64,000 nucleotides of DNA from Ectocarpus siliculosus (lineage: Eukaryota; Sar; Phaeophyceae; Ectocarpales; Ectocarpaceae), in contig FN649749.1 in assembly GCA_000310025.1 (NCBI GenBank), forward strand, positions 3,256,693 to 3,320,692. Reading direction: 5' to 3'. The translations under genes and the position numbers were made by a program. Numbering within the stretch: the first letter of the stretch is position 1; each line of letters starts with the position of its first letter. Below are positions 1 through 64,000 of the stretch, piece by piece. Below the pieces are notes generated by a model, which was not told where the DNA came from, searched no databases, and saw only the letters and a list, made by a program, of their open reading frames with translations.

Positions 1-34
1 TTTTAACCGGTATGCTGAGAAAAAAAAAGGGCAA

Positions 35-60
35 CCCCCCCCCCCCCCCCCCCCCCCCCC
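35..60. repeat. Poly-C run
   Basis: A run of 26 C at the left edge. Similar poly-C or poly-G runs recur at 8771, 8971, 55389, 55903, 59581, 62523 and 63867 and flank both assembly gaps. Several end a repeat family that lies next to 3' splice sites (see 1872-1970, 8803-8982, 54985-55400 and 55764-55914). Confidence 0.9.
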
Positions 61-747
61 GACATCACGATGCCCCCTGATGTCATGCCCCCCCCCGCTG
101 CAGCAGGACCAACGGAGACGGTACGGGCCGTTGACGGGGCAGATAATTTCCGTCGTGCGCATGGGGTGCAGGGCTTCTATGCTTTGCTGCCCGGTGCGAC
201 TAGTCGAGGCGTTCTACCGCTGCAGGTGACCATTGATGAACAATATCGAACAGGTTGCGCATGTCTATCTACATGGGTGTGGAGTGCCAGCTATCTACCC
301 GGCTTTTGAAAAAATCGCATAAACGTGATTCGTGTCTCGCATGTCTTTGTTGAACCAGTTGTTCCAACGGTGTCAGCGCCCCATCGTGCTGAGGTCACCA
401 GGCTCATGTAGGTGATGTAGTTTGGAACTGGAGTTCGAAAATGAACCCTACAGTACATTTGCGTTCGTTAGTATCTAATCATGTCGCTCGTGATACGTCG
501 GAAGGAAGGGGGGTGGGGGGACTAATCCCGAACAGGACAAGGCCCAATCCAACGGTTCCTGTAAACCGAAAATGCAAGCTTGTGTACCCGAGTGATATTT
601 ACACACACACACAGAAGTTCACCTTGGCGTACATTGACGATTCCAACACCGATCTCGAAGTTTCACTCGCATCCCCAATACTCTGTACGTGTTTCCGGGG
701 CGGCTTGCCGTGCGTGCTATTGTTCCGAACTAACCGGCAGTCTCCAG

Positions 748-2243
748 TGCGATCAGCTGCAGCTGGGCAACATGTACGCGGTGCTCTCCAAGAGGCGGGG
801 GAGAGTGGTGGACGAAGACCTTGTGGAAGGCACACAGGTAATTTTTGTAGTTGTTGTTGTAGGTTATTGTTGTTGTTACTGTTGATTTTGGTGGTGGTGG
901 TGTGGTTGTGGGTTTTGTTGTTGTTGTTGGTGTGGTTGCTGTTGGTGTTGCTGTTGGTGTTGTTGGTATTTGGTGTTGGGTGTTGATGTTGTGTTCTCGT
1001 CCAACAGCACAAGCGCCTCGGTAGGGCAGCGTTTTTGCTGCTCCGTAGTACGAACTGCAACTCCTGTACCCATGCTCTCTTGTTGCTAAAAAGCTGGTTG
1101 CTGCTGTTGCTATCGGTCGTTGTTGTTATTGCTAAAAAGTAGTTCGCCTAAACGCTACGGTCGCGGCAGGCTTCTCATTCCTACTACTGGCCACTCATTC
1201 CACGCAATTATTGTTTTTTTGCTCACCGGCTTTCCCTCGGCGGCGTGTCTCTCTCTGGTATTTTCTCCCCCTCCCTCTCAGTTGTTTTTGTTGACTGCGC
1301 TGCTGCCAGTGGCGGAATCGTTCGGGTTCGCCGACGAGCTGCTCAAGAAGACATCGGGAGCAGGCACCACGCCTCAGCTGGCCTTCTCCCATTGGGAGGT
1401 AACGATGTTATTTTAGCCGTACCGTGCCAGACCCCGGCATCTCTCTGTCCACTGGTCGAACGATATGAAGCAGTGGTAAAAAATTATATCCTGCGGCGGC
1501 TCTAGCCAGAGCTCGACTTATCTATACGTTAAGTAGGTTGTTCGCATCCGCTGGCCGGGAGTGTAACGGCCGGGGTTTGATTGCTCTCGCAACACGCGCG
1601 TGTGGTGGAAGGTGCCCCCATTCATGTCGAAACGCTATTGGCCAACCCAAACGTGTGTCTTAGTAGTGATTTGATGAAGCACTTGATAGCGTGGAACGTG
1701 AATCTAGGCTCGACCCTAGTTTGTGTTTCAGTGTCATGCGCCATAGTCCAAGTTGTCCGTCGACGAAACGGTGCATGGACAGTACTGGAGAGGCGAAGAG
1801 ACTCAGCACCTCCCCTCCCTTCGACTTTGCGTCGCCCCCACCGGTTCTTCGCGCTTGGTGATGTGATAACCTGGTCCGGTGAAAACCCGGCGTGCTCCGT
1901 CGAATAGGGATGCGACGTCAATGTTCTAACGATTACGGCATGCACGGCCATGAGTACCCTCCCCCCGGTCTGACTTTTTGCCGAGTATACCAAACGCCAA
2001 AATATGTTCCGAAACGTTTTCCGTGCACTGCCTCTGCCGCAACCGCAGGTGATGGAGCTGGACCCTTTCTGGCGGCCTCAGACGGAAGAGGAGAGAGAGG
2101 ACGAGGGGGAAGAGGGGCACCTGAGCGTGACCAACATAGCCAGGCAGTACCTGGACGGGGTTAGAAAACGGAAGGGGCTCGCCACGAACGATAAGATTGT
2201 AGTCGCCGCGGAGAAGCAGCGGACGCTGACGAGAAACAAGTGA
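748..2243 (+). CDS. EFL1: EFL1 / Ria1-type GTPase, last three exons (5' part outside window)
   Basis: Three phase-0 exons: 748-837, 1282-1398 and 2049-2243, each bounded by AG...GT, ending in TGA. The first reads [20 protein letters not shown], matching the domain V region of eukaryotic EFL1. The second carries [19 protein letters not shown] and ends FSHWE. The third begins VMELDPFW and ends [12 protein letters not shown] followed by [10 protein letters not shown], the characteristic EFL1 C-terminus. EFL1 is a cytoplasmic EF-2-like GTPase that, with SBDS, evicts the anti-association factor eIF6/Tif6 from nascent 60S subunits. Only about 133 codons of a protein that is normally around 1,100 aa are visible; the GTPase domain must lie upstream. 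The last exon carries an acidic insert ([11 protein letters not shown]) typical of this region. Identity is secure; exon edges follow from homology and phase. Confidence 0.93.
846..1000. repeat. (GTT)n-rich microsatellite in EFL1 intron
   Basis: Imperfect GTT/GGT trinucleotide tract just downstream of the 5' splice site of the EFL1 exon at 748-837. It yields spurious poly-Gln/poly-Asn reading frames on the minus strand and is not coding. Confidence 0.85.
1872..1970 (+). repeat. Copy of GAGTAC-polyC-ended repeat in the last EFL1 intron
   Basis: Contains GAAAACCCGGCGTGCTCCGTC and later CGATTACGGCATGC, ending in GAGTACCCTCCCCCC. The same order of motifs makes up the minisatellite units at 54985-55400. 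It ends about 80 bases before the last EFL1 3' splice site. Confidence 0.6.
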
Positions 2244-2311
2244 TTTTTTGTTCGGTCGATCGGGAAGGGCTTGGCGAAGGGCGAGCGGTATTTATCCTTC
2301 ACGATAGAAGC

Positions 2312-2480
2312 GCACGCGTGGTTGGTACCGCTGGCAGTACGCGTGACCTGTACTACTGCTGTAGCGCGAATTGTTCTTGGCATATGGAATCCCCATTGAC
2401 CCGCGCACGGTTAGTACCGCTGGCGGTACGCGTGACCTGTAGTGTAGCGCGAATTGTTCTTGCCGTTTGGAATCACTAGG
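2312..2480. repeat. Two-copy tandem duplication, about 90 bp
   Basis: The block containing TACCGCTGGCAGTACGCGTG, then TGTAGCGCGAATTGTTCTTG, appears twice about 90 bases apart with a few substitutions and a 6-base length difference. It lies just after the EFL1 stop codon, so it may include its 3' UTR. Confidence 0.75.
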
Positions 2481-4791
2481 CTTTACGGAGTCCGTGAAGG
2501 GTACCTGAAGCATTTGCCGCACATGACGCCACGCAGCTTTCATCCAGCACAACAAGCAGCGTGTCCAACGCGAAACGGGCTACCTCGTTTCGCCTGGCCA
2601 GGCGACAACCACAACAAGCGAAATTATTTTGCCCCGCAAGCTCGGAGCTAGTGGTTGATCCACGCCAGCCTGCCTGACTCGTCTTTTGCTAATCGGCATG
2701 GTGGCCATCACATTGCATTTTTTGGATGTGTCCTGGGAGGATCAGACGCTGGCACGGATTGACCGGCCTAAAAAAATACACCAGATCAAGTGAGGTCTTT
2801 ACGGCGCGCTGCAAATTCCCCCGGTCGAGGATAGCGTGATTGTCTACACGAACGTATTCTCCCGGCTCGTCACACGACGAAGTTGGGTCGACGCATTGTA
2901 CTCACAGGAGGTGCGGTCAGTCAACAACGCGGGGGATGAGACTGGGATGAGTCGCTTCTTCGGACTTTCTTGACCATGCACGGTTCAACATACGGCAGCC
3001 GTGAGAAGTTTCTGATGCCCCGTGCGGAAATCGAAAAAACTGCTCTGTTTGCTTCCTTCACGCTCTGCCGTGCCAACCTAACACCTCATGTGCGAATGTT
3101 CGATTATTCCGCCCCCTGCGAACCTCGGCAGTTACTACTGTAGATCTGTGGCCATCACCTTTCGGCGTCAACGGAAGGACGCTTCTTGAATACATGGCAA
3201 ACAAGGGTTCACAATGTACATTATGCATACAAACCCATGTGGATTTGTAGTGTTCCTCGAATCCTTACTACATAAACCACCCAACAATACTTAAACAAAC
3301 GCGCGTGCGGATGTTCGCGAACGATGCTGTACCCGCACGCTATAAATTGTCAGTTTCCTTTCCAAAAAAACCCCGACGAAACCGTAGGGGCGGGCAGCAG
3401 AGAAAGGCGCGGAAAGAATACCCCCATCAACAGCGACCGCGTTTCAGCAAATAACAACATATCCATGGGGGAGAGGAAGGGGAGCTAGCTGGATACACTG
3501 TATGCATAGCCCTCGTTGTTCTTCTGATAAGCGTGGATGTGCAGACTTGGATGTACGACCGGGACACACATTACACGCAGATTGTTTGGTCTACTGTAGT
3601 CGAGGAAATACAAAGCTGCATACCGCGCGTTGTTGTTAGAGCAACAGTACAACAACAGGCGTGGGTATCAGCAGCAGCGTCTGATACTGCTGTAGGCGGG
3701 TTCCGTGGTAAAGACGAATAGATGGATAGTCTCTCCCGCGGCGAGGAAAAACTCAAATGAAAAACCGTTTTTGGATTTATGTCTAGAACGACGTTTAAAA
3801 AGCATGAAAAAAAAGAAACAAAAAAAATTGCGATCGGATCACTTTGATTTTTTTTTTCGCCGCATTGCCGGTTTCGGCGCCTCCTTTTCTCCTCGGCAAT
3901 CGATTCCGCTTGGCCGATTGAGGGGGGGTAGAGCCACTCAGAAAGTTGATCAGACGAAAACTCGACGTGGGAACCGAGAATGAATCCAAAATCCATGGAA
4001 TCTTGCTCAGCTACGGTCAGCTTTTGAGCAGCTGTAAGTCCATTGTAAAGCAAAACTGGGACATTTCCAATAATATATTCGTGATCCCCACCCTAAAATT
4101 ACCCTAATTCGAAGTCAGGAGAGATTGAATCAACATGTGGATAGTGTTGCGGGAGGGGGGATATTTCAGTGCAATTCCTATATAATGGTAATACCTGCTT
4201 TTGCGCGTATGTCAGTCAGTGCGTAGCGATATCACGGCCGCATCGATCCTGATCAAAATTCTGACGACGGATTCTTGATCAACACCACAACATAACCCTG
4301 GAAATTTTATACTATTCAGAGGCGTTTGAATTTTGCTCAGGGGGCCCACAGAGAGAGGCGATTTTCCCCCAATTTTCCCCACTCATTCATCAATAACGCA
4401 TCACCACGACATCCAAATGGGAAAATAAGTATATTTTCGTGATCCTCGTGACCTAACGGATGTTGGTACATTTTTTCAGAGGTTGGGACCAATTTCTTGC
4501 TGCTCATTGAAAAACTTGTGAAAACCATTCGTCTTGAGCCCGGAACCCGCCTGTAGTGTACGGGTTGGTTTCGTCGTTTCGAGGGGCAGTGACAGATGAG
4601 AAAAAAAACTGAAAACGACGTAACGGCAAGAACACGGCCTCTGAAGAAAATGGAAACCCCGAAAAAAGTCCGTTGTGTGTTTTTTCGCAGCCCAAGCCGC
4701 CAGCTGTACTTGCTGTCAGCAATTAGTATTAGCTCGAAGGAGGCGTGAGTGAGATCGAGCATTCCTGGAGGGTTGGACGGTCTCGAGAATC
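2481..4791. other. Intergenic, no supported gene
   Basis: No exon with coding character or recognisable protein motif was found on either strand. Reading frames here are short and of biased composition. It would hold the EFL1 3' UTR and the SPC25 promoter and 5' UTR. Confidence 0.5.
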
Positions 4792-7757
4792 ATGGGTTCA
4801 GTCGTGATGGATCACGCGGAGACGAGGACGATGGAGTCGATGGCGGAGATGGCCGACAGAATGAGCAAGGAGCTCCGTTCCGAGATGCACAACGCTGAGG
4901 TGCAGCTCAACAACTGGGTCGCCGAGCGAGAGCAGCGGCTTGCCGACGTACAGGTGAGCCAAACAAGTCCTTGCTCTTTCGAGGGTAGTCTTGGAGTGTT
5001 TCTAGTAGCTGTCGGTGTACTGCTGCTGTGGAAGGACCACTTTGGTCAACCCAATAGGGCCAAGTGCCATGTAGCCTACCAGCGTTGAAAGAGCGCGCCA
5101 GCAATTTGAAGTACGAGAGCATCGCGCGATTGTACACAAGAAGGGTGCATACAGCACTGCGCAGAGAGCGAGTAGGCACACACCTGCTTCTGCGCACAGA
5201 AATGCAGGCCTCACTCCAACTCAATACGTGCAAAGGATGTATACAGTACAGCAAAGTACAGAAAAAACTTTGTGTTCGATTGATCGCGGGAGGCCTTCTT
5301 GATTGCGCCGCATTCTCAACCTTTGTCATGCAAACTGCTGTAAACTCGCACACATGCCATCTGGGAAGCTGGGTGCTCAAAGTCGGTGTATTGTGTTCCT
5401 TATACAGCAATCAGCGGTAGACACCGCCGCTCAGCATAGCCTCACATAAGATGGCAAAGGGTCAAGCGAGGGTTTCTGATGAGACCGGGATAAGAGTTGT
5501 ATGCTGTTGTCCTATACAGGAGCCCGTCTAACCCAGCAGCCGCGTAAGCCCGAGACCCACGGAATCGTGACGCCTGCATGTCTTTGCAAAAAATGCCTCG
5601 GAGCGCGAGGATGAACGAAAACAGGCAATCTCAATAGTATCTGGGACACTATTGGAACGGGTGGATGAACCATCTTCTTTCGCACTCGCCACCCTCCCAC
5701 GGTTTCAAAAACACGTGTCGCTTTGTGGGCTTGATTGCAGTCTGATTACGCGCAGACGATGGAAGCCCGCGCGGCAGAGGTAGTGGAGCTCCGAAATGCT
5801 GACAAGGACACGACCGCAAGACGAGCGCACTGCGCCGCCGTTGTCAAGAAGCAGGAAGAGCAGCTTCAGGTCGGTTTGAATGGTTCAAGCGTACTGAAAT
5901 CGTGACTCTTCGATGAAGTGGCAGGGTTCGCTGGTTTCGCGCTCGCTGTCTTGGCTCTGTTGGTGTTGTTGGCACTGCGGTTAGGTCACGGGATTGTCGG
6001 TTCCTTCTTGTGCGTCTCCTGTGGCCGTTGTTATTGTTGTCGTCGGTGGCGTGACGGCTGGGCGACGGAGTTGTTTTGAGCCTCTTTCTGCGTCTCTGGT
6101 TTGCTGTTGTGTTAATTGTGTAACTGCTGCTGTAACTCTCGTTTTGGTCGTCATGGTACGGCGTACGCCCTACCACGTTGACTTCGCTTCCAGGGTGCAG
6201 TATGGTAGCGCCGTTCTTATCCGCTATTCCAATGTGATGCCCCGCCAACCGGTGCACTATCTCCTATACCATGTGGCACCATTGCAAAGAACATTCGTAG
6301 TAAGGCTAAGAACAAACTGTTCTCCATCTAGAAAGGGGTGCGTGGTAAGACCACAACAACAGCAATCACCCAATGCGTGCGTCCCTTCCCCTGCGTGTGT
6401 GTGGGTGCTTGCTTGCAGGAGGAGGTGAAGCGGCTGGAAGAGCTGAGAGAAACGGAGAGGGAAGAGATGCCCGCCAAGGTATGCATGAACCAACGGCGCC
6501 GCTGTCGTTGTGCTGCCTGCCTCACAAGTAACACTTTTTTCAAGCCCGTCGTACGAACACTAATTGTAGCTGGACGCAGAGTTTGAAAGCAGGAGGGTAA
6601 CTCTGGACAAGGTCGAGAACGGTCACTGTTTGTACCATTCCTATAAGGCACAGTACTCTATACGACAAAGGCGGCGCAATCTGCGTACAAAGTGGCGGGG
6701 TGTGAGTGAGTCATGCCGTACTCGACTTATACCACAGGCACAACACCAAAGCCAATGGTGTTGCGTTTATCACCGCTGAACACTTGGCAGCTTTTCTCTG
6801 CTGCGCTGCACTCTTCGAGAGCGAAAATGTAGCGCCGCCAGCGGTGCTTGACTCGTCCGTTTTTCACCTTCTTCTTGGTGTGTTTCTCTTCTGCATGCCG
6901 TTTTTCGCAACCTCTGACAAACTCTTTTGCTCCCTCTTTTGGTCGTATCTATATTCTCTTGCCGCTGTTCGTTTCTTATCCCTTGGTTGCGGTGGCGTCG
7001 TCGTCGTCGTCGTCCTCCGTGATTGGCGGGGTTGGGGCCGCGCTCGGCAGCTGGAAGTTCTCGGGGCCGAGCACCAGAGAATCGCGAAGAACCTTGAGGC
7101 GAAGCAGGGGGAGATGCTCACCCGCCGTCACGTCAAGGTGCATATATCTGCTTCATGCTCTTCGCTTCCGCAGCTGCCAAGCACGATCGTGGAGGGAAAT
7201 ACGGTGTCGTCAAGTTTGTCCCTGCCGCATGCATTCCCTGACGTTCTTGTTGGCTTCGTTTTGTTCCTATTTATTTGGAATTAGGTTGCGCGTTTAAAAA
7301 TGGTACTCGAGATTATTAAACAAAATGACTCCATTGCCGTTTTTTCTTGCCCAATGATTTGGAGTACCATGCTTGAGATTGCGCAGTGCGTGGCGTTCAT
7401 GTGATGGAGGCGTGCCTCGGTGGATATCTCGACACGACATTTGCGCAGGGGTTCCGTGATATCATGACGGCTTTGGTGTTGTCTATATCAAAATATGTCG
7501 TGTTGAAATGGTTGCCGAGCGGGAGGACTCTCAGAGTAATGACAGCGTTTATTGCTACTGCTGTTACGTTGTTGTTGTTGCTGCTGCTGTTGGTGTTGAC
7601 GATCATGATGACGATGCTGTCGTTTGTTGTTGTTGTAGATGTTGATGCTGTTGTTATTGCTGTTGATGCTGCTGTTGGTGTTGATGATCATGATGACTGT
7701 CATTATTGTTGTTGCTGCTGCTGTTGGTGTTGATGATCATGATGACGATGCTGTCGT

Positions 7758-7794
<37 letters not shown>

Positions 7795-8101
7795 AGGTGT
7801 TGATGCTGTTGTTATTGCTGTTGATGCTGCTGTTGGTGTTGATGATCATGATGACTGTCATCATTGTTGCTGATGAGGATGTGGTGTGGTGTGGTGTGCG
7901 TGTTGCGGTGATGCAGGAAGAGGAGCTATCGGTGCTAGGGAAGGGGGTTCTTCTCTACCGGCGGCTGGGGCTGGAGTTTGAGGGCGGGGACACCGGAGAC
8001 GACGGGTCGATGAAGTGCCTCAGGCTCGTCTTCCGACAGGTAAATGCAAAACAGGAATGTGTGCTGTCCCCCACCAAGCGACGCTACAGCTGGAGCTCTG
8101 T

Positions 8102-8147
<46 letters not shown>

Positions 8148-9215
8148 CCTGTCTCTGTCTCTCTCCCTTTCTCTCTCTATGTCTCTGTCTACCTCTCTCT
8201 CTCTGTCGCAGGGCAAGGTCATTACCGACAGGTGGTACATGGGCTGTGCCATTGTGTTCTTTACCGTGCAGTATAATAGTTCTCTCCCTTGCGGCTGGTA
8301 TGCGGTTGAAAATCGTGGCGTTTTAGGATCTGTGGCGGGATGCTGCTGTTGAGACCTGGCAGTAACTTGGGTTTTGTTGCTGCTGGATGCCTGCATGCAA
8401 TGCGTCCTTCGCCACCTTGGCCTTGAAGATCACACGGGTAACGCGTACAGCAGTTGTGTGTCTGCCCGACAGAGAGTCGTGACGGTAGTGCCTTCCAGGC
8501 TTGGTGGCTCTGGCGTACGCCCGAGCAACAGCAAACTTTGTGCGTGCAAGCATGGGCGGGTTGCTTCTGGTCCGTGTCGGCTGTTCTTGTCCGTTCCTGT
8601 TGGTACCCGTCGTGCAGTCTCCCGCCTCTCGCGATGTCTGCCAAGGGTGTTCCACCAGTGGTATCTCCCCCCTTCAAAATAGAACCCCCCGAATTCACCC
8701 TCTATCCAACCTCCTTGTCTCCGTACACACCCCAGCGTCTGTTGTTCAGTTTTTACGTGACCCTCTGTATGCCCCCCCCCCCCCCGAAAAAGCGAGAGGT
8801 GCTATCGATAGGATAGATAGAATAGGGAAGATATTTGTGAGCCACCTTTGGCAAAGTAGGAAGGAACGATTGGACATCGGTGATCGGTCCTGTGGGAACA
8901 ATCCTGCGTCCTCTCGAGGACTCGTGGTCAATGGTCTAACCGCAAATGCATGCAAAACATAAGAGTACGCCCCCCCCCCCTCGTGTGCACCCGGAACGCT
9001 CCCTCAAGATCTCCCGGCAAGAGCCCGAAAGGCCCTTCGTGATCGCCGTCTTCATTGACGACAATGGCCGCTACGTCGTACCGGAATGCTTCCCAGCGCT
9101 CCCGACGGAAGATTTGAACCGAATGCTGGAGGACGTGAACGAAAGCAACGACTTCGCCAAGTTCGTGTCCCGCGTACGTCGCGGGTTCGTCTCGATGGCC
9201 GAGGCGGGTCTCTGA
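4792..9215 (+). CDS. SPC25: Kinetochore protein Spc25, seven exons
   Basis: Exons 4792-4953, 5741-5869, 6419-6478, 6570-6596, 7051-7137, 7917-8039 and 9009-9215, all joined in phase 0, give 264 aa. Residues 1 to about 155 are charged and heptad-like (coiled coil). Residues about 156-264 form the Spc25 globular domain: LLYRRLGLEFEGG, CLRLVFRQ, then ISRQEPERPFVIAVFIDD, ending NDFAKFVSRVRRGF. The order and spacing match the human Spc25 C-terminus (RLGLE, IDPKNPESPF, NNFSAFLANVRKAF). Spc25 pairs with Spc24 in the Ndc80 complex, linking the inner kinetochore to microtubules. The start is the only Met that opens the first coiled-coil exon. The 27-bp fourth exon is a microexon and its right edge is the least certain. 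Length is slightly above the usual 220-230 aa. Confidence 0.88.
7562..7870. repeat. Trinucleotide-rich tandem repeat, about 134-bp period
   Basis: In the SPC25 intron before exon 6. Blocks such as GCTGCTGCTGTTGGTGTTGA followed by GATCATGATGAC recur at about 7580, 7714 and, partly, 7830. A pure (GTT)n stretch lies within at about 7757-7795. Probably expanded by slippage and unequal exchange. Confidence 0.8.
8105..8212. repeat. (CT)n microsatellite
   Basis: Long CT-rich tract in the last SPC25 intron, with a pure CT core at 8106-8144. It explains the Leu-Ser and Arg-Glu reading frames seen on the two strands. Confidence 0.9.
8803..8982 (+). repeat. Dispersed repeat with poly-C end, in last SPC25 intron
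   Basis: Starts near CGATAGGATAGATAGAATAG and includes CAAAGTAGGAAGGA, GATCGGTCC and CGTCCTCTCGAGGAC, ending in GAGTACG then poly-C. A second copy with the same motif order and strand is at 55764-55914. This copy ends about 25 bases before the 3' splice site at 9008. Confidence 0.75.
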
Positions 9216-11115
9216 AGTACGTTAGGTTGGTCGTTTGTTTTTTTTTTCTGTGTGTTTCGTGGCTCGATACAGTTTTGTGTATATGCTGAAATCCTGTGTC
9301 TTGCCGCGCTGGTGGCGAAGCTTTGCAAGTATTTTGTTGTTGCATTGGATTGTGTCCGGTTCGATGGATTAGGTGACCGTTCGGTTTCAACTAGGGGGGC
9401 TGGAGGACCGCGGTTGGCTTTTGTAAAGAAGATGAGGGTATTCGTCGTGCACGCGGGGAGGGGGGAAGGAGGAAAGAGGCACCGTGCTACGCGTATTTTT
9501 TATGGTAGCGCTCTCGACAGTTGAATATTGTTGTGAGTGTGATTGATGGCGAGAACATTGGAAGTGATGGTGGTCATTGTTGGCCCCGTCTTGAGAGTTG
9601 AAACTGGCAGTTTTATCATCGGGCAGGCGGATGTACGGTTTGTTTTTTTGGTTTCCCTCCGCACCTCCGATGTCGTTTTTCTTTGCTGTGCGCCAATTAC
9701 TCTAGCATCACGTTTGTCTCCTTGTCGTCTGTAGTTGTTTTCGCTGCTTACGACAGATCAGGGTCTGGTATTGTTTCATGTTGTTGCTTTCGTCAAATCG
9801 GACGTGGGGACGGTTGGAAGCCGTGTGCTCGTGTTGTTCAGACCGGGCTTTCAAGGGAGATGAGGTCTAAACCACGACTCCAGCTGCAGTGGTAGTGTCA
9901 CATCTATTCATCCCTTGGTACGGCAGTAATGTATTTCGGGTTTTCCCTAGCTCCTGTTGATGTACTACTGCAACCACCCTCACAGGTCGCAGACAACATC
10001 ACGTTTTTTTTTTATGTTTTTTGTGTTTTTTGGGAATACCCGGTTGTGGTCGCTTTCGCTCGTGGGGAGTATCGGCCTATTTGTCTTCAGGTTGGGCATA
10101 CAAGGGGAAGGGTAAATGAGCCCGAGGGCCGCCACCGCCTCTCCGATAACGTGGATTGATTGTCTTTATCCGCTGTCAACAGCTGGAATGACTCAGCGGT
10201 GATTACCCCATTGCAGCGGGGGGTGTCCGTCTACATGCAGCATGGACCAACGTATGAACAAGTTGGCGTGGATTATCTCTGCTGGCACTCTGAGAGCCAC
10301 CGCACTTCGGCCATCCAGACAAGGAGTGTGGCACAGGCGCCGATTGCTAGCGTATGGTATAAATTAGAAGGTAGGATGGTTAGATTCTGTAGCCAAACGA
10401 AAGAAGTAAAATGTATCCTTTGGTTGGTGGTTTTATCCAGACCTTTGTCGTCAAGCAAAGCTGAACGTTCCCTGCTCTGCGCTGACGTCGTGACAGATCG
10501 CAAGGCTCGAGGAAGTTCGAAAGCAAGTGGTCACGTTTTCTAACCCGGTATCAAACGGCCAAATTGCAGGTGGATTTACTGCAGTTGCGTGAACAAAATG
10601 CGTGGCGTGTGGATGCGGATGCCTGATATTCACGTCACGCACACGTACCAGCAATAGCCTTCATGAATCTTGAGACGTCGAGGGAGACATGAGCTGTGAT
10701 TGTTACTAGCCAAGGCCAGACATTACGGGGAAAACCTCCGACAAGTTTGCGGCGAAATGTCATCGATGCTCCGGACCAAATTCACGCGTGTTGCTCGGTG
10801 GAATTCTCCTCTCCCCAGCACGGTCTCGTGGTCCTGCGTGAGTCGAAACAGTTAGCCTGCTGTTCTCACGTTTTTTCGTGTTACTAGACAGCCTTCTCGT
10901 CTGCCATGCCAGGCGACACAACAATGGCAGTTCGAACGCACAGGGGCGCGTCAAAGAAGCGGCATTTTTTCCCGTATGACAATGATGGCGCGACTCCGAA
11001 AGTGAGCACCGCAACCTGCGGGAAAGACGCAAACAGTCTCCAACGTGCGGTGACAACTAACTATACCTGATACGTTCAAGTCACGGTTGGCTTTTGACGT
11101 AAGGTTTGTGTCTGG
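9216..11115. other. Intergenic between convergent genes, no supported gene
   Basis: SPC25 and the Sfi1-like gene point towards each other here, so both 3' UTRs should lie in this stretch. No exon with protein-like composition was found. Confidence 0.5.
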
Positions 11116-12645
11116 TCAACTCTCTACACTAGATGCCAACCGGTCCCTCTCGAGCACTGTTCGCCATGCTGTGAGCACCCGGAGCCCCAACCTTATCCGG
11201 AAAAATTTGTCCGCTGCGGTCACGTCCGCCCAGGCCCAGAGCGCCGCTCTCAAGATCGCAGAGTTCCTCTTCTGCGTCGCCCGGGCGGCCTGCCTTGCCT
11301 CTCTCTTCCTCGCGGCGTGCCTTGCGAACATGGTCCACGCGCTGAAAGCGTTGCAAACGAGCGCCAGGTCTGCTTTCCCCAGCCGCAGGCGCAGCCGGGA
11401 CGCGAGCCCGGCTTCCGTCGCCCAGCCCTCGAAGAAGTCGGCCAGGCGCTTCCAGCTAGCCCTCTTAAACCTCGCGTCAGCCTCCGTACGAGCCGAGGCC
11501 AGAAGCACGCCCTTCTTCTCTCTGGAGAGTGTGGCGTTGGTGATCTCCGCTCTTGCTACGGCCGCCCACCCCCGCAAGGCTCGCGCTGAGAGCCGAATGC
11601 GGCGGAACTTAGTGGCTGCCGTAAGGTTGGCCCAGTTAACAAACGCTTCGTCGAGGACTTCGGTGTCCCACGCTTGCTTGCGCGAGCACCACGCCCGTTG
11701 CATCGTGCGCTCCTCCTTCTTCAGCCGCTTCTCGATAGAGTGCTTTGAAAACAGGACCCACGCGGAGAGAAGGTTCTTCAGCAGAGCCCTGTCCGCGAGA
11801 CCGAGGCGCTTCCGCAGCCGCCCAGCGAGTCCGGCTGCGCTCGCCCATGCACCAAAGGCCTCAACACACAGGCGTGTCAACCCGTCAGCGCGGAAGCCTT
11901 CCGCTTTCCTCTGCCGAAGCCTGGCGTCTTCGCAGGCCTGAATTAACGCGGCCAACACGCGAGACTTTCGTCTGCGATCGCGCAAGATGCCAAATTTATC
12001 TTTTAGGATGCCCGCAGATCTGTCCAAAGACCGAGCTCTTTGAACGTTTGCCGCAAGAGCTGCAATGATAGTCCTCTCGACCGTTCCGCACCTCTCGCCC
12101 AGCATTCTGTTAGCCGCCTGGCGTGCCCGATTTTTGGCTGCTGAGTGTTGCTTCAAGCGCACGAAGAAATCTCTCTGACTGGCTATCTTTCGAACCTCTT
12201 CTCTTCCCTCGAAGCGGAGGTTAATTTTGGTCCTAGTTTCTCGAAGCCTTTTGGCTAAAAAGGCCCAGTTGCGCAAGCAACGCAAGGCAAGGTCCAGAGT
12301 ATCCTCTTGCTGCTTGGCCGCCACTCGCAAAGCAAACTCACGCACCAACAACATGTCGACGCTCTTTGGTAGCGCCACCGACGGAGGCAAAGATGAACAG
12401 GCATCCAACTGCGTTGCTTTACGTGCAGCGCCACCGTTGGAAGCGGCTTGCGATACTTCTCCTCTGGACTCTTCCAGTTCCACTTCGGGTAAACTCTTTG
12501 GGCACGCCTCACATGAGCCCTGGTTACTTTCACCACCAACTTGTTCTTTGTTTAGGCTTGTCATTTTCCGAAGACCTTGATCCTCTTCGTACTTCTGCGC
12601 TTGTCTCAGCACGCCGAAAACGAATTCTAAAGTTCCCTTATCCAA
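11116..12645 (-). CDS. Sfi1-like centrin-binding repeat protein
   Basis: Open frame of 509 aa without introns. Helical, Arg/Ala/Leu-rich units each carry a central Trp in an A-x-x-x-W or L-x-x-W setting: Trp 127, 267, 296, 338, 360, 408, 437, 472 and 494. This pattern matches Sfi1 repeats, which bind centrin along one long helix at centrosomes and basal bodies. Residues 262-364 and 403-498 are two copies of one module with Trp spacings of 29, 42, 22 and 29, 35, 22. Compare FGAWASAAGLAGRLRKRLG with FEGWATEAGLASRLRLRLG. Residues 1-115 are polar and repeat-free. The N-terminal exon may lie upstream, since the first Met is not in a strong context. Brown algal zoids have flagella, so a basal-body role is plausible; that is inference. 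Confidence 0.75.
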   Translation of the reverse strand: MDKGTLEFVFGVLRQAQKYEEDQGLRKMTSLNKEQVGGESNQGSCEACPKSLPEVELEESRGEVSQAASNGGAARKATQLDACSSLPPSVALPKSVDMLLVREFALRVAAKQQEDTLDLALRCLRNWAFLAKRLRETRTKINLRFEGREEVRKIASQRDFFVRLKQHSAAKNRARQAANRMLGERCGTVERTIIAALAANVQRARSLDRSAGILKDKFGILRDRRRKSRVLAALIQACEDARLRQRKAEGFRADGLTRLCVEAFGAWASAAGLAGRLRKRLGLADRALLKNLLSAWVLFSKHSIEKRLKKEERTMQRAWCSRKQAWDTEVLDEAFVNWANLTAATKFRRIRLSARALRGWAAVARAEITNATLSREKKGVLLASARTEADARFKRASWKRLADFFEGWATEAGLASRLRLRLGKADLALVCNAFSAWTMFARHAARKREARQAARATQKRNSAILRAALWAWADVTAADKFFRIRLGLRVLTAWRTVLERDRLASSVES

Positions 12646-13775
12646 GCCGGCGAAGAAGCTTCTTCGTCTTGGAGGAACGTCGCACTCGGTGCCGCCTAAA
12701 TCGTGCTGTACCGGAGCATCCAGCCCACCAAACTTGACTGCCTACTCTTTTGAGAGCACCAAACGCAGTCAATGGGATGGATGGGAGCTTTCAATGGATC
12801 TCATTGTGTCCACGAGGTTATCAACACATTGATGGCGGCGTTGGAGTCTGTGTCGTCGAGTAAAGGCATCGCACCTGCGTTTGTTGCTACTATCTTCTAG
12901 ACAGGGCTGCTGTTGCACTGGTGAGGATAAAAGCATACTAGGTGTGAGGTGCCGAAACATTGTGCCTCTGCGTAGCGATGTAGACGATGACTGCGCCGAG
13001 TAAAAGCTGGGGGGCGAAGCTGGACCTCACCAGAGGGTTGTCGTGAGAGGTCTCTCCGAAGAATCTCTGAAGCTCATCAATACTTTCCAGGAACGCCGTG
13101 TCCTGGCTGGAAAATGGGGCATAGTCATGTGGACGAACACATTCAGGTGCCCATCGGTCGGGTACAAGTCAGTTCCAAGGGAGATATGTTGTGGCTTTGG
13201 AAAGGGCGGTGTCAGTGCACCTAGAGATGATGGGTTCGAGCCACCCAGGCACGGACACACAACAATAACATACGCATGCGCTTTATATGCTTTGTGTTCT
13301 GCACGTCCACATCTTGAGCAAAACATAACCCTAAAATTTCGACTGCCTGCTAACATTTCGAGATCATTATAGCTAGACTACTGTGTAGCCACCACAAGAA
13401 ATCCCTGCTCGAAATAGTGTGTGTACCCCAACAGGCAGCCTAGACTTCCACCTCGTCCCTGTTGAACCCAAACAAAACCCAGGACCACGCTTTCGTGCAA
13501 CATTAGGCCAGAGTTGGCGAACAAAGATGATGGTTGTTGTTGCCGCTGTTATTGTCTTCACTTTGTCAACCGTGCCGGTCTCTCCTCAGCACCTTCTGTT
13601 ATCCGTACCGGTCCAACTGACGCGGGACGCGTTACGTAGTCACAAACGATGCAGGGGAAAAAATGGCTGCAAATATCATGCGCATCAAATCTGACTTCGG
13701 TAGACCTGCCGCCGTCAACCAGATCACACACATCAAAGTTTCCTACTGCTTCTGTATAGTCTACCACTGCCATAC
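12646..13775. other. Gap between candidate exons, no supported gene
   Basis: No convincing exon. It could be an intron or promoter of the Sfi1-like gene if the exon at 13776-14031 belongs to it. Confidence 0.4.
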
Positions 13776-14031
13776 CATATCTTGGCAAGGTAGTTCGTGC
13801 CCTTCCACATGAAGCATCCTTTGTCGTACACGTCTTTTCCATCGCCGACGTCCTGACCATCCGCAATCAGGCGAATGAGGGTGACCGTAGCGCGTCTTAG
13901 CGCTAGGAGCAAGTGGGCATACATGGGCCTGATATTCTTTTGGTTGGCGTCGAGTTTCGGGTCTAGGGACGCCACCCTTGCCAACAGATCTTCGCGAACT
14001 TCGATCCAATCGTGGACCCTCTGGAAAGCCT
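13776..14031 (-). CDS. Candidate internal exon, unknown protein
   Basis: On the minus strand an acceptor (CACACCAG) at 14032 and a donor (ATATG/GTATGG) at 13775 enclose 256 bases open in one frame. It reads EAFQRVHDWIEVREDLLARV, then MYAHLLLALRRATVTLIRLI, then CFMWKGTNYLAKI. Composition is protein-like and helical, unlike the low-complexity frames around it, but I do not recognise the family. It may be an upstream exon of the Sfi1-like gene or a separate gene. The divergent cyclic-nucleotide-fold gene starts 355 bases away. Confidence 0.4.
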
Positions 14032-14385
14032 CTGGTGTGCGCATGATTCATGGCCCGAGTTGCAGATCCGCAAAGCACGGGAACTTACGTGGGACGCACA
14101 CGCACCGACTCATCGAAGCGGAGCTAAAACTAAGAGCCAGCAAGCCAGCTTGATAGCTTGATGGATATGCGGAGCAATCAAGCGGCGGGATTTTTCCGAA
14201 ACGGCACAATACACGCCGCACCACACTCCTTCTCTGTTCTCTTTGTGCGCGGTGGCAGTGCGATACACCCGGTTGTTCTGACGTTCTGTCAATGCCCTCG
14301 CTGTCTCCTTATCCCTTCCCGTGGCTCACGGCAATTCTGCTCTATTACATCCTCGCTGGTCGGCGAGACGGGAAACCCTCATAAA

Positions 14386-17300
14386 ATGGAGGAACGGAAA
14401 AGCTTCGATCTCAGCTCGAAGACGGCGTCCTGTTTCTCCAAGCTTCGACGAGGCGCGGTGAGATCATGAAATCATACGACGATATACCTAGCAAATTAGT
14501 CATGAATCTTCCGGTATTCTTGTACAAAAACATGTCCTGGTCTTGGTCGGCGTCGTATAATACGCGCGTCGAATGCAACCTCTCAGTGTCGCTGCGATGG
14601 AGACCTACCTGAAACTTTTACCTACCGTATGCACATATCCCGTAGACTATTGTACATATGTAAGTCCCCGCGTGTGCGCTAGTTTTCCGTATGATCTCCT
14701 GCGCACCCAATTCTCGCCTCTCACCACGTTCTTGTGTTGTCAGTTTGAAGAAAAATATCGTCGAGTTTACATGCCCCCTCGTGCCACACGTTTCGATAGG
14801 ATTTGGCACCCGCAACTCTTGAGCTCAAGCAGACCTTCGCGCTACGAAGAATCCTACTGAAGCACGGCGAGAGGACAGAGGTGCGTCGATTGTGTATGGC
14901 CCACAAGCACCCCCGTCTAGGCGCAAAACCTCGTTAACTCAAACAGCATGTCTAGGCACCCGTGAGGCTCGGTGACATAGGGACTTGCCCCGCTGTCCAC
15001 TTGGCGCGCCCAACGAAGCTGTCCACCACATAACACTGTTTGTTTTTTCGTCATCCCATTTACTTACCGTCACTTGCACTACTCTAAACCCTGTTATGGC
15101 CCCAGCAAAGATCTTGAAACAGCACGCTTCATGCTTCAGTCACCTCGTCTTTCTAATCTTAGGGCTTGATACAATGGTCACGGCTTGGGAGTCAGTACAA
15201 ATGTTTCGGCAAGACAGCAGAACAACTACCATGGACGATGAAAGCGATCGGCCTGAAACGGATCACACATCCAGACTTCCGTTCATACCCTTTCTCTTTA
15301 CCAACCACAGTGTCGTCTTCTCTACTCCTGTTTCGTTGGAGGGGGGCTCCCGGCATGAACGGTCGAGTCCCACGCCACCTTGACATAAACCCCTTCCCCA
15401 ACCGAAACGGGCGACCCATTTGTTCGCATGCACGCCGGAACCAAACCGCTAGGAAGAATGCTCAGCCGTACGCAAATTCCTCGCGGAACGCACAACGATA
15501 TGGCGAGAACCGTTCTGGGCCCTCGTCTCCAAGAGGGAACAGCTCAAGATCGCCAGTTGTGTCAAGCTGAGGATGGTCCCGAGCGACGGGGAGCCACACG
15601 ACTTCGTGGCGGCGGACTCGACCTCCGGATGCATGATATTCTCGGCTCTCAAGGGCCTCGCTCAGGTAGTACACACGCTCAGTCTCCAACCACCAGGCAT
15701 GGTGTGAGTCAAGACCTGCAGCAGTAGTTATCACTCGGAGTAGACACCCCTGAGCCGTGCAGCGCATGGGTTGGGTACCCGTCTAGCAATTGTGCTTAGA
15801 GGAAGTGGGTTACGTTCGTCAAGCAACGGCCTGCATCTCCATGCCATCGTAAGCTCCCACGCAAGCACCTTGTCTACTTTGATCTCCTCTATCTGAGCGT
15901 TTTCAGATCCTCCCAGAAAGTTTTGCTCACGCAGGTGCAGCCACTTGATAGACTCATGCCCTTCAGTGTTGCTCATGTCAGCTGCATAAATCAATAATGG
16001 GCTTGGCGGAGGCAACACGCGCGCGTCGTTCATAAATCCTTGCGCAGGTGCAATGTTTCGATAGCTCCGGCACGCGCCTAGAGTTCCAGGAGCTGGAAAC
16101 ATTTGGGTTTCTTCCGGTGCCGGAGGTGCTCTTGGAGGAGGCCATTCGCGGCGTAGAGGTGAGCAGAACGAGCCGAACACGTTTCCTCTTTCCCCTCTGT
16201 CGACGTCCAGCGGTGGCGTAGTTACACATCTGTCGACTTTAGGCACAAATCTTTGGTGAGAGCGTGCTGTAGCGTCTATCGAGCTAACGGTGCCCTTCGC
16301 CTTCCCGTCAACACGGACTGGACGGGTGGGCCGTACGAAACCGGGAAATATCGAGGCAATATGCGCAATCCTCGTGTCGCCTTGTTGCTGCCCCCCCTTT
16401 TCGGATCGCCACTCGAGAGCAGAGGGTGAAATCGAACCCGAGAAGCAAAGTCTATCGTGGGGAGCGGGAGTACGGAGAGAGGCACCAAGCGACAACGGAG
16501 GCCGGCAAGATCAGGGTCAAGATTGCCCCGGACGGGCAGTACTTGTCCATAAACGGGGCAGAAGTGGTACCGATGCTCAAGAAGCTCGCTGAAAACCGGG
16601 GGAGGTGCGCAGGAGGGAACATACTACAGTAGTCGTTTTCTCGGTGCACCCTCAACTTACGCAGTCGAACTACTTTCGCCATTTTATTGCAAATATCTTT
16701 GCTGGGTCGCAGCCACATTGCTGGCTGGACTATATGCCTTCTCAATACACGTCGCGAAAATCTCCCATCAATACTCTACGTAGCTGAGCTTTTGAAGGGG
16801 GTTTAGGACGAAAACAATGGGCATCCTTGCGCGACCGCCATTAATCTCGTTGCCAGGAGCCGCCTGATGAAGAGCATGGGTCTCGAGCTCCCCGGGATGG
16901 GGGGCGAGGGTGGGTTTGGAGGGGAAGTAGGCGGTGGCGGTGGTGGTGGTGGCGGCGGCGGCGGCAGGAAGCGGGAAGCGCTTATGCGAGAAGCTCGGTA
17001 CGGGGTTGGTTCGATCCTGGTACACGAAGGAGCTTCTCCCACGATGGTGTTCGTAATCGTGGAGGGAGAGTGCAGGATCGTCAAGTCTGGGAAGCCGTGT
17101 CCCCAGTCTCAGTCGTCCGGTGAGACTCGACAAGGTTGACGAGCCTCGCCCAACAGACAAGCCCCGAGCAACATTCATCGCAGAACCTAACGAAATCTGG
17201 TGACATTCTGGACCATACGCCTGGGCGAAACAAGAAACCCCACCGTAAGCCGAGATGAAGGTCACACTCAAGTTGTTGTTCCGTCACATGCAGGCGCGAA

Positions 17301-19462
17301 GGTGTCTGGTGGTAGGAGCGCGAGGTACAACCTAGGCAGTGCCCAAGGCAGCAAGGTCGATGTGGTGCTCACCAGCGGCTTTCACACGCAGGTGCGGTGA
17401 TTCTCGCCGTTCTCGGAGTTCGCCCCCTGGACCAAGGGTGCGATGCTCCATGAAATGAGCAAGCGGACCCCTTCATCGAGAAGAACACCTGTCGGATGCC
17501 CAAGACCAGTCGGATAGACATCAGGAGAACTTTTATGACGCCATAGATACACAGCACGCACGCTGCATCCCTCGGCAATGAATAGACCAACGAGGTCGCA
17601 GGAACAAGGGCTGAGCCATGTTGTGCCCATGCTCTGGCGGCAGGACGCCTCGCCACTAACGGATGGGTCCGTTTCCAAGAAGTTGAAGTTGTTCGTCGGG
17701 GAGAATAAAAACGCCAAAAAAACTACGCACGCCGGTGATCGACGCTCTACATACCTGGTCGAAGAGAGACACGCCGATTTTCTATTTCCCTCCCTTGACA
17801 AACGCCTGCTGCACGCAGGTCGACGTGTGCCAGCTCGGATCTCTAGGACCAAAGGCCCTCATCGGAGACATCCCCGCCTTGCTCGGAGGCGTGCAGCCAG
17901 CGTCGGTCGTGGCGAAGACGCCCCTGAGAGTCCTTCAGTGCAGAGCCGACAGGTTCGCTGCACATTTGGAGCACAACGCCCGAGCTAGAAAGGGTGAGAA
18001 GGTCTTTCCTGTGCGTTTCAAAGGAAGAAGCAGGCGCAATGCTCAGGCCTGCACGCGGAACGCTTACAAAGATTTTTCCATTAGGAACTACGCTTCGGAA
18101 GGTTTGCATTTGCCGTGTTCGACGTTAGACTAATGGTATGTATCAGACGGGGTGCTCGTTCGCAGGCTCAAAAAAACAACAAACAGTTTTGACGACTCAG
18201 TCTATCACCATCAACTTTAGCGCGAGGACAGCATGTCGCCAGGTGCTCTTATCGCCAGAACGTCGGCCACAACGCGTCTTTCTCGCACGCCGCAAACAGT
18301 GTACGTGGAGGCCGCCAAGGCAAGGAGGTCTAGGATGACGGAGCGAGGAGGGGAGGTGGAGCAGCTCGTTTCGCTCGCCGGGACCCCGCTGCTCGTTGAC
18401 ATGAGCGCCGGCAGCGCTAGCACCTCCAGCGGCCCCGCCAAACACCCAGCAGGAAACTCCGCCCAAACCGGCGACGAAGCTGCCCACGGCAGCAGCAATA
18501 CTAGTGATCGGACGGGAAGGGGTGGGGAGACAGAAAGATCGACCGCCGGCGGAAAAGCTGCAGCGGCCACGGCGGCCAATCCTACGTCTACTGACAGAGG
18601 CCGAGGACGCGTTAGCAGTCGGACCGATCCATCAGGAACCGCCAAGGCTAGCAGCGGCAAGGGCATCGGACCGGCGGTTGAACCGGTACCAACGCACAGC
18701 GGTGGTAGCGGCCACAAAGAATCGATGCGGAGGTCGCAGTCGACCCCCGCCGCCACACCCGTGGAAGAAGAGACCCGCAACACCGGAACCCCCGCGGATA
18801 CAACCGCGACCGCGAGGTCAGCGACGAGGCGCACTTCATCGTCGGAGTCGTCACCTCCGACGCGGGGATTGAACGCCGAGCGGATAGTCGCCACGGCGAG
18901 CACCCCGCAGCTGCCTTGTTTCTCCCTGGGGACATCGCCACAGCTTGCGTTCCGCGGGGCGCGACCAAGCCCAACAGTTGGGCCGCTGCACACGCCTGCT
19001 CGTAAGGCTGTCGCTTCCTCCGAACGCAAAGTGGCGTCGCCGATGACCGATGCTATCGGTGCGTCGGCAAGTGCATCGGGTTACCGATGGCGCCGTTTGG
19101 GAGTGGGAGTGGAGGCGGGGCTTGCGGGGACAGCGGCGATGGCAACTCCAGCCCTGGTGACAGCCAGAGATCAAGCGTCGACACTCCTAGCCTCCCACCT
19201 GACGCCATTCCCGACCATCACGAAGAATCGCAGCTTGCACGCCGTGGCGCAGCCCATCGTGAAGCACAGCGAGGGCTTCGCCGACGCCTGTCGGGGAGAG
19301 AGGAGTAGATCGGGGACCGAGGCATGGAGGGTGGCGAGAGAGGCGAGGTACGAGGGCCTGGTCGCCCCAGCGGACCGTTTGTCGATCATGCAGCAAATCG
19401 ACGCCGGCTTTGACGCGTTACAACAAGGTGGCAGGAGTAGGAGGGTTCCTCCAGTGGCATAG
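14386..19462 (+). CDS. Cyclic-nucleotide-binding-fold protein, nine exons, likely non-binding
   Basis: Exons 14386-14457, 14824-14880, 15453-15665, 16048-16158, 16423-16604, 16857-17119, 17294-17391, 17819-18001 and 18221-19462 give 806 aa with every phase matching. Early residues (LKQTFALRRILLKHGERTE, then LKIASCVKLRMVPSDG) resemble the helical lead-in of a CNB domain. Residues about 260-288 read GVGSILVHEGASPTMVFVIV, a typical CNB beta-roll. Residues about 338-375 supply the phosphate-binding-cassette position as ALIGDIPALLGGVQPASVV. There the usual GE-x-A and Arg-Ala-Ala are replaced, so ligand binding is doubtful. A Gly-rich loop interrupts the fold near residue 240. The last exon (413 aa) is a Ser/Thr/Pro/Gly-rich, probably disordered tail ending in a short helical stretch (DRLSIMQQIDAGFDALQ). 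Partner and function are unknown. Confidence 0.72.
16933..16967 (+). repeat. Poly-Gly coding repeat (GGT/GGC)n
   Basis: In-frame trinucleotide run encoding twelve consecutive glycines inside the exon 16857-17119 of the cyclic-nucleotide-fold gene. It would lie in a surface loop and is a likely length polymorphism. Confidence 0.85.
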
Positions 19463-20351
19463 TCTAGAAGAGCAGAGCGTGGCGTGCCACGTGCAGATCT
19501 TGCAAATGGTCTTGTCTTTTGCGAAAGGCGTACAAGGTCGTTTTGATGCAAAATCTCAAACCGATGCCGTTTGCGCGGTCTTGAGAGCCGTTCGCTCTGA
19601 TTTTCACGTGGCGAAGAAATGAAACGTATGATGATCTGTACAGTAGTGTGGCATATCTTGTGTGGGAGATATGATATAGCGGTCGTGCTTCATATCGCGC
19701 AGGGGTCATCGTTGCCGCGGCGCCGATGTCCGGTTTTTGTAGGCCTCGAGCGGTGTCAATCCAGGCGTATATCAACCCCAGAGGATCCCACTAGACTATA
19801 TGGCCGGGCGGGTACAAGATAGGGCTTGTTAGGGTTGCGACGTCATTCTATACCCCAACATGAAGCACACACGTGTGAGAAGTTTAACGATTCCGCTGGA
19901 AGCAACCCTTGCATCACCAACCCGTGACTCAAGACTTCTGCTGCTGCACTGCTGTAGTCTCATGAGACATGTTGAGGCCGCGAGGCTTGAGATGTTTCGT
20001 CATCCGGCCTCGACCGTCTGTCGGTCCCGGAGAGTCGTGTACAGCAGCGAGGTACTGCTTGGAGGTAGTCTACCGCTTAGCAAGAGGTTGGTGGAGGCTG
20101 TGCGTGCACCCGGCGCTATCGACTGGCTCCCGTGGGAGCCAGCACACAGGCCTGGAGCTATTATGCTGCTTGCAAGTCCACTATGGAGCATCTTACTGCT
20201 GTCCGCTCTGCCAATGCGGACAAATATGGATACGCATGCATGCAAGCGGACATGGATGTGGGGACATGCGGACAGATTTTGAATTTCGGGTTTGGTGAAG
20301 ATACGATTTTTTTATATTTTTTCATACACGTGCATTTTTTTTTTTCTGTAG
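19463..20351. other. Intergenic, no supported gene
   Basis: Follows the stop codon of the cyclic-nucleotide-fold gene. No exon with coding character was seen. Confidence 0.45.
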
Positions 20352-20622
20352 CGAGCAAGCCAGCGCCAGCGCCTCACCCACCATCCTCCCGCAGCCCGTC
20401 TCCGCCCGCCCGCCGCCCGCGGCCGCTGGGCGGCGGGCGGAGGAGGAACACGCCTTCATCGGGAAACATCCACCATGGGAGCCGTCGAGGGCTGCTCTGG
20501 TGCGATGCGTGGAGTGCCTTAGGGAAGGGCTCCCGATCGTCGTCGGCAGGTTGGCCGGTTCTTCTGAAGCTCATCTCCATGCGGGATCTTCCTCCCACAA
20601 CAGGGAACACCATGCGTTACAC
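20352..20622 (+). CDS. Candidate exon, unknown protein
   Basis: A long pyrimidine tract with TTTTTCTGTAG precedes 20352 and a donor AC/GTGAGT follows 20622. One frame is open throughout, including EEEHAFIGKHPPWEPSRAAL and RCVECLREGLPIVVGRLAGS. The 5' third is Pro/Ala-rich and GC-rich. I do not recognise it. No neighbouring exons were found, so it could be a remnant or part of a long-intron gene. Confidence 0.35.
20406..20440. repeat. GC-only perfect hairpin, 13-bp arms
   Basis: CCGCCCGCCGCCC (20406-20418) and GGGCGGCGGGCGG (20428-20440) are exact inverted repeats around a 9-base loop GCGGCCGCT. It lies inside the candidate exon at 20352-20622. Confidence 0.85.
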
Positions 20623-21008
20623 GTGAGTGTAAGGCTGCAGATGTCTTGTGGTCATGGTAGGGTTTGCGTGTATGTTCTTGGAAGCGATGGTCGTTTGCTT
20701 GGTTGTTTTGCTCCCTGGAAAAATGATCCTGTGGGGAAATAACCCTCACCCAATCGCACACCTGCTCCAGCGCGCGCGAAGCTGGACACGACCAACATGA
20801 GAGGTCGCGTGCGACTGATTGTAGCGCTGAACGAGCGACAGAGAGATACAGAAAACAGAGAGATGGCAGGACTTCTTGCGACCCCAGCCCATGTTTTTGC
20901 ATCTAAGACTACGAGAGAGGTTCGCTGAGGATCTCGAAAGGACTGCTGTGCACACACCACATAAACGAAGAAACAGCAGTTGCTTATGCATACACGTGGA
21001 TACCGTGG

Positions 21009-21224
21009 GTGACACAAGATACTACATCCCTTGGTCCGATTTTGAAGGCTCGATATCTCCACAGCGGAATGAGTGGCAGCGCCGAAAACGGCGGCGTTGA
21101 AGCGGTCTCGTCGAGAGCTTTCCGAAAACGTATCCTTTCATGTATGCCTCCTCTTCGTCGTGGAGTATGTAATCTTGTAATCTTGCTTTTTGAAGATTGG
21201 TCCAGGGTGGTATCTTGCGTCACG
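21009..21224. mobile_element. MITE family B, copy 1
   Basis: Left end GTGACACAAGATACTACATC and right end (reverse complement) GTGACGCAAGATACCACCCT are terminal inverted repeats of about 30 bp. The inner part, read on the minus strand (CACGACGAAGAGG, TACGTTTTCGGAAAG, CTCGACGAGAC), matches copy 2 at 31760-31982. No transposase frame; a non-autonomous DNA element. Confidence 0.7.
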
Positions 21225-21585
21225 TATGCAAGTAGCCGCCAACCGAACAAGGCACCCACTGCTGTATCAACACATCCCCTTCGACTGCTGTGATATTATC
21301 TGGAACGGGCAGTCCGTCTTTGATTGTTTATTTTCTTAACAGATTTCTATGCAGTTATTATTTGCAAGAAGACTGCTGTCGTGAGGTCGCCTTGGGACTG
21401 ACTCATCCCCAAAGTAAATCATCGGTCCGCAAAAAGGGTCCGATTTTGCCAACGTGCACGAGAAGAGCAGTCAGTGCACGATGTAGTCACACGTCACACG
21501 CGTTGCTGCCAGTGGATAGTCTGGGATGAAATGAGGCTTCCTGTTTACGGATAGCCTGGAGACTCCGCCCAAGGTTATTACAGTA

Positions 21586-22963
21586 GGTGACCCGATATAG
21601 TGCCGGTATGTGCGAAACCGGCACTATTCTGGGCCTGAAAATTCCTCTGTAGTGCCGGCTTGGGCACTATTCAGGAGTGTTCGACTTCAGAGTGCAGCGC
21701 TTGCGCTTTGCGGGGCTGACAAGAGTACCAAACGAACGGTATTTTGATCAATCGTGAGGTGGGCGACGTGGGCGGGCTTCACGAAGTTTCGTGAGGCTCT
21801 TGGACTGTCGAAAACACGGCATTGGTGACCTTAATATTGACTTGATTGACCAGATAGATTTGTTGCACAGCAGTTGTTCTCTTGCCACCTCAGCGCAAGC
21901 ACTCGCTAGTGAAACGTTGCTGCTGCCTGTCAACCGTAGACCGTGCTGCCCGATAAAAGTTCACCTCGCTGTCAAATTATTTTGTGTTGTATTGCAAGAA
22001 GGCCGTAGCACTATTCAGGCAACATCAAAGGCACCCCTCGACAGCGAAAGAAAGACGCTCATGCACGCACCCGATGTACATTTGGAGGTAAAACATGGAT
22101 GGATGTAGTGCTCCTTAAATGAGCGCACAAAAGCAGGTGCAACCTATAAAAAGGGATGAAGAAGATAACGAACTCCCCTGTTCCTTCGATAAAAAGCTAG
22201 AGAGAAGACCAAGCCTTCAGAAGCAAGAAAAACGACTGGCCAACCAAAAGACGCGAGTCTCAGTGCGGTCAAAAACAGAAAATAATTGTTTCTCAAGGCC
22301 GTGAGAGGGTGTCATGGAGGAGGCTGAGCTAATCTCTGGATAAAAGACAGAAATGGTAGCAACAGAGAGAGGAGAACTACGTGAATGCCAAGGCTTACTA
22401 CTTTGAACACGCGTTCGTTCGCAGTGTTTTTATCCTTCCTTAGAAGTATTTTGTTTACCACCACTACTATACTCTTCACTAACAATTTCCCACTGTTTTC
22501 GGGCTTTCATCTCTAGATTCTGCGCCCCTGCGGCGTTTGTTGTGAGGAAGGTCATCTCGCTCGAAACTCTTGTTGTTCCCCTCAACGCCATGTGTTCCTC
22601 CTGCATCATCACTGCTATCCTTGGGTATGTTTTCCAAATCCTTCGTCACTACCACCATCTTCCTTTTCGCTCGCCTCACTACTGAAATCCCAGCCTATTG
22701 GTGGAACCTGGTCGATCGGTAAACCGTGACATTTGAAGACGCCACGCGTACCGAGAGAAACCGAGCTATACTTGTAGCTCGAAGGGAAACCGTCTCCGAA
22801 TCCTGTTGGCGTCGCGTGGAAGGCTTGAGGCGAAAAAAGGCTGTGTGTGGGGTGTGAACCGGCACTATTGAGGGGTTCGATAGTGCCTGAACCGGCACTA
22901 TAGCGGGCAGCCCTCAATAGTGCCGGTTTTGGCACTATTCAACCGGCACTATATCGGGGCACC
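21586..22963. mobile_element. 1.38-kb DNA element with 22-bp inverted ends and TA flanks
   Basis: Left end GGTGACCCGATATAGTGCCGGT and right end (reverse complement) GGTGCCCCGATATAGTGCCGGT agree at 21 of 22 positions, and both are flanked by TA. Inside each end are extra copies of ACCGGCACTAT in both orientations, for example 22858, 22891 and 22915. TA flanks suggest a Tc1/mariner-like mechanism. No transposase is visible. The interior carries a decayed copy of the coding family seen at 51757-52467. Confidence 0.7.
22430..22770 (-). pseudogene. Decayed copy of the RDVFKRHG coding family
   Basis: Minus-strand fragments read TRGVFKCHGLPIDQVPPIGW then, in another frame, ERDDLPHNKRRRGAE. They match in order the intact frame at 51757-52467 (TRDVFKRHGLLIDQLPPGPIGW and EPDNLPQNKKRRARE). 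The frame changes between the two blocks, so this copy is broken. It lies inside the inverted-repeat element 21586-22963. Confidence 0.6.
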
Positions 22964-24436
22964 TACCCACACGTGTTGTTCCCTATGGAAAGAACGCCGT
23001 TTTTTTCGCGAGGGGAATCGGACATCAAAGTGGATTGTACCCACCCCCTTATCGGACAGAAGTGGAAACTCGAAAACTTGCTCAGCGGAGACCGCTGGTT
23101 AGAGGGCCGAACCACTCAGAGCATCAGTACCGCTGCGTCCGCCGCCGCACCCCAGCCTTGATGTGTCGGTTCTATGTACGGCGTTACAATTGCAGGGTCT
23201 CTGCACATGCTGCCTGATGTGCAACCTTCGTTCCTTCTTCTCTCCTCTCGCCTCAAGTACATGTTTTCCATGCTCTTTGGTTGTTGGTTGCCGAGCCTTG
23301 AACAGCTCACACCCTCCCGCTCTTGGTATAGATTAGTTGCACGTGTTCACACACAGACCCATGGGCTTCCGCTCCGCCTTATTTTTACATTCTCTCCTTC
23401 CCCCAATAGACTACCATTTTTTCACAGCCTTTGTGTCCATCTTGTCTTTCGCTCCAAGGAAGCCTAAACCAACCCACGTCTCCGCTTTGTCTCACAGGCT
23501 TGCGTGCCCCGCGTCCCGCACACCCGGGTGCTGAGAAGAGCATGACGAAGAACCCCCCCCGGCATATGACGCCGCATCTGCTGTACTACAAGACTTGGGT
23601 CAAGGGGTCATGACCACGTCCATGAAAAGGCGAAAGACGCGAGGCTTTGGTAGGACACGATGGGGCATGTCGGGGGAGGGGGGGGGGGGTCATGCTATCG
23701 GCGTCCTTATTTCCACCGGCACCGAACGATCGAACCTTCCGATCACATTCGGGCGAGAGGGTTGTCAATGGCATCTTGCCTGCATTTCCACATTTCTGAG
23801 GTACTGGCTCAGGCGCACACGCTCTCATCATGTGTTGCCTTGCCAGGTCGGCAATTTCGAGTCTTTCGCCAGTCAGAACGGTCCAATACCTTGTCGGGGA
23901 CACAACTACATGGGCGAGATTGTGAATACAGCAGCAGTGTAATAGTGACTTGGGGCGTGTGGTCGACCCATATCTTGGCACGCGTTCGGTTTACTATCTT
24001 AGTTTTATGATCTCTGGGCATTCTGAGGAGAGTCAGGCACATGGGCCGGGCTCGACTGCCAGTTGTTATCTGTGTTCGGTGGTCTACTACGCTGGCGTCA
24101 GATCTCGTTTTTCCCGACGTTTTTGCTGTGTTTTTTTCAAACAAGCAAGCTCAGACATGTGGAAACATGGTAGTGTAGTGCAAGGTAGAGGAGGAACGGT
24201 TTTTTGGGGGCTCTTCTTTCTAGCGTGTTGGAAGACTCTATCGTAACTTTGCTTTCGGTCGTGGGTCAGGTCGGAGCGAGTCAAGTAGTATCATTCGGAA
24301 TCGGTCGCGGTGTGACCAGAGTTCTTTTCAAAAGCGGGGCGATATTTACGCGGGTCTGCTGTACTCGACGCCACGGAGCCTAGACGCTTTTTGGCTGGTT
24401 CATCACAACCAAGCCCGTGAGTTTGTTCATAACGTT
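22964..24436. other. Gene-poor stretch
   Basis: No exon with clear coding character on either strand. A G-run occurs at about 23680-23690. Confidence 0.4.
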
Positions 24437-24513
24437 CGTGTGCTAAACAAGCGTACGTTACTTCGTGTGCTAAACAAGCGTACGTCACTTCGTGTGCTAA
24501 ACAAGCGTACGTT
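24437..24513. repeat. 27-bp tandem repeat, three copies
   Basis: Units starting at 24437, 24464 and 24491 share CGTGTGCTAAACAAGCGTAC. The third is cut short. The unit contains the palindrome GTAC and carries one or two substitutions between copies. Confidence 0.9.
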
Positions 24514-24791
24514 CTTGTGTGAAGAAACTAAGTGTCTCCACCAAGCAAGCCCGTGAGTTTTTTCACCTTCCACTCGTACCCCCAAACGGGGGGATACTGG
24601 GTTCAGTTGGAGCTAAAACTATTGTTGGAGTCGCCGTGGCGGATGCAAGGTGGAAACCCCGCAGCAGCGAGGCTGAACCACGGCCACCAGGTTACGCTTC
24701 TTCGAAAGAGGCTTGGCTTGTTGTACTGTCGTGGTGAAGCCTTGGGGGCGAGATTTGAGAGACGATTTCGGTCGGGGGAGGGGGGGGGGGG

Positions 24792-24891
24792 NNNNNNNNN
24801 NNNNNNNNNNNNNNNNNNNNNNNNNNNNNNNNNNNNNNNNNNNNNNNNNNNNNNNNNNNNNNNNNNNNNNNNNNNNNNNNNNNNNNNNNNN
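24792..24891. other. Assembly gap, 100 N
   Basis: Exactly 100 N, a conventional placeholder, flanked on the left by a G-run and on the right by TCGGGGG. The true missing length is unknown. A poly-G or poly-C tract probably caused the break. Confidence 0.95.
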
Positions 24892-24987
24892 TCGGGGGTT
24901 GAGTCCTTGGCAGCAAAGACGTACCGAGCGGACGGCGGAGACGGCCTTGCTGCCGAAGGCAGGGGTGCCACCCATTGTGTAGTAGCG

Positions 24988-25226
24988 GTGTTAGCCGTGA
25001 GAGAGCTGTCCAGTACTACCACTGGTGTCGGCCCCCGCCCCCAGAAAAAGTCCTACAAGAGAGTCGTGCGGAGAAGGAAGGAGTAGGCGAGAGGGGGGCG
25101 AAGTCCTTAGGAGTACCCGAGTATGTTGGCCCAGCCCGGTTGAGCACTTTGGATTCTGAACCCGCCTCAAACAGCAACAAGGCAGCAGCAGCAACAACAA
25201 CAGCAGAACACGGCGGTGGTGTGTAA
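24988..25226 (+). CDS. Candidate C-terminal exon, unknown protein
   Basis: Open frame ending in TAA: RERAVQYYHWCRPPPPEKVL, then AKSLGVPEYVGPARLSTLDS, then an Ala/Thr-rich tail. Composition is protein-like before the tail. The upstream part is lost in the assembly gap, so neither start nor family can be set. Confidence 0.3.
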
Positions 25227-25229
25227 TGG

Positions 25230-26568
25230 GGGGTGGCTATTTACCCCCCCGGCTCCGATCCTGGGAACTGGGTGACTCAGCCGCGAAAAAAAAAAATGGC
25301 GAACGAGTATCCGCGCGCTTAAGCTTTTGGGGGAGGGAGGGGGGGTCGCAGTGTGGGTAGCCGTAGGTGGTGCTGGGCGTGGTGACCGAGATGCCCCGGA
25401 GGAGCATTGGGTAGCTTTGCAGTGTTGGCGAAGTACACGCAACATCGAAGGAGTTTTATTCGCTGCGTCGTGCAGTCGGGTAAGGAGAGAGAGAGAAGGA
25501 GCGACATGAAAAACAAAACCTCTTCTATAACGGGCGATGTTATTTTGGGCAACCTCGGACTTTTTGTGGATGCGAGGAGCTGCCGAACTCTTGCAACGGC
25601 AGGAGACCACGATCTCGTGGCAGGCGGCACCAAACTGCTACGCCCACAGGTCTCGGCGGCTTGGATGGTTTTCCCGCTTTACGATTACACATGAGCTGGG
25701 TGATGACCTTGTTGGATTTAACTCTACGACCTGCGGTGACATGAGAAACGATTGCGTGCCCCACCAAAATATTTGTTGGTGCGCAAGTTGGTCGTTCGTC
25801 TTTCCAATTTCCAAAGGCCCATGACTTGCAACGCAGGTTCTTCCCTGTCGATTTGATGTCATCAATTTTTCGTCATCGTTTGCTGTGCACCTCTGGTTCA
25901 CACCACAAAGGCTGTCCTCAACTACGCGGTAGTATTTCATGAAAAAGGCCGGGCATCTACTGGACAAGGACCACCCCCCTACACCCCTCCCCCCGCTTCT
26001 GCTCAGCACAAAAACCAAAAAGTGGGACGAGGGCTCCCTAGCTTTGTTGAGGCACTAGCCAGACTCAGAATTCAGGTGCGTATTGCCCCTACACTGTGTC
26101 CTGATGCAGTGTGTACGCCAGGGCCAAAACAACTTCCCGCTAATTTTTCAAACTCTCGCCGGCCAGACCGTCAACACAAGGAACGAGGCTTCTGGTTTCT
26201 GACGGGTACCGGGGGGGGGCAAAACAAATAGGTCACACCAATGTCTTCAAGGACTGACGCACAAATGATGCACTACTCGCCATCCCCACACCCACAACAC
26301 ATGTCGCACCTTCTCGTCATTAACACAATGGATGCAGGCTTCTCTTACCCAAACAAGTCCTCCACGATATGCATAACTACACTACAACTCGATACACCGC
26401 GTGTTCTCCAAGCAACGCAGCTTTTCGAAAAACACGATTACATGCCAGCGCACCTATGGCCGACGACCTGTCGGCATAAAACAAGCTCGTCCCACATTTA
26501 TGTCGTACATACCCTTCCCACCCACGATTCGGCCAAACGCAAGTACGCATAGTAAGTGCCTCAGGCCT
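25230..26568. other. Intergenic, no supported gene
   Basis: Several short frames on both strands but no recognised motif and no consistent splice pattern. A minus-strand stretch at about 25638-26018 has some protein-like composition but could not be confirmed. Confidence 0.4.
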
Positions 26569-29500
26569 CTACATGTCACTAATTCTGTCGAAGGTTTTGT
26601 TGAGCTTGTTCTGTCGAATCTCGGTTTTCAACCTCTCCCGCGCCTGGCTCCGCTGGTGCGCCCTCAGCATCTTGACGTCCTTCGACCGCGACACGCCTGA
26701 CAGGCCTCCGAACGCTTTTCTCTCCCCGCGCTGCAACGCCACCGCCCCTCCCGTCGACGTCCCCTTGGACATCTCGGCGTCGTACATTGCCCCGAGTCGC
26801 AGCCTGGCCGCCCTCCTTTGTGCCACAACCACGTCGCGCTCGTCCGGAGTGCGAAGCCTCTGCTTGTAGTACCTGTGACGTCACGTTGGGTGTGGGACGT
26901 GCTTTCGGTTTCCAAGTGATACGTGTTGCTTTGTTTGTGTTCTTCACCATATGCTCGGTACATACGTGACACCATCGACTACGCTCTCCCCTTCTTGTCG
27001 GGGCACCCTGCGGACTAATCAGCGTGTTCGTGGTTTGGTCCGCTCAGTGACTGTCGACAATTAACTGGTTGGAGGTTACGCAATGTCCATGCAATGGAGC
27101 ATAGCACGCTAACGAGACATGCCCGTCAAAGAAACAAACGATAAGCAGTTGGGTACGTTCGATCCGGCACAGTACTACAGAATTGCCCGGAGATAAGAAA
27201 CGTCGCGATCGGCAGGAGGCTCAGTTTCTTATTTGATCGCCACTGTCTAGCGCAGGTTGTTGAATGGAGTTTTGAAGTCTAGATCCACCGCTGAGCTGTG
27301 TTTCTTGAGCGCGAAAAATTAAGATCTGTTTCTTAAACGAAATATTTCCTACCTGGGGGCCCGTTCTGTTACACCGACACATCGTATGCATACGAGGGGA
27401 CCGTGACTGTATGAACCTCAAATTTTACCTGTTCCACTTGCGGTTTCCCACGGTTTTCCCGTCCAGCAGGACGAGCTCCCCCAGATCCGTAACACCGAGC
27501 GTGCGTGCAACCTCGACCGATTCTCCGTCGCTTTCCTCTCCGCTGTTTTCAGCGGCGGCGGCAGCAGCAGCAGCAGCAGCATCAGCATCAGCAGCAGCAT
27601 CGCCGGCACCGGAGGCGTTTGCCGCCAGGAGGCCGCTCTTCTCGGCATCCAAGTAGGAGGCGGAGAAGTCGTAGAACGACTCGTACTCGTGCAGGTCTTC
27701 GTCCTCGTCGTAGAGGAGCTTGCAGTGCGCCCGGTCGATCATGTGCTGCAGCCGTGAGGAGTTGCATAGATACACACGTCAGCGCAACCTCCTGCTGCTA
27801 TGAGCGGAGATGGAGACTCTACAAACAACCGGAGTGAAATTGTCCAAGTACATACTAAATAGCTCTTCGTAATGTTTGAAATCAAAATAAAATACTAGCC
27901 CGGGGGATCATTTACAAGTTCTTCGGTGCGGGGTATCTACTCTCTGTGTGGCATCAATTTCGTTAGTGTAGGCAACCGGAAGTTGGGGTGTGGTGCGGGG
28001 AAACGGTAAGGTCCGCGGAGACGGACGCAAGGTTTTCGTGGAGAACACCACCATGAAAGTGCAACGAAAGCGGAATCCACGCTACAAAACGGTCATATTT
28101 CGGGGTGGTACTTCTCTGATTGCATTTTTCTAAAACCAAGGTGTGGCCAACGACGAAAAAAAAAGTTCTCTCTGACGCGGCGCGACAGGTCAGGATTTTC
28201 TCTTCACACACCTGCTGCACCGCCCGGTAGGTGTGGAAAGTCTTTCCCTTCCCGTTGCAGTAGAGGCAGATGAATCCCAGCTTCACCTTCTCCTCCACGT
28301 ACGCGACCAACCCTTCCGGGTCCTGCAAGTACTCCACGTCCGGGATGAAAAACCTGGGGGAAAGTTTGTACACGACCGAACGGGTCAGCGCTCATTGGAA
28401 GTCAGGCAGTATCGAGGCACTATTACCCTACCATGCTGTGACACCGCAAAGGTTATCGTTGCAAGAAAATGCGCGAATCGTTTTTGGCCTCCCTCCGCAA
28501 GGCATCTACATCAAGCGAACCATGAACATACATTTCGCCACTCCTCCAAAAGCTTTCCTCTTGTCGCAAGAACGCCGATACTCAGCGAAGGGGATGTGTA
28601 CCGGCGGATGGTACCTCGTCCGGTCTGGCTTGACTGGCAACGGGATCTGACTTGCGGTGCCACGGCTCTGGGAGCCACCTTTTATATTGGAAATGAAGGT
28701 GGCTCACCAGAGCCGTGGCACTTCAGGTCAAGTCCTGTTCCAAGTCGAGAAGCCAGACCGGATGAGCTACGACCCGCCGGTACAGTACACAAGCGCTTCG
28801 CTGATACAGGGCAGCCACGGGTTTCCAAACAAAATCATGCACGCGACCTCTGGTATGTCTTCATCCGACTTGGGGTTCGAAACACCTAGTAGGAAAAACA
28901 CATGAACGAAATGAGTGCTGGCGCTCGAGAGTGTCGTGAGACCACCCACCGCCTTCCTCATGAACGAATTCCAAGCCGGGTCTTCCAATTACGCCGCCAT
29001 CATTGCCGTCGCGGTTCCAGAGGAAGATGGCAGACAGTGCGATGGCGTAGTGACTTCACCGCCGCACACAACAATAAACAATGGCGCCAGCCTTAAATTA
29101 GCCACCTTGCACCCCCGTTGCACAAAAGCCGAAATATCTCCTCGTCCCAACTTACCCGTGGTGCCGTAGCATGTGGGCGCAGTTCTCTTCGAAGCTCGGC
29201 GACACGAAGTCGCAGAAGATGCACACGCAGGGACCCATTGGGGGTGGTGCCAGCTCTTCCTCCTCCTCCTCTTCCTCCTCCTCCTCCTCTTGCGACATCG
29301 CATCTTTTTGGGGACTACCGCCACGAAGCCCGCTCTTCGATGGCGAAGCAACAGCCGCAACCGCAGAAGAAGCCCCGGCACCGCGAGTACCATTGCCGCT
29401 TTTTTGAAGAACAGCAGCCTCGTCGTCGTCGCTGCCAGCGCCTGCGGGGTCAGAGGAAGCGGCAGCGCCCCCACCCGCACCATCGGTTGGCGATGCTGCC

Positions 29501-30737
29501 GTCGCTGCCTGTTTCGCTACCGCTGCTGCGCGCTTTACTGCTTCCTTGTGCTTCTTGGACTGGAGGTGCTGCTTGTACCTGTTGGGTTTTGTGTAAGCGA
29601 GGGCGGGAGGTTAGCGGAGACGAGGTTCATATCTACATGTAGCTGCTACCCTAAAGTTGGGCGGCGGACGGCCAAAAGCAGCGCAAAGCATTACTAAACC
29701 GTCCACTTCGAGAACCGCGGGGACGAGGATGCTTTCATCGCCAAGCAAGTAAGACAGCAAGGGGGGCCAGATCCAGCATTTCAACGCCCAAGTGTGGCAA
29801 TGGCCCATCGAGACCAACGGAATTAAGGAATAATAAAAACACACACAGAAAGACTACCCATTCGAGATATACCCACAGTCGAACAGGATGTCGTGGAGTC
29901 TATCTTTTCTTTTTTTTTTCCATAATGTGACACAACGAATCCATCTCTATCATAGAAAAGAGTCAGAGACAGATTAGCAATGAATTCATAGCGTCAGAAA
30001 AAGCTACCTGTGTATGTCTACGATTTCCCAGACAGCATATAGGGACATCTCCCCTGCGGATAACAGGCTCAACAAAACAGTTTGGTAGCTGTCTTGTGTG
30101 TCTCATATATGTTATGCTGGGAAGGTGTAGCAGAAAGGTGTTGGGTACTGCTGTTGGGTAGTCTTTCTCTCTCCCATCGGCAATCGGCAACAATCGCACC
30201 GCCCGTGTAGGCGAGGGTCTAGAACACCGCCTGCTGACCTGACGGAATCAGGGTTACGCTTTGTAGGCAGAGAGGTAAAAATTACTCACAACGTGTGACG
30301 ACCAACAATCAACTAAACGATGGTGTGCGCTACATACATGGCGAGGTCTGGCTCCACGAGAGCGTCACACGGCCACCACAATCCGGCTCTCTTCCGCTCT
30401 TCACACACCACTGGCAACATGCTTCCTGCAATAATAGGTGCAAGAGGGCCTCAGCCATACCATATAGCAAGCAAGGCTTGCTGACATTCACTCACAGGCC
30501 TTCACTCCTGAAGCTCTTGCGGCATTCCAAACATCTCGCTTGGAAGTCCGCCTTGGGGGCGTCCGGCCCAAGGGCAGCCGCGAGGAGTCGGTCGAAGCCG
30601 CCCTGATCCACCGGTGCAAGTCCGGCGACTTTTCGCCGCAGGTTGTACCTGTGCCAGTCGAGCTTATAGTGCGCCTTGTGCGCCTCCGACGTCGAGAACG
30701 CAACTGCGCACGCGGTACAGGTTAATGTGGAAGGCAT
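26569..30737 (-). CDS. REI1: REI1/ZNF622-type cytoplasmic 60S biogenesis factor, five exons
   Basis: Minus-strand exons 30737-30496, 29578-29156, 28353-28212, 27745-27429 and 26872-26569 join in matching phases to 475 aa; human ZNF622 is 477. Exon 1 has the first zinc finger (Cys7, Cys10, His23, His29) and the family hallmark HYKLDWHRYNLRRKVA. Further fingers follow at CLECRKSF...YKQHLQSKKH, CIFCDFVSPSFEENCAHML and CLYCNGKGKTFHTYRAVQQH. Diagnostic strings are FFIPDVEYLQDPEGLVAY and RAHCKLLYDEDED. An acidic Glu run and an Ala-rich linker lie between conserved blocks. REI1 acts on cytoplasmic pre-60S particles, where it helps release Arx1 and probes the exit tunnel. The C-terminus (YYKQRLRTPDERDVVVAQRR onward) follows the family but ends differently from the human protein. 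Confidence 0.94.
27558..27602 (-). repeat. Poly-Ala coding repeat in REI1
   Basis: GCA/GCC/GCG-type trinucleotide run giving an Ala-rich linker with interspersed Asp in exon 4 of REI1. The plus strand reads GCAGCAGCAGCATCAGCATC. Probably length-variable. Confidence 0.75.
28575..28815. repeat. Long imperfect foldback in REI1 intron 2
   Basis: Two arms of about 110 bp pair around the loop TTATATTGGAAATG. The inner 25 bp (GTGCCACGGCTCTGG then GAGCCACCTT) pairs almost perfectly with AAGGTGGCTC then CCAGAGCCGTGGCAC. Outer blocks GTCCGGTCTGGCTT / AAGCCAGACCGGAT and CAGCGAAG / CTTCGCTG also pair. Could be a MITE, or a pre-miRNA-like hairpin on either strand. Confidence 0.8.
29250..29292 (-). repeat. 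Poly-Glu coding repeat in REI1
   Basis: CTC/CTT-type run on the plus strand that encodes twelve consecutive Glu in exon 2 of REI1, matching the acidic linker present in the human homologue. Confidence 0.8.
29862..29905 (+). repeat. Fragment of dispersed repeat C
   Basis: AGAAAGACTACCCATTCGAGATATACCCACAG matches the left part of copies at 53105-53260 and 61235-61375. Only the first roughly 45 bases are kept. Upstream of REI1 exon 2 in its first intron. Confidence 0.55.
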
Positions 30738-32595
30738 GATTCAAGAGCAAAGCGTCTCCTCCACGCAGCAGGCTCTCCAGTCTCTCTGGTGCTCTGTCTG
30801 TGTGTGGTCTGTTCAGCCGTAGCCCCAGAGGCTCCGCGAAATGATGGCTAAAGGGAGTTCGATATGTTCCAACCGGAGGCATTGTCCCGCATTTTTGAAT
30901 ATCAGCTGCGGATCCCCCTCGCCCACGGTTTGCGGCTCACATCCTCCATTCTCCGGTGGTGGGACCTTTAGCTGCGCGTCACGCAGAAGCCTCCTTCAAG
31001 GTAAGCCAGGTCTGCTGCTACTTCTGTTGTGTCCTGCCGTGGTTGGCAGCGTGGCTGTGTGATTCCATTCGTAAAAGTCTCGAGAGAGGTGTGTGCCATT
31101 GGTTCGTGAGAAGCCTTGCCTGTGGGCTGGGTGGATGCTGAGGCTTGCTGCGGCTAGAGATTGTGCTAAGAGGGTCCATGAGAGGCTGGCGATGTGTTGG
31201 TGATGGACCCAGAAACTGAAGACAGATGAGAAGTTGTGTGGGACTCGCTTGCCTCTCGTGGTTGGTGTTGACCATAAACAAGCACACAGCATCCCCTACG
31301 ATTGTACTCTTGTGAGTGTGCCAATGGCCCAGTGTCAACACAGCCAGCAGTTAGCAGCAATGCCTGCACTACAGCAGTACTGTACCAGCATTATGTTGTC
31401 CTTGCCATCAGCATGGGGGCATACCCTCTGTGTCGGTACGCTGTATCGTTGTCACCTTTGTGCAAAAAACAACCTGAGCAATACTACCTGTGTACTGCTG
31501 GTGAACTTGAGTGAATTAGACTGAGAGTCACAATAATGTGGAGGTTGTCGCACGCAGAGCTCGTGTTTGGTCGTGTCTACTTTGCCAGCCCTCCCGCAGT
31601 GCAGTTGGTTGGGTGTCCTCGCATCCATTATACGTAGACTTTTCCTTTTCATGGCCGCTGTCCTATGCGTGTGGTCGATCTTTGCTCACTTCTCGTGATG
31701 TTCAGCAAGTACTGCTGTATCAGACGTACTGGCCTGGCACACGTTTTTCTCTACGATACCGTAGGGTTGCATGAGACACTGAAGTACACCCCCTGGACCG
31801 TTTTCAATAGCACGATTGCCCCACGACGAGGAGTATGCGAAGATCAAGGCATGCGTTTTTGGAAAAGGTCTCGATGAGACGGTTCCAACGCCACCGTTAA
31901 TTGGCACCCTCATTGCTACATTGCTGCAGAACAATCGAGCTCTAGAGTCGGTCCAGGGGGTGTGGTATCTTGTGCAACCTACGCCCCGAACGGCGTCAGA
32001 GAGATAGGGGGAGATCGTGCATGCTTAGAGAAGAAGATAGACCCCGATATATTTGCGGGCTCCTTCTCTCCTCTGCATTTTGCTACCATACCAGATGACC
32101 CCGTGGGTTTCCTGCACAACCGGGGGTGGGTTCCGTATACCAGATTAGTTCTGGTATGATACATACAACCGACCATCGTTGGGATGTGTTGTGGCGTAGG
32201 TGATGTCGACAATGCGATAGTTTGCCCGCTGATAACCCCTGCGGCGTTATGATAAATAACGGCACATGGAGAACCTTTTGGGAGCTCTCAGCAGGAGCAC
32301 CTCGATGCTGGAACAGCAGTACAGTCCGAAACATTTGCAGCGGCACCCTGGCGACCTACGGCAACATGAAAAGCAGGGTCCAAAGAAAGACGGCGTAATG
32401 CACAACACGCGCCGAAAAGTGACCCATCTTTCATACGGCAAAGTTTCTTCTCAAGAGAGAGACGGTGTGACGAACGGCGGAGGTCGATGTTATCGTGTCT
32501 ACCTCTTTCTCGTTTTGTACATCCCTGTCGATGTTCATTTTCAACTATCGTCTTCCCGTCCTTTTTTTTTGTACCCCAACAATTTGACAATGCAG
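30738..32595. other. Divergent intergenic region between REI1 and RPS15A
   Basis: Contains the two promoters and 5' UTRs, head to head. The RPS15A coding start lies directly after a 3' splice-like CAG, so a 5' UTR exon and intron probably lie in this stretch. A MITE copy sits at 31760-31982. Confidence 0.5.
31760..31982. mobile_element. MITE family B, copy 2
   Basis: Left GTAGGGTTGCATGAGACACT...CACCCCCTGGACCG, and right end (reverse complement) GTAGGTTGCACAAGATACCA then CACCCCCTGGACCG, are inverted repeats of about 35 bp. The inner part (CACGACGAGGAGTATGCGAA, TGCGTTTTTGGAAAAGGTCT) matches copy 1 in inverted orientation. Confidence 0.75.
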
Positions 32596-35500
32596 ATGGT
32601 GAAAATGGGGGTGCTCGCCGACACTCTGAAGACCATCTCCAACGCGGAGAAGCGCGGGAAGAGGCAGGTGCTGATCCGGCCATGCTCCAAGGTTGTGGTC
32701 AAGTTCCTGCAGGTTATGCAGAAGAACGGTGAGACACAACCGGCACGAACACGATCGGAGTACCAACCAACTGAACGCAGAGAGATGTGTCGCGGACTCG
32801 TTGTCCCAAAAATGTTTGTTCTCGTCCGCTCATCAGAACAAAATGGCAGTAGCAACAGACAGCGCAGAGATGTCGCGAAACGCTCTGCGTGGCGGGCAGT
32901 ATGTGCTCTCGTTCGCGTGTCAAGACAACGTTGCAGCAAGAACACCAACACACACCGCGCGGAGATGCGAATCGCGGAAGACGCCTTCGTTGCAACATGT
33001 GTTCGTCCTCTTGTCAACACAATATATCGCAATATCAATTACCACAAACAGCGTGGAGACGTTACGAAAGACTCCCCCGTGTCGAGGAAAATATCCCCTC
33101 TCTCTTGCCTAGTTCCACGGGAAGACAGCGACAAAACCAACGGATGTTTGTTGGTGATGACTGAAGGTCTGGCGTTTGTGCACAAGAGTTTTTTTATGGT
33201 TCGTTGGCCTCGTTATGCAGAGAACGGCGGGTCGCGGACACCAGGAGTTGTCTTCCTCGCGCGTTGCATTCTGCTGCAACAACGTTCACGTGCCATCCGA
33301 CCACGGCAGCCATTTTCTCAGAAGACGCACCATTCTGCTGCAAAAAAGTTCATGTGCCATCCAACCACGGCAGCCATTTTCTCAGAAAACGCACCAATCC
33401 CTCGCCACTCTATTTTGTACCAAGCCTTTAGGCGAAAATACGGCGCCAACACTCGAGTGTACTGAACGACACAGACAACGCCAACCATTCGAGTATTGAA
33501 TTCATTCCTGTCTGGTTTCAATCGATGGATACAAGTGCGGGCAAACGCACAAGTGTGCTATCGACTTTCAGGATCGATTGCTCCGCAACCAAGCGACAAG
33601 ATGGTGATACTTTCAAGGAAAGCTAGCTCTCGACAAGACGTGCCCCAAACTACCCTTTTTGGCTTCGGCAACCTGTTGGTTGTGGAGCAATCGATCCTCA
33701 AAATGGATCGCAAATTTTGGGGTCGCGCACACTTGTACGGTAACGCATCAAATTGGTTTTGCTGATCGATTGCTTAACGACCAAGAAACAAGAGGGTGCT
33801 ATCGAAATCCGACGGATACGTTCAAGGCAAGCTAGCTCTCGACTAGATGTGTCCAAAACCACCCTTTTGGGCTTTGGCAACCTGTGGGTTGCAGCAACGG
33901 AGTCTATGAAGTCGTACACCTGCATCCACACTTTGCTGGAAACGCGTCAAATAGGTTTTGGTCGCCATCGTAGACTCGTGATGTGCACAGCATCAAGTAC
34001 GGCGTGATGCCGGCATTACCTCCTCAGATTCCCAGCCTGTAGCTGTTGAAAGCTACCGGTGTTGACGCTAGCTCTCGGCCAGTGCTTCTTTCCTCCCGCC
34101 TGTCTGTGGCAGAGGTTAGCGGTGGCGAGCCCTGTTCACCATGCACTACACCACACAATCGCAAAATTCAAGACGCAGAGCAGCCGTGATTCCTTTAGTC
34201 GTGTCGACGGGATGTCTGTCTCCTTGAGGGACGGGCAGGCGTTTGGTTTACGAGGAAATTTCTCCGCGTTGGTCGGCCGCTGACCCCAAGTCAACAGCTG
34301 CTGCCTGCGTGAGTCCTAGCCCATAACGCGCTTACACGCCATCTATTCTGGTGGTAGATTTGTCTCTGTTCTGTGGCATACATTCGTGTATGCATCCAAC
34401 GGGGCCTTGCTGCGCTGGGCGTTTGGCCGTCGTGTCTATTGGTTTTAATGTTCGTCTTCGCTTGCATTCATCAATATTCTTGGTCGAGAAAGACATGCAA
34501 GCGGTCCTGTGGGCCCTTTCGACGCTCTGGGCATTGAACTGATGATGGATGTTTGGGGGCTGTGTCCGCGGACGAAGTGTTGATTTCTGGCCCAGCGGAC
34601 ATTTTATTTGTTCGCAATTCCGTCGTCCGCTTCAGGAGATGCAGACATGAAAGTATATGCACAGCTGATGTGGACCAAGGGTCCTATTAGAACAGGACAT
34701 CTAAATCGAAGGGTGTGGACCATACCCATATCCCCCCATTCGTATCATATCATATGTCGTGCATAAAGACCAACTTCCTCTCATGACTGCACACCTCAAC
34801 GCCTTGCTCACAGTAGTTTATGACGGTATTATTGTGGCATCGGTTATATGTAACGCATTGCTTGCGTTGTACCTGCCTTGAAATGTCGAAGAATCGTAAA
34901 ACCTTGCTTCTCAGACTCAACATCGTTGGGGACTGGACAATGGATGCTGCTCCCGCACCCAATCAAATGGTTTGCTGAACTTCCTCTTTTTTTTTTTCTT
35001 CGTTCCTTTTGTCTTGCCAGGCTACATCGGGGAGTTCGAGATCGTGGACGACCACCGCGCGGGGAAGATCGTTGTAGAGGTGAGAAGCTATGTACCACAC
35101 CAGTTTTTTTCCCAGCCTCAACCTGAAGATGCTACGCCAGCCTTGCCGAGGCTGTTGCTGCTGTTTCGGCAAGCAGTGGATGCGAGCCTCGCCGGGACTG
35201 TTAGTTTTGCCGCTCTTGAATCAAGGACCCTGGAAGTCGAGATTACTCGCGTGCTAGTATGCTCCCTGTTTACCGGCTTGTGTACTCCTCTGAAATTGGA
35301 GACTTTTGTTGATCTGCTGGCGGTGTGTGTGTTTTGCCCCAGCGGGTCGCACGTGCTGTTGTGCTGTGTCCATCAATTATCGATTGCGCGATATGTTTTG
35401 TGTTTTCCTTGCTGACCAGACGTGTCGTGATAGATGCCATGTCCTTCCGTGTTCTCGCGGCGAATAGCTCTGATAAATTCTCATCGGCTGATCGTGCGTG

Positions 35501-37680
35501 ATCTTTGACGGTATCTCCTGTTATTTCTGTCCGGCATTTGTTTTTGTAACGTATGTTTGTACAACGTTTGTGTTGTCAGCTGACCGGCCGTATCAACAAG
35601 TGCGGCGTCATCTCCCCCCGGTTCGATATGCCTCTCCAAGATGTCGAGAAGTGGGTAAACAACCTGCTTCCCGCACGTGGGGTGAGTGAGAGCGAGAGGA
35701 CGAGGGTCATTCTTCCTGTTTTTCTTAGCCGCTTGATTGAGTAACACACTCCTGGATGTATGGCAGTGGTGCCGGCTGTCGTAGGATCGTTTTCGCTGCT
35801 TGCAGAGAAGGGATAAGTGATGATGCTCCATAGAGATCTGACACCTCTTGTTTGAGGGTCAAAATGACCTCGTGAACGCAGCCTTACAATGAAACTGATA
35901 TCCCTTTGACACGCAGCCGAGTCGACTCATCCATACACTTTCACCCTCCTGAGGGAGTATACCCTGCAATTTGTAGGTGTAACGTATGACTCTCATCGCA
36001 GTTTGCGTTCTTGGATCCTTCGTTGGTATTTTTCCTCCCGAGAATGGAATCAAGTAGTTAGTTGTGTCCAAGTTTCTCCCTTGCAATATACGGTCAACTC
36101 TAGCCATTCCAGAGGTCATGTACAGATACATCGGCTTCCCACGTAGGCAGAAACCTGAGTTCTACAATCAATTCTTGCGTTGTTCAAGCGTAAACATGAA
36201 CGTTACAATATTCCGCGAAACCAGTTAAGTTCTGTTTGAAACCTGTTTATCAATTAAAGACAATAGCTGGGTTTTGGGGCGGAAGAAAAGTGGTGTGGGC
36301 TTGGGCGTAGGTGATGTCACACCTTGGACCGGTGTGGTTATCAATCGTCCTCGCCTATGGCTGGTGGTCCCTATTTCGGGTAATTGATGATGCTCCATAG
36401 AGATCTGACACCTCTTGTTTGAGGGTCAAAACGACCTCATGAACGCAGCCTTACCATGAAACTGATATCCGAGATGGAACCACAAGCTCTCTTTTTCACT
36501 CGACTTTTGTTGTTGACCTTTTTTTTTTTTGCTCGAATCTCCTGATCAAGACTTCTAAAGTACGCCCTTCTGACTAAGGACACATTGTCCTGAATTTGGC
36601 GTAGTGATGTGTTGGCTGAGAAAAGCTTATGTCGAGTTGTGGATAGCTGATGATGCTCCATAGAGATCTGACACCTCTTGTTTGAGGGTCAAAATGACCT
36701 CATGAACGCAGCCTTACAATGAAACTGATATCCACAACACCTTGTTATTTGAATTACACATAGTAGGTCTGGAACCTGACTGTGCGGGCGGCCATGTATG
36801 GCGCAGCCACGCAACCAGCATAGTTCCGAAAGACATTCGTGTGCAATGTTATTGTGTCTGTAACGTGATTAATGTAAAGTGGTGAGCTCCTGCAAAAGCA
36901 TCACCAATTGTTCGGTCGGAGTTTTTTTTTTTTCTGTGTTTTCTCGGACGGTTGAGATGGTCAGCCTTTCAGATACGCTAACTTCCGATAGCGGAACACC
37001 TCAAACGTCCGACAGCGGAACACCTCATCCTCGTTTGGTTCTTCTTGGCGTGTTTTTCTTACCTTCTTTGTCCGCCCCGTCTAGCTACGGTCCAGCGGGT
37101 GTATGGATGCGGACTAGGACACAGTTTCTTGGAAATTCCGGTGTAATGATGTTTTGTCGTGATAAAAAACGTGTATAGAGATCCTGCGGTATCGTGGATA
37201 AATGATGATGCTCCATAGAGATCTGACACCTCTTGTTTGAGGGTCAAAATGACCTCATGAACGCAGCCTTACAATTAAACTGATATCCACATCAAAGGTA
37301 CATGTTTGTCGCTCTATTTCTGATTTACAACGATGTCAAGATGTTTTTCGGTTACGTCGGAGTAGGCGCCAGCACTCACGCCAACCGATCGGACATTTCG
37401 TCTCACCCACCTTGTTTTCAGTAATAATGTTTTTCTGGTCTTGTTGGTGCAACCAGCAGTGAAATCGTTATTTTCCCCGTGGGTCACGTCAGCTTATATA
37501 CCTCAATTTTTAATTTTTATTCCTCTCCCGTTTTGACTTGTTTGGTCGTTTTTGTGTCCGTGCCGTTTCGAACGAAAACAGTTCGGACACATCGTCTTGA
37601 CGACCACGTTCGGCATCATGGACCACGAGGAGGCGCGCCGCAAGCACACCGGTGGCAAGATCCTCGGCTTCTTCTACTAA
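32596..37680 (+). CDS. RPS15A: 40S ribosomal protein S15a (uS8), four exons
   Basis: Exons 32596-32728, 35021-35079, 35580-35681 and 37582-37680 give 130 aa, the same length as human RPS15A. The protein starts [20 protein letters not shown], continues [11 protein letters not shown], then [20 protein letters not shown], then [16 protein letters not shown], and ends [22 protein letters not shown]. uS8 binds the central domain of 18S rRNA. The start was chosen at 32596 because MVKMGVLAD matches the universal N-terminus; an in-frame ATG six bases upstream precedes the CAG of a likely 3' splice site. All splice sites are GT-AG with matching phases. Intron 3 (35682-37581) carries four C/D snoRNA-like copies in the same orientation, so the pre-mRNA probably doubles as a snoRNA host transcript. 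Confidence 0.97.
32757..33110. repeat. Diverged minisatellite, about 88-bp unit, in RPS15A intron 1
   Basis: About four degenerate units, each with a GCAGAGA/GCGCGGAGATG-like core, then CTCGT..TGT and AACA-rich ends. Cores fall near 32780, 32868, 32958 and 33050. Reading through intron 1 from exon 1 gives a long open frame that is repetitive and not coding. Confidence 0.55.
33268..33395. repeat. 64-bp tandem duplication
   Basis: Units 33268-33331 and 33332-33395 share ATTCTGCTGCAA, GTGCCATCC and ACCACGGCAGCCATTTTCTC with about six differences. In RPS15A intron 1. Confidence 0.9.
33571..33960. repeat. About 200-bp tandem duplication in RPS15A intron 1
   Basis: Unit 1 from GATCGATTGCTCCGCAACCA and unit 2 from GATCGATTGCTTAACGACCA at 33766. 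Both continue with CAAGGMAAGCTAGCTCTCGAC and GGCTT(C/T)GGCAACCTGT. CGATTGCTCCGCAACCAA recurs at about 58350 in the EGF gene, so the unit belongs to a dispersed family. Confidence 0.75.
35808..35906 (+). ncRNA. C/D box snoRNA-like RNA, copy 1
   Basis: C box TGATGA at 35818-35823, D' box CTGA within AGATCTGACACC, D box CTGA at 35895-35898. Terminal stem AAGGGATA (35808-35815) pairs with TATCCCTT (35899-35906). In RPS15A intron 3, same strand as the host. Candidate guides lie before D' (GCTCCATAGAGAT) and before D (GCCTTACAATGAAA). The rRNA target is not identified. Confidence 0.82.
36375..36473 (+). ncRNA. C/D box snoRNA-like RNA, copy 2
   Basis: C box 36385-36390, D box 36462-36465. Terminal stem TTCGGGTA (36375-36382) with TATCCGAG (36466-36473), allowing G-U pairs. 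The body is near-identical to copy 1, with changes in AAAACGACC and in CCTTACCATG; the latter changes one base of the D guide. Confidence 0.8.
36636..36738 (+). ncRNA. C/D box snoRNA-like RNA, copy 3
   Basis: C box 36648-36653, D box 36725-36728. Terminal stem GTTGTGGATA (36636-36645) pairs perfectly over 10 bp with TATCCACAAC (36729-36738). Body identical to copy 1 apart from CTCATG for CTCGTG. Confidence 0.85.
37194..37290 (+). ncRNA. C/D box snoRNA-like RNA, copy 4
   Basis: C box 37203-37208, D box 37280-37283. Terminal stem GTGGATA (37194-37200) pairs with TATCCAC (37284-37290). One change next to the D box (AATTAAAC for AATGAAAC). It ends 291 bases before the last RPS15A exon. Confidence 0.82.
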
Positions 37681-40028
37681 CAACCTGTTCGCCGTAAATT
37701 CCAGGGCAGCGGGGGGCGTGACCGCTACGGGCGGGAAATCACTGCTGCTGGCCTCAGGATCGATCGCGTGTAACTTTTGGAACGAGATTGTTTCATTTTG
37801 CATCCGTTTGCCGTTTTTAGCCTCTGTTTTTCTTTAGCTGATGGGAAGGCAGTGCGTTTTTAAGGAACGGCGGCGGCGGTTGGTTTTTGAGCGCCACTGT
37901 TGTTGCGACGACCGTGCGGGGGAAAGGGAGGCTTCTAACCACCAGCGTGTGGACCGGAGAAAATAAAAAATGAAAATAAAAAATTACAAACACTGGTCCA
38001 TGTCATACACCACCCGCATGTACCATACTTGTAGAAGGTGGCTGGCGTGATTGTGCCACTTACCCGGCGAAGCATCAGAATATCCTCGCTCAAATGAGCG
38101 TCGTGCGGAATGCGGTGCGGCACCACGGTACACAGAACAGCAGTTGGGACCTGCTGAGTGCTTTTGTTGCAGTCTTGGAAGCACTGGAAGCGCATATGGT
38201 GTGTGAGGTGTTGTTCCAGTTTCCGACCCCCTGATCCTACTCTTTGACATTTTACCAAAGAAGGGGAGGGCTGTTCTGTCGGGTGGACGAGGACGATAAA
38301 ACGCGCTCTCGGACAGCGGGCCGTCTGCGTCTCAAAATTTGCTCCAGTTCTCATCTGGCAGTACTTGCTGCAAATCCTCCATCATGGCACCACCCTTCTA
38401 TCGGTTTGCTGAACCGTGGGCATCCAAACAAGACTGAAACATGAAAATAGGTTCGTCGAAAACTGTATGTGCTGGTGCGAGTTTCTTCTGTTTCGGCAAA
38501 AGCATCTTGCCTTAATTTTTGTGGTCTTGGGACAAAGGTACGGTCTTGTTGTAGTTTGTGTCTTCGGTCATTTTCCCGTCGGCAATGACGGCAAACAGCA
38601 AGTAGTGTGAAGATGAACGTGCGTAACGGGACAACTCTATTTAGAGCATGTAGGCAGAGGCCACGTCCAGGCCGCGTCCAGGCCTCTCCAACGAGAGGAC
38701 ACAGTACAGGAGGAATGATTCCAAATAAGCTGTTCGCTGCCTTTACCTGCCGTGGATCACCTCGACGGTCCGCCGTTCGTCTTGCACTGCCGCCGCCGCT
38801 GTCACTTCAAAACAGAACGGGGCTATAATGTTGGGTGCAATATTCCGGTACTCTCGTCTTGGATATGGCGGAGAATGCCGACGAACCATTGCGTCCAAGA
38901 AAGTAAAGACACGACAAACCAGATCACGATTGATTGCTATCATCATCGCTCAATGAAAAGAACGGGGAAGAGACCATGCCTGCCTTCGGTCAGAGTGAGG
39001 TCCGTGGAGGCATGTGTACAACCAAGCATGGTGTTTCTCCACAGAGAACGTCGTCGTTGGTTTGTCTCTCGCGCGACGGAGGCGTTGTTGTTTTTTCGCC
39101 TCAACACCAACAACAGCAATAAATAGAAGGAAAATGATCGGGACCCATGTATCGAGGCACTAGTGATCGATCGTGTTCGAGCGTCGCCGGGCGTTTCTCT
39201 GATTGATCGAGATAGCGTCAAAGAGCTCATCCCAATCAAAGACGAGATATACAGCTGTCTCAATACGCGGTCTCGCATGACTTCATGTGTCCCCCCCATG
39301 TTTTCTCGCTAAAAACGAGATGCAACAGGACATCCGAGAGGGACGTCTGGGTCGTTGATTTTTCCGTACATCTTAAAAGTCACCAAATAAATGCGGACAC
39401 ATTCATCTACCATGATCCAATGTGACCAGTAGGCTTGTCCCTCGCAACACAACCAAAGACAGCCTACACTACAGCCACCCATACGCAATATGCGCACGAA
39501 AGTATTGCCCGACATCACGTAAACACTCATCATAAGTGTTCTAAATTACAAGCACGACCCCTTCGAGAAGACAGCCCGCACCTTCACCACAGTTGTCTGC
39601 CAAGGCAGAGAAACTCACAAGAATTCAGAAAGTCATGCCCTCTCTTCATACAGAGAGCCAACCTCATTGTAGTATATGGTACAACATCAAAATCACCACA
39701 CCTCCAACACGTAAAAAAAAAACGGACACACGTGTATAACATCACATCGACCGCCCACAAATGAGCAACCGGCATCTACCGTTCAAAATCGATCGGTCTC
39801 GGATGATCCTTCTTGCAGCACTACAAGTACAGCAGCGCCAACACATTTTCACCCGTGCTCTCTAACCTCATGCTTGCTAGAGAAGCAAACGAGAGCCGAG
39901 GTAATAAAAACATGTCTCAACAACGTCTTTGCTTTCCCAAAAGGAAACGTCTGTGTTCAAAAAATCGTGCTTTCCCGGAAGGAAAAGTCAACATGTTCAA
40001 ACAACGATGATCATGCTGATGTGACTTC
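37681..40028. other. Intergenic between convergent genes, no supported gene
   Basis: RPS15A and the dehydrogenase converge here, so both 3' UTRs should lie within. A minus-strand stretch at 37935-38354 has some protein-like composition (HDAHLSEDILMLRRVSG) but no recognised family and no splice support. Confidence 0.4.
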
Positions 40029-42619
40029 TTAGGAGGTCATGAGGGCGTCGGGGGACACCCAGTTGGGGCTCTCGTCGAGCTCCACCCGCATGTTCTTGGC
40101 CTTAGCGCTCGAGATCCACTCGTTGATCTTGCCGGTGCCCGACAGGAACTCCCTGAACACGGAGCCCTCTGGCGCGAGGCTGGTGAGCTCCGGTACATCC
40201 TTGGGCAGGCACACGCCGCCGTACGGCGCGCCCACGCGGAGGCCGTACTTGCGGCTGAGGAAGCACTCTGCCGTGGAGGACACCAGGTAGAGCACCTTCT
40301 GGGCGTCGATCGAGGGGTCGAGCTCGTGGGCGAGGCCGTAGATGCAGTTGGCGAAGGAGATCTTGAGCCCGTTCGCGTAGCTGTAGCACGTTAAGGACGA
40401 CGGGATGCAACGGGGAACAGGGGAGCAGGGTCAGTATCGTCATCATTGCGGCGCCGGTTCATGTATCGGATCGAGTGCTGGATGGAGGACAAATCACCGC
40501 CGCAGTTATTTCTTACCAATCAGCGAACTGCGTGCCACAAAACATAGGGTTAGGGTTAGGGTTAGGTACATAACTTTACAGGGGACAGAGTCAATCATGA
40601 CAATACAAAAACAGAGGGGGCTCAACACCTCGGGTCATAAACATGGTGGCAACGGGGGCAAGGTCACATTTTTCGTTGGCTGCAACGCACGGTCGGACCT
40701 ATCACCCATGGGGGCCATGGTTGGTTCTCCAAATGATTGGGGGGTGTGTTTGTTGACCGAATGCCAACAAGAGTAATAGTAAATATATCGTTCATGTTGC
40801 GTCCCCAAAACACTAGAAATAAAAAATATCCCAAACGAAAAACAAACCACACCCAACTAACAACTATTGTGTCCCTTAAACAATATACCCAAGACAAACA
40901 CACCCAACCCTTTATCAATAAATTACATCTTGTATTGAATGCATGCATTTGCACGTGCACACACTACCTCCCCCAATTTTCATTTGAGGTGTTCGGGGAA
41001 GCAGGGGGAAAATGGCGGAATTTTTGCACAGCGTATTACTGTAGTAATGTATGCGTACGGCTACAACATGGCATCATCAATGGTTGGCGTAAACACACAT
41101 TTATTAATAGATAAAAAAAACAATCATTGGCGGTTGCTCTCACTTGTGCACGAGCTTCATGAATTCGGCCTCCGCGATGTTGAGCACGGTGAGCTTGGAC
41201 TCGTCGCGGCCGACGAACTCGAGGAACGCGTTGGTCATGCGGGCCCTCACGTCCTCCTCTCCGGGCATGTACCCGAACACCACCTGCCATGGCGCCCGGG
41301 CGTCCTCCTCGCAAGAGACGGCGCGGAGGAACTCCGGCTGGAAGGCTACGTGGAACGGCTTGTCGGTCTTTTCCTTGACGGCCGCCATCCACTTCTTGGT
41401 CATGCCGGGGGGCACGCTGTTGTGTTGAGAACGCGTAGTATGACAGCGCGGAAGTGAGGGCGGCATAGCAAGCGAGTTACGGAGATGATGGTTATTGATG
41501 GAGGAGGAAGATGCACGATACTCCGATGCGATGAGTAGATGTGATGCATAGTCTTGCATACGTGTTATTAGTTATTAACAAGACACGTCTAGCTCGAAGG
41601 TGTATCAAACGATGAACAGGTATGCTGCAACCTTTGGAGTTGGCCGACCTCGAGACCTGAGAGGGGCTGGCATGACATCAAACCGGGAATTGTTCCATCC
41701 ACTCGTTTTCGGGATAATTACGTGCTGGTATGCTACATACGTTCTTTTAAGAAGAACCGCAGCGATGGAACAATTCGACAATCGGCGCAAGGATACCAGG
41801 ACACGACAGCCGCGTTTGATCATGCCACAGGCGCGGGCAAGCAAGGCTCCTTGCCGCTAGCCATCCCGAGCCGCGAGTTAATGCTGCCAGCTGCATGAGT
41901 CGGACACATCAACCGCTCTACCGCTCAACACGGGATATCAACCAGATGCAGATTAGATGTGGGTCTGCACGTCTGTACAGCCTACACGAACAATCGACAC
42001 ACACACGATGTACAAGCATCTCTACTCGAACCTGTATGCATCAGGGGGGCTACAGCAGACAACCCGATGCGAGAGATATTGTTGGCAGTGCAAGACAGGA
42101 GATATACCGGAGGCAGTAATCCTTCTTACAGCAGTAGTCTGCTGCTGTACCTTCGGCCACAAGCACGCGCAACAAGAGCGATGATGTGACAGAAATAAAC
42201 CGAAAGCTCTGATTTGATGACTACATACAGCAGTAGATCTACACTCACGTGGATCGGATCACGAAGATGGGCGCGATGCCGGTGGACTGCTCGATGAGCT
42301 TGACCACCAGGGGGACGGTCGACCAGACGTACTTCATGTCGAGGCGCTGGGTCTCCTTGATGAGCGGGGTGGGCACCGACAGGAGGACGATCTCGGGGTT
42401 AAGGTCGTTGGGGCAGTTGTCCGGGTGGCAGCAGGGGATGCCGGCGGCGTTCATCTTCTCGATGATGGCCGGCACGACATCGAAGCCGCGCACCTCGAAG
42501 CCGTGGTGCTTGTATGCCTTGGCGTAGGCGCCGCCCACGACGCCGCAGCCGACCTGGATGATGGATTCCTTCTTGCCGGAAGCGGCAGACCTGGAAGCAG
42601 CGGTGGCAAGAGAGCTCAT
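40029..42619 (-). CDS. GMD: GDP-mannose / UDP-glucose dehydrogenase family enzyme, three exons, short form
   Basis: Minus-strand exons 42619-42249, 41416-41144 and 40380-40029 join in phase 2 to 331 aa. Residues 20-47 are a Rossmann dinucleotide site (IIQVGCGVVGGAYAKA, G24/G26/G29, Asp47 ending the second strand). RSTVPPG at 122-128 and FQPEFLRA are conserved family motifs. NYANGLKISFANC (from 215) supplies the conserved Lys and Asn. GGVCLPKD holds the likely catalytic Cys272, close to Cys268 of Pseudomonas AlgD. The enzyme oxidises C6 of a nucleotide sugar with two NAD+. In brown algae GDP-mannuronate made this way is the precursor of alginate. It is about 100 residues shorter than AlgD (436 aa): only about 59 residues follow the Cys, so the second nucleotide-sugar-binding domain is largely missing. 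GMD rather than UGD is inferred from lineage. Confidence 0.88.
40547..40567 (+). repeat. Interstitial telomere-type repeat (TTAGGG)3
   Basis: TAGGGTTAGGGTTAGGGTTAG inside the second intron of the dehydrogenase gene. Related degenerate strings (AGGGTTAGGGATAGGG) occur in repeat D at 45073-45197 and 52940-53055. Confidence 0.85.
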
Positions 42620-44729
42620 ATTTTCTTGGGATGGAGGGAGAAAGAAGGTTGTTTCCGGAAGAGGGGGAGAAGAGAAGACTGTTGTCGTATGACGACTTGG
42701 AGCTGGGAGTAGTGGTAGCTTGTCTTGTGGAGACGTGGAGGAGTAGGGAGTTGCTTGTCTTGTGAGGACTTGATGGGGTAGCTTGTGATTGTGGCAAGGG
42801 TGGGGCAGGTGGCGGGCGGGGGAGGGGCGATCTCGTCTCCTCCATCTAATGCGGCGTAATTAGCGCTGACCAATCAGTTTAAATGTACTCGGAAAAAAGA
42901 ATCGTTCACCTATAGAACTGTCGAATCAGATTCCGAAAAACATCTGTATTTAATCCTCTTCCGGTTTATTCGCATATCGCTCATCTCAGCCGGCCAGCTG
43001 CTGTGAGTGATCCCGGTGATTAGAACATAAATAGGTATTACCCTTGAAAAGAAGCAGAGGATGAGAGAGTCGAGAGTCGAGAGGAGGACGGACAGAACAG
43101 TTGTTTTCCAGAATACACGTCATTCATCAACCGAGATATCACATGGATGGTGGATGGATGGTCAAACATTCGGCGGAAGGTAAACCAGCAGGAGAGAAAG
43201 AGAATTCCACGACCGCTCCGAATAGACGTGTTCGGAATATCTTACGATGACCCTACATAGTATATGTGTCGTGACGTCGTGACGCCGTTCGCCGGAATCG
43301 GATAATTGTAGTATGACTATGAATTGTTGATGATGCACTTATTATTTGAGATCCCGGTGCAGCGAACTTTCACCCAACACATGTTTTTTCTCATCTATGC
43401 ACGCATCATTTATTCGTTTATTTGCATGTTGTTACTAGAGGTGTAAGATACAACGACGAACGTCCTCCTCGGGCTCGTCCTCTGCGTTCAAATAGATTCG
43501 GAAAGTCTAGTTGCAAGAGGCGTCTCTCATCCTGCTGGTACTGCCACACATAGATGTCAACAACACACTTCTACCATCAATATGTACGTTCACGTCATGT
43601 AACGACGAACCGCTGTGTTTACAGGATGAGCACTTGCAATCATGAATGCATCTCGTGTGGCGTTTAACAGTTTTAACTGTAGACTGCGTCGCTTCCGCTT
43701 GTCACCTTTGTGCCTTCATTTCCCGAAGAACATTAGCCTGCTGTTTGTTGTCCATCGACCACGCGACGTTGATTGCCTCGCACGAAGACAGCCCGTATAT
43801 GTTATCTTGAAGCTCAGACTTCCGACGAATGGTATGTTGTTTGCATGTAGGAAACATGGCACATAACATACCCGTTCCTGACCATTCTCAGAGGAGATGT
43901 ATTCACGGTATCGTTGCACTCAGGATTGAGGTGTTTTCTGCATCTCCACAGAACCCGAAAGCTCTCAGCGAAGTTTGCGCGCTTGTTCCATCCTGCCATG
44001 GCTATAGTGAGCACAGTCCATGACTCCCTCAGGCATTGGGGCCAGCAGAGCGGCAAGATTCCTCGACGGCCATGCCCAACTCCTAGCAATGTATCGAGGA
44101 GATGGAATGGCAGAACCTGAAACTTCCTCACGTCCAGGGCCTAACACACGCTCACGTTTCAAGCCAAGCAACACCCAACGGCGATGCTTGCCGAACACAA
44201 CAGCCAACAACACGCACTCCTGCCGAGGGGGCAATGCGCCATGCACGATCGATCCCTTCGTAAGTCGGCCGTGTTTTCGCAACCCAGGTATCAAAGTTTT
44301 GTCACGATATCAACACGCCACCATATACAAACCCAGCAGCCTGCCACTGCTGCTGCTGCACTTCAAGAGGTCTCGTAAGCTAAAATCCGCGAAAAAAAGC
44401 CACGCCACCCATACTCATTGATCAATGAAAGAGTCTTGACAAAACAACGCCTGAAAACATCATACGCCAAGCTCCGAACATAAACATATACTGAAGTAGT
44501 CCACAGCAATAAAATCGGCAGAAGTTGGATGGCGATGTACCCGCCGCGTTACTCGTCAGTCTTGGCTGTGCTCCACACGAATCACGGTAGCCGGATCGAT
44601 CCCTTCCAGCAAGAAACAATCCTGAGCGGCGTTAGCGCCAAGAAAGAAAGCATGCAACGAAAACACGTCAGGGAGGTGTTGTTCCTTCATTCTTCGCTTC
44701 CTTCAAGACCCACATCAGAAGGGACTACC

Positions 44730-44772
44730 GTAGACCACACAAGATACCACACACCCCGGACCGCTTTGCAAC
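44730..44772. mobile_element. MITE family B, solitary left end
   Basis: GTAGACCACACAAGATACCA then CACACCCCGGACCG, equivalent to the left ends at 31760 and 63325. No matching right end was found nearby, so it is a fragment. Confidence 0.55.
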
Positions 44773-45072
44773 GCTTGAATACGGCCTGATTGCGATCAAC
44801 AACCGCAGTGCGGAATTGCGTGGTGAAAGAGCCGGACAAGATAGACCCGCCCATCCTCACCTCAGCTTCTTCGCCATGAGGGTTCTTGACCCTGTCTTCC
44901 ACGATGCGTTGGCTGAAGTAGACCTGGTAGGGTATTGGGAGATAGGGTATGATATAACAGATACAGTATAAGAGACTGAGGTGCTGTGGGATGGATTAGA
45001 GACAAGGGGCGAAGGAGCAAAGAGAGCTATAAGGAGATCGAGCAGTCTCCGTCGCAGGTTTTGGCTATTACT

Positions 45073-45197
45073 GTAAGTAAGGATGTTGGATAAAGCATGC
45101 AGTAAAGGAAGTTGGGTAAGGGTTAGGGATAGGGTTGCGTACTCCCTCAGTGTTCTATTTCCTCATACACTTAATTTCTCGCGAAGACGGTCTAGAT
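45073..45197 (+). repeat. Dispersed repeat D, copy 1
   Basis: TGTTGGATAAAGC, GAAGTTGGGTAAGGGTTAGG, TGCGTACTCCCTC, GTTCTATTTCCTC and CTCGCGAAGACGGTC match in order the copy at 57107-57224. Confidence 0.75.
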
Positions 45198-45277
45198 AGA
45201 GACAAGGGGAAATGGAGTAGAGAGAGACTTACGGAGAAGAGTCACAACGCAGGGGGTGGGAGGGAGATGGAGAGAGA

Positions 45278-45278
45278 A

Positions 45279-45317
<39 letters not shown>

Positions 45318-45320
45318 AAG
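45278..45320. repeat. (AT)n followed by (AG)n microsatellite
   Basis: Adjacent pure AT and AG dinucleotide runs. Confidence 0.95.
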
Positions 45321-46474
45321 GAACACGGGGTCGACCACAGCAACCTCCAAGTCGAGCAATGGATGCATCTCCCTGAAACCGGAGACTGCGAACCGCAAGG
45401 AGACTTCCAAGACAATCACTACTCTTGCTGACCAATCACGGTGGTGTCGTGGGTAATGAGAGGAACATCGTCACCGGGCCAAGCTCGTGTTGCGGCATAG
45501 TGCACCGCACGAGGCAAATTGTAGCAAGGGCCAGACACAAGCGAGACGTCTCACCTCGTCTAGCACCCGCACAATGCGGCACGACCCGCCCGACACTGAT
45601 CCCCCAGGTGTTTGCCGGATGAAGCAAGGATGCGAAGACCGTACAAATGTCGGTGTGTGGGGGAAGAAGACGGCCAAGCACAGGTGTAAGCGGAATCAGT
45701 AGTGCAACCTTTTCATCGCCCACTAGCACAAAATGTTGATCTATGCCCGATACGAGGAACACGGCGTAAAGAAGGTTGCCTGCTGCCACCATTAATTCTA
45801 CGGTCCACGCGTGCTACCAAAAAAAAATCACGGCTGGCCAGCGTCACGTAGCCCCCTCAGAACCCATGTGCACACGGCGTATATTCTTCCAGAGAGCACG
45901 GCCTTTTTCGGTGGGAAATGCATCTAGAGATGAGTTTCACGCTGGCCTCGGGGCCGATGCGCCAACTAGAGAGCGTGTTTCGCCGACTTACAAGACACGG
46001 GCTGCGCCTCTTCGTCGTGGAAGAACAGGTTGGGGCCAGACTCTGTCCGGGTTAGCAGCGGTTGCAACTGGGTCCCGAAGAAACATCGGGACATGGGGGA
46101 GAGAGCGAGGGAGATACGGCAGCTGTTGAAGTCCGTATCAGACTAATAGGTCCAAAGCTCTGCCGTCAGTAACTCCCACACGCGTAGAGCTGGGTTGACT
46201 TCAAGTTTGGACGGCAGCCCACACCGCGGGCAAAGCAAAGTCCAAACGTCTGTACTTTAAAGAACGTGTTGGCGGTTCTTCCGGCACGTTGAGTGAACTG
46301 GGAGCTGCCAAGCCCGCTGAACCAGCCAGTTGGCTCTCTTTCCGTGGGAGTTTAGCGACCTTCCCCTGCCATCCCCTCACCCTAGCAACCAAGAACACAC
46401 CGCGTGCTCCAGAAAAGTCCCGCTGGATCGTCGGTTTGTCCAGATAGGTATTTTGTGGGGCTTCGATTTTCAAC

Positions 46475-47266
46475 CTCGTGCGATGTCAACTGCACAGTCT
46501 AAGCTCCCCACCTTCCCTTCTCCAATGTATGACGCGAGCTCCAAGCTGCTCTCGTCATCAGGCCCGCTGCGATATTCAACCACGTCAAGCTCCAACAAAC
46601 TTCCCTGCTTGTTATGCACATGTAGGAATCGGTAAGAAGCATCATACATACAAAGGCGGGCGGATTGAGGACCAGCACTCTGAATTACCGGAGACCTCTA
46701 GAGCAGTAGACTCATCGGTGCCTTGCCGTTAACTTGTACACCCATAATACGAAGTTGGCTGTAAATCAATGCGCCACCACACCCTGGTTAAAGCGAATTG
46801 GTACCAAAGGCACCCATTCGTTGATGTGAAGAGTCCTCAATTTCGCAGTGGATGTGGTGGTTTGTTTGTTGGGTGCGAGACAAGGGGGGGTGGTGTCTTC
46901 CGTGTGGCATCCCTTCAGTCGACACATTATCTCATACGCTTACGTTTTGCTTTTCAAATGACCAGTTGGGCGAGGCAACACGTATCGTCACACCTCCCAC
47001 CCATTCTTTGCTGATCGTGTAGCTTCGCTGTCCTCTGCTGCTAGAGCTGTTGTTGGCCGTGGTCGGCGGCGACACCTGGGCCGGAGTGATGATGATGTTG
47101 CAGTCGTGAGTCGACCTTCGACAGCAGCAGCAGCAGCAGGCATTGCTGCAGCAGTGCTGGCGCTACCCGCCCGCGGGGGGGATGGAGGCGCCAAGAAAGC
47201 TTGCGACAACTTTAGTGGAAGTACGCAAAGTATTGTGACACACACCGCGGGCGTCGACTTCATCAT
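46475..47266 (-). CDS. Putative plastid-targeted protein, first two exons
   Basis: Exon 1, 47266-46994 (91 codons), starts MMKSTPAVCVTILCVLPLKL followed by SQAFLAPPSPP. This is a signal peptide whose predicted cleavage lies directly before Phe, the motif that marks heterokont plastid bipartite targeting. A Ser/Thr/Ala/Arg-rich transit-like stretch follows. A donor GAG/GTGTGA and an acceptor TAATTCAG lead to exon 2, 46679-46475, phase 0: SAGPQSARLCMYDASYRFLH, then SLLELDVVEYRSGPDDESSL and ASYIGEGKVGSLDCAVDIAR. The family is not recognised. Exon 2 ends in a weak donor (CGAG/GTTGAA). A second frame continues coherently after it (EAPQNTYLDKPTIQRDFSGA), so a frameshift error or a misplaced edge is possible. 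It is divergent from the EGF gene, 489 bases away. Confidence 0.5.
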
Positions 47267-47755
47267 GCGAGCGAGGGTGGGCTGGCTTTAGTGGGATCAT
47301 GATGATCACATTGCATTTGCTTTTGGGACCGAAGCAGGGGGGATACACAGCGAATAACTAAGTGGGGGGTTTACAACCTCAGAGCACCTTTCGCGTGCCC
47401 CCTAAGCCAAGGCATCGTCGCCGCACGACCACCACAGGGCTCGATCCACACCGCTGCATTACATCTCCGACACTTTCAGCTGACTACGGGACGTGCGTGC
47501 TACGATTGTGGCGTTGAGTGTGCAAGACTTTCTTGTGACGGCCGGGAGACAGCAAGCAAAGGTTTTCAATTTTTGAAATCTAATCTTGCTGTGCGGTAGA
47601 TAGCTTTGTCGGGGTGCAGTGGTCTCTCGGAACCTCGCGCGCGCGTGAGCACTGGGTCAGGGTGCGGCGAGCCTACCGCTGCACACACCCTTGTGCCGAC
47701 AGCCAGCTTATCCTTGCCAACACGGGTGGTGGCAGCGAGAGCGGGAGCACCGACC
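47267..47755. promoter_or_regulatory. Head-to-head promoter region
   Basis: The 489 bases between the start codons of the putative plastid protein (-) and the EGF-domain gene (+). Both promoters and 5' UTRs must share this interval unless 5' UTR introns lie elsewhere. No specific element could be assigned. Confidence 0.4.
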
Positions 47756-50700
47756 ATGGGCCGCAGCAATCGCAGAAGGCAGTGGATGGGGCTGCTTGCA
47801 ACGGCGGTCGTCCTGCTGTCACCATCTCGGGGGGAGCAGCAGGAGGAGGCTACTGCGGTAGAGAGCGAGAGCGCTGCCGAATTGCCCGAAAACTGCCAAA
47901 TCCTCAAGACCACGACGAACTATAAGTGAGAATATGCCTCCTCCGCGGAGATAATTTTGTTGGGTACGATGTGCTTACCGTATGTACCACACTATCCACA
48001 ACAATGATTCAAGGATTGCCTTGCCAGGAACAACCATGGGAGATGATCATGTGTGGGGCGCAGGCCTGGCGACATGTCGCCGTTACTCCGTTAGTACGTA
48101 CTGCTGTAGGCACAAAAATAGAGCCAGTGACGTTGTATTGGTCACCGCACCCCCTCTGTTCGATCATCTAGTCGTCTTTCCTCGACGGCGGGAAGCTTTT
48201 GATCAGAAAGGGTTCACGTTGGGAAGATCTTGTAATATATTTATTTAGCCTATAGACTATATACCCTGGGCGCAAACATTCGGCAGGGCAGCAAATTGGA
48301 CGCCCGACGAGAGAACAGAGGATACGTATCTTGTGCGAATAGCATGGCTTCAGCAAATCGAGTCGGTTCAACGTGTTATGCGATGAATTCATGCTATGTA
48401 TACGTCTCGCGTCTGGTACATGCACGTGCGCAGGCGCAAGCTTCAAAAGGGTGCCGCACCAGAACGCAGCCAAGCAGATGAAGTCCCGCACTTGCCGTGC
48501 CATTGCTGTTATTTTGATACTTCTTTTTTTTCGAGACCCGCGCGGCTTGTGCGTACAGGCGATCACTACAACATGTTTCGTAGACCTGTTGAAGGATTTG
48601 GATTAGCTGCAAGGCTTTATGTATCGTGGAAATTCCTGGCGACCGGTGTGGTTGTTCAGTCAACGCCCCACATCGTTCCTCTAGGACTATGTACTCGATT
48701 TCGCTCAGGGTGTGTGTCGTCCTTTTGCTGTCGGCAGACAAGAAGATGCGCCGACCGATGTCTCCGGTCTCATCGGCGAGATCTACGACCGCGTCAACGA
48801 GGACCTTGACGATGTCCTCAAGCTCGACATCAACTACGTCGGCGGGGTGATCCACAGGTACCACATGGCGAGGCTTCATTTTAATTTGCGCCGCCCCCTA
48901 AGTTTACCAGGCGGTGACTTCCCCTAGAAGCGCGGTTGTTTGTGGATGTTACTCTCGTGTGGTTTTGGTTGTTCCGGTGGTACGGTGGGTAACCAACCCG
49001 GTGCCATGTAGACCTTCGACAGAGGTTGCCCGGTTCTATACGGGATAACCTGCAGCCCTGCCTGGGTTCCATGGTCACGCTCGTTCCACTTGACAGTCCC
49101 CCCGGTGGTGGTCAATTGTTACACCAGCGCAGCGTTGAGTTATCACCATTCGTAGACCTGTCGTAGAACGAATCTGTCCCTGGGGCAAGAGACCAAGCGC
49201 GCCAGAGGCATGATGCGCGAGCTGGGGAGATTTCCTGCGTGTAAAGGCCCCCTTTTTTGCACCCATGTGGTCCGTCGGATTCGAGCAGCGAACGCGTTTC
49301 GAGGAAAAACCTTGGTGCCGCAAACGATTTTGAGCATTCTTGACCTTCTCAAGGCCCAATCAAGCTGTACATCAGCTCCGAACCCCTTCTAGCCCCTTCA
49401 CATCCGACTTGTTGAAGTTTCGAGGCTTGTATACTACTGCTCTTGGTGTCCATGTCCACCCGTGAAATACCAACGGTCCTTGTGTTTGTGTGCGGCGGCG
49501 GGCCTGACGTAACCAACAGGCTCGTGGGAAGGCACGACGTTCGCGCCACAGTTACCCGCCGGAAAGAGAACGGAACGGAGTTGCAGGAGTGCATGGTGGT
49601 GCCGGTGGTGATCGAGGACAGCAACGAGTGCACCCTTCCCGAGAGGCATCCGATGCACCACGAGTGAGGGCTTGGGGTATCAAGCGGCATTACTGGCTAC
49701 CGTGTGGTTGTTGGTGCTTTGTCGAGTTGTGTGCTTTATATATGCGTATTGTACAATCACAGAAGTTCTATCCGTTCGAGACAATACTACAGCAGTCAAG
49801 GGGGCGTGTTGAAAGTCTTTGCAGTGAATGGGGGAGAAAGCCTGCCGGGCACTGGGTATATTTTTGCGTGGATTTATGCCTATAAACTGAAATATCAGTG
49901 ATGCCAGCTGGTGTCGATCTTGTGTGTTGCAGGCGATTTAGAGATGAGTGCGCTCTCTGTATGGTCCATGCACGATGCACGGCGAAGGGCAGACTTGCTT
50001 GCTCTGTGGCTGTGGGATGTACAAAGTTTCGATATGAGAACGTGGGTTGCGTGCCGTGCCTTGCCGTGCGTGTCAAGAGGTGCTGGTGTTGTGCGCAACA
50101 GCTTTTCTCTTGGCGGCGTTTGATTTTGTTTTCAAACCTGGTGGCGAAACCTGGCGCAAAGTGTTTGTCTCTTCCGGCAACGAGCACCCTCATGCAGACG
50201 ATCAATCATAATGCATAGCAATCGAAGACGGGGGCAGAGAGAGAAGACTTGTGAGGAGTGCAAGTTTTTACGGGTAGAGCACCGCCATACTGTTCTCTCT
50301 TTGCCGGTTCTTGGCTCTTCATCGACCAGCGTCTTGCAGCACGCTGCAACAACGCTGTACGAAGGAGAGAGAGAGACACACACACAGGATGGGGGGAGGG
50401 AGTGGGGGAGAAAAAGGCCGGGAGTATGTAGGGCAGGCACAGCGGCAGGGGTAGGGGGTGGGAGAGCAACAGGAGGAGCACAGTGGACAGCCACGTTTCC
50501 GTCAATGGTGGACGGTAGGTATACTACGGCACGAAACGACTTACGAGTAGTTTATCTACACCTCACCGCGAATATCGGCCGGTGCTATTCTTATCCCAAC
50601 GGCACAGGTGCCACGCAAGCGCGGAGTGCGTGAACACGATCGGATCGTACGAGTGCTCGTGTCCGGGGAGGGAGGCATGTGTCCCCAGGTCGGGGCTAGG

Positions 50701-53700
50701 GTACTGCACGGGAATCAACTCCTCGGCTGATTGCTGCACGGTCGACGAGGAAAAGGTAGGCACAAAGAAGCGCCTGCCGCGTTGGAAACTGTTGTTCGAA
50801 TGTACAAGGTTGTCCCTCCGGAGTTGGCTAATGAGAGCACGCTGTCATGAAGGTGTGATACACGCGATGAAAGTAAGAGCTCACCGATGGAAGTAAAAGC
50901 TCACAGCGGACTGCCAGCCGCGGTTTGAAGTTCCCACAGCTGACGTGTTTTCCACTCGAACAGCCCGGCGACCCTCAAAGAATCGAAAAGACGTAATTAC
51001 AAACCTGTGTGTCCAGTCTTGCGAGGACCAACACATTGTGTTGCGCAGCAGCCCTTTTTGGTAGAAAGCCGAGAGGGCGGTTGTCGCCGCTTCTGGGGGG
51101 CAAGCTGTGCGATGAGCCCCTCGGATAGGGGATGTAGTCCTTGTGCCCACGTGTGTACACACCTTCTTGAGCCACGTGCAGCATGGTACCGCCGTGGGGG
51201 AGGGGGCGAGACTTTGCCCTCATTCCAGTCGCGATGGCCCTAGCTCAAGTCCAGTGTGTTGCACGATGGGGGGGGTGAATAGCGTAGATAGAATTCTAGA
51301 CAGTTGTTTTGGGTGCATGTGACGGGTTGGTAATCTAACGGCCTAGTACAGCTGGATTGATCGGGCTTCGATTGAAGCGGCGCTGCCTGGGCCTTGTTTA
51401 ACCGCTTTTGAAGGAAGATTCCGACCCCCAACCTCTTCGCCTGATTCCTGGGTACCAGGAGTTTGCTTCTCCCAAGCTCCTCCTCGTGCTTTCAGCGAAG
51501 GCCTCACGTATCGACTCTTGCTTGCTAACAGTATTATTTTATTGTGTTCTCACGTTCTGGCTTTTTTCTTGTTTTGTTCACATTCCATGGCCTTTTGAGC
51601 AGAGACCGAACGGGTGCCGCGACAAGACATGCTCCCACGACTGCCGGAGAGACTTCCGGTGCTACACCGACCAGTGCGAGGGGAAGTGTGTATACCCGGA
51701 CAGTTGCAAGAGCTCGTGAGTATCTGTGTGTGTTTTTATTATTAGCATCGACCGCGCTAACCGGCTGACCAATGAAAAGACGTCCGTCTTAGTGCGGTTG
51801 AAAACACGAAACACTTCGATCTGCCATGAACTGGGACCCCGTGAGGGGGCAACATGGGGGAGGGTAAACTATCCTTCGGATCAAAGACAGAAACGGCAGC
51901 AACAGAAGAAAACTGGACGCGTCTACCAAAGCCATTACCTTGCACTCTAGTTCGTTTAGGAGTACTTTCACCATTATCCTCCTTGTTTTCGCTCCCATCA
52001 TTCTGATAATCATTTTGACAAGAATCTCTGGGCAGTTCTTCCCTAGCCCTACGTTTTTTGTTTTGGGGAAGGTTATCTGGCTCAAACCCTTTGCTCTCTT
52101 CCACTCCTCCATGTTTTCCTCCTCCATCGTCGTCTTCGTCCTCCTTTCTTCCCTTTCCCTTTCCTTCGTCTCCGTCACTCCCAAAAGAACTACTCTCACT
52201 ACTATCGTTGTCGCAGAGATCCCAACCGATTGGCCCTGGTGGAAGTTGGTCGATCAGTAGCCCATGACGTTTGAACACATCGCGAGTTCGCATCGACAGA
52301 AAAATTGTGTGTGATTGTCCGGATATGTAGCTGCAAAAGCTTGTGGGTGTTTGCTTGGGTCTGTGAGTGTGTTGTGTGTGTTTTGAAGGTACATCGACCG
52401 TGCAAATAACCAATGAAAATGAAAAGACGTCAGTCTTGCAGCCTAGCGGGATATGAAAGGCGAACACGCTTTCTGTGAGTGGGAGTGTGCACGCGCCGAC
52501 AGGTGTTGCTCAGAAAGGACTGATGGGTTCGGTCTCATGAGGGACGAATTTTCAATTTTGGAATTTTCTCGTAGTGGAGGTGTCGATAAGAAAGAAGAAA
52601 CATGCATGTGTATGACACTCGGCAGTTCAGTTGGGGAGCTCAGAACGATAGCAGGGTGATGACAGCCACACCAACGATACAGGCCACCATCGAGAGTTTG
52701 ACGAAAAGAGACTCGCGTTTTTGTCCTGTTTTGGCTGCGGTGACACCAATAGTTGAAAGGGTGGCTGGCTGCCCCTTTCTGCGCCGTCTGAGGGTAGTCA
52801 CACGCCGCCCAGACCCACCTTGCCTCAAACACGTGAAATTTTGCACCATCCGTGTGCCCCTTTCGCATGGTGCTATCCTATACCGAGGAATACGGTCGGT
52901 TGCATTTTTTATTATGTAGTATTATAAATAGTATAACAGCCTTCACGCTAGCATGTTAAGCTTGGTTTTAGCAAGGGATAGGGTTAGGGATAGGGATACG
53001 AACCCCCCCTCTCTATTTCACATACAATGCTTAATATCCTCTCGAAGGCAGTCCGCATATATTGACCCCATGGGTTTACTATGAAATATACGTGGTAACA
53101 CAGAAAGACTAGACGTTCGAGATATACCCACTGCCGAAAAGGATGTACTCAAGTCCTTTCAGTGAGTGGACGGAAACCGGCTGGAAACTGGGCTTATTTT
53201 TGAGTCTGTTTAAGCCTGTGCACTGAACTATACCAGTGATACCAGCTGGTGCTATGTAGAAAAGCATCTGCATAGGTGGATACATTTAACAATACATGCC
53301 CTGTAGTTCTCTACTGGGTCAACGACAAATATGGGTTCATGATTGTTCTCTATCTCGCCCGTGTTGCTCATTGGCTCATTGTCCGGCCCGCCTCGCTGGA
53401 CATTTTTTTTTTCCCTCTCTCCTTGGTCAGCCGCGGCATGGTAACCTGCGCTTGCCAAAACGAAAGCGAGGTCGGCAACGGGCACGTCTGCCCGGGGGAG
53501 ACGCCAGAGGTCTTGACGGTGAGACGGGGGGGGGGGGGCACGTGCACTCCACGGGGATACTTTTCGTTCGCACTTTATTTTTTTTCCCCTCTGTAGGTCA
53601 GGGTAGCGTGCGTGGTGTTGCAGCACTCACCCAAATCACCTTGGGAAGGCGTGTCTGCCTTTTGTTCGCAGCACGCACACGGTTTTGCTTAGTTCCATGT

Positions 53701-56651
53701 ACCGCTTGCTTGAAGCCGGGGGTGACCCTCTTTGTTGAGGAACGCACGTTGCCGCAAAGGACGTGCGAAAAAACTTCAAAAATACACAACCACTGAAAGA
53801 CTACCCGTTCTCTTGCAAGCACGGCATGATGGCGGGTAGAAAGCATGGCCGCCTACGCGTCAGTAATGAGATGCCGCCGCCACCATTTTATACCACGCTG
53901 CCATGGGTATTCACATTCGAAGGGGTGCCGTTGCGTGTAACGGTAAAAAGGGTGTACCGCTGATACTTGCGTATCATGCTTGTTCGATGCTGTCGCTGCT
54001 GGTACGCGGAAGGCTGTCGTGCCGTACAATTACCGCGTTGTTGTTGTTGTTGTTGTTGTTGTTGCTGCTGCTGCTGTTGTTGTCTTCGCATTAAAAACCG
54101 TTCCGATATCTTTGCCCAATACCCTTGTTCACTGCGTACTGACCCGTGTAGGGACAATATTTTCACCGCGTTGTCCACGTCGCATCAACCACCCGACTGA
54201 CTTTTATGTGCGTTGTCTTGGATCACGCGGCGTCGTCTTGAAGGATGCCAGCGGTGCCTTCCTGGCAGACTTGGATCCCTCCAAGGTGTGCGGGTGTCAG
54301 GTGCCCAAGGTGGACTTGTGCCACGACGTCAGCTGCGGCCAGCATGCCACTTGCAGGTGTGTACATGCCCTGCGTGAATAGAACCGTTATGAGGGGACGA
54401 AACCCGTGAAGGCGTGCGAAGTATCGCGGCACACGGTGCAAATCGCTACTGCTAGTGTTTGTTCCAGAAAATATATTACCCGTTCGAGATGTTTGTTTAT
54501 TTCTGGTGGCTGACATCCAAGACGTGCGGATTTTTCCGCGGATTTTCCTGCATTTCTGAGCTTTGATTTGAGCAGCACAGTTTTCGACTAGTACAGACAG
54601 ACGAAGGTACCTGATAGAGAAATCGGAACGGTTGTTGAGGTGAAGACAACAACAATAAACAATGTCGCGACCGGCGACCTGTAGCATGAAGGGAGTCTCT
54701 CTGAAGTCGAAAACAAACAGAAATCAACGACGGGAACTTCCTCGATTTTTTCACTCTTCCTCTGGCCTCCCCGAAGGCTTTGCGGGTCGTCAACCATTCG
54801 TCGGGAAGCGTTTGTTTTCTGAGTGTTGTCCGTTGCGGTACCTGAAATATAGTCGTGCCTGCGGAACGTGAAGCGTTTGGTTACATGGGATGCGCGACCA
54901 ATCCATGGTATTTCTGGTTTGGCAAAGCGAACGCAAGGGCGTCGACCAGCTTGTGGTTAATCCTCGTGAAACGTGTAGCCGGGGCCGGCGAAAACCCGGC
55001 ATATCGCTCCGTCCCGGCATGCGATGTCAATGGTCTAATGACTACGGCATGCGTTTACGTCAGTACATCCGGCCACCATATCGCTCCGTCCTGGCATTGT
55101 AGGCATGCGAGGTCAATGGTCGAACGACTACGGCACATACACCTGGCTACCATATCGCTCCGTCCCGGCATTGTACGGATGCGAGGTCAACGGTCTAACG
55201 ACTATGGCATGCGTTTACATGAGTGCACCCGGCTACCATATCGCTCCGTCCCGACATTGAAGGGATGCCAGGTCAATGGTCTAGCGACTACGGCATGCGT
55301 ATACATGAGTACACCCGGCTACCATATCACTCCGTCCGACTTGCGAGGTTAATGGTCTAACAACTACGGCATGCGTTTACATGAGTACCCCCCCCCCCCT
55401 CCTCCGAGCAGTGAGGGGAAGTGTCAGTGTGCGCCGGGATACAGCCATGTTCCAGACCTCGGTTGCATGGACGAGAGACCTGTCTGGCTGGATCTCAAGG
55501 GTCCCACCCACCTCACCATGAAGCAGTGCGACAAGTACGTGGAGCACGGGGTGCAGGTTGTGGACGCCAACTCTGAGAACCACGACAGGTATGTGTGCGT
55601 GCGTGTACGAACCAACCACAAGGGTTTAGCGTACTTGACCGCAGGAGAAATGTCTGTTGTTGCTGTTGTTGCTGTTGCTGCTACCACCGTCATGAATGAT
55701 GTTTGGCCTCGAAGTGACACCCATTTCTTTCAGCAATTGAGAATCCCCCCCCTACCGGCTGATATCGATAGGATAGGGAAAATATTTCTTCACCACCTTT
55801 GTCAAAGTAGGAAGGAGTGATTGGTGATCGGTCCAGTGGGGGCAATGCTCCGTCCTCTCGAGGACGCGTGGTCTAGCAGCTAAGACACGCAGAACATGTG
55901 TCCCCCCCCCCACTTCCGGCTTACTTTTTCGCACCAAACCCCAACAGAAACGTTGGTGTGTCCTACTCCAAGCCTCCCGGAAAGTGTGCCTCGGAAATGG
56001 GTACGTTCACGGTAAACTACACTCTCAACACGGAATGGATGGACCCCCCTGTCCAGTACATCTTACGCCACGTGAGTTATTGTTGGGTCGCTGTATGGCT
56101 ATTATCACTTTCTGTCGCCTTGTCTTTTTTTTTGTCTTCGTCGGGTATTTCGGTTCTCGCTTTTTTTCTGTTGGCTATATAGATAATAACTCGTTGCCGT
56201 GTTGTTTTACTCGGGGCTTTTTGGTCCCCTTTCTTTTTTTGCGATGATTGTGTGTGTTTATGTTTGCGTTGGTGCTGTCCAAACCAATGCGCGCGCGTGT
56301 GTGTTTGTGTTTAGGTTAGCTGTGTCCTAGCCAAGACACTGGGTTAAAATCCTCCAGCCGTTCCGGATACCCACCGTCAGACAGAGAGATGTTTGCGCGG
56401 TGTTCTTTGGCAATAGCGGTGTTCCGTGTTGTGGCCAGACGTGTGACAGACGCTTGACATGCTCGACTCGGAAATAGTGTAGGAGTATGGACGTATGTAG
56501 GGCGGTCTCATTTTGGTCTGTCTGGCACACGACGGAAGGCGGGGTGTTGCTGCTTGGAGAAGGTCGGAGCAATCTGGAGTTACGCTGAAGTAAAGAAATC
56601 AGATCTGTATTTCGAAACGACGAAAAAAATAGCGACGAAGACGACGACGAA

Positions 56652-56703
<52 letters not shown>

Positions 56704-59700
56704 AACAACAATAACCACATAAGTGATAGCACCAACGACGAAGACATCGGCAACGATGACAATAACCCGCAACGACTGAACAAAAAAAATAATAGGTCAC
56801 CGTGGAAGACGTCGACGAGTGCGCCTTGGACATCGGGTCCCCGCAGGCTGCCTGCTACGGGTGCAAGCCCAGCTGCCACAAGCACGCCAGGTGCGAGAAC
56901 AGGGTGGGCACGTACACCTGCCAGTGCCCCGCGTGCATGGGCGGCGACGGCTTCGAGCCCTTTACGCCGAGGAAGTCGGGGACGCTTCCGGCGGGGTACG
57001 ACGGAGGTACCGGCTGCAAGGATACGTGCGCTCCCGTCATCACGCTGATTGGTGAGCGGCATTATGTAGAGTGGTCTTCGCGGTTTTTTTCTACGAAGCA
57101 AACATGTTGGATAAAGCTTACAATCGGGGAAGTTGGGTCAGGGTGAGGGTATGGGAATAGGGTCTGCGTACCCCCTCCCTGTTCTATTTCCTCGTTAACT
57201 TAACTTCTCGCGAAGGCGGTCCGTGAGCAGTTGCTGCCGTTGTTGTCGTTGTTGCCGATGTTGTGTAGTCGCCTTGTTGGTGGTGGCGGTTGCGGTGGGG
57301 TTTATGATGATTGGTATCGATCCTCGATTGTTGTTGTGGATGGTTTTCTTGATGTCATCGATATTGTTGTTTTATGCTCAACAATCCTGAAAAGAGACCC
57401 CGTGATGTATGAAGCAGAGGGTGAGTACCGTCTGCGTGTCTACCACCCCGGCTTGAAGGCAGTCGCGCAACGACTTGGCCACAAGTCCAAGAAACCAACC
57501 CAAGACTTGACCCCCGTTACTACCACCGCCGCCGACGAAGAGATGTTGGTTGCGACCTGTTGCTGTGTTTCGATTTTGTGTTCGTCGTTCGCAATCTAGC
57601 CGTCTCTAACTCTTGTCTTCCTACCTACCCGGCAAATTGCGCTGTGAGCGCTGATTTTGAAACCATTCGAAAAAAAAAACTGAAGAATTCATTCCGGGGG
57701 CCACGCAGATTGATTTCTTGGCCTTGGCGCGATAACAGGCTCTTCACTTCCTTCCCTGTGACTGGCTCCGAGGTCAATGCCATCAATGTTGCCGTCTGTT
57801 GCGGTGCGGTGCAGGCGCCATCACCTGCATCGTTGGTCACGGGAGCGGTTGTTGTTGGTGTGTCAAAAGAGACTACTTGTGCTAGCTGCTGGGTTTTGTG
57901 TTGTGGTCAAAGCTTGTAGCGACGATGATTTGATGTTGTTTGATGTTGTTTGATGTTTTTTTGTGTTCTCAGAGCTTGTGGCGAAGCTGATCCGTTGTTG
58001 TTGTTATTGTTGTTGTTGTCGATCGATGCAGGTGACGACCCTCTAGTGATGACGGTTGGCCTCAACACGGACATCGCTGGGAACCCGATCAGGGGCAAGG
58101 ACTACACACAAGAGCTGGCCAGTCTCATTACGAGGACCGCGGGAGGGGTAAGTCGTTCTTCTCGTCGTATACCGTGGTATATGGTATTCCGTACCATATA
58201 CCGTACCGTAGACGAGAATCGCGGGAGGGATGATTCGCTCTTTTCGTTATTTACCGTGGTTTACGGTATTCCGTACCGTATTCCGTAGTGCGTAGTGCGT
58301 AGTCGGTAGGAGTGCGAGTGATCGCACACAAGCCCTATACCGCCGTTCAAGGCTCGATTGCTCCGCAACCAAAGAGGGTGTGAACGTGTGAACAGAGACG
58401 ACAGTCCGTGCCAGGAAGTCTCCCTCTCAACGATATGTTTCAAGATACCACGGCATGCCGTGNNNNNNNNNNNNNNNNNNNNNNNNNNNNNNNNNNNNNN
58501 NNNNNNNNNNNNNNNNNNNNNNNNNNNNNNNNNNNNNNNNNNNNNNNNNNNNNNNNNNNNNNGGGGGGGGGGGGGGAGGGGTCACTCGCACTCATGTTTG
58601 TGACGGTGGTCGAAGGTTGCCATGGGGCAGAAGCGTACGGGTAAAACCGGTTCTTCTCCCGGGCATGCCGTAGTTTGATCGTAGTGCTGCGGAGTGTTTG
58701 CCGGTGGCGTTCCGAGTTTCTCAATAGTGTTCCGTGCTGCCATTGATGTTCAGCATTTTCCACGCTGAGTTTCATGGAGATGGTCGATGTGTTTGGTGTT
58801 TGATCCTTCGCGCTTTACCCATTTTTGCATTTCCCTCGAAAAGCTAGAGGCGCTATACCCTCGTGTAATTCGGTGTACACCCCCCCAACGCTCATTTTCT
58901 GAACCTTTTTTGACGAGGAGATGGCAGTGGTGAGGTTGTCGTTGCTGTCGAGCTGGCTTGTTTATGCGCATGTTCCCGGCGGTATCGTATTAGGTGTAGA
59001 ATGACCCCCCTTCTCTTTACCACCTGCTTGCGACGTCTGTTGCACCCCATCTCCGCCCTCGATGGTAGGCCTTGTGCAACGATGGTCTCGGGTCAAGATG
59101 TGCTACCGTTATCGACAACAACGGGACGCACCAGGGGGTGGACATAACGCACAACCTCAAGATCTTGGAACCAGAACCGGTGAGTGACGCACGCTTGAGT
59201 TTTTGGGCCCTCAAGAGTGCCAACGACCCGTTGTATCGCAGATGATATATACCTGACAAACATCGATGGAAAATAGCGGGCCCTCAATAGTACCGACGGC
59301 CCGTTGTAGAATGGTGCCTATGATATACACCTGATAACACAGACGGAAAGTAATCGAGCTGTTGTGCTCAAAGTTGAGTGCTTCCGGTGCCCGCTCGCTC
59401 TTGCGCCGTTGTGCTTGTCGGGCACATGCCAGGCTAGGCTAGAGCTGCCCCCCCCCTGGACAGATTTTCGAAGCTGCATTACTCTGTGGCGGAGTAGCCC
59501 CAAAACAAGTCGGATAGAAAATGTACTGTTTCGATTGCTCCCCCATCGCCGCGAAAACATCGTGAAGAAAACGGCTCGCCGGGGGGGGGGGGGGGGGGGT
59601 ACTCATAGTCGTGCATACCTTGTAGTCGTTAGACCATTGACCTCGCGGGGGAGGGAGAGGCGCTATTGGATCATTTTCGGTACATGAGTTTGTGGTGGCC

Positions 59701-62700
59701 ACGTGGTCACTCCCGTACAATGTTCTGTCCTATCATTGTCTGTAGGTGGTACTCACGTAGGAATGGTTACCGTTGCTACTGCTGAACAGCATGTTTTGCA
59801 TGGCGATATCGATGTATGGTGTATGGTAACTCACGTAACAATGGTTGCCCCTCTCGAACCGCATCTTTTGCTGCCCGATACATGTATGGACACATTTTCT
59901 CAGTCGAAGAAAGACCCTTTGCAGTGGAAAGTGTCGTACAACGCGGTTGACGAAGCGGGCAACTACGCTTTGCCCAAGACCAGGACCATCGAGATTAAGG
60001 TGTGAGCGAAGAATCATCATACTGTAGGGGTGTACCGTAAAACGTGGCAATACCGCCGAAGTGACTTTGTCAGGTTCGCTGAGATCGACAAAATGTTTTC
60101 TGTTGACTCTTCCGTCGAAACCAGCGGTGCATCAACCCACTGCACCGAGGCATGTGTGTGGCCGTGGTAGGTGTGTGGATGACCTGAGTCTGATGGAGGT
60201 GGTGGTCTGTGGCAAGAGTAGGCTCGGGGAAATGGATCGCATGATGGTAGGCGGGTAGATGCGATGCGGCAGAGGTCTGACGGGTGCAGGGGGGAGGGAG
60301 CCAATCTGATTGGCCCCAAACAGAAAAGTCCTGCTCAGCCCGGTAACGAACGGAGTAAAGCTTTGGCGTTTTGGCAAAATAGAAATGGTGCTGCGTGCGT
60401 GCACCAGAAAGCAGGAAGCGGATGGAGGACTGGAACGCTGCGTGGGTGAGTGCAAGGAATCGATTTGTCGATCGTCGACTTTGTTTAAAGGAGCACTCTT
60501 ATAAGTTGAAGACTCTGTTTAAAGGAAGACTCAGTTTCAGGGAGACTCGGTGTGAGGGAAACTCGGTTTTCGAGAAGATTCTGCTTGAGCGTTGAAGGGA
60601 TATTATTTGGCCAAGGAAGAGTCTGTTTTCGAAGGAATCATGTTGCGGGTGCTCTGGCCGTTGTCACACACGCTCTCTCACTACTTTTACACGCGCCCGC
60701 CAAGCAGGAGGTTTCGATGGAGGAGTACGCGGACCAGAAGGTCAAGGAGGCGATGAAGAACTGCCCCAAGTGCGGGACCGGTAAGCCAACCGAGTGCCCC
60801 AAGCCGCCCGCCCCCGTCCAGCTGCCGTGCAAGCCTAGCGAGGGGGAGAAAGGGAGATCAGCAGGGAACACGGCTTCGGACATCAGCTGTAGCCGAGACT
60901 GCCCGTGCTCCGAGCGGAGGGAGTGCGTGGCGGAGTCGGAGTGCGCGGCGAGGCTGGAAGAGCAGAAGCAGGGGCATTCCGCCACGTGCCAGGTTAGTGA
61001 TGCGAGTGTGCTCCGACGTTTTCAGAAAATATACTTCAATACAACATACACGGAAATACTGCAGTCGTAGGCCCTCTACAAGGCGGGTGCCCGCTATGGG
61101 GCGGGTGAAATCGGCTGGCACAGATGTAATATTCAAGACGGTTAATGCATTGAGTAGGGCGGGTGCCCTGCACAGTGTGGGTGAATCGGTCTGGAGCATA
61201 CCCGCCTTATAGAGGGCCTACGACTGCTGTACCCGTTCGAGATATGACCACAGTCTGAGGGGATGTGCTCAAGTCTTTCAGTGAGTGGAGGGGAACCGAC
61301 TGGAAATTGGGCTTATTTTGAGTGTGTTTAGTCTATACACTGACTTATGCCAGTGATACCAGCTGGTGCTAAGCACTAGCCTTGGCGAGGATATTACTCT
61401 TGGTTTTAGTAGGGGGTAGGGAATAGCGCCACGAAAATGCCCTCTCTATTTTTGTCCATCCGGTTTAATGTTGCCACCATCTCCCAGGATCACTCTGAAA
61501 ATTTTTCCGAGTGACTGACGTACCCCCCAGCAATAAACTTTTTGCTTTATATCGTAAGAAAGCTCTGTTTCAGGCGGATCGTTTGATCGGAGCAGATTTT
61601 TTTTTTTGGTTGGCAAGAAAATCACGATTTTGTCGAGATTTTTCAAGATTTTGAATGGTTTTAGTTGGTTGAGTGTGGGGTCTGATTTTTTATTTTAGAC
61701 CGGTTTTGCGCGTATCACGTCGAGGAGCTGCGAACGACCCAACTCAGTGTTTTTTTCGCTGATATGCCACGGAGAAACGGGCAAAAAAGAGCGTTCCTGG
61801 TGAAATCAGAAAACCGTTTTCCGGGGAGAAATGCACCGATAGAATTCGAAAAACTCAACGGATTCGGACGAATTGGACCTGTACCCACGACAAGTTTTTT
61901 TTTTTTTTTCCAATTTTTGTTTTTGGCGAGATACGGCCACACGACGTTTGGTGCGTTCACTCACCACGCATGAATACACGACACACATCATTCACATCAT
62001 ACAGCAGTAGCACACCCTCACAAGGGCCCACACAACAAGTCCACACATGGCTGAGCGTAAGGCCAAAGAGATGGCCGCCAAAGGGATGGCCGCCCTTTCT
62101 GCGGCCAAGGAGGCCAGGAAAATGTCTAACAAGGCTGCCGACAAGATGCTGAAGAAGTTCAAGGCAGCAAAACTCACGGCCACCTGAGTTGAGCGCAGCA
62201 GCACCAGACGCCGCGAATTGTAGATCTTGTTTAATTTTTGAACTTGGCTCCATTTAGATTGGATGAATAGACTGCTGCTGTAGATCATGGCGGGGAGTGG
62301 GGGGTGTCGGCATGTACATTTTTCTGTCTGGAATAAGTGTTGCTTTTTCGCTGTTGCGGCGAGAGTGCTGAGAGGGAGGGACAAGCCCGGATAATGGACG
62401 GAGGCCACGACCATGTCACTCCAGATTGCATGCTGTGGCGTTTCGGGGAAATACGTGTCGTTTCGGGGAAATTTCGGGGTAATATGTACCGTTTCGGGGG
62501 GGTATTGTCGGGTATTTCCCCTCCCCCCCCCAAAAGGCCATTCTCACCGGTTTTTTTTTACACCGGATTTCGATGCATCTCGGTCGTGCGGTTCTTGCCA
62601 ACTTTCTTCACGTCTCAACCTCAAGATTGAGCGAGAAAAATTGGGTGTCACGTTGTGGCAAAATTTAAACCGGATGGACTCTACGTAGATTAAGAATATA

Positions 62701-64000
62701 ATCCTCGCGATGGCGGCCCGGCTGGTATCGTGCAGTATTTGTTGTCGCATCCCGCCGTCTTGCTCTGGGTGGTAGCGTTGAGCAGGAGGCGCGCGTTTTT
62801 TCATGCTGGTTGTCGCTGTCGTTGTTGCTGTTTTCTAGTGCTACGACAGGAGCTTGCTTCCATGTAAACACTTGTGTTTCTCCTGTGCGACAAGGAATTT
62901 GTTGTATGTGCTGAGACCATCGACATGCGACCTCCTTCCCAACACGTTACGCCGCGTGACGCCTCCGCCTGCTTTTCGACTTTCATGACATCTTGCCTGG
63001 TGATCGCATACACTGTCGTTCTTCACGGAAACAACGGCAGAAGGAAGCGGGAGGCTGGTTTTTCCCGGTGAGTAAAAGCGTTTGGTTTTTCCCGGTGATT
63101 TGAAAGCGGGTGCTTTTTCCCGTTGAATAAACAGCGGTTGTTTTTTCCCGTTGAGTACAATCGGTTGTTTTTTGTTTTTTCCTGTTGAGTAAAATCGGCT
63201 GGTTTTTTCCGGTGAGTAAAAGCGGTTGGTTTTTCCCGCTGGATATAAGCGGCAGACACGAGTTATCAACCATTGGCGATTTCATAGTATCTCGCTACAT
63301 ACTTTACAACAGTAAACGGAATACCGTAGGTTGGATACATATGGAACATACCACACACCCCGGACCGTTTTACTTCGCTCGATTTGCTCCTAGACGAGAC
63401 TTCCCAACGCCTCCCGCCGATTTCGGCACAGCAGTCACTGCTGTTTTTGCTACATTGTAATCGAACTTCGAAACTCGCTCCCGGGTGTGTGTAATCTTAC
63501 GCAACTTACGGTGTGTGTCAACCCCAAGTTTGCGACGTAGTTGGGAAAGAGTCTCGCAAGAACGACCTCAAGCGTTTGTTTGTATTGCTGCATGGTGGTT
63601 TGTATTCATATCACGCTTGGAGTATTCCCTTGGTCCAGGCTTGAAATCTACGAAGCCTACGCAATCTACACTGTACGAAATCTACTGTTTAGACTGGGTA
63701 GAGCAACGGCTCGTTTCAGCTCGGCCCTAAAGACAAAGAGACGAATCCCCAAGAGGAAACAACCATGAGATTTTCAAGGGTACCCCCTACACTCCTGGAA
63801 GCAGACACGGTGCCCCTTTTCGCAAGGTCAAGGGGGTCAAGCCAGGAAGGCAAGCATTCAACGGGTCCCCCCCCCCCCCCCCTTGCGCTCCCGTACTTTC
63901 CGTCTGCCAATACTTGCCATCCTCCGGGCACAGATTATACTGACCGGGGCTCAGCAGCTGGCAGTGGCAGCGTTAGTGCTTCTGGCGACGGGCGTTTCTG
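47756..64000 (+). CDS. Secreted or membrane protein with EGF-like and Ig-like (DUF5011-type) domains, at least 14 exons, 3' end outside window
   Basis: Exons 47756-47925, 48738-48857, 49520-49663, 50608-50755, 51603-51715, 53431-53518, 54244-54356, 55412-55588, 55948-56071, 56796-57051, 58032-58147, 59069-59179, 59904-59999 and 60708-60992 join in matching phases (687 codons). A further exon probably starts at 63934. The protein opens with a signal peptide (MGRSNRRRQWMGLLATAVVL) after an ACCATGG context. Cys-rich modules follow, including EGF-like EDSNECTLPERHPMHHECHA then SAECVNTIGSYECSC, and the calcium-binding type EDVDECALD...CENRVGTYTCQC. After APVITLIGDDPLVMTVG the next exons end PLQWKVSYNAVDEAGNYALP, the start and end of a DUF5011/HYR-like Ig fold. 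The last complete exon is Cys-rich (NCPKCGTGKPTECPKPPAP). The exon at 63934 reads LTGAQQLAVAALVLLATGVS, a likely membrane helix, suggesting a type I surface protein. Ligand and role are unknown. Confidence 0.85.
49768..49915 (+). repeat. Dispersed repeat C, copy 1
   Basis: From CCGTTCGAGACAATACTACA through GAAAGTCTTTGCAGTGAATG and GGGCACTGGGTATATTTTTG to CAGTGATGCCAGCTGGTG. Same order as copies at 53105 and 61235. In intron 3 of the EGF-domain gene. Confidence 0.7.
51757..52467 (-). CDS. Repeated-family open frame inside EGF-gene intron, unknown function
   Basis: A 236-aa frame on the strand opposite the EGF gene, within its intron 51716-53430. The conserved core is TRDVFKRHGLLIDQLPPGPI then GWDL, followed by a long Asp/Glu/Gly/Lys-rich stretch and a basic motif (LPQNKKRRAREE) that could be a nuclear localisation signal. 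A broken copy lies at 22430-22770. Flanks share ACCAATGAAAAGACGTC on both sides (about 51767 and 52413), like a direct repeat around an inserted unit. Presence of two copies in 64 kb, one inside a DNA element, suggests a mobile or duplicated gene. True start unknown; the first 58 residues are not supported by the other copy. Confidence 0.45.
   Translation of the reverse strand: MFAFHIPLGCKTDVFSFSLVICTVDVPSKHTQHTHRPKQTPTSFCSYISGQSHTIFLSMRTRDVFKRHGLLIDQLPPGPIGWDLCDNDSSESSSFGSDGDEGKGKGRKEDEDDDGGGKHGGVEESKGFEPDNLPQNKKRRAREELPRDSCQNDYQNDGSENKEDNGESTPKRTRVQGNGFGRRVQFSSVAAVSVFDPKDSLPSPMLPPHGVPVHGRSKCFVFSTALRRTSFHWSAG
52940..53055 (+). repeat. Dispersed repeat D, partial copy
   Basis: GCTTGGTTTTAGCAAGGGAT, AGGGTTAGGGATAGGGATAC, CCTCTCTATTTC and CTCTCGAAGGCAGTCCG follow the order of copies at 45073 and 57107, with losses. 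It is directly followed by repeat C, an order also seen in reverse at 61235-61450. Confidence 0.55.
53105..53260 (+). repeat. Dispersed repeat C, copy 2
   Basis: AAGACTAGACGTTCGAGATA, AGGATGTACTCAAGTCCTTT, CAGTGAGTGGACGGAAACCG, GGCTTATTTTTGAGT and CAGTGATACCAGCTGGTG. In intron 5 of the EGF gene. Confidence 0.75.
54043..54085. repeat. (GTT)n/(GCT)n microsatellite
   Basis: Pure GTT then GCT trinucleotides in intron 6 of the EGF gene. Confidence 0.9.
54985..55400 (+). repeat. Minisatellite of about 80-bp units ending in poly-C, in EGF-gene intron 7
   Basis: About five units, each with CATATCGCTCCGTCC, GATGCGAGGTCAATGGTCTA, then ACTACGGCATGCGT and CATGAGTACACCCGGCTAC. The last unit runs into GAGTAC plus poly-C and ends 11 bases before the 3' splice site at 55411. 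Single copies occur at 1872-1970 and, inverted, at 59581-59650. Confidence 0.85.
55764..55914 (+). repeat. Dispersed repeat with poly-C end, in EGF-gene intron 8
   Basis: CGATAGGATAGGGAAAATAT, CAAAGTAGGAAGGAGTGATT, GATCGGTCC and CGTCCTCTCGAGGACGCGTG match 8803-8982. It ends in poly-C about 33 bases before the 3' splice site at 55947. Confidence 0.8.
56654..56720. repeat. (CAA)n microsatellite
   Basis: Long CAACAA run in intron 9 of the EGF gene. The 3' splice site at 56795 has almost no pyrimidine tract upstream (CAAAAAAAATAATAG), unusual for the window. Confidence 0.9.
57107..57224 (+). repeat. Dispersed repeat D, copy 2
   Basis: TGTTGGATAAAGCTTACAAT, GAAGTTGGGTCAGGGTGAGG, TGCGTACCCCCTC, GTTCTATTTCCTC and CTCGCGAAGGCGGTC. 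In intron 10 of the EGF gene. Confidence 0.75.
58463..58562. other. Assembly gap, 100 N
   Basis: Exactly 100 N inside intron 11 of the EGF gene, followed by a 14-base G-run. True length unknown. A hidden exon is unlikely to be needed, since the flanking exons join in phase 0 and complete one Ig-like fold. Confidence 0.95.
59581..59650 (-). repeat. Inverted copy of GAGTAC-polyC repeat
   Basis: A G-run (59581-59599) then TACTCATAGTCGTGCATACC and GTAGTCGTTAGACCATTGAC is the reverse complement of the unit in 54985-55400. In intron 12 of the EGF gene. Confidence 0.75.
61062..61226. mobile_element. 165-bp MITE with near-perfect 26-bp inverted ends
   Basis: CAGTCGTAGGCCCTCTACAA then GGCGGG at the left, and its reverse complement with one change at the right. 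CTG flanks both ends as a possible 3-bp target duplication. The inner part holds two degenerate direct copies of GGGTGAATCGG-CTGG. In the intron after EGF-gene exon 14. Confidence 0.85.
61232..61376 (+). repeat. Dispersed repeat C, copy 3
   Basis: CCGTTCGAGATATGACCACA, GGATGTGCTCAAGTCTTTCA, GTGAGTGGAGGGGAACCGAC, GGCTTATTTTGAGTGTGTTT and CAGTGATACCAGCTGGTG. It directly abuts the 165-bp MITE. Confidence 0.8.
62047..62187 (+). CDS. Candidate small Lys/Ala-rich protein or alternative exon, 46 aa
   Basis: ATG to TGA: MAERKAKEMAAKGMAALSAA and onward, ending KKFKAAKLTAT. Strongly helical, Lys/Ala-rich and low in complexity but non-repetitive in DNA, which is unusual for random sequence here. It lies in the long intron after exon 14 of the EGF gene, same strand. 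It could be a separate small gene, a terminal alternative exon, or chance. Confidence 0.35.
   Translation: MAERKAKEMAAKGMAALSAAKEARKMSNKAADKMLKKFKAAKLTAT
63056..63252 (+). repeat. Minisatellite of about 25 bp carrying a 5' splice-site-like core
   Basis: Seven to eight degenerate units with GGTTTTTCCCGGTGAGTAAA and AGCG as consensus, in units at about 63057, 63082, 63110, 63139, 63175, 63203 and 63229. Several keep GGTGAGTAA. In the long intron after EGF exon 14. Confidence 0.8.
63325..63510. mobile_element. MITE family B, copy 3
   Basis: Left CGTAGGTTGGATACATATGG then CACACCCCGGACCG, right end (reverse complement) CGTAAGTTGCGTAAGATTAC then ACACACC. The inner part (GACGAGACTTCCCAACGCCT) matches copy 2. 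Confidence 0.65.
63934..64000 (+). CDS. Partial exon with predicted membrane helix, probable exon 15 of the EGF-domain gene
   Basis: After CCGGGCACAG an open phase-0 frame reads IILTGAQQLAVAALVLLATG and runs off the window. Exon 14 ends in phase 0, so the join is consistent. Hydrophobicity fits a transmembrane segment following the ectodomain. Confidence 0.5.
   Translation, partial: MILTGAQQLAVAALVLLATGVS

Follow-up and report, generated by a model that had tools for sequence, protein, structure and literature searches.

A four-copy C/D snoRNA cluster in intron 3 of RPS15A in Ectocarpus siliculosus, with a predicted target in large-subunit rRNA

Introduction

What is encoded by four almost identical short units that follow one another within a single intron of a ribosomal-protein gene of the brown alga Ectocarpus siliculosus? 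The units lie in a 64,000-nucleotide stretch of contig FN649749.1 (positions 3,256,693 to 3,320,692 of the forward strand, assembly GCA_000310025.1), here called the window, whose own numbering is used throughout. From the sequence of this stretch, the original prediction had proposed a cluster of four C/D snoRNAs inside RPS15A, held together by covarying terminal stems and unlike the vertebrate arrangement of one snoRNA per intron. As a comparison with vertebrates this is fair, but introns with several snoRNAs are known in plants, Drosophila and Plasmodium (PMC2656528, PMC2780460). According to PMC2780460, an intronic snoRNA gene cluster was described first in rice and later in Drosophila. 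Rice clusters hold paralogous members, for example U15a-U15b (PMC5122169), ribosomal-protein genes of a sponge carry snoRNA duplicates in neighbouring introns (PMC3412847), and local duplication has been described for C/D snoRNAs (PMC11028025). For Ectocarpus itself, CDseeker and ACAseeker have been used to predict snoRNA loci, onto which small RNAs were then mapped (PMC4513859). The RPS15A-intron cluster may already be annotated among these loci. Among the titles listed on snoRNAs in Ectocarpus or brown algae (20 of 26) and in stramenopiles or oomycetes (10 of 50), none concerned such clusters, which does not prove that none is in print.

Results

The host gene and its third intron

As had been proposed, the host is RPS15A (uS8). 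Its spliced open reading frame of 130 aa, with the C-terminus GGKILGFFY, is carried on the plus strand by four coding exons (32596..32728, 35021..35079, 35580..35681 and, including the stop codon, 37582..37680), which are separated by GT-AG introns of 2292, 500 and 1900 nt. The protein, queried as a hand-joined RPS15A with one glycine more than the 130-aa frame, matched Pfam PF00410 (Ribosomal_S8) with 75.1 bits against a cut-off of 24, as well as uS8/S15a chains of solved ribosomes in the PDB (best E 2.4e-69). The position and orientation given for the cluster also held: 35682..37581 on the plus strand (GTGAGT...AAACAG) is exactly the third coding intron, and all bodies lie in the direction of the host.

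Four near-identical bodies

This intron holds four C/D snoRNA bodies, each measuring 81 nt from C box TGATGA to D box CTGA and having the latter close to its 3′ end: copy 1 at 35818..35898, copy 2 at 36385..36465, copy 3 at 36648..36728 and copy 4 at 37203..37283, all on the plus strand. They are as alike as first described, with 3, 1, 2, 2, 3 and 1 mismatches in the six pairwise comparisons, confined to body positions 48, 55, 71 and 74. By contrast, the 100-nt flanks outside the stems show 14-32% ungapped identity among copies, so the likeness is limited to the snoRNA unit. TGATGA is present in all four copies and is preceded by G, T, C and A in copies 1-4, so that the R of RTGATGA is found in two and is absent from copies 2 and 3.

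Both window strands were also scanned strictly, the requirements being an exact TGATGA, a CTGA placed so that the whole measured 49-140 nt, and a stem with 5 or more Watson-Crick pairs; the four sites on the plus strand were the only ones found, with none on the minus strand. When the 189 Mb assembly (492 contigs) was searched with the body, four matches were obtained, all in RPS15A intron 3; the guide with its D′ box (see below), allowing at most one mismatch, gave four forward matches, again all here, none in reverse and none in the backward control, the DNA repeat counts from such assembly searches being lower bounds. A search of viral_contigs for the guide gave no match. An initial genome-wide pattern, whose spacing of 16 did not fit the copies, gave 369 matches against 214 in its backward control and was not used.

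Other repeats were seen in passing. Between copies 3 and 4, a 24-nt unit, AACTTCCGATAGCGGAACACCTCA, occurs twice in tandem with 92% identity (36980-37027). Among the matches listed for the initial genome pattern (about 100 of the 369), the exact 26-mer TGATGATGCGGTCGATAATGGCCTGA occurred at least eight times on at least six contigs and TGATGAGTGACCGATAACTACACTGA at least three times on at least two; both are probably dispersed repeats.

Terminal stems

Each body is closed by a stem whose pairing begins right after CTGA and two bases ahead of TGATGA. Contiguous pairing extends over 9 pairs in copy 1 (35807-35815 / 35899-35907), 12 in copy 2 (36371-36382 / 36466-36477), 10 in copy 3 (36636-36645 / 36729-36738) and 7 in copy 4 (37194-37200 / 37284-37290). 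The stem of copy 2, which includes three G-U pairs, is thus longer than had been proposed. Matching each 5′ flank to its own 3′ flank scored 38, which no other of the 24 permutations equalled; exchanging copies 3 and 4, which share much of their stem sequence, came second with 36 and so costs only 2 pairs. When sequence was drawn at random from the intron 20000 times, 3 draws attained the outer pairing observed.

Aligned over 10 pairs in the four sequences, 90% of the 40 cells pair. Five of the ten pairs are changed on both sides, a count reached by 12 of 500 shuffles, while four are invariant and one varies on one side only. The covariation score of 0.567 compares with a shuffled mean of 0.211, was reached in 1 of 500 shuffles, and dropped to 0.317 or less when the partner was shifted by 1-3 columns. 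Since the inner five pairs (GGATA/TATCC) are almost constant and little informative, the covariation is located in the outer pairs; compensatory change, as originally proposed for the stems, is borne out there and not in the inner part. Folded alone, copies 1-4 gave z-scores of -2.19, -2.25, -2.11 and -1.36.

Placement of the D′ box and the guide

The internal CTGA had been taken as the D′ box. A TTGA standing 14 nt past this CTGA makes the more likely D′ box, and the CTGA then falls inside a guide complementary to large-subunit (LSU) rRNA at the snR48/SnoR1 site. In copy 1 (35837..35855) the guide TCTGACACCTCT (35837-35848) is followed by a spacer and TTGA (35852-35855); copy 2 carries the same guide letters at 36404..36422 (TTGA at 36419-36422), and the corresponding elements lie at 36667..36685 in copy 3 (TTGA at 36682-36685) and 37222..37240 in copy 4 (TTGA at 37237-37240), all on the plus strand. 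A putative C′ box, RTGAACG, would follow as GTGAACG at 35872-35878 in copy 1 and as ATGAACG at 36439-36445, 36702-36708 and 37257-37263 in copies 2-4; GGGTCAAAATGACC, which separates it from TTGA, could form a short hairpin. Both boxes are off consensus, TTGA standing in place of CTGA and RTGAACG differing from RTGATGA, and this counts against the assignment. TGATGA, guide, D′ and D boxes are invariant across all four copies. The stretch upstream of D has one substitution each in copies 2 and 4, and this, with none in the guide, fits a single working guide.

The predicted LSU rRNA target

The assembly yielded one fragment of the alga's own LSU rRNA, found both by DNA probe and by exact pattern; in Rfam it matched eukaryotic LSU with 250.1 and 222.1 bits. 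Its LSU similarity stops abruptly within the gene, and a complete nuclear rDNA unit was not found in the assembly by either search. The fragment includes GCTAGAGGTGTCAGAAAAGTTACCACAGGGATAACTGGC. The guide upstream of TTGA pairs perfectly over 12 bases with AGAGGTGTCAGA of this fragment, the pairing beginning at position 4 upstream of TTGA and the fifth base lying opposite the first G of AGAGG. In yeast 25S numbering, A2820 is the counterpart of E. coli A2451. The first G of AGAGG, which stands in the D+5 register, precedes the A2820-equivalent by 29 nt, the distance that fits position 2791, and the methyl group is predicted on the equivalent of yeast 25S G2791.

Shuffled guides matched the alga's own LSU fragment as well as the real one in 5 of 3000 cases. 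On a foreign set of seven eukaryotic rRNA pieces (LSU and SSU of L016; SSU, 5.8S and two LSU parts of L018; the LSU end of L017), 66 of 3000 did so, and the score is only moderately rare there. The top three matches (L017, the own fragment and L016) are one homologous LSU site, with one flanking pair missing in L016; the LSU of L018 differs by one base at the target (AGAAGTGTCAGA) and is outside the top eight. L016, L017 and L018 are bacterial MAG records, and since they carry eukaryotic rRNA genes the contigs concerned are probably contaminants. The alga's assembly also gave two 5.8S-like matches; blastn of the surrounding 9.9 kb against L016/L018 revealed neither SSU nor LSU similarity, and viral_contigs gave no match to eukaryotic LSU.

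The comparison with the alga's own snRNAs covered U6, U2 (two loci) and U5 (three loci); here the guide also found 10 pairs in U6, scoring 24 against 30 for LSU without a shuffle control. The source of this match, GAGAGGTGT, is included in the 3′ part of U6 (L019). As a separate observation, each of the five listed U5 matches has a U2 match at a distance of about 0.4-1.2 kb (C479, C47, C3, C9; L020-L027), so that U2 and U5 are linked repeatedly.

Were the internal CTGA the D′ box after all, GCTCCATAGAGAT and GCCTTACAATGAAA would guide two other sites. CTGA is the textbook D/D′ box, and the first of these guides has an 11-pair match in the foreign LSU L016 and a 10-pair match, out of register, in the alga's own U2. 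However, the match in L016 is at chance level, equalled on the foreign set by 902 of 3000 shuffles (2088 of 3000 on the own LSU fragment), and the upstream-of-D guide is poorer than most shuffles (equalled by 2945 of 3000 on the foreign set, the figure for the own fragment being 2556 of 3000). On the seven foreign pieces and the own LSU fragment, the originally proposed guides thus did no better than shuffles, which leaves room for a lineage-specific target elsewhere in the alga's rRNA. Their best scores against U2, U5 and U6, taken without shuffles, were 22 and 19, both in U2 and both below the 30 of the LSU match. Moreover, it is the upstream-of-D stretch that is substituted in copies 2 and 4, and the related Rfam models, described next, do not retain the stretch ahead of CUGACACCUCUU. 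We consider this assignment very unlikely.

Comparison with Rfam

Scanned with cmscan at gathering scores, the whole window gave no Rfam match, and we therefore speak of an snR48-like counterpart and not of a member of an Rfam family. The best matches on the copies lay below threshold: TCTGACACCTCTTGT, if TTGA is read as the D′ box, is similar to the models snoR1 (RF00345), which scored 23.7, 21.8 and 20.0 bits on copies 4, 1 and 2 in a scan of the intron, and sn2903 (RF01194), which scored 19.5 bits on copy 3, against gathering scores of 49 and 50 bits, respectively. The six matches listed for the intron included two unrelated ones on the minus strand, to ceN65 (17.2 bits) and 6A (17.0 bits). 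Both snoR1 and sn2903 belong to clan CL00066, their alignments to the copies concur at the C box region and UCUGACACCUCUU, and they retain CUGACACCUCUU. Ranked by E-value over the whole window, a single copy appeared (E 1.4), under two miRNA matches (0.13 and 1).

Discussion

In this study, we confirmed a cluster of four C/D snoRNA copies in intron 3 of RPS15A. A body conserved against diverged flanks, a covarying stem, a complement in LSU rRNA and the resemblance to CL00066 models all point to an ordinary rRNA methylation guide of the snR48/SnoR1 kind, present in four gene copies, and we hold this reading to be very probably correct.

Among the RNAs that may be counterparts of the copies is human U60 (SNORD60). 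In one table row of PMC2780460 U60 stands together with yeast snR48 and Neurospora CD8, the last with a D′ guide of 13 pairs. Arabidopsis SnoR1, an apparent orthologue of snR48, has been assigned to G2792 (yeast 2791); service of its D′ guide at G2794 (yeast 2793) is given as a prediction without mutant validation, and the discussion of that paper has snR45 where its results have snR48 (PMC8053127). In yeast, snR48 is taken as the guide for both Gm2791 and Gm2793 (PMC5199042). The family snR48 (RF00471, clan CL00066) shares a row with AtsnoR1, under the numbering of that source, in a table listing the C/D snoRNA targets that the last eukaryotic common ancestor is inferred to have had (PMC3511168). 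The equivalent G's appear in two table rows of PMC11542601, the second with Gm4370, which we take to be a human position. With yeast snR48 and plant SnoR1 (RF00471, RF00345), the RPS15A-intron copies share the box C/D type and, by prediction, a target made of two LSU rRNA G's one base apart, and with the snoR1 model also the guide (U)CUGACACCUCUU. They differ in scoring under the Rfam gathering thresholds, in a remaining body that is not confidently alignable and in lying fourfold within one protein-gene intron.

The copies would be transcribed and spliced together with the RPS15A mRNA, and each would be cut or trimmed to an RNA of about 85-100 nt that is held shut by the copy's own stem and assembles into a C/D snoRNP. 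The guide upstream of TTGA would pair with AGAGGTGTCAGA, near the peptidyl-transferase region, and fibrillarin would methylate the 2′-OH of the G2791-equivalent and possibly also of G2793, as the pairing register and the snR48/SnoR1 counterparts suggest. Having four copies may mainly raise dosage, or the copies may stay alike by selection together with gene conversion.

Compatible with such a guide is that one or two copies do the work, while the remainder are drifting duplicates kept alike by gene conversion. The changes upstream of D in copies 2 and 4, the missing R before TGATGA in copies 2 and 3, and the shortest stem and weakest fold z-score (-1.36) of copy 4 would agree with this. Yet boxes and guide are the same in all four amid unrelated flanks, from which we conclude that the duplication is not recent, and each stem has been kept by compensatory changes, so we regard this as possible but the less probable state of the cluster. 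Further from an ordinary guide would be the formation of stable sno-lncRNAs, spanning copies 1-4 or subsets of them, as a regular by-product of RPS15A. Introns with two snoRNAs can yield long RNAs with snoRNA ends (PMC11028025), and exonucleases acting on the debranched intron free only the outermost snoRNA ends; unless an enzyme cuts the copies apart such products could arise, although we think this unlikely.

Other explanations dispense with the rRNA altogether. The four units could act in cis on the splicing or expression of RPS15A, a thought invited by their confinement to one intron of a ribosomal-protein gene and by cis roles described for intronic snoRNAs (PMC11028025); such a role leaves the rRNA complementarity in the right register unexplained, and we judge it highly improbable. 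Several near-identical copies could also belong to a dispersed or mobile repeat with chance C/D-like motifs. Its chance is next to nil, as the copies were found in one intron and one orientation only and their homology ends at the snoRNA stem; with no copy beyond the four found in the assembly, we rejected it.

As to arrangement, several snoRNAs in one protein-gene intron are also seen in rice, Drosophila and the RPS27a intron of Plasmodium (PMC2656528, PMC2780460, PMC5122169) and, to judge from the title of a report, in Chlamydomonas. In the parts of these sources on which we draw, no intron is said to hold a single snoRNA four times over, and the RPS27a intron of Plasmodium has two snoRNAs. 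The RNA type is well known; all that is slightly out of the ordinary is to find four copies within one intron. The mammalian SNORD115 and SNORD116 arrays carry one snoRNA per repeated intron. They resemble the present cluster in the local amplification of one C/D snoRNA, but are large arrays of orphan snoRNAs in a noncoding host, as described in PMC11028025, whereas here a predicted rRNA guide occurs four times in a protein-gene intron.

In conclusion, the cluster leaves the understanding of snoRNA function unchanged, but likely adds an snR48/SnoR1-type guide from another eukaryotic genome, with a predicted methylation site near the peptidyl-transferase centre. With its four copies, diverged flanks and covarying stems, it is a small natural experiment in the ways by which the ends of duplicated intronic snoRNAs are maintained.
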